24,140 nt of DNA from an uncultured Clostridia bacterium (GTDB lineage: Bacteria; Bacillota; Clostridia; Oscillospirales; Oscillospiraceae): the NCBI GenBank assembly GCA_945635805.1, contig CALZCW010000002.1, forward strand, positions 1-24,140, given 5' to 3'. Below, in pieces: positions 1-24,140 of the stretch. Numbering within the stretch: the first letter of the stretch is position 1; every line of letters begins with the position of its first letter. The notes under the pieces are model-generated. The model was given only the letters and a program-made list of their open reading frames with translations, made no database searches and was not told the origin of the DNA. Both the position numbers and the translations under genes were made by a program.

Positions 1-1
1 G

Positions 2-37
2 GAGCTGGTGGGGCTGTATGTGGAGGTTGCGGAGTAG
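2..37 (+). CDS. 3' end of an upstream phage gene (partial)
   Basis: An open frame enters from the left edge and encodes ELVGLYVEVAE before a TAG stop. Only 11 residues are visible, so the product cannot be identified. Its place directly before the lysis genes suggests the last tail or baseplate-associated gene. The 59 bases to the next start hold only the endolysin ribosome-binding site. Confidence 0.4.
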   Translation, partial: ELVGLYVEVAE

Positions 38-96
38 TTAATTTTCTGAGCCGAAAGCGAACTAAATCCATAATTACATACCAAGGAGGAATACAT

Positions 97-891
97 ATGG
101 CAGTCATCATCGGCCACGCCAGCATTGACGAGCGTGGCAAAGCAAACAGCGGACAGGCCGGCGACCAGACCGGCGGCGAGGTCTGCACCCGATGCTGGTA
201 CAATCGCGGCTGGACGGTTCTGCTGCGGGCCAAAGACCCGGCTGTCGCAGAGCGCATGGCCAGGGCCTGCGAAGCCGGATGCGCGAACAATCACATCGGC
301 TATGACCAGTATCAGCGCAACACCCTGCGAACCAGGGCCAGAGAAGCCAACTGGGACCTGTCCAAGATCACGGTCGACTGTGAGACCGACTGCAGCGCGT
401 TCATGACCGTCTGCGCCGAGGCGGCAGGCGTCAACATGGACGGCACATACACCAGCGGAAACGCACCGGTCACCCAGAACATGAGGCAGAAATTCACCTC
501 TACCGGCTCCTTCACAGCCCTGACCGAAAGCAAGTACCTGACATCGGATCGCTATCTCAAGAGAGGTGACATCCTCGTCTATGAGCGCGGCCACACGGTC
601 ATGGCCCTGTCCAACGGCGACCTGTCCGGGGCCGCATCCAACACCAACATGACTACGAAAGGGGAATGCGACGTGAAAGTCGAAACCATCCGAAAAGGAA
701 GCAAGGGCGGCGCCGTGCTCAGCCTGCAGACGCTGCTGATTCACAAGTACGCAATTAGCTGCGGCAGTTATGGAGCGGACGCCGACTTCGGCTCCGGCAC
801 GGACAAAGCTGTCAGACAGTTCCAGACGGCCAAGGGCCTGGAGGTCGACGGCATCGTCGGCGCGAATACCTGGGCGGCGCTGCTGAAATAG
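97..891 (+). CDS. Endolysin: NlpC/P60-type cysteine peptidase with peptidoglycan-binding domain
   Basis: A 264-residue cell-wall hydrolase that would cut peptidoglycan at the end of infection. The N-terminal catalytic part (about residues 1-175) has the NlpC/P60-like nucleophile context DCSAF with Cys99, and a likely catalytic His166 in RGHTVMAL. The C-terminal part (about 193-264) is a PG_binding_1-type repeat (SLQTLL, VRQFQTAKGLEVDGIVG, WAALL) that would anchor the enzyme to the wall. There is no signal peptide, so release depends on the holin just downstream. The ATG follows an AAGGAGGA ribosome-binding site at a good distance. The domain class is clear; the exact bond cleaved (amidase or endopeptidase) cannot be told from sequence. 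Confidence 0.88.
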   Translation: MAVIIGHASIDERGKANSGQAGDQTGGEVCTRCWYNRGWTVLLRAKDPAVAERMARACEAGCANNHIGYDQYQRNTLRTRAREANWDLSKITVDCETDCSAFMTVCAEAAGVNMDGTYTSGNAPVTQNMRQKFTSTGSFTALTESKYLTSDRYLKRGDILVYERGHTVMALSNGDLSGAASNTNMTTKGECDVKVETIRKGSKGGAVLSLQTLLIHKYAISCGSYGADADFGSGTDKAVRQFQTAKGLEVDGIVGANTWAALLK

Positions 892-905
892 AGGGGGGTG
901 ATAAT

Positions 906-1166
906 ATGGACTTTGGCATTGCAACCGTGGCGGCCATTACGGCCATCGTGTACATCATTGGCCTGGGCGTTAAGGCGACCAAGCTGGACAACAAGTGGAT
1001 TCCCGTAATCTGCGGCCTGTTCGGCATCGTGCTCGGCATCCTGGCCCTGAGAATCGGTATGCCGCATTTCCCGGCGACAGACTATCTTACGGCGGCCGCA
1101 GTTGGAGGCGCGTCCGGTCTGGCTGCGACCGGCGCAGATCAGGTCGTCAAGCAGCTTAAACAGTAA
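906..1166 (+). CDS. Phage holin, Hol44-like
   Basis: An 86-residue membrane protein placed 14 bases after the endolysin. Hydrophobic segments at about residues 5-22, 33-50 and 62-78, plus a short charged C-terminus (VVKQLKQ), fit small holins of the Hol44-like class. It would permeabilise the membrane so that the signal-less endolysin reaches the wall. The start follows a GAGGGGGTG ribosome-binding site. The family is judged from pattern and context; the neighbouring endolysin makes the role likely. Confidence 0.82.
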   Translation: MDFGIATVAAITAIVYIIGLGVKATKLDNKWIPVICGLFGIVLGILALRIGMPHFPATDYLTAAAVGGASGLAATGADQVVKQLKQ

Positions 1167-1181
1167 TTAGTATGGAGAAAA

Positions 1182-1214
1182 GGGAACGCCCATGCGGGCG
1201 CTCCCTTCTTTTTT
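1182..1214 (+). terminator. Bidirectional intrinsic terminator after the lysis genes
   Basis: Arms GGGAACGCCC (1182-1191) and GGGCGCTCCC (1196-1205) form a 10-bp stem with one mismatch and loop ATGC, followed on the plus strand by TTCTTTTTT. On the minus strand the same stem is followed by CTTTTCTCC, so it can also stop transcription running past the integrase gene. Confidence 0.85.
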
Positions 1215-1254
1215 ACCACGAAGAAAAATACAATTATTCAAGCCGGGTTAGAGC

Positions 1255-1298
1255 TACAAAATTATATATGCTATATGCATAGCCTATATAATTTTGTA
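1255..1298. other. 44-bp near-perfect palindrome beside the integrase; candidate attP
   Basis: Arms TACAAAATTATATA (1255-1268) and TATATAATTTTGTA (1285-1298) are exact reverse complements. After one mismatched pair the symmetry continues with GCTAT (1270-1274) and ATAGC (1279-1283), leaving four central bases around 1276/1277. It abuts the stop codon of the serine recombinase. Large serine recombinases use imperfectly palindromic attP sites of about 50 bp that often lie beside the integrase gene, so this is a good attP candidate. A weak terminator for the leftward operon is the alternative. The 1215-1254 stretch before it holds nothing I recognise. Confidence 0.5.
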
Positions 1299-2699
1299 CT
1301 ATACGCGCCAAGATACGGAAACGGACTGCCCGTCAATCGTAATGCGCTCGATCAGACCGGACAGCAGCATCCGGCGTTTATCCAGGTCACCGTCACGGAA
1401 ACCGTTCCGGTAATTGCTGATTGCAGACACCCAGAGGTCTCGTGCCGGAATTTCATCCGGTTCGTTGATCTGTTCCAGCAACACATTTTTCTCCGCCGTG
1501 AGCGCGTTGACGCGCTCCGTGAGGGTATGCATTGGGATAGCGCTGATCTGATACAAATCAATCAGCTTCTCGATCTGGCCGTCGATCTCCTGAATTCTGC
1601 GCCGAACCCTGCTTTTATCGATATGTACCGTTTTTTCCTGCTCCGCTGTTTGCAGGACGCGCTCTATGGCAGATTGGCTTGATATCAGACTGTCGACCTG
1701 CTCACACACCAGCGCGTCCAGCTCCTCAATTTTCCAGTTGTCATTTTTGCAGTCCGGATCTAAAACAAACTCGCGGCTGCTTTTAGCGCGGCTGTAGCAT
1801 TTGTAATATCCATGATTCGCGCTGTACCTTGCACCGCAGCGCCCGCAGTAAACAAGACCGGACAGCAGATACCCGGCACGGAACGGAGATTTCTGTGCTG
1901 TTGTTTTTTGATTCTCACGCTCAGAACTTCTCAATATCCTGTTTACCTCCGCGAAGGTAGCCTCTTCGATGATCGGCTCGTGGATTCCATCATACTCCTG
2001 GCCCAAAAAATGGACCTTTCCAATATATACGCTGTTCCGCAGGACAGTGAGCACCTTTGTGGATGACCAGCGGGTCGTATACTCTGCATTCAGGATGCGA
2101 TAGATGGCGTTGATGCTCTTTCCGTCCAGGATCATCTGAAAGGCCCTGCGAACCTGGATCGCCTCGTATTCATTGACGATCAGTTTCCCGTCTACATAGT
2201 CATAACCGGTCGGAGGCGCTCCTCCGCCGTGGAAATAACCGGCCTTGCTGCGTCCGATGCGGCCCATGGTGAAGCGCTCCGTAATCTGGTCCTTTTCAAG
2301 CTGTGCAAAGACCGAAAGTATGCCGATCATGGCTCGGCCAAAGGGCGTGGACGTGTCAAAGTTCTCGTTGATCGAGATGAAGTCCGTGTTATGGGCCAGA
2401 AGCTCATCTTCGATCAGCGTCAGGGTGTCCTTCTGGGAGCGGCTCAGCCGGTCGAGCTTATAAACAATGACTGCATCGATCTGGCCGTGTCGCACCTCTT
2501 CCAGCATATTTTGCAGGGCCGGCCGGTCCGTGTTACCGCCGGAGTAGCCGCCGTCCACATAGATCTGCAGCAACACCCAGCCCTTGGCGGCACAGTAGGC
2601 CTTCAACCGCTCCGTCTGTTCCTCGATGGAGTAATTTTCGAGCTGGTTATCTGTTGATACACGCGCATAGCCGACGACCATCATGTGATCCTTCGACAT
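1299..2699 (-). CDS. int: Large serine recombinase (phage integrase)
   Basis: A 466-residue site-specific recombinase that would integrate and excise the phage. The N-terminal resolvase domain (about 8-150) holds YARVSTDNQ with catalytic Ser15 and the KLDRLSR motif at 81-87. The recombinase domain follows at about 165-270. A zinc ribbon has Cys285, Cys288, Cys301 and Cys317, and a long helical coiled coil spans about 355-412, as expected for a large serine integrase. The start follows a GGGGGTG ribosome-binding site on the minus strand. It is the last gene of the leftward lysogeny operon, and no separate directionality factor is recognisable. The catalytic residues visible are intact, so it looks functional. 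Confidence 0.95.
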   Translation of the reverse strand: MSKDHMMVVGYARVSTDNQLENYSIEEQTERLKAYCAAKGWVLLQIYVDGGYSGGNTDRPALQNMLEEVRHGQIDAVIVYKLDRLSRSQKDTLTLIEDELLAHNTDFISINENFDTSTPFGRAMIGILSVFAQLEKDQITERFTMGRIGRSKAGYFHGGGAPPTGYDYVDGKLIVNEYEAIQVRRAFQMILDGKSINAIYRILNAEYTTRWSSTKVLTVLRNSVYIGKVHFLGQEYDGIHEPIIEEATFAEVNRILRSSERENQKTTAQKSPFRAGYLLSGLVYCGRCGARYSANHGYYKCYSRAKSSREFVLDPDCKNDNWKIEELDALVCEQVDSLISSQSAIERVLQTAEQEKTVHIDKSRVRRRIQEIDGQIEKLIDLYQISAIPMHTLTERVNALTAEKNVLLEQINEPDEIPARDLWVSAISNYRNGFRDGDLDKRRMLLSGLIERITIDGQSVSVSWRV

Positions 2700-2717
2700 G
2701 ATATCACCCCCATTTCA

Positions 2718-2936
2718 TCATAAACGCGACAGAACCTTTCCCAATACAACAACACCAATAGAAGTTACAACAATGTATAGATACATCCATAATTCTCCTT
2801 TTCTGTGAAATGTTTTTAGAATTCGTTCGATTGTCAGCAGGCATCCAATGCCCAAATTAAACGCAGCAATCGCCGCGAACAGCAAAAGAATCAAACCGAA
2901 TACCGTCGATCCGCCGCCCAAATCTGCAAATTTCAT
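2718..2936 (-). CDS. Small two-helix membrane protein of the lysogeny operon
   Basis: A 72-residue protein with hydrophobic helices at about residues 12-35 and 49-68, joined by a basic stretch (LKTFHRKGELW). I do not recognise its family. It lies between the ImmA-like protease and the integrase and shares their direction, so it is probably made in the lysogen. An AAGGGGTG sequence precedes the ATG. A role such as superinfection exclusion would be a guess from position only. Confidence 0.6.
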   Translation of the reverse strand: MKFADLGGGSTVFGLILLLFAAIAAFNLGIGCLLTIERILKTFHRKGELWMYLYIVVTSIGVVVLGKVLSRL

Positions 2937-2960
2937 TTTTTCACACCCCTTATGTACTTC

Positions 2961-3389
2961 CTAAAAATACAGATCGGCGGCGACATTTCCATAGGTATAG
3001 AAGCAAATTGCCTTTTTCATGAACTGCTCCGTCACTTCAAACCGATCGGCGAGCTGCCAGAGTTCCACGCAGCCGTCTGCGACCGCCTGATCCAGATCGT
3101 CCTCCGTGATCAGACGCCGGACGGCCCATTTGTCGGCGCGGTATTCGTGGCGCTGGCGGCTGTCGACTGCGGTACAGAGGCTGTAGAAGCTGCCGGTTTC
3201 ACAGTGCCCCAGCTCATGGGCCAGGTGGACGCGCTCCTGGACGCCGCCGTCCATGACGGACTCATCCATCCCGATGCAGCAGGCCCCATCCTCCAGCAGG
3301 ACGGACATGGAGCCGTTTTCTTTCATTGGATACCGGATCACCTCTATATTCTGTTGCTTTGCGATCTCATAGAGGGCCAGAACGTCCAT
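2961..3389 (-). CDS. ImmA/IrrE family zinc metallopeptidase
   Basis: A 142-residue protein with the zinc-protease motif HELGH at residues 58-62 and a downstream HEYRADKWA (81-89) whose Glu82 suits the third ligand seen in the IrrE/ImmA family. In ICEBs1 and related phages, ImmA cleaves the partner repressor after DNA damage or a cell-density signal. Here the start codon lies two bases after the stop of the XRE repressor gene, giving the classic repressor-protease pair. The likely job is inactivating that repressor to trigger induction. All expected metal-binding residues are visible. Confidence 0.9.
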   Translation of the reverse strand: MDVLALYEIAKQQNIEVIRYPMKENGSMSVLLEDGACCIGMDESVMDGGVQERVHLAHELGHCETGSFYSLCTAVDSRQRHEYRADKWAVRRLITEDDLDQAVADGCVELWQLADRFEVTEQFMKKAICFYTYGNVAADLYF

Positions 3390-3391
3390 GG

Positions 3392-3751
3392 CTACTCCTT
3401 CTTCTTATTGGCCTCCCGCTGCTTGACGTAGGCGGCAAAATTCCGAACCTCGTCGTACATGGCGGCGGTGATCTCCCCGTCACCGCCAAAGAGGGCAAAT
3501 TTGATATCATCGTCACTGACAGAGCGCTTGCCGGTTTCGGCAGGCGCTTTTTTTGTGTCTGTTCCTGTCAAAATAGTTTCCACTGGGATATTGAGATATC
3601 GAGATATTTTCTGGGCGCGATCATAAGGAATCTTTGCCATCTTCTTCGGATTCAGATATCCATTTGAAAATCCGCATTCTTTTTCTAACTGGGAAATAGG
3701 AATGCCTTTTTGCTGACAGATTTCCCGGACATATTGGACGCTGTTGAACAT
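3392..3751 (-). CDS. XRE-family phage repressor (cI/ImmR-like)
   Basis: A 119-residue DNA-binding protein with an N-terminal helix-turn-helix (about 5-62; core ISQLEKECGFSNGYL) and a short C-terminal helical region (about 80-112). It lacks the LexA-type self-cleavage domain, consistent with control by the adjacent ImmA-like protease. I chose the ATG at 3751 because GGGGGAG lies six bases upstream; the frame stays open to 3913, but that extension overlaps operators and promoters and has no ribosome-binding site. It probably binds the TTAGGA-N4-TCCTAA sites just upstream and holds the lytic promoter off in the lysogen. Confidence 0.88.
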   Translation of the reverse strand: MFNSVQYVREICQQKGIPISQLEKECGFSNGYLNPKKMAKIPYDRAQKISRYLNIPVETILTGTDTKKAPAETGKRSVSDDDIKFALFGGDGEITAAMYDEVRNFAAYVKQREANKKKE

Positions 3752-3771
3752 CAGATTCTCCCCCACTTGAA

Positions 3772-3787
3772 TTAGGAAAATTCCTAA
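3772..3787. promoter_or_regulatory. Repressor operator O1
   Basis: TTAGGAAAATTCCTAA is a perfect inverted repeat, placed just upstream of the -35 of the rightward promoter and about 20 bases before the repressor start. It shares TTAGGA-N4-TCCTAA with O3. Centres of O1, O2 and O3 are 31-32 bases apart, close to three helical turns. Confidence 0.75.
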
Positions 3788-3795
3788 ATAGCCCA

Positions 3796-3824
3796 TTGAC
3801 AAAATAGAAAATATCCTATACAAT
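3796..3824 (+). promoter_or_regulatory. Rightward (lytic) promoter
   Basis: TTGACA (3796-3801), a 17-base spacer and TACAAT (3819-3824) give a near-consensus housekeeping sigma promoter. Transcription would begin near 3831 and run toward the Cro-like gene. Operator O2 fills the spacer, with O1 upstream and O3 just downstream of the start, so repressor binding should block it. Confidence 0.75.
3804..3819. promoter_or_regulatory. Repressor operator O2 (degenerate)
   Basis: ATAGAAAATATCCTAT matches TTAGGA-N4-TCCTAA except at three positions. It lies within the spacer of the rightward promoter at the same helical phase as O1 and O3. Confidence 0.6.
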
Positions 3825-3834
3825 GAGGACGTGG

Positions 3835-3850
3835 TTAGGAAATATCCTAA
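3835..3850. promoter_or_regulatory. Repressor operator O3
   Basis: TTAGGAAATATCCTAA has perfect 6-base arms around AATA. It sits immediately after the predicted start of the rightward transcript. Confidence 0.75.
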
Positions 3851-3884
3851 AGCATTGATTATTCTGAAATTAGCTGACACCTCA

Positions 3885-3913
3885 ATTTTAGAATAAAATC
3901 TAATATTTGTCAA
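3885..3913 (-). promoter_or_regulatory. Leftward promoter for the repressor operon
   Basis: On the minus strand TTGACA (3913-3908), a 17-base spacer and TAAAAT (3890-3885) form a good promoter. It would start near 3878 and read through O3, O2 and O1 into the repressor gene. It faces the rightward promoter, with the two predicted start sites about 47 bases apart. Confidence 0.65.
3888..3903. promoter_or_regulatory. Possible fourth operator (O4) in the leftward promoter
   Basis: TTAGAATAAAATCTAA keeps the outer TTAGA/TCTAA symmetry of the operator set but departs from the consensus at three positions. It lies in the spacer of the leftward promoter, where binding could autoregulate the repressor. 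It is weaker than O1-O3, and a coincidental AT-rich match is possible. Confidence 0.35.
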
Positions 3914-3967
3914 TGCTTTTTTGGATATTATCTAAAATCCACGCGCCTGTAGAATTGGCCTGTCCTA

Positions 3968-4239
3968 CAGAGATAGGCAGCCCGGTCGTTCTCCGAACTG
4001 CCTACCTCTGCACTTAGCCTCCGGCGCGGCGTATGCGGAACACACGGCATTTTAACGTGTGCGACCACGGGATTGTGTGACGCAGCCGGAACGAACGACT
4101 ATCTCACCGCGCCTCCGCTGACTGACGTGTGCGAAACGCCGATGGCTGCACCATCGGAGCTGTCAGCGGACGTTACCCGGGAGGCTCAGGAAACTTGGCA
4201 TGACTGCGGAGAGCATCTCGCTCATGGGCAATCGCCTCC
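3968..4239 (+). ncRNA. Highly structured untranslated leader or candidate non-coding RNA
   Basis: This gene-free stretch between the repressor promoters and the Cro-like gene is dense in stems. 3968-3980 pairs with 3998-4010 (13 bp, one mismatch). CACACG 4041-4046 pairs with CGTGTG 4056-4061. TCCGCTGAC 4114-4122 pairs with GTCAGCGGA 4162-4170 and encloses CCGATGG/CCATCGG (4139-4145/4151-4157). GGAGGC 4180-4185 pairs with GCCTCC 4234-4239 and encloses CATGA/TCATG (4199-4203/4222-4226) and GAGA/TCTC (4209-4212/4216-4219). It lacks a convincing reading frame. I do not recognise a known RNA class. It may be a long regulatory leader, a free RNA or folded DNA. Confidence 0.45.
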
Positions 4240-4331
4240 TTTCCAGACCCGTGCGCAGCGGGGATAGGTCAATTTTACAGGCAAGAAAAAAAGCGGTCAA
4301 TAGAGAATTTTCGGAAGAAGGAGGGAAACAT

Positions 4332-4514
4332 TTGGTTTTTGACAACATTTTGGAGCTTTGCAAAAAAAGGGGGATCACCATTGCAAAGCTGGAACGGGAA
4401 ACCGGGATCGGAAACGGAACCATCAGCAGATGGAACAGTTCCTCTCCCAGCGTGAAAAACCTGAAAGCAGTGGCCGATTACTTCGGCGTGACCATGGATT
4501 CGCTGCTTTCGTAA
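4332..4514 (+). CDS. Cro-like XRE-family regulator
   Basis: A 60-residue helix-turn-helix protein (core IAKLERETGIGNGTISRW). I chose TTG at 4332 because AGGAGGG lies about six bases upstream and the helix-turn-helix then starts at the usual distance from the N-terminus; an ATG at 4200 in frame would add a basic extension that falls in the folded leader. As the first gene rightward of the repressor it is probably Cro, favouring lytic growth by competing for the same operators. That role is inferred from position. Confidence 0.8.
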   Translation: MVFDNILELCKKRGITIAKLERETGIGNGTISRWNSSSPSVKNLKAVADYFGVTMDSLLS

Positions 4515-4580
4515 ACTGGGGGGAAATGCAATGCGGCCTGGAACCTGGACGGCCCATGCGGAATAGCATACAAACGGGAG

Positions 4581-4751
4581 ATGATGAAATTGGAGGGTGT
4601 CCGCGTTATTAACATCATGGCAGATGGAACCATCTGCAACGATTTAAGTCACTATCTGGATGACCATGAGCTGCCGGAAAACGTCATGCGCCTGATTGCC
4701 GATTTCATCCGCGAAGGCGCCAGGCAGGGTGAGAATCAAAACAGAACATGA
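4581..4751 (+). CDS. Small early protein, unknown function
   Basis: A 56-residue frame beginning MMKLEGVRVINIMADGT and ending in a TGA that overlaps nothing. It is acidic, with a helical second half (LPENVMRLIADFIREGARQ) and no known motif. GGGAG lies close before the doubled ATG; the second ATG (4584) has the better spacing. The frame continues upstream without a stop back to the Cro-like gene (reading CGIAYKRE just before the ATG), so the real start could be further upstream if a start has been lost. It reads like a real gene by codon use. Confidence 0.6.
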   Translation: MMKLEGVRVINIMADGTICNDLSHYLDDHELPENVMRLIADFIREGARQGENQNRT

Positions 4752-4778
4752 TTTTTCAAAAAGAAAGGATATGGACAG

Positions 4779-5012
4779 ATGGCAAACAGCAAGTATCTGA
4801 CGGACGAGCAGGTGGAGCAGGAGATCGCACGGCTGACGGCCTCGCCCCTGGTGGCGCTGGCCCGGCGGGAGAATCGAATCCGCTACCGCAGGCGGCAGTA
4901 CCTCTACCAGCTCCGCGACCTGGAAAAGAAGGGCCGGGCGCTACAGGAGGCCGGAATCACAATGGACGTGCTGAACGGCTTCGGCGATGAGACGCCGGAG
5001 GACGAATTCTGA
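4779..5012 (+). CDS. Small early phage protein, unknown function
   Basis: A 77-residue, strongly charged and mostly helical protein with an Arg-rich middle (ARRENRIRYRRRQYLYQL) and an acidic tail (GDETPEDEF). An AAAGAAAGGA sequence precedes the ATG. It lies 22 bases before the SbcC-like ATPase gene and is clearly in the same operon. The basic centre would suit nucleic-acid contact, but I recognise no family. Confidence 0.7.
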   Translation: MANSKYLTDEQVEQEIARLTASPLVALARRENRIRYRRRQYLYQLRDLEKKGRALQEAGITMDVLNGFGDETPEDEF

Positions 5013-5034
5013 GAAACAGGAAAGAGGATGGAAG

Positions 5035-6969
5035 ATGAAGGAAATCAGAATCAAGCGGCTCTGCCTGGAGAACTTCAAGTGCCATGCGAGCCTGACGCTG
5101 GAGCTGGACGGCAGGGACGTCTCCGTATACGGCGACAACGCCACCGGCAAGACCAGCATCTACGACGCCTTTTACTGGCTGCTCTTCGGCAAGGACAGCG
5201 CCGGAAACGGCGAGAAGAACATGGAGATCAAGCCCCTGGACGCCGCCGGAGAGGTGCGCGACCACCTGGCCGTGACGGCTGTGGAGGCGGTGCTCCTGGC
5301 GGACGGCGAGGAGACGACCCTGCGCCGCACCTATCAGGAGGTCTGGACGACCAAGCGCGGCTCGAGCGAGGCGACCTACGACGGGAATACCTCCCTCTAC
5401 TATGTGGACGGTGTGCCCTGCAAGAAATACGCCTTTCAGGACAAGGTGAACGACCTGGTGGGCGAGGAGACCTTCCGGATGCTGACCGGCGTGAGCTGCT
5501 TTGCCAGCGGTATCTCCTGGCAGGAGCGGCGGGCGGCGCTGTTTCGCCTGGTGGGGGCGCTGGACGACCGGCAGATCATGGAGACCGACGAGCGCTTCCG
5601 GCCCCTGCTCTGCGGCCTTGGGCGGTTGAGCCTCGAGGACTACAAAAAGAAGCTGCTCTCCGAGAAGCGGGGCTACACCACCGTGCGGACGGAGATCCCG
5701 GCGCGGATCAGCGAGTGCGAAAAGACCATCGGGGACACCGAGGGGCTGGACTTCGCGGCGGCCCGGGCGGAAACCGACCGGCTGACGGCCCGGCAGGAGG
5801 AGCTGACGGCCCGGATTCTGGCCGTGGAGCACGACCTCGCAGCCGAGCAGAAGCGGCTGGACATCCGCAGGGCCAGACAGGAGCTGGACGACCTTTGCCA
5901 GGAGAACCGGAGATTCCGGGAAGCCCAGGACACCGGCGAAGCGGCCAGAAACCGCATCCGAAGCGAGCTGGCGCTTCTTCAAAGCCGGCTGTCCTCGCTG
6001 CGGGGGAAGCTGGGCGGCAGCGACGGGGCGGACGGCCTGAAACGGCAGATCGCGGACGCCCGGGAGCGCTGGATTGCCGTGAACAGCGAGGTTTTCACCG
6101 GCGGCGTCTGCCCCACCTGCGGGCAGGAACTCCCGGCAGAGAAGCGCAGAGCGGCGCAGGAAGCCTTTGAGCGGCGCAAAAAGGAACGGCTGGCGGAGAT
6201 CGAGCGCACAGCCAATTCCCTGAAGGAGCGCCTGCACAGCTACGAGAGCGGCCTGGAGGCCCTGCAGGCGGAGATTTCTGCGGCGGAGAAAGAGACCGGG
6301 GAGAAGGAAAACGAGCTGCTGGCGGCCCAGGCGGCCGTTGTGGAGCCAAAGGACATGGAGGGCTATGCGGAGCGGCGCGAGGCGGTGACGGCCCGGATTC
6401 AGGCCCTGTCCGCAGAGCTGGCCGACATTCAGGACGGCGCCTACAGCGTCAAGGCCGGTCTGCAGCGGGAGCTGGACGAGGTGCGCTCGGCCCTCAAGGC
6501 GCAGCAGGACATTCTTGGCAGGGAGAGCCTGCTTCACTATGCCCGCAGCCGTGTGGAGAGCCTGCGGGAGGACGCCAGAAAGGCGGCGGAGCAGCTCGAG
6601 GCCCTGGAACGGCAGCTTTTCCTGCTGGACGAATTTACCCGGTATAAGACGCGATTCGTGGAGGACAGCATTAACGGGATGTTCCGGCTGGCCCGGTTCC
6701 GGCTCTTCCGGGAGCAGGCCAACGGCGGCCTCGAGGATCGCTGCGACGTGGTCTATGACGGCGTGCCCTATCAGGCCCTGAACAACGGGTCCAAGATCAA
6801 CGTTGGCATTGACATCATCAACACGCTGTCCCGCGCCTACGGCGTGCGGGTGCCGCTGTTCATCGACAATGCGGAGAGTGTGACAAGGCTGGAAGAGACG
6901 GAGACCCAGACCATCCGGCTGGTGGTATCAGAACAGGACAAGGAGCTGAGAATCGACTATGAAAATTAA
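5035..6969 (+). CDS. SbcC/Rad50-like AAA ATPase with zinc hook
   Basis: A 644-residue SMC-type ATPase. The N-terminal lobe holds Walker A GDNATGKTS (33-41). Two coiled-coil arms (about 225-350 and 375-525) flank a CPTC zinc-hook motif (359-362). The C-terminal lobe has a signature-like LNNGSKINVG (582-591) and a Walker B position reading VPLFIDNAE (606-614). That lacks the usual Asp-Glu pair, so hydrolysis may be slow or use another residue. It is shorter than cellular SbcC (about 1,000 residues) but in the range of phage gp46-like proteins. No SbcD/Mre11 partner is visible; an MBL-fold protein lies two genes on. I chose the ATG at 5035, where the ENFKC beta-strand start is normal for the family, over an upstream ATG overlapping the previous gene. 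Likely role: DNA end processing or recombination. Confidence 0.85.
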   Translation: MKEIRIKRLCLENFKCHASLTLELDGRDVSVYGDNATGKTSIYDAFYWLLFGKDSAGNGEKNMEIKPLDAAGEVRDHLAVTAVEAVLLADGEETTLRRTYQEVWTTKRGSSEATYDGNTSLYYVDGVPCKKYAFQDKVNDLVGEETFRMLTGVSCFASGISWQERRAALFRLVGALDDRQIMETDERFRPLLCGLGRLSLEDYKKKLLSEKRGYTTVRTEIPARISECEKTIGDTEGLDFAAARAETDRLTARQEELTARILAVEHDLAAEQKRLDIRRARQELDDLCQENRRFREAQDTGEAARNRIRSELALLQSRLSSLRGKLGGSDGADGLKRQIADARERWIAVNSEVFTGGVCPTCGQELPAEKRRAAQEAFERRKKERLAEIERTANSLKERLHSYESGLEALQAEISAAEKETGEKENELLAAQAAVVEPKDMEGYAERREAVTARIQALSAELADIQDGAYSVKAGLQRELDEVRSALKAQQDILGRESLLHYARSRVESLREDARKAAEQLEALERQLFLLDEFTRYKTRFVEDSINGMFRLARFRLFREQANGGLEDRCDVVYDGVPYQALNNGSKINVGIDIINTLSRAYGVRVPLFIDNAESVTRLEETETQTIRLVVSEQDKELRIDYEN

Positions 6970-7546
6970 AGACCGGGCAAAGCCAAAGACGCCGCCGGTG
7001 GAACCGGGCGTGTACATGGCGGTCTGCGTCGGGGTCATCGACCTCGGCGAACAGTACAGCGAGAAATTCAAGAACTACGCCAACAAGGTCAAATTCGTGT
7101 GGGATTTGGCGGGGGAGACCATCGAAGTGGACGGGGAACAGAAACCCAGGCAGCTCTCCAGGGAATTTACAGTATCTCTGAGCAAGAAGGGGAGCCTGCG
7201 GGGCTTCCTGGAAAGCTGGAACGGAAAGACCTATGCGGACGAGGAATTCGGCGAGGTCGATCTCTTTGACCAGATCGGAAAGCCCTGCCAGCTTCAGGTG
7301 GTGCTGAACGAGACCAAGGAATACGCCAATGTGGCGAACCTGATGCCGCTGCCCAAGGGGATGCCGGCCCCCACCACGAACACCGTCCCCATCCGCTGGG
7401 ACATGGAGCATTGGGACGACGCCGTCTTTGATGCGCTGCCCGAGTGGGTACAGGATCAGATCAAAAAGTCCACGCAGTACCAAAAGGAACACGCGCCGGA
7501 CACCACGGTCGAGGTAAAAAACCCTGAGGAGGCTTGCCCAATATGA
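6959..7546 (+). CDS. Phage replication protein, NGO0469-like
   Basis: A 195-residue protein overlapping the end of the ATPase gene by 11 bases. The pattern EPGVYMAVCVGVIDLG, then SREFTVSLSKKGSLRGFLESW and a beta-rich end with ANVANLMPLPKG resembles the family annotated as phage replication initiation protein, NGO0469 type. I suspect an OB-like single-strand binding fold. Its place between an SbcC-like ATPase and an MBL-fold protein fits a recombination-replication module. The family call is from memory of the pattern, not a search. Confidence 0.65.
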   Translation: MKIKDRAKPKTPPVEPGVYMAVCVGVIDLGEQYSEKFKNYANKVKFVWDLAGETIEVDGEQKPRQLSREFTVSLSKKGSLRGFLESWNGKTYADEEFGEVDLFDQIGKPCQLQVVLNETKEYANVANLMPLPKGMPAPTTNTVPIRWDMEHWDDAVFDALPEWVQDQIKKSTQYQKEHAPDTTVEVKNPEEACPI

Positions 7547-8241
7547 GATTTCAGGCGCTGGCCTCGTCCAGCCATGGGAACGCCTACCTCGTGTCCGATC
7601 CGGAGACCCGCATCCTCCTGGAGTGCGGAATCTCCCACAAGCAGCTCCAAAAGCTGTGCGGATTTGCGCTCTCAGAGCTGCGGGCCTGCCTCGTGAGCCA
7701 TGAGCACCAGGACCACGCGAGGAGTGTGGATGCCCTGCTGCGCGACGGGATGGAGGTCTACATGAGCGCAGGGACGGCGGATGCCCTGGAGGTGGAAAAC
7801 GTGACACAAATTGAGGCGATGGAACAATTTCGAATCGGGAGCCTGGACATTGTGCCCTTCGAGACTTTCCACGACGCGGCGGAGCCTCTCGGCTTTCTCA
7901 TCAAGAGCAGGACCGACGGGGACGTGCTGGCCTTTGCGACGGACACCGTCAATCTTCGCTACCGATTCCCGGGGCTGAACATCCTGGCAATCGAGGCCAA
8001 CTACGACAGGGAGATTCTCGCCCGCTGCGAACGGATGCCGGAGAAGGTCAAGCACCGGATCGAGAATGCCCATATGGAGATCGACGTCCTCTGCGACTAT
8101 CTGCGCACCCTGGACTTGACCCAGTGCCGGGAAATCTGGCTGCTGCACCTCTCCGACGCGACGAGCCACGAGGGGCATTTCATCAACAAGGTGGCGCGGG
8201 CCGTGCCGGACGGCATTGCCGTGGACGCCTGCCGGAAGTGA
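7543..8241 (+). CDS. MBL-fold metallohydrolase, WalJ/YycJ-like
   Basis: A 232-residue metallo-beta-lactamase fold protein. The metal motif SHEHQDH is at 52-58, with GNAYLVSD near the start, FATDT in the middle and LLHLSD near the end, as in the YycJ/WalJ group of DNA-acting hydrolases. The ATG at 7543 overlaps the previous stop (ATGA) and is preceded by GAGGAGG at ten bases; an upstream in-frame TTG at 7534 lies only one base from that site and is less likely. The metal ligands look intact. In this operon it may supply the nuclease that a missing SbcD would otherwise give, but that is inference. Confidence 0.8.
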   Translation: MRFQALASSSHGNAYLVSDPETRILLECGISHKQLQKLCGFALSELRACLVSHEHQDHARSVDALLRDGMEVYMSAGTADALEVENVTQIEAMEQFRIGSLDIVPFETFHDAAEPLGFLIKSRTDGDVLAFATDTVNLRYRFPGLNILAIEANYDREILARCERMPEKVKHRIENAHMEIDVLCDYLRTLDLTQCREIWLLHLSDATSHEGHFINKVARAVPDGIAVDACRK

Positions 8242-8251
8242 GGTGACAAAG

Positions 8252-8911
8252 ATGGCAAAGCGGGCAGGACGCCCTTCCTGGTTCAAGATGTTCCTGAGCC
8301 AGAAATCTCTGATCGACGCCGTGCCGGACGAGACGGCCGGAAAGGCCCTGAAAGCGGCGCTGCAATATTTCGACACCGGGGAATATGCGGGCGGTCTCGA
8401 CCCGCTTTCCATGGCCGTGTTCTCGGCGCTGAAGCCCTACATCGACGAGGCATTCGACGATTTCCAGCGGGATTATGAGAACGGGAAAAAGGGCGGGAGG
8501 CCAAAAAAACCCCCGGTTACCCCCCCTAACCCTGGGTTACCCCCCCTAACCCAAGCAGAAGCAGATGCAGATGCGGAAGCAGATGCATATGCAGAAGCAA
8601 ATATTTCATTCAATCAGTCATTCGCGGGAGAGAGATTTGAAAATTCGCATTCCGCCGGGACCTGGGAGCCATGCGCAGACCGGGACAGGGAGGAGGTCAA
8701 GCGGAAATTCCTGGGCGGGCAGCTTGGCCGGGGCGTCGTGCTGCTGAGCGACGCGCAGATGGACGATCTGCTGGACAAGCTGAGCCTCGAAGAGTTCGAC
8801 AAGTACGTCTCCATTGTAGCGGACATGGAGCAGAAGGGCCGGCACTACAAGCGGAAGACCCATTACCAGGCGATCCTCGACATGGCCATGAAGGACCGGC
8901 GGATTCGGTGA
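8252..8911 (+). CDS. DUF6291-type replication protein with internal repeat linker
   Basis: A 219-residue protein with an N-terminal DUF6291-like domain (about 1-80, ending NGKKGGRPKK), a low-complexity linker (88-117, Pro-rich then Ala-Glu/Ala-Asp repeats) and a C-terminal helical domain ending HYQAILDMAMKD, as in DnaD-like phage initiators. The ATG at 8252 has GAGGTGA upstream; an earlier ATG (8216) lies inside the previous gene. The linker DNA holds GC-rich iteron-like repeats, so gene and origin may coincide as in lambda O. No helicase loader or polymerase is present nearby. Initiator function is a reasonable inference, not proven. Confidence 0.68.
   Translation: MAKRAGRPSWFKMFLSQKSLIDAVPDETAGKALKAALQYFDTGEYAGGLDPLSMAVFSALKPYIDEAFDDFQRDYENGKKGGRPKKPPVTPPNPGLPPLTQAEADADAEADAYAEANISFNQSFAGERFENSHSAGTWEPCADRDREEVKRKFLGGQLGRGVVLLSDAQMDDLLDKLSLEEFDKYVSIVADMEQKGRHYKRKTHYQAILDMAMKDRRIR
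8515..8602. repeat. Iteron-like 20-bp repeats and hexamer array; candidate replication origin
   Basis: GGTTACCCCCCCTAACCC occurs twice (8515-8532, 8535-8552), spaced 20 bases. Within each copy GGTTA and TAACC are inverted, and the two copies also pair across their junction. The minus strand gives four G-runs with short loops, able to form a G-quadruplex. Eight GCAGAT-like hexamers follow (8555-8602), then AT-rich sequence. Lying inside a replication-protein gene, this may be the origin. Confidence 0.5.
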
Positions 8912-8947
8912 GGGGGTGGGCTTATTTCCAGTGGATCGTTCAATCAG

Positions 8948-9163
8948 GTGCTTGTCCGCTGCCCCTTCTACAAGTTTGACGACGGAAAGCGGCGCATCAC
9001 CTGCGAGGGAATCATCGATGACAGCAGCCTTTCCCTGATCTTCCGCAAAAAGGCCGATCAGGTGAAGCAGCTCTACGTGTTCTGCTGCAGGCACTACGAG
9101 CACTGCGAGATTTACAGGATGCTGATGGAAAACAAATACAGCGAGGAGGAAGGAATCCCATGA
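8948..9163 (+). CDS. Cysteine-rich small protein, putative zinc binder
   Basis: About 71 residues with Cys5, Cys19, Cys46, Cys47 and Cys53 (contexts VRCPFYKF, RITCEG, FCCRHYEHC), which suggests metal binding. Function unknown. The start is uncertain: GTG 8948 has no ribosome-binding site, whereas a strong GAGGGGGTGGG (8910-8920) precedes an in-frame ATT at 8924 and there is no ATG, GTG or TTG in frame between. An ATT start would add eight residues. The stop overlaps the next gene's ATG. Confidence 0.62.
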   Translation: MLVRCPFYKFDDGKRRITCEGIIDDSSLSLIFRKKADQVKQLYVFCCRHYEHCEIYRMLMENKYSEEEGIP

Positions 9164-9528
9164 ACGAAGAGAAATGCAAATCTATTCTTCAGATGGCCCG
9201 AGGCGCCATCGAAGAGCGGGTCGACTATGAAATGGCAAAGGTCATTGACAATATCCTCGACCCGAACACCGCAGCGACGGTTACAAGAAAGATCACCCTG
9301 TCCATCGGGTTCAAGCCGGACAGCAACCGGCAGGTCATCCGGGTGGAAGTGACAGCCAAATCGGCGCTCTGCCCGACCGATCCGGTGGCGACGTCTCTGT
9401 TCATCACCGGCGACGAGCAGGGAGAAGTCACAGCGGTGGAAATGGTGCCCAATATTCCCGGGCAGCTTGACTTTACCGGCGGCGAGCAGGAGCCTGCGCC
9501 GGTGCTGAAGATCATTAAAAATGCGTGA
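9160..9528 (+). CDS. Conserved early phage protein, resembling 'replication terminator' annotations
   Basis: A 122-residue protein starting in an ATGA overlap. The first 35 residues are helical (MNEEKCKSILQMARGAIEERV), and the rest is beta-rich with the pattern LDPNTAATVTRKITLSIGFKPD. It resembles small phage proteins sometimes labelled replication terminator protein, a label with little experimental backing here. It neighbours DNA-metabolism genes. Role unknown. Confidence 0.65.
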   Translation: MNEEKCKSILQMARGAIEERVDYEMAKVIDNILDPNTAATVTRKITLSIGFKPDSNRQVIRVEVTAKSALCPTDPVATSLFITGDEQGEVTAVEMVPNIPGQLDFTGGEQEPAPVLKIIKNA

Positions 9529-9547
9529 AACGAAAGGAGAAATTACC

Positions 9548-10282
9548 ATGCTGAAAGCAGCCATTGAAAAAATCGAGGCCATGTCCGCCCCGACCATCCG
9601 GACGATCGAGGGACATAACTTCTTGGTCAGAAAAGAGGGATATGAGGAGATTCGTCCCATCGTGGACATTCCGGTCTGCATTGACCTTTACAGCCTCGAT
9701 GCCGTGGTGAAGATGATCAAGACAGAGGCCATTCCCCGCTATGCGGGAGAGACACTGTACATCAACATCCCGAACCACCTGAGAGTGGACGTGTTCCGTC
9801 AGCCTCGCCCGGAAGCCCACGAAATCAGACCACTGCTCTATACGGCGGAGGCAACCGATGTGCCCGGCTGGGAGCCGGAGACCAAGCTGGCCTTTGAACG
9901 GGCGGCTATCGCGCTCCAGACCCGCTTCCAGGACAGCGAAGACCGGGCCTACACGCTGCAGCTTCTGAGCCAGATTACAACCGGTGCGAAGGTAACCTAT
10001 AACGACATCGGCGTTGCAACCACCATCGTGACGCAGAAGGGCATCAATCTTCAGCAGAACGCCACGATCAAGCCGCTCGTCAAGCTCCGCCCCTACCGCA
10101 CGTTCCAGGAGGTCGATCAGCCGGAGGGCCTGTTCCTGATCCGCATCGACGAGCGGGGCATTTCCTTCATCGAAGCGGATGGCGGTATGTGGAAGCTGAA
10201 AGCCAGAGAGACGATCAAGGCGTACCTGGAAGAGCATCTGGCCCAGGAAATCGAGGCCGGCAGCGTCGTCGTGATGCTGTAA
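9548..10282 (+). CDS. Conserved phage protein, possibly DUF2303-like
   Basis: A 244-residue protein. I chose ATG 9548 because AAAGGAGA precedes it; the frame is open back to 9521 inside the previous gene. It has a mixed alpha/beta pattern with no catalytic motif that I can see, and the order of segments (early TIEGHNFLVRKEG, late WKLKARETIKAYLEEH) suggests a DUF2303-like phage protein of the recombination/replication region. It lies directly before the SSB gene. Function unknown; family call tentative. Confidence 0.6.
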   Translation: MLKAAIEKIEAMSAPTIRTIEGHNFLVRKEGYEEIRPIVDIPVCIDLYSLDAVVKMIKTEAIPRYAGETLYINIPNHLRVDVFRQPRPEAHEIRPLLYTAEATDVPGWEPETKLAFERAAIALQTRFQDSEDRAYTLQLLSQITTGAKVTYNDIGVATTIVTQKGINLQQNATIKPLVKLRPYRTFQEVDQPEGLFLIRIDERGISFIEADGGMWKLKARETIKAYLEEHLAQEIEAGSVVVML

Positions 10283-10295
10283 GGACGAATGGACA

Positions 10296-10317
10296 CCGGG
10301 GGGGATATCCCCCCCGG
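10296..10317. promoter_or_regulatory. Perfect 22-bp GC palindrome in the SSB leader
   Basis: CCGGGGGGG and CCCCCCCGG flank ATAT to form a 9-bp all-GC stem. It ends two bases before the SSB ribosome-binding site (AAGGAGGG). It lacks a T-run, so it is not a normal terminator. A translational operator, an RNase stop or a protein-binding site are possible. Confidence 0.6.
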
Positions 10318-10330
10318 AAGGAGGGAAGAA

Positions 10331-10738
10331 ATGCTGAATCACATTGTGCTCATGGGACGGCTGACTGCCGACCCGATTCTACGCCGCACCGGAAGCGGGG
10401 TTCCCGTGGCGTCATTTCGTCTGGCCGTTGACCGGGACTTTGCGCCCAGGGACGGCGGAGAGCGGGAGACCGACTTCATCGACTGCGTGGCCTGGCGCGG
10501 CGCAGGGGAGTTTGTCTCCCGGTACTTCGCAAAGGGCCGCATGGCCGTGGTCTCCGGACGGCTCCAGATGAAAAACTGGACCGACAAGGAGGGCAACAAG
10601 CGGGTGAGTGCCGAGGTTGTCGCCGGGAGCATCTACTTCGGCGAACCGAAAAAGGACGATGCGGGGCACGGTGCGCCGCCGGCCGGTGTCTCCGACATGG
10701 AGATGGTGGAAGGCGACGATGAAGAGCTGCCGTTCTGA
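10331..10738 (+). CDS. ssb: Single-stranded DNA-binding protein
   Basis: A 135-residue SSB with the OB-fold pattern MLNHIVLMGRLTADPILRRT at the start, FIDCVAWRG in the middle and a C-terminal acidic tip DDEELPF that in bacterial SSBs docks partner proteins. The fold spans about 1-105, with a short linker after it. It binds and protects single strands in replication and recombination. The ATG at 10331 follows AAGGAGGG; an upstream in-frame ATG at 10289 lies before the palindrome and is less likely. Confidence 0.95.
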   Translation: MLNHIVLMGRLTADPILRRTGSGVPVASFRLAVDRDFAPRDGGERETDFIDCVAWRGAGEFVSRYFAKGRMAVVSGRLQMKNWTDKEGNKRVSAEVVAGSIYFGEPKKDDAGHGAPPAGVSDMEMVEGDDEELPF

Positions 10739-10757
10739 CTATGGAAGGAGCGTAAAC

Positions 10758-11090
10758 ATGGAACCTGTTAAACTGGTGATGCTGATTTTTATCGGCGTCT
10801 TGGTATGCGTCGCCCTTGGACTGGCGGCAAACAACAAACTGCTGAGATCGGAAAAGGATGATCTCCTGCGAAGATGCACCCGGCTGCTCCTGGAGCGGAA
10901 TCAGGCCGAGGCCGAAGTTAAGACGGCGCTCTGCCGGAACAAATCCCACACGAGCTTTGAGGTGCGGATGAAGGAAGTGGAGATCGAGCAGCTCCAGGAT
11001 GATCTCAGCGCGGCAAACAAGAAGATTGAGATCCTGGAATCCGCAATCAACCGGATGTGGCCGGGAGGTGAAAGGAATGGCAGTCAGTAG
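10758..11090 (+). CDS. Membrane-anchored coiled-coil protein, unknown function
   Basis: A 110-residue protein with one N-terminal membrane helix (about 4-24) followed by a long charged helix (about 28-100) typical of a coiled coil. GAAGGAG precedes the ATG. The pattern resembles a membrane-tethered spanin- or RmuC-like rod but there is no family I recognise. It lies between SSB and a zinc-finger protein and overlaps the latter by 14 bases. Confidence 0.65.
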   Translation: MEPVKLVMLIFIGVLVCVALGLAANNKLLRSEKDDLLRRCTRLLLERNQAEAEVKTALCRNKSHTSFEVRMKEVEIEQLQDDLSAANKKIEILESAINRMWPGGERNGSQ

Positions 11091-11331
11091 ATACTGTGAA
11101 TACTGCGGGCGGGCGATCATTCCGAAGTCCAGCCACGCGGTCAAGCAGTATTACTGCTCCCCGGAGTGTCGGAGAGCGGACAAGCGTGACCAATACAACG
11201 AGAACCGCCGGAATGCCAGACGGTCGCCGGAGCCGGTCAAGCAGAACCACAGGCTGGACGCGCTCGCTATGGAGGCCAAGATTGCAAAGATCAGTTATGG
11301 GAAGCTCATGGCGAGGAGGTCGCAGGCGTGA
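11077..11331 (+). CDS. Small zinc-finger protein
   Basis: An 84-residue basic protein with one CxxC...CxxxC zinc-finger (Cys7, Cys10, Cys27, Cys31; YCEYCGRAI and YYCSPEC) followed by a basic helical tail. It probably binds nucleic acid. AGGTGAAAGGA precedes the ATG, and its stop overlaps the GTG start of the methyltransferase. Confidence 0.68.
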   Translation: MAVSRYCEYCGRAIIPKSSHAVKQYYCSPECRRADKRDQYNENRRNARRSPEPVKQNHRLDALAMEAKIAKISYGKLMARRSQA

Positions 11332-12239
11332 CGCTGACCCATCTATCCCTGTTCTCCGGCATAGGCGGTCTTGACCTTGCAGCGGAGTGGGCGGGATTTC
11401 AGACTGTTGGGCAATGCGAATGGGCCGACTATCCAACAAAGGTGCTGGAGAAACATTGGCCGAACGTGCCACGCTGGCGGGACATTCGGACGCTGACAAA
11501 GGAGAGTTTCTATGAGCGGACAGGATTACGAACAGTTGACGTTATTTCAGGGGGATTCCCCTGCCAGCCGTTCAGTGTTGCCGGGAAGCGAAGAGGCACG
11601 GAGGATGACCGTTACCTCTGGCCGGAAATGCTTAGAGTTATACAAGAAATCCGGCCAGCTTGGGTCGTTGGTGAGAACGTTGCTGGTCTCGTCAGTATGG
11701 CGCTCGACACGGTGCTATCTGACCTGGAAGGTCTCGGCTACGCCTGCCAAGCGCTTATTATTCCGGCTTGTGCCGTCGACGCCCCGCACAGAAGGGATCG
11801 ATGCGCGATTGTGGCCCACTGTGAGGGCGAAAGAGAGCGGAGCATATCAGTACAGCCAAGGGCGACACGACAAGCCGACGCTGACACTGACAGGAGCGGC
11901 CAGATTATGGCCGACACCCAGGGCGAACAAGATCGGCGGGTACAGCAGCACGGATTTTCGCCCGACACTGGAGCAGGCCGTGATGCAGGAAGCGGGCCTT
12001 TTGCCTACCCCGATAGCGACCGACTGGAAGAACCGCGGTTGCAAGGATTACAGAAAGAATCGGGAGCATCAGCTGCAAACCTACGTTGGTGGCCAGCTGA
12101 ACCCGACGTGGGTCGAGTGGCTCATGGGGTTCCCAATCGGGTGGACAAACTTAAAGGACTAGGAAACGCAGTCGCTCCACCGCAGTTTTTCCCGATATTC
12201 AAGGCGATTGCAGAAATCGAGGAGATGAATCATACATGA
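11328..12239 (+). CDS. C5-cytosine DNA methyltransferase (orphan, phage)
   Basis: A 303-residue enzyme that would transfer a methyl group from SAM to cytosine C5. Motif I FSGIGGLDLA (9-18), motif IV GGFPCQPFS with catalytic Cys79, motif VI ENV (116-118), motif VIII-like HRRDR (154-158) and motif X GLGNAVAPPQ (277-286) are in order. The stretch 165-262, where a target-recognition domain should lie, is hydrophilic and unusually simple. It starts at GTG in a GTGA overlap. No cognate restriction gene is seen, so it probably guards phage DNA against host restriction. A second gene lies wholly inside it in another frame, which may explain its odd middle. Confidence 0.9.
   Translation: MTLTHLSLFSGIGGLDLAAEWAGFQTVGQCEWADYPTKVLEKHWPNVPRWRDIRTLTKESFYERTGLRTVDVISGGFPCQPFSVAGKRRGTEDDRYLWPEMLRVIQEIRPAWVVGENVAGLVSMALDTVLSDLEGLGYACQALIIPACAVDAPHRRDRCAIVAHCEGERERSISVQPRATRQADADTDRSGQIMADTQGEQDRRVQQHGFSPDTGAGRDAGSGPFAYPDSDRLEEPRLQGLQKESGASAANLRWWPAEPDVGRVAHGVPNRVDKLKGLGNAVAPPQFFPIFKAIAEIEEMNHT
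11512..12162 (+). CDS. Nested gene inside the methyltransferase (+1 frame), conserved phage family
   Basis: A 216-residue frame overlapping residues 62-278 of the methyltransferase in the +1 frame. It has its own AAAGGAGAG ribosome-binding site (11498-11506) at a correct distance from ATG 11512. The product carries repeated motifs LWPTVRA (100), LWPTPRA (132) and LLPTPIA (163) and a conserved-looking end LNPTWVEWLMGFPIGW. I recognise this ending from phage proteins encoded with Dcm-like genes. Role unknown; a partner or specificity subunit for the methyltransferase is a guess. It is not a shadow: start signal, motif repeats and length all argue for translation. Confidence 0.75.
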   Translation: MSGQDYEQLTLFQGDSPASRSVLPGSEEARRMTVTSGRKCLELYKKSGQLGSLVRTLLVSSVWRSTRCYLTWKVSATPAKRLLFRLVPSTPRTEGIDARLWPTVRAKESGAYQYSQGRHDKPTLTLTGAARLWPTPRANKIGGYSSTDFRPTLEQAVMQEAGLLPTPIATDWKNRGCKDYRKNREHQLQTYVGGQLNPTWVEWLMGFPIGWTNLKD

Positions 12240-12493
12240 GCATTTCGGTATTTACCAACAGCGCCGCCGAGGTTGCGGCAGCCGTGGAGAATCCATGCCG
12301 GCAGGACTGCGAGAGGCGGTGTGCCGGGTGCCATGCCAAGTGCGAGGCATACCTGGAATACCAGGCATACAGGCAGACCGTGTATGCGGCCAGGGCAAAG
12401 GCAGAAGCCATGAAGGGGCCGACGCCCGGGAAGCAGGCCAGGCTTCGGCAGGCAGGCCGCGAAAAGCGCGGCGGATACAGACATAGGAGGTAA
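12236..12493 (+). CDS. Cysteine-rich small protein
   Basis: An 85-residue protein starting in an ATGA overlap with the methyltransferase stop. It has a five-cysteine cluster CRQDCERRCAGCHAKC (21-36), a tyrosine/alanine helix and a basic tail ending GGYRHRR. The cluster suggests zinc binding; the basic tail suits nucleic-acid contact. GAGGAGATG lies upstream. I do not recognise a family. Confidence 0.65.
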   Translation: MSISVFTNSAAEVAAAVENPCRQDCERRCAGCHAKCEAYLEYQAYRQTVYAARAKAEAMKGPTPGKQARLRQAGREKRGGYRHRR

Positions 12494-12496
12494 GTG

Positions 12497-12634
12497 ATGG
12501 ATGAAGAAAAATGCCCCTGCGAGACTTGCCCGACCAGGGACAACTGCGACGGTTGGGAGGCGGCGTTCTGCTGTACGCTCTGCGAATGGTACGGCGGTGG
12601 AGATTGCGAGAGATGTGATCCATGGGATATTTGA
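12497..12634 (+). CDS. Very small nine-cysteine protein
   Basis: A 45-residue frame with nine cysteines (positions 6, 8, 11, 17, 25, 26, 29, 37, 40), giving one in five residues. AGGAGG lies seven bases before the ATG. Acidic otherwise, with Trp20, Trp31 and Trp43. A metal-binding mini-protein is likely (two zinc sites possible), function unknown. Confidence 0.65.
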   Translation: MDEEKCPCETCPTRDNCDGWEAAFCCTLCEWYGGGDCERCDPWDI

Positions 12635-12649
12635 AATGGAGGAAATTTT

Positions 12650-12925
12650 ATGACACTGGTAGAATTGCAGAATATTTTAGGCAAGCAGATTGCCGATCTT
12701 ACGGACGAACGGGAACCGTATGAGAACAAGAAGCGCATCGCAGAAACCGCAACGGTCGTTTCCAGTCTGGCAAAGCAGATGATTAACAACGCCGATGTGG
12801 TTCTTAGAGCTGAAAAGCTGTTTTCGGATGGAAAACTGAGAAACTCCGCCATTTGCGATATGGTCAGCGGGAAGTACCTGCTTCTCCATGAGGGCGATAA
12901 TGGCGAGATGGTTCAGAAATTCTGA
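12650..12925 (+). CDS. Early phage protein, unknown function
   Basis: A 91-residue helical protein beginning MTLVELQNILGKQIADLTDE, with GGAGGAAA upstream. No motif is visible. The stop codon overlaps the ATG of the next gene by one base, which suggests coupled translation with the HNH-like protein. Confidence 0.65.
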   Translation: MTLVELQNILGKQIADLTDEREPYENKKRIAETATVVSSLAKQMINNADVVLRAEKLFSDGKLRNSAICDMVSGKYLLLHEGDNGEMVQKF

Positions 12926-13419
12926 TGGAAAGCCGGTTTAGTGATGAGGCTAACGAGTATTTGCGCCAACACTGGCGCGAATACTCAAGCCGGGAATTGG
13001 CGGAGCATTTAGACCAACTGTTCCAAATAACTGTCGCAACCCAGACGGTCACAGACCAATTAAGACGCCTCGGGATCAACAGAGGGCGCTATTTTCAGGC
13101 TGAAAAGTCTTTGATCGGGAGTAGATTACCTATCGGCTCGGAGCGGATTGACAAAGACAGGACGGTCATGGTCAAGGTTGGGCAGCCGAACGTATGGAAG
13201 CCAAAGGCGGTGGTCGTCATGGGGCATGATCCGAAGAAAGAGCAGGTTATATTCCTGGACGGGAATAGCCTGAACGTGACGAAGGAAAACATGGTGGTCG
13301 TGCCTCGGAGAATTCACGCGAGGCTTGCGAAAAACGGATGGCTGAATAGCAGCAATGAAGTCCTGTTTGCCGGTATCAAATGGGCGGAGCTGCTGTACGC
13401 GATTAAGGAATTTGGGTGA
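12925..13419 (+). CDS. HNH-endonuclease-like protein, probably degenerate
   Basis: A 164-residue protein. The first 55 residues form a homeodomain-like helix-turn-helix (SSRELAEHLD ... TVTDQLRRLGI), common in phage HNH proteins. From 70 on it follows the phage HNH layout: GSERIDKDRTVMVKV, then VIFLDGNSLNVTKENM and a final RRIHARL. The segment that normally carries the first catalytic histidines reads PKAVVVMGHDPKKE, with only His101 in an unusual place. The protein may bind DNA without cutting it. Confidence 0.7.
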   Translation: MESRFSDEANEYLRQHWREYSSRELAEHLDQLFQITVATQTVTDQLRRLGINRGRYFQAEKSLIGSRLPIGSERIDKDRTVMVKVGQPNVWKPKAVVVMGHDPKKEQVIFLDGNSLNVTKENMVVVPRRIHARLAKNGWLNSSNEVLFAGIKWAELLYAIKEFG

Positions 13420-13423
13420 AATA

Positions 13424-13708
13424 ATGGATGAGTATGTTGATCGATTTGCGCTAAGAGACGCTTTGTACGATGCAGATGCAATAACAATGCGGGGTGTCAA
13501 GATTATCAATCAGTTTCCATCTGCCGTGGACGCCGTTCCTGTTGTGCGGTGCAAGGACTGCAAACACATGGAGATCGATAGAGGCGGTCGATTCTGTCAT
13601 GTGTGGGGTGGCTATAACGGTATGGGAGATGATGGCTTTTGCAATTACGGAGAAAGGAAAGAAGGTGCTGACGATGGCAAAGAAGAATCCGATTCTGGCG
13701 GCGTATGA
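13424..13708 (+). CDS. Small protein with treble-Cys zinc motif
   Basis: A 94-residue protein with Cys43, Cys46, Cys58 and Cys73 (VVRCKDCKH, RFCHVWG, DDGFCNYGER), a layout common in uncharacterised gut-phage proteins. ATG 13424 lies four bases after the previous stop, with GGGTGAAA upstream. Function unknown; a structural zinc site is likely. The acidic tail overlaps the next gene. Confidence 0.65.
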   Translation: MDEYVDRFALRDALYDADAITMRGVKIINQFPSAVDAVPVVRCKDCKHMEIDRGGRFCHVWGGYNGMGDDGFCNYGERKEGADDGKEESDSGGV

Positions 13709-13991
13709 GGCCAAGCTGGAGGCGATGTACCGGAAAAAGCTGGACATCACCATGCAGATGTGCTTTGACGTGGCCTGCATCACGGCCAATGATGTGTTCC
13801 ACATGGGGCCGGGGCGGGCGGCGCTGTTCGAAAGAACCTACAGCAACAACTATGCCAACCTGTGCCGCCTGCTGATGGACGACGAGGACGATCCGGAGCT
13901 TACATACAGCACCAGCGATATCGACAGGCGGCTGCGCTCCATCGTCGGAGAGGAAAACTTCGTCCCCTGGGACGAGAGATATGGAGTTTAA
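13674..13991 (+). CDS. Conserved early phage protein, unknown function
   Basis: A 105-residue mostly helical protein (MAKKNPILAAYEAKLEAMYR...), with an acidic middle (MDDEDDPELTY). It overlaps the preceding gene by 35 bases in another frame. GAAAGGAAAG lies upstream of ATG 13674, at a long distance. I do not recognise a domain; it is plausibly a regulator or a small replication accessory because it closes the early operon with DUF6378. Confidence 0.6.
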   Translation: MAKKNPILAAYEAKLEAMYRKKLDITMQMCFDVACITANDVFHMGPGRAALFERTYSNNYANLCRLLMDDEDDPELTYSTSDIDRRLRSIVGEENFVPWDERYGV

Positions 13992-13995
13992 TACC

Positions 13996-14298
13996 ATGAA
14001 AAGATCAGAAATACTGGAAGCTGCCAAGCGCTGTGTCTGCGGAGATCGGGAGCAGGACTACGGCAGCCCGGAGAACAACTTCAAGACCATTGCATTCCTA
14101 TGGAACAGCTACCTTTACGGGGCAGGGCTGCTTGAGAACAGCAATCCTGACGTCTGGAAGGGGCTGAAGCCAAAGGACGTGGCCGCTATGCTGGCCATGC
14201 TGAAAATCGCCCGTATCGCCTCCGGAAACGCAAAAGAGGACAACTGGATCGATCTCGCCGGGTATGCAGCCTGCGGCGGAGAAATTGAGACAGAATAG
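13996..14298 (+). CDS. DUF6378 family phage protein
   Basis: A 100-residue protein with the pattern REQDYGSPENNFKTIA and later DVAAMLAMLKIARIASG, WIDLAGYAACGGEI, typical of DUF6378. The biochemical role is unknown. The ATG at 13996 is the better start: an in-frame ATG at 13981 overlaps the previous stop region. The stop lies within the stem of the following terminator, so it ends the early operon. Confidence 0.8.
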   Translation: MKRSEILEAAKRCVCGDREQDYGSPENNFKTIAFLWNSYLYGAGLLENSNPDVWKGLKPKDVAAMLAMLKIARIASGNAKEDNWIDLAGYAACGGEIETE

Positions 14299-14324
14299 AG
14301 GAGGCTTCGGCCTCCTCTTTTTTT
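14297..14324 (+). terminator. Intrinsic terminator ending the early operon
   Basis: AGAGGAGGC (14297-14305) and GCCTCCTCT (14310-14318) form a perfect 9-bp stem with a UUCG loop, followed by a T-run to 14324. It overlaps the last stop codon. It separates early genes from the terminase-led late operon; in the 87 bases that follow I see no clear housekeeping promoter. Confidence 0.88.
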
Positions 14325-14411
14325 GATTCGGCCCGTACTCCGGCGGAGGGATAGAGATTCGCGCGGTTGTTCTGGTAGGATGAGGGGAGAAAACCGAAAG
14401 GGGGACGCTGA

Positions 14412-15008
14412 ATGAGTGCGGACTGGGTTGCAATCAAAACAGAATACATCACGACCAGCACCAGCTACCGCAAGCTGGCCGAGAAATACGGCGTCTCCCG
14501 CGTGCAGATCGGCAATGTTGGCCGCGAGGAGGGCTGGGTGGCCCTGCGAAAACAACATTTGGCCGAAACTTTGACGAAGACACTGGCTGCCGACGCCGGG
14601 AAAAAAGCCGACCGGCTGACACGCATCCAGACGCTGACAGACCGGCTGCTGGACAAGATCGAGCAGGCCATTACGGAGCTGGACATCCAGCTCTGCAAGC
14701 ACACCGAGAAGGACCGGGCCATCGAATACAGCAATCAGGAGCGTCCGGACAAGCCGACCCGGGAGGTCATCCACGAGGAGGAGCAGGTTTTGGAGGTCTC
14801 GACCATCATTGACCGGATGGGCCTCAAGCAGATTGCCTCCGCCCTGCGGGACATCAAAGAGGTGCAGATGCTCCGCGACGACCTGGATCGCCGGGAGCAG
14901 GAGGCCAGGATTGCCAACCTGCAGCGGCAGGCGGGGAAGGACGAGGACAACAGACTATCCGAGCTGGAAGTTGTATTTGCTGCGGGACCGGAGGACTGGA
15001 ATGAGTAA
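14412..15008 (+). CDS. terS: Terminase small subunit
   Basis: A 198-residue protein with an N-terminal helix-turn-helix (about 15-45; STSYRKLAEKYGVSRVQI) for recognising the packaging site, then long helices likely to form the oligomerisation core (about 60-180). AAAGGGGGA precedes the ATG. It overlaps the large-subunit gene by eight bases, as in a normal terminase pair. The family is recognised from the helix-turn-helix, length and position. Confidence 0.85.
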   Translation: MSADWVAIKTEYITTSTSYRKLAEKYGVSRVQIGNVGREEGWVALRKQHLAETLTKTLAADAGKKADRLTRIQTLTDRLLDKIEQAITELDIQLCKHTEKDRAIEYSNQERPDKPTREVIHEEEQVLEVSTIIDRMGLKQIASALRDIKEVQMLRDDLDRREQEARIANLQRQAGKDEDNRLSELEVVFAAGPEDWNE

Positions 15009-16440
15009 AAAACAGCTTGTCCTGCTGCCTCCGAACGAGAAGCAGAAGCAATTCCTTGCGGACCACCACAAGCACGTCGCCTTCGGCGGGGCCAGAGGCG
15101 GCGGAAAAAGCTGGGCTGTGCGGGACAAGGCCAAGCGGCTGTGTCTGCGGTTCCCCGGCATCAAGATTCTGATCGTCCGCAGGACTTTCCCAGAGCTGGT
15201 CAACAATCACATCAACCAGCTTCGGGAGGAGCTGCACGGCATTGCCCGCTACAACAAGACCGAGAAGGTTTTCACCTTCCCAAACGGCAGCACGATCAAA
15301 TTTGGCTACTGCAACAACGACCGGGACCTGGACCAATACCAGGGCGCGGAATACGACGTCATATTCCTCGACGAGGCGACCCAGCTCCAGGAGGAATGGA
15401 TCAAGAAGATCACGGCCTGCGTGCGCGGCGTCAACAGCTTCCCGAAGCGCATTTACTACACCTGCAACCCAGGGGGAGCCAGCCACGGCTACATCAAGCG
15501 TCTGTTCATCGACCGGCAGTTTCAGGCGGGGGAAGACCCGGAGGACTACAGCTTTATCCAGGCCCATGTGACGGACAACAAGGCATTGATGGAAAGTCAG
15601 CCGGACTATATCAAGCAGCTCGAGGCCCTGCCGCCCAAGCTGCGGGAGGCCTGGCTCTACGGCAGGTGGGACATCTTCGAGGGGCAGTTTTTCGAGGATT
15701 TCCGCGTGACGCCGGACGTCCAGCTTTGCAGCAAGGCAGGAATCACCCCGGAAGAAGCAGTGGAGCAGCACCGGTGGACCCATGTGATCGCGCCGTTCGA
15801 CCTCAATGTGGGCGAAAAACGCGGATGGAACATCATGCGCAGCTACGACTTCGGATACAACAAGCCCTTCTCCCTGGGCTATTGGGCCGTGGACTACGAC
15901 GGGGTGCTCTACCGCATTCTGGAGATCTACGGCTGCACCCAGACGCCGAATGAGGGCGTCAAGTGGTCCCCGGACGAGCAGTTCCGCCGCATCAGCGAGT
16001 TTGAGCGGGAACATCCATGGCTCAGGGGCCGGAACATCGTGGACAGCGTGGCAGACCCGTCGATCTGGGATTCCAGCCGGGGAGAGAGCGTGGCTGAGAC
16101 GGCGGCGCGGTACGGCATCTACTTCACGCCGGGCGACAACAACCGCATCCCCGGGTGGATGCAGGTGCACTACCGGCTGCAATTTGACGATAACGGATTT
16201 GCCAGGATGTATGTTTTTGACACCTGCAAGGCGTTTATCCGGACCATGCCGCTGATGATGTACTCTGAGACCAGGCCGGAGGACCTGGACACCAAATTGG
16301 AGGACCACTGCCCGGACGAGGTGCGCTATATGTGCATGTCCCGGCCTGTCGCGCCCATCATCCCCCAGGAGCCGAGACCGATCCTGTCCGATCCGCTCAA
16401 TCAGTTTACCGATCAGCAACTCAGAAGAGGATTTATGTAA
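15001..16440 (+). CDS. terL: Terminase large subunit
   Basis: A 479-residue packaging motor. Walker A GGARGGGKS (29-37) and Walker B VIFLDEA (120-126) form the ATPase. The C-terminal RNase H-like nuclease has acidic residues in SYDFGY (Asp283), VADPS (Asp352) and HCPDEVRY (Asp439). The protein drives DNA into the prohead and makes the cuts. ATG 15001 gives the usual N-terminus; the frame is open further upstream inside terS without a start signal. Confidence 0.96.
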   Translation: MSKKQLVLLPPNEKQKQFLADHHKHVAFGGARGGGKSWAVRDKAKRLCLRFPGIKILIVRRTFPELVNNHINQLREELHGIARYNKTEKVFTFPNGSTIKFGYCNNDRDLDQYQGAEYDVIFLDEATQLQEEWIKKITACVRGVNSFPKRIYYTCNPGGASHGYIKRLFIDRQFQAGEDPEDYSFIQAHVTDNKALMESQPDYIKQLEALPPKLREAWLYGRWDIFEGQFFEDFRVTPDVQLCSKAGITPEEAVEQHRWTHVIAPFDLNVGEKRGWNIMRSYDFGYNKPFSLGYWAVDYDGVLYRILEIYGCTQTPNEGVKWSPDEQFRRISEFEREHPWLRGRNIVDSVADPSIWDSSRGESVAETAARYGIYFTPGDNNRIPGWMQVHYRLQFDDNGFARMYVFDTCKAFIRTMPLMMYSETRPEDLDTKLEDHCPDEVRYMCMSRPVAPIIPQEPRPILSDPLNQFTDQQLRRGFM

Positions 16441-16452
16441 GGAGGAACCAAT

Positions 16453-18378
16453 ATGGAATCAGAACAGAGACAGCCCGAGGTACAGCCTGTGGAGGCCATG
16501 CCGGCCCAGGTGCAGGCCATTGGGCCGGAGCAGCTCCGGAAATTCACCAAGGTCCTGGAACAGTACAAGGCCGGGAAAGCCAGGACGGAGCAGCGCATCC
16601 TGGCTTCTGAAAACTGGTGGAAGCTGCGCAACTCCATCGAAGAGCAGAAGGAGACGGACATCGGCGGCGACGGCGGCTTCCGGTCCGTGTCCGGATGGCT
16701 GCACAACGTCATTGTGTCCAAGCACGCCGACGCGATGGAGGCCTATCCGGAGCCGAATATCCTCCCCAGGGAGGAGGGCGACCGGGGCGAGGCAAGGATG
16801 CTTTCGGCCATCATCCCCTGCGTCCTCGAGCAGAACCACTTCGAGCGCACCTACTCCGACGCCATGTGGCAGAAGCTCAAGACCGGCACCGGGGTTTACA
16901 AGGTGGTCTGGGACAACGGCAAGCTCCACGGCCTCGGCGACATCGCCGTGGAACGAGTGAACCTGCTCAACATCTACTGGGAGCCGGGCGTGACCGACAT
17001 CCAGAGAAGCCGCTATTTCTTCCATACGGAGCTGTGCGACAAGGATGTGCTGGAGGAACGCTACCCGCAGATTCGCGGCAAGCTCAAGGGACAGAGCTTC
17101 ATGAGCACGAAATTCCTCTACGACGACCATGTGGACACGGAGAACAAACACACGGTCATTGAGGTCTACTACCACAAATATGTGGGCGGACGCAGCACCC
17201 TGCAATACTGCAAGTATGTGGGCGATCAGGTGCTCTATGCCACCGAGAACGAGGCGGAGCTGGCAGCACGCGGCCTCTACGATCACGGGAAATATCCCTA
17301 TGTATTCGACGCCCTGTTCCCAATCGAGGGCAGCCCCTGCGGCTATGGCTATGTGGACATCTGCCGGAATCCGCAGACGGAAATCGACCTGCTCAAGACC
17401 GCATTCGTCAAAAATGCCATGGTGGGCGCGACGCCCCGCTATTTCTCCCGGGGCGACGGCTCCGTCAATGAGGAGGAATTCCTCGACCTGAACAAGGCCA
17501 TTGTCCACGTCGGCAACGCCAGCGAGGACGCCCTGCGGCAGATCGCCTTCTCCCAGCTCGACGGCGTGTATGTCAATGTGCTGGATCGTACCATTCAGGA
17601 GCTGCGGGAGACAAGCGGCAACACCGAGACCTCCACCGGCAATATCTCCTCCGGCGTGACGGCGGCCTCGGCCATTGCGGCCCTGCAGGAGGCCAGCGGC
17701 AAGGGCAGCCGGGACAGCACCCAGGCGGCTTACCGCTCATACAGCGAGATCGTCGACCTCTGCATTGAGCTGATCCGGCAGTTCTACGACCTGCCGCGGC
17801 AGTTCCGCATCGTGGGACAGTACGGCATGGAGCAGTATATCAGCTACACCAACGCCGGGATCCAGCCCCAGCACCAGGGCAACGATTTCGGCCAGGACAT
17901 GGGCTTCCGGCTGCCGGTATTTGATATCAAGGTATCCGCCCAGAAGCAGAACGTCTACACCAAGGTCAGCCAGAACGAGATGGCGCTCCAGTTCTTCCAG
18001 ATGGGCTTCTTCAACCCGCAGCTCACAGACCAGACGCTCCTCTGCCTGGATATCATGGACTTTGACGGCAAGGACAGCATCATGCAGAAGGTGGCCCAGA
18101 ACGGCACGATGTATGAAAAGCTGCTGCAGTATATGCAGCTCGCCCTGACGCTTGCCCAGGCCGTCCAGCCCGACGCGGCGGAGACCATCGCCCAGGACAT
18201 CATGATGACCATGGGAGGCGGCACAGCCGCCCCTGCGGCAGGCGGAGAGCAGGCCGTCGAGATCGACAATATCTCCGGCGTCGGCGCTAAGGAGCCTGGC
18301 ATTGTAGCGAATGCCAGAAAGCGCTCCGGAGAGGCGTCCCAGCCGGACGGCGGCAGCGGAAAGGAGCAGGCGAAATGA
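16453..18378 (+). CDS. Portal protein, P22-like
   Basis: A 641-residue protein expected to form the dodecameric DNA gate of the head. The long central part (ENWWKLRN, YWEPGVTDIQRSRYFF, ALFPIEGSPCGYGYVD) and the helical stretch near TSTGNISSGVTAASAIAAL followed by a low-complexity tail match large P22-type portals rather than the shorter HK97-type portals. AAGGAGGA precedes the ATG. Its ATGA overlap with the Prp-like protease couples their translation. Confidence 0.85.
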   Translation: MESEQRQPEVQPVEAMPAQVQAIGPEQLRKFTKVLEQYKAGKARTEQRILASENWWKLRNSIEEQKETDIGGDGGFRSVSGWLHNVIVSKHADAMEAYPEPNILPREEGDRGEARMLSAIIPCVLEQNHFERTYSDAMWQKLKTGTGVYKVVWDNGKLHGLGDIAVERVNLLNIYWEPGVTDIQRSRYFFHTELCDKDVLEERYPQIRGKLKGQSFMSTKFLYDDHVDTENKHTVIEVYYHKYVGGRSTLQYCKYVGDQVLYATENEAELAARGLYDHGKYPYVFDALFPIEGSPCGYGYVDICRNPQTEIDLLKTAFVKNAMVGATPRYFSRGDGSVNEEEFLDLNKAIVHVGNASEDALRQIAFSQLDGVYVNVLDRTIQELRETSGNTETSTGNISSGVTAASAIAALQEASGKGSRDSTQAAYRSYSEIVDLCIELIRQFYDLPRQFRIVGQYGMEQYISYTNAGIQPQHQGNDFGQDMGFRLPVFDIKVSAQKQNVYTKVSQNEMALQFFQMGFFNPQLTDQTLLCLDIMDFDGKDSIMQKVAQNGTMYEKLLQYMQLALTLAQAVQPDAAETIAQDIMMTMGGGTAAPAAGGEQAVEIDNISGVGAKEPGIVANARKRSGEASQPDGGSGKEQAK

Positions 18379-18701
18379 TCCACATTACCTATCATCAGCG
18401 GATTCACAGCCTGGAAATCCATGGGCATGCGCAGTACGGCGACAAGGGAACGGACATCGTTTGCGCCGCCGTCAGCGCCCTGTTTGACACGCTGGCGGCA
18501 AATGCCCGCGACATGAAGCAGGCCGGCGGCGTGGTACATCTGGAGACCACCGAGGAGGACGGAATCGGGAAAATCTACTGCAAGGCGGCGACCCGCTATG
18601 AGAACCTGGTTCGGCTCATGTTTGACATGATCTGCAAGGGATTGGAGCTGATTGCGCTGGAATATCCGGATTTTGTCTCATACGAGCTGGTTGAGGGATA
18701 G
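18375..18701 (+). CDS. prp: Prp-like cysteine protease (phage prohead protease candidate)
   Basis: A 108-residue homologue of the ribosomal-processing cysteine protease Prp. The catalytic pair is visible: His18 in HGHA and Cys30 in DIVCAAVSAL, 12 residues apart as in Staphylococcus Prp. Prp normally cuts L27 after an LNLQFFA-type motif and is known to cut capsid proteins of 80alpha-like phages. Here it sits between portal and scaffold, overlapping the portal stop. The scaffold and coat downstream both carry LxLQRFA ending at residue 13. Its likely job is capsid maturation; cutting host L27 is also possible. Confidence 0.88.
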   Translation: MIHITYHQRIHSLEIHGHAQYGDKGTDIVCAAVSALFDTLAANARDMKQAGGVVHLETTEEDGIGKIYCKAATRYENLVRLMFDMICKGLELIALEYPDFVSYELVEG

Positions 18702-19065
18702 AGAAACGGCATTTCCGGCGTGTATCATAGAATCAGGCTTGTGTGACAGCCTTCTTCCATACCTCCTTTCTTGCCTTTGGGGCCGGTCAGACGGCCCCAT
18801 CGGGGAGGGCGGAGGAAAGACGAGGCGTTACAACCCCTCAGTCTGCTTCGCAGACAGCTCACTTACAGAGGGGAGCTTTTGGGCGGCCACATGGGGCCGC
18901 CCCTACAAAACAATCGGAACGGAAAAAACCGATCGAAGCCCGCTTCGATCGGAAAAGGAGGTTCCGGGCTGCGGGCATGGTTTTGGGCCTTTGGCCGAAA
19001 ACCTGCGATACTGCCCGTGAACCGACGAGGATTCGCCGCCCATAGCGGCAGAGGAGGATTACCTT
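18702..19065. repeat. Hairpin-rich non-coding block in the head operon (host-like intergenic repeats)
   Basis: 364 bases without a gene. Stems seen: GGGGCCG/CGGCCCC (18779-18785/18792-18798); CCCCTC/GAGGGG (18834-18839/18868-18873) enclosing GTCTGC/GCAGAC (18841-18846/18850-18855); GGGCGGCC/GGCCGCCC (18881-18888/18895-18902); CCGATCGAAG/CTTCGATCGG (18929-18938/18943-18952); GGTTTTGGGCC/GGCCGAAAACC (18979-18989/18993-19003), with an outer CGGGCA/TGCCCG. The first and third types, with CCCTACAA after the stem, look like REP or MITE-like intergenic repeats that I associate with Ruminococcaceae chromosomes. Short frames here are not convincing. Confidence 0.6.
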
Positions 19066-20139
19066 ATGAACGACCTTAAATGGCTCCATCTACAGCGGTT
19101 TGCCGGCGAAGGCGCCGGGAATGGAAGCGGAGATGGAGCCGGAACGGGCGATGCTGCTGCCGACGCCGGGCAGACTGGCAATCCTGCGCCCATGAGCGCG
19201 GAGGAAGCCAGGGAAAAACGGCTGCTGGAACTGGGGGTTCCGGCAGAGAAGATCCGGAAACGGGCGAAAAAGCCCGCTGCCGCCCTGCCGGAGGGCGCGG
19301 TGAAAACCGCATCCCAGTCCCCGGCCCAGGCGCCGCAGCAGGCAGAAGAGCAGGACGCCGCTGCCGCTGCCCCTACGGAAGAGACCGGGGCCGAGAAACC
19401 CGCCCGCATGAGCTGGGAGGAGGTCAAGGCCGATCCGGAGTACAACCGGCATATGCAGGAGATGGTGCAGTCCCGCCTTCGCTCCGCAAAGGCCGCCGAG
19501 GAGAATCTCTCAAAGGTGATGCCTGCGCTGGAGCTTCTGGCCAGGCAGCACGGCCTTGACCCTGCGAATCTGGACTATGACGCCCTGAACCAGGCGATCA
19601 GCGACGACGACAAGCTCTACGAGGACAAGGCCCTGGAACTGGGCGTATCCACGGAGACCGCCAAGAAGATCGACCAGCAGGAGCGGCAGACGGCCAGACA
19701 GCAGCGCGAGCAGGAGCGCACCCTGCAGCAGCAGATGTTCGATCAGCACATCCAGAGCCTGGAGCAGCAGGGAGAGGCACTGAAACAGGTGTTTCCCTCC
19801 TTCGATCTCAGGAAAGAACTGCAGAATCCGGCCTTCGCCCGCATGACTGCGCCCGGCGTCGGCATCTCCGTCGAGGACGCCTACTATGCGGTTCACCGCA
19901 AGGAAATTCAGGCCGCCTCCATGCAGGTGACGGCCCAGAAGACGGCGCAGAAGCTCTCAAATGCCATCCAGTCCGGCAGCCGCAGACCCGCCGAGGCGGG
20001 AACCACCGGACAGGCCCCTTCCGTGACGACATTCGACTACCGAAACGCGACCAAGGAACAGCGGGCGGCCCTGAAGCGGGCCATCCACGAAGCTGCGGCG
20101 CGAAATGAGAAGATCTATCCCGGAAGCTACCGGGGATGA
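19066..20139 (+). CDS. Capsid scaffolding protein
   Basis: A 357-residue, acidic, Ala/Glu/Gln-rich protein, low in hydrophobic core and largely helical (about 155-245, strongly coiled-coil-like: QERQTARQQREQERTLQQQM). This composition and its position directly before the coat gene identify a scaffold. Residues 7-13 read LHLQRFA, a Prp-like cleavage site, so the N-terminal 13 residues may be removed during maturation. GAGGAGGA precedes the ATG. Only the exact fold family is open. Confidence 0.85.
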   Translation: MNDLKWLHLQRFAGEGAGNGSGDGAGTGDAAADAGQTGNPAPMSAEEAREKRLLELGVPAEKIRKRAKKPAAALPEGAVKTASQSPAQAPQQAEEQDAAAAAPTEETGAEKPARMSWEEVKADPEYNRHMQEMVQSRLRSAKAAEENLSKVMPALELLARQHGLDPANLDYDALNQAISDDDKLYEDKALELGVSTETAKKIDQQERQTARQQREQERTLQQQMFDQHIQSLEQQGEALKQVFPSFDLRKELQNPAFARMTAPGVGISVEDAYYAVHRKEIQAASMQVTAQKTAQKLSNAIQSGSRRPAEAGTTGQAPSVTTFDYRNATKEQRAALKRAIHEAAARNEKIYPGSYRG

Positions 20140-20175
20140 CGATCTCTCAACACGACAAAGGGGGAAATCCAAACC

Positions 20176-21288
20176 ATGATCATTGAAATCAAGCTGAATC
20201 TCCAGCGCTTTGCCGATTCCGGCACGCTGGTGAACACCACCCAGAACTACGTCAACGCCTACAACGGTCAGACGACATCCTTCGATTCGGCCAACACCAT
20301 GTCCGGCGAGCTGAAAACGTTCTACGACACCGAGCTGCTCGAGAACGCCCGCGTGGAGATGTACTACGCCCAGTTCGCCAAGAAGCAGACGCTCCCCGCC
20401 AATCACGGCCGAACCGTGGAGTGGCGGAAATGGAACACCTTCGAAAAGGCGTCCAAGCTGGTCGAGGGCGTGATTCCCACCGGCCAGAAGTTCGGCATGA
20501 GCTCCAAGACCGGCTCCATCGAGCAGTACGGCACCTATGCCAGCATCTCCGACACCCTGGAAATGCGGGCCTACGACGATGTTATCCTCGGCGCGACCGA
20601 GGAGATGGGCGCATCGGCGGCGGAGACCCAGGAGACCCTGATCCGCGACGCACTGCTCGTCAACACCAACGTCCTCTACTGCGACAACATCACCCTGGCG
20701 ACCGGAGCGGTGGCCGGAACGCCCACGTCCTGCGCGACCATGGAGGCCAGCGCGACCGTGATGAGCAAGATGACGCCCGTCATGGTGAGCAAGGCCGTGA
20801 CCAAGCTGAAGAAGGACCGCGTGCCCACCAAGAACGGCAAATACTATGCCGTCATTCATCCCTCCGTGGCCTTTGATCTGCGTAACAGCGAGGAGTGGAT
20901 CGAAGTCCACAAGTACTCCGCGACCCAGGAAATTTTCAACGGTGAGATCGGCGAGCTGCACGGCTGCCGCTTCATCGAAAACCCGTTCGCGCCGATCCTG
21001 GGTGTGGCCGGTTCGTCGTCCACGGAGGATGACAGCTATGTCAACAAGGCCCGCACCCACACCTACGCGACCTACTTCTTCGGCAACGACGCCTTCGGCA
21101 TCATCGACCCCGAGGGCGGCGCCCTGGAGATGATCATCAAGGACAAGAGCCAGGCCGGCGGCCCCCTGAACCAGTTCAGCACCATCGGCTACAAGTTCGA
21201 GACCAACGGCGCGACCATCCTCTATCCTGAGCGCGTCCTGCGCGTGATGAGCTGCTCCAGCTACAGCGCCATCGACGAAGTCAACTGA
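20176..21288 (+). CDS. Major capsid protein, N4-gp56 family
   Basis: A 370-residue coat protein. After an N-terminal LNLQRFA at residues 7-13 (Prp-like site, cut predicted after Ala13) comes the N4-gp56-like body: LPANHGRTVEWRKWNTF, EETQ/ETLIRDALLVNTNVLY and late FFGNDAFGIIDPEGG, YKFETNGATILYPERVLRV. It builds the head shell around the scaffold. AAAGGGGGAA precedes the ATG. A strong terminator follows, as expected for a gene needed at high copy. Confidence 0.9.
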   Translation: MIIEIKLNLQRFADSGTLVNTTQNYVNAYNGQTTSFDSANTMSGELKTFYDTELLENARVEMYYAQFAKKQTLPANHGRTVEWRKWNTFEKASKLVEGVIPTGQKFGMSSKTGSIEQYGTYASISDTLEMRAYDDVILGATEEMGASAAETQETLIRDALLVNTNVLYCDNITLATGAVAGTPTSCATMEASATVMSKMTPVMVSKAVTKLKKDRVPTKNGKYYAVIHPSVAFDLRNSEEWIEVHKYSATQEIFNGEIGELHGCRFIENPFAPILGVAGSSSTEDDSYVNKARTHTYATYFFGNDAFGIIDPEGGALEMIIKDKSQAGGPLNQFSTIGYKFETNGATILYPERVLRVMSCSSYSAIDEVN

Positions 21289-21295
21289 TGACAGA

Positions 21296-21331
21296 GAGGG
21301 GCAGGGCGTCTGCCTTGCCCCTCCGATTTTT
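21296..21331 (+). terminator. Intrinsic terminator after the coat gene
   Basis: A 12-bp stem (21296-21307/21312-21323; GAGGGGCA and TGCCCCTC at its base, one G-U pair) with a 4-base loop is followed by a T-run (21327-21331). It probably lets only part of the transcripts continue to the connector genes, keeping coat in excess. Confidence 0.8.
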
Positions 21332-21344
21332 AGGAGGTTTTTAT

Positions 21345-21605
21345 ATGGCAAACAGTAAGAATGAAGCAGCGGCCAAGGTGGAGGAAACCAGAGCTGCCGC
21401 AGAGGACGACCGCGTGGAGGTGTTCATCCCGAAGGGCTATGCCGGCGACGAACCGAATCTGTTCGTAAGCGTCAACGGCAAAAACTACCTGCTCCCCCGG
21501 GGCAAGAAATCCATGGTTCCGGCCCATGTGGCCTACGAGATCAAACGCTCGCTCAAGGCCCAGGAGATTCTGGATCAGCACATCGACGAGATGAAGTCGA
21601 AATAG
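21345..21605 (+). CDS. Small head-region protein, unknown function
   Basis: An 86-residue protein with an acidic helical start (MANSKNEAAAKVEETRAA), a beta-rich centre (VEVFIPKGYAGDEPNLFVSVNGKNYLLPRG) and a final helix. TAGGAGG lies seven bases before the ATG and directly after the coat terminator. It may be a minor head or decoration protein by position; no motif supports a specific role. Confidence 0.68.
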   Translation: MANSKNEAAAKVEETRAAAEDDRVEVFIPKGYAGDEPNLFVSVNGKNYLLPRGKKSMVPAHVAYEIKRSLKAQEILDQHIDEMKSK

Positions 21606-21620
21606 GAAAACGGGCAAATC

Positions 21621-21648
21621 AAATGGGAGCTGAGAAGCTCCCATTTTT
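21621..21648 (+). terminator. Second intrinsic terminator in the head operon
   Basis: AAATGGGAGCT (21621-21631) and AGCTCCCATTT (21636-21646) form a perfect 11-bp stem with loop GAGA and a T-run to 21648. With the one at 21296 it would step down expression toward the connector genes. Confidence 0.8.
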
Positions 21649-21666
21649 CAGATAGGAGGAATTCCA

Positions 21667-22041
21667 TTGACCATTCAGGAAGCGCTGGGCAGGCTGGATG
21701 CCCTGAAATTCAACAGCTACTCGCAGAGCGAGAAAATCGAATGGCTCTCCCAGCTCGACGGCATGGTGAAAAAACAGATCATCGACACCCATGAGGGGGC
21801 GGAGACCGTGACATTCACCGGCTACGACGAGACCACGCCTGTGGATCAGGAGCTGCTTGTGCCCTATCCCTACGACGGCGTCTATCTTCGCTGGCTGGAG
21901 GCCCAGATCGATTACCACAACGGGGAATTTGGAAGGTACAACAATGCCATGGTGATGTTCAACCAGGCGTTTTCCGACTACGCCAACTACTACAACCAGC
22001 AGCACATGCCGGTCTGCAGGGGCAGCCGGTTCCGGTTCTGA
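21667..22041 (+). CDS. Putative head-tail adaptor
   Basis: A 124-residue helical protein starting at TTG 21667, which has TAGGAGGA at a good distance; no ATG fits. Length and place after the coat and before a propeller-like hub match small tail-adaptor proteins such as P22 gp4 or other head-tail connectors. It has an aromatic-rich C-terminal helix (FSDYANYYNQQH). The assignment is from position and size, not from a motif. Confidence 0.6.
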   Translation: MTIQEALGRLDALKFNSYSQSEKIEWLSQLDGMVKKQIIDTHEGAETVTFTGYDETTPVDQELLVPYPYDGVYLRWLEAQIDYHNGEFGRYNNAMVMFNQAFSDYANYYNQQHMPVCRGSRFRF

Positions 22042-22055
22042 AAGGAGAAAAACAA

Positions 22056-22295
22056 ATGCGGCTTCCCTATCTGCAGGAGCTGGACACCGCCCGGCAGATG
22101 ACCGACGTCTTCCGGGGCTACAACCACAACCTCCGCATCCGGGACGGAGAATTCTACGACATGAAGAATCTGTCCTCGGACAACTATCCGGTTCTGGCTC
22201 CGAGGGCAAAACGCGGCACCTATGCAGCCGCTTCGAATCCGCAGGGCCTCATTGCCAAGGACGCCCAGCACTATGTGGACGACGGGACCGTCTAA
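22056..22295 (+). CDS. N-terminal fragment of a tail hub/stabilisation protein, cut by in-frame TAA
   Basis: A 79-residue frame starting MRLPYLQELDTARQMTDVFR after AAAGGAGA. It ends at TAA 22293-22295, but the same frame reads on after a second TAA (22305-22307) into the 501-residue frame below. Between the stops lie only three codons. The joined product would be about 589 residues, a plausible full-length hub. On its own this fragment looks incomplete. Causes may be two mutations, sequence error, or recoding. Confidence 0.7.
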   Translation: MRLPYLQELDTARQMTDVFRGYNHNLRIRDGEFYDMKNLSSDNYPVLAPRAKRGTYAAASNPQGLIAKDAQHYVDDGTV

Positions 22296-22319
22296 AACAA
22301 AGGATAAGCCGTCTCCGGC

Positions 22320-23825
22320 TTGACACTGACCAAGGACGGCATCAAGCAGATCGTCTCCATGGGCGCTTATGCCGTGTTCTTCCCGGACAAGAAATACCTC
22401 AATACCGCAGACCTCTCGGATTACGGCAGTCTGGAGGCGTCCTGGAGCCTGCCGGAAGGCGGGAGCGTCCAGTACAGCCTTTGCACCGTGACGGGAGAAT
22501 CCTATGGGACGCCGTCCGTTCAGGCGACGGCGCCGCAAAACCCGGAGGCAGGCGCCCTGTGGATTGACACCTCTGGCGACGTTCATACGCTGCAGCAGTG
22601 GTCTGCTTCGAGCGGGATGTGGGTGCAGATTCCGACCGTATACACCAAAATCAGCGCGGCCGGAATTGGCGCCGGCTTCGCGGAATACGACGGCGTGGAG
22701 ATCAGCGGGTGCAGCTACGCGGGAACCGGCGCTCTCTCGGCGCAGATCGACGCGCTGAACGGCCAGAAGATCCTCTACGGCAGGGGAGACGACTACGTTA
22801 TTATAGTAGGAATTCTGGACCAGGCCTACACCCAGACCGAAGGAGCCGTGACCGTGAAGAGAACCGTGCCGGACATGGACTTCGTCTGCGAGGCGGGAAA
22901 CCGGCTCTGGGGCTGCAAATATGGACTTGTGAACGGGGAGACCGTCAACGAAATCTATGCCTGCAAGCTGGGCGACTTCAAAAACTGGAACTGCTTCCTG
23001 GGGATTTCCACGGATAGCTGGGTTGGCTCCGTCGGAACCGACGGCCAGTTCACCGGGGCGATCACCCACCTCGGTTATCCGGTCTTCTTCAAAGAAAACG
23101 GGATGCACAAGGTCTATCCGAGCAGCAGCGGGGCGCACAGCATCCAGGACACGGCCTGCCGGGGCGTGGAGAAGGGCTGCGAAAAGAGCCTGGCAATTGT
23201 GGGCGAGGTGCTCTACTACAAGGCGAGAAGCGGCGTCTGCGCCTATGACGGCTCCCTCCCGACGGAGATTTCCTCCGCCTTTGGAGAGGAGGTCTACGGA
23301 AATGCCGTGGCCGGGGCATTCGGAAACCGATACTACATCTCCATGGAGGACAGCGCCGGGAGCTGGCACCTCTTCGCATACGACGCGGCCAAGGGGATTT
23401 GGCACCGGGAGGACGGCACCCATGCGGACGCCTTCTGCGCCTGCCGGGGCGAACTCTACTACATCGACCACGACAGCGGAGCAATCCGGACGGAGTTTGG
23501 CAGCGGAGAGAAGGACACGGCTCCCATCCAATGGATGGCGGAGACCGGTCTTCTCGGTACGGACGAGCCGGACCGGAAGTATATCTCCCGGCTGACCATC
23601 CGGATGGCACTCTGCGTCGGCTCGAGGGTGGTATTCAAAATTCAGTACGATTCCAGCGGAGTCTGGGAGCAGGTGTTTTCCGTGACAGGCAGCAATCTGC
23701 GCAGTTTTTCCGTGCCGATTCGTCCGCGCCGGTGTGACCACCTGCGGCTCCGCATCGAGGGAGAAGGAGATGCCAAGATATTCTCCATCGCCAAGACCAT
23801 CGAGATCGGAAGTGACATCGGATGA
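22320..23825 (+). CDS. Beta-propeller-like tail hub/stabilisation protein, main part
   Basis: A 501-residue frame. It has repeating beta-strand modules ending in an aromatic (NRLWGCKYG, YPVFFKENGMHKVY, VLYYKARSGVCAYDGSLP, RYYISMEDSAGSWHLFAYD, GELYYIDHDSG), typical of a propeller. By place (portal, scaffold, coat, adaptor, then this) it may correspond to P22 gp10, the DNA-stabilising hub. It is in frame with 22056 across two TAA codons. If translated alone it would need TTG 22320, with only a weak AAAGGA 15 bases upstream, or ATG 22359. Its stop overlaps the next ATG. Confidence 0.72.
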   Translation: MTLTKDGIKQIVSMGAYAVFFPDKKYLNTADLSDYGSLEASWSLPEGGSVQYSLCTVTGESYGTPSVQATAPQNPEAGALWIDTSGDVHTLQQWSASSGMWVQIPTVYTKISAAGIGAGFAEYDGVEISGCSYAGTGALSAQIDALNGQKILYGRGDDYVIIVGILDQAYTQTEGAVTVKRTVPDMDFVCEAGNRLWGCKYGLVNGETVNEIYACKLGDFKNWNCFLGISTDSWVGSVGTDGQFTGAITHLGYPVFFKENGMHKVYPSSSGAHSIQDTACRGVEKGCEKSLAIVGEVLYYKARSGVCAYDGSLPTEISSAFGEEVYGNAVAGAFGNRYYISMEDSAGSWHLFAYDAAKGIWHREDGTHADAFCACRGELYYIDHDSGAIRTEFGSGEKDTAPIQWMAETGLLGTDEPDRKYISRLTIRMALCVGSRVVFKIQYDSSGVWEQVFSVTGSNLRSFSVPIRPRRCDHLRLRIEGEGDAKIFSIAKTIEIGSDIG

Positions 23826-24140
23826 GCCAGATTCGCCTTCCAAACATCAATGCACAGGGAGACCGGGCGCAGCTTGCCCAGATCCGGAGCTATCTCTATC
23901 AATTGACCGCTGAACTCCAGCACGCCCTGTCCAATCTGGGGGTGGAGAACTTCCCGGCGGGGAGCGCGGCGCGGCAGGTGCTGTCCGACGGCATCGGCGA
24001 GCAGCAGAAAAAGACGGTGCTGGAAGGAATCAGCAGCCTGAAAAGCATGATTATCAAAACGGCGGATGTGGTGCAGGCCGAGATGGACGCGCTGGAGATC
24101 AGCCTGGAGAGCAAATATTTGGCGGTGTCCGACTTCGGAA
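23822..24140 (+). CDS. Structural protein, start only (cut by window end)
   Basis: An open frame from ATG 23822 (ATGA overlap with the preceding gene) to the edge, reading MSQIRLPNINAQGDRAQLAQ then a long helical stretch with a heptad look (EQQKKTVLEGISSLKSMIIKT...). At least 106 residues are visible. The type of start resembles phage tail or virion proteins following the hub gene; function cannot be set. The far end lies outside the window. Confidence 0.7.
   Translation, partial: MSQIRLPNINAQGDRAQLAQIRSYLYQLTAELQHALSNLGVENFPAGSAARQVLSDGIGEQQKKTVLEGISSLKSMIIKTADVVQAEMDALEISLESKYLAVSDFG

Follow-up and report, generated by a model that had tools for sequence, protein, structure and literature searches.

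C5-cytosine methyltransferases made of two polypeptides

In the C5-cytosine methyltransferase M.EcoHK31I, the gene for the smaller polypeptide (beta) is reportedly encoded in another frame inside that of the larger one (alpha). M.EcoHK31I (YGGCCR) is described as a two-polypeptide enzyme whose larger subunit carries motifs I–VIII and X and whose smaller subunit carries motif IX, with the predicted target-recognition domain assigned to the larger subunit (PMC3404938). M.AquI (CYCGRG) is described there as a split C5-methyltransferase, motifs IX and X being located in its smaller subunit (PMC3404938). Among phages, the 'g55 internal gene' of Paenibacillus larvae phage Shelly (phrog_1008), annotated as gp56 inside gp55, belongs to the same nested family and occupies the same position as the gene studied here. 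It is named only DNA methyltransferase or hypothetical, with no function given, and is not discussed in the available portions of the P. larvae phage papers. In the literature searched, as far as its accessible text extends, no report was found of methyltransferase nesting in phages or of tract switching.

Phage setting and the host-frame methyltransferase

The window analysed here is an entire contig of 24,140 bases from an assembly of 1.03 Mb that is 66.6% complete. PHROGs matches identified several phage genes in it (endolysin, serine integrase, SbcC-like ATPase, SSB, terminase, portal and head protein), and a C5-cytosine methyltransferase gene (11328–12239, + strand) sits between the replication genes and the packaging genes. 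No restriction gene was recognised among the neighbour genes scanned around it; an RE_XamI identity for the gene next to the methyltransferase was set aside as a weak match below the cut-off (E 0.18). A small ORF directly upstream (10999–11331) contains two CxxC-type pairs and has weak zinc-finger-like matches, also below the cut-off.

The 303-residue product, here termed alpha, is identified as a C5-cytosine methyltransferase by its PF00145 domain (E 6.2e-42) and its motifs I–VIII and X, among them I, IV (PCQ), VI (ENV), VIII and X. Its homologues were compared in 251 loci, comprising the window, 10 phage records, 80 viral and 80 genome contigs retrieved with the nested protein and 80 viral contigs retrieved with the methyltransferase. 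Motif I (FSGIGG) lies at 11352–11369 on the + strand, as do all features below. Three motifs fall within the overlap with the nested gene: motif IV with the catalytic cysteine (PCQ, 11559–11567) and motif VI (ENV, 11673–11681), each kept in 247/251 loci, and motif VIII (HRRDR, 11787–11801), which conforms to [HQ]xRxR in 245/251. The initial annotation was right in recognising the C5-methyltransferase motifs of the host frame but placed motif X inside the overlap; GNAV (12162–12173) directly follows it, starting on the last base of the nested stop codon.

Neither motif IX nor a folded target-recognition domain was found in the alpha chain, and the only IX-like motif lies in the nested frame. 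The alpha hinge (approximately residues 171–262; 11838–12113), where the target-recognition domain would be expected, is unconserved, with column conservation of 0.19–0.30, and predicted to be unfolded (pLDDT block means of 42–51 over residues 171–260 of the predicted structure). The idea of a trade between the two frames, raised in the initial annotation, agrees well with this pattern, the counterpart of the recognition region being found in the nested frame.

The nested gene

Beta (11512–12162) encodes 216 residues in the +1 frame of alpha and lies entirely within the alpha ORF, its stop codon being the TAG at 12160–12162. It matched the phrog_1008 family over residues 4–213, most of the protein (E 1.2e-38), while Pfam and NCBIfam gave no match. 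In a large protein search, 3359 of 3797 candidate proteins matched as homologues, and tblastn with beta retrieved 75 phage records at E 1e-5 and 122 at E 0.01. In phage records these relatives are mostly unannotated, hypothetical or named 'DNA methyltransferase'. Under the label 'DNA methyltransferase', phrog_1008 combines nested beta proteins and in-frame C-termini of methyltransferases, so that the overlap is not apparent from annotations. In one genome from the phylum sample (L394), the phrog_1008 match is interrupted by a single TGA.

Beta contains the three PT repeats noticed at the outset, LWPT (11809–11820), LWPT(P) (11905–11916) and LPTP (12001–12012). They begin at residues 100, 132 and 164, a spacing of exactly 32 residues (96 nt). 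A motif-IX-like segment, LNPTWVEWLMGFP (residues 196–208; 12097–12135), aligns to the in-frame LNPAFPEWMMGWP of actinophage methyltransferases, and the family-like C-terminal ending, likewise recognised from the start, is LNPTWVEWLMGFPIGWTNLKD. AF2 modelled beta with low confidence (pLDDT 65.7, pTM 0.29), and no solved structure in the PDB matched this weak model.

Conservation of the overlap

The nested profile matched the +1 frame of the methyltransferase ORF in all 251 loci. Beta without alpha was not seen among them; as 160 of these loci had been picked by nested similarity, rare solo copies are possible. The nested N-terminal profile was also found at +1 in 80/80 further loci retrieved with only the methyltransferase core as query (the 80 best among at least 589, five ending with the contig before the C-terminus). 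A +1 frame often broken in homologous methyltransferases, which the initial annotation had named as evidence against its reading, was thus absent from these nearest 80 loci and is partly seen in an actinophage branch described below.

Few genomes carry the nested gene: 9 of 200 in the family to which the window belongs and 4 of 299 in a sample of the phylum, its own genome included in both counts. The genome contigs in the tree bear the names of ten phyla; they are mostly metagenome bins, and some host labels may be wrong. Judged by these sequence comparisons, the double coding is widely conserved in phages.

A probable two-subunit methyltransferase

We propose, with a probability of about 0.8, that the locus encodes one C5-cytosine methyltransferase as two polypeptides, with beta supplying the recognition/motif-IX part in trans, and that the enzyme works in the manner of M.EcoHK31I. 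Alpha, read in frame 0, would be the catalytic subunit, beta, read in the +1 frame from its own Shine–Dalgarno sequence and ATG, would provide the target-recognition/motif-IX part, and the two would together form the holoenzyme. Alpha and beta would be expected to bind each other, methylation would require both, and the resulting mark may shield phage DNA from host restriction. This reading is based on the conservation of, and selection on, both frames, on an alpha chain with no conserved folded recognition region, and on the counterpart of that region in the C-terminal half of beta, which is homologous to the recognition/motif-IX segment of single-chain actinophage methyltransferases (hhalign E 9.6e-15). 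The initial annotation had regarded the two frames as two real protein families. Dual coding is strongly supported by the 251 loci compared and by the permutation and third-position tests given below, but the families do not appear to be independent, their products probably being complementary parts of one enzyme.

Alternatively, beta could be a separate protein, such as an inhibitor, a regulator or an anti-restriction factor, that overprints the methyltransferase and is no subunit of it. The start signals of beta are its own, a shared function does not follow from nesting by itself, and the first 95 residues of beta, a conserved N-terminal half encoded in the +1 frame of motifs IV–VIII, have no counterpart in single-chain enzymes and, like the rest of the protein, no solved-structure match. 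We consider this explanation unlikely, as the C-terminal half of beta aligns to a segment of single-chain methyltransferases, alpha is unconserved and predicted unfolded exactly where that segment corresponds, and beta was seen only together with alpha in the 251 loci.

If the two-subunit reading is true, phage C5-methyltransferases annotated as single genes would be two-subunit enzymes, and activity would be lost on cloning alpha alone or on codon-optimising it. The joint function that the two products would share is open to assay.

Translation of beta from its own start

The ribosome-binding site attributed to the nested frame in the initial annotation was confirmed: a Shine–Dalgarno sequence, AAAGGAG (11498–11504), lies within alpha codons 7 nt before the ATG. 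Across 205 loci, the beta start codon is ATG in 176, TTG in 18 and GTG in 3, and in 8 none was found or the start is at the edge. Shine–Dalgarno matches of at least 5 nt precede 103/197 homologous starts, compared with 211/2050 random ATGs, and an in-frame stop occurs no more than five codons upstream of the beta start in 127/197 loci. Together, the start codons, Shine–Dalgarno sites and upstream stops favour separate initiation of beta over frameshifting. Were the +1 frame read mainly by ribosomal frameshifting from alpha, a fused alpha–beta chain would result; both frames are open over the overlap, and in some relatives the motif-IX segment is in the alpha frame. This is nevertheless very improbable given the conserved start signals and the stops just upstream of beta, and a fused chain could reach motif X only through a second shift.

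Selection on both frames

Synonymous methyltransferase codons were permuted 50 times inside each overlap in 204 of 205 distinct loci, one with an ambiguous codon being dropped. In the permuted overlaps, the +1 frame remained open with a mean probability of 0.016 and had a mean of 3.87 stops, whereas the real sequences have none, and the real nested score exceeded every permutation in 204/204 loci (mean 208 versus 53.5 bits). In the window alone, the nested frame has 0 stops, whereas 50 synonymous permutations contain 6.14 on average and in no case stay open; the nested-profile score of the window is 369.6 bits, compared with 132.6 for the best shuffle. At conserved methyltransferase residues, third-position change (585 pairs from 137 sequences) was 0.530 upstream of the overlap, 0.233 inside it and 0.466 downstream. 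Past nested residue 96, conservation in five successive blocks was 0.34, 0.30, 0.33, 0.26 and 0.74 for the nested frame versus 0.30, 0.23, 0.19, 0.20 and 0.58 for the methyltransferase. Selection in both frames, for which the initial annotation had suggested a test, is therefore borne out.

That the nested ORF is an untranslated shadow of methyltransferase codons is scarcely credible and was rejected by the synonymous permutation: conservation of the methyltransferase is strong in its own right and shuffled overlaps still score appreciably with the nested profile, but the real overlaps are free of stops and outscore all shuffles, strong synonymous constraint is limited to the overlap, and past residue 96 conservation is higher in the nested frame. 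On the evidence of these codon comparisons, the nested 216-codon frame is a real gene, and dual coding is strongly supported. It is uncommon for full-length dual coding to persist across great distances, and difficult to demonstrate that it does; this family offers thousands of natural sequences in which to test the two frames.

Single-chain and split relatives in actinophages

The single-chain methyltransferase of Mycobacterium phage WillSterrel (L252) shares with beta the PTPxA repeats and the LNPxFxEWMMGxPxGW segment; unlike in the window, the segment there sits in the methyltransferase frame and is followed by motif X in one chain. Of 30 loci fetched with the WillSterrel enzyme, only 9 score for the nested N-terminal profile, and most of the motif-IX segments identified there belong to the methyltransferase frame. 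In many other loci of this group the +1 frame is still open over a long stretch and ends in a related sequence, but its probability of staying open under permutation varies between 0 and 1, so that dual coding is not evident in every one of them. Among the actinophage loci L259–L288, single-chain methyltransferases retain a long open +1 frame over motifs IV–VIII. Many of these frames share the sequence YSETxPTSGMTRNG..LPTPR, a hint that another nested protein is encoded there.

In Gordonia phage Camerico and Arthrobacter phage KBurrousTX, motifs I–VIII and the IX/X segment are found in two overlapping ORFs. Among 371 labelled loci, the arrangement is nested in 288, frame-shifted in 31, single-chain in 14, split in 6 and unclear in 32. 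The single-chain forms cluster together with a single split form in one supported region of the unrooted tree, the bootstrap of which had not settled.

Possible frame switching at hinge tracts in relatives

In 283 distinct loci, the frames are canonical in 255, and in the remaining 28 motif X, usually together with motif IX, is shifted by one frame. A simple tract was found in the hinge of 22/28 shifted versus 22/255 canonical loci (Fisher p 1.4e-15, indicative only, as the loci are related). These tracts in the dual-coded hinge are (AG)n, (AC)n or poly-G, and 28 of 42 G, AG/GA or AC/CA tracts end 50–65 bp before module X, whichever the repeat unit. The hinges (130 kb) contain 22 dinucleotide runs of at least six units, versus 6 in 1494 kb of flank and at most 2 in 60 shuffles, and poly-G/C runs of at least 9 number 13 in the hinge versus at most 10 in shuffles. 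A looser count is only moderately above expectation, with 45 tracts versus a dinucleotide-shuffle mean of 25.8 and a highest value of 42 in 100 shuffles. Loci having a tract and both C-terminal modules shifted include L125, L133, L208, L213, L215, L216, L219, L224–L228, L231, L233, L235, L237 and L248, among others. Six of the 28 shifted loci have no tract and may represent decay or other arrangements.

Two viral contigs, L233 and L235, align over 2814 bases with a single difference, one G in the poly-G tract, and are in different shifted states. In the same poly-G group, contigs with 8, 9, 10 and 11 G have frame states that follow steps of three. The L233/L235 comparison suggests switching, as thin evidence from one pair; homopolymer error is possible for poly-G and unlikely for (AG)n. 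Farther downstream, these two contigs diverge, as if recombined.

Taken together, the longer runs, their position, the association with frame and the G10/G11 pair make the case for a tract switch. We consider it probable that in a clade related to the window the dual-coded hinge acts as a phase switch, in which a dinucleotide or poly-G tract close upstream of the C-terminal modules slips and shifts the frames of motifs IX and X together, so that a single mutation alters the C-termini of both overlapping proteins and phase-varies both subunits, and that over longer times the segment moved from one frame to another, producing nested, split and single-chain enzymes. If so, a single site would control two proteins, a possible route for phages to vary their own DNA methylation. 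The window falls within the same well-supported 38-row tree set as most shifted loci. It has no switch tract itself, as no homopolymer of at least 6 and no dinucleotide run of at least 4 units occurs in 11328–12300.

Comparison with known systems

The locus resembles M.AquI in that one C5-methyltransferase would be made from two polypeptides. It differs from that linear split in that motif X is again part of alpha and the beta gene lies inside the alpha gene. The likeness to M.EcoHK31I lies in a larger subunit with motifs I–VIII and X and a smaller one with motif IX. A smaller subunit encoded in another frame within the larger one is also what M.EcoHK31I is said to have. Unlike in M.EcoHK31I, whose predicted recognition domain is assigned to the larger subunit, the recognition-like segment of the window aligns to beta, and the corresponding region of alpha is unconserved and modelled with low confidence. 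With regard to restriction genes, none was recognised among the scanned neighbours in the window, and three plasmid loci inspected for restriction-system neighbours had prophage- or plasmid-phage-like gene sets with no link to EcoHK31I or EaeI. The arrangement of the window is most likely a variant of the M.EcoHK31I kind, one that is very widespread in phages.
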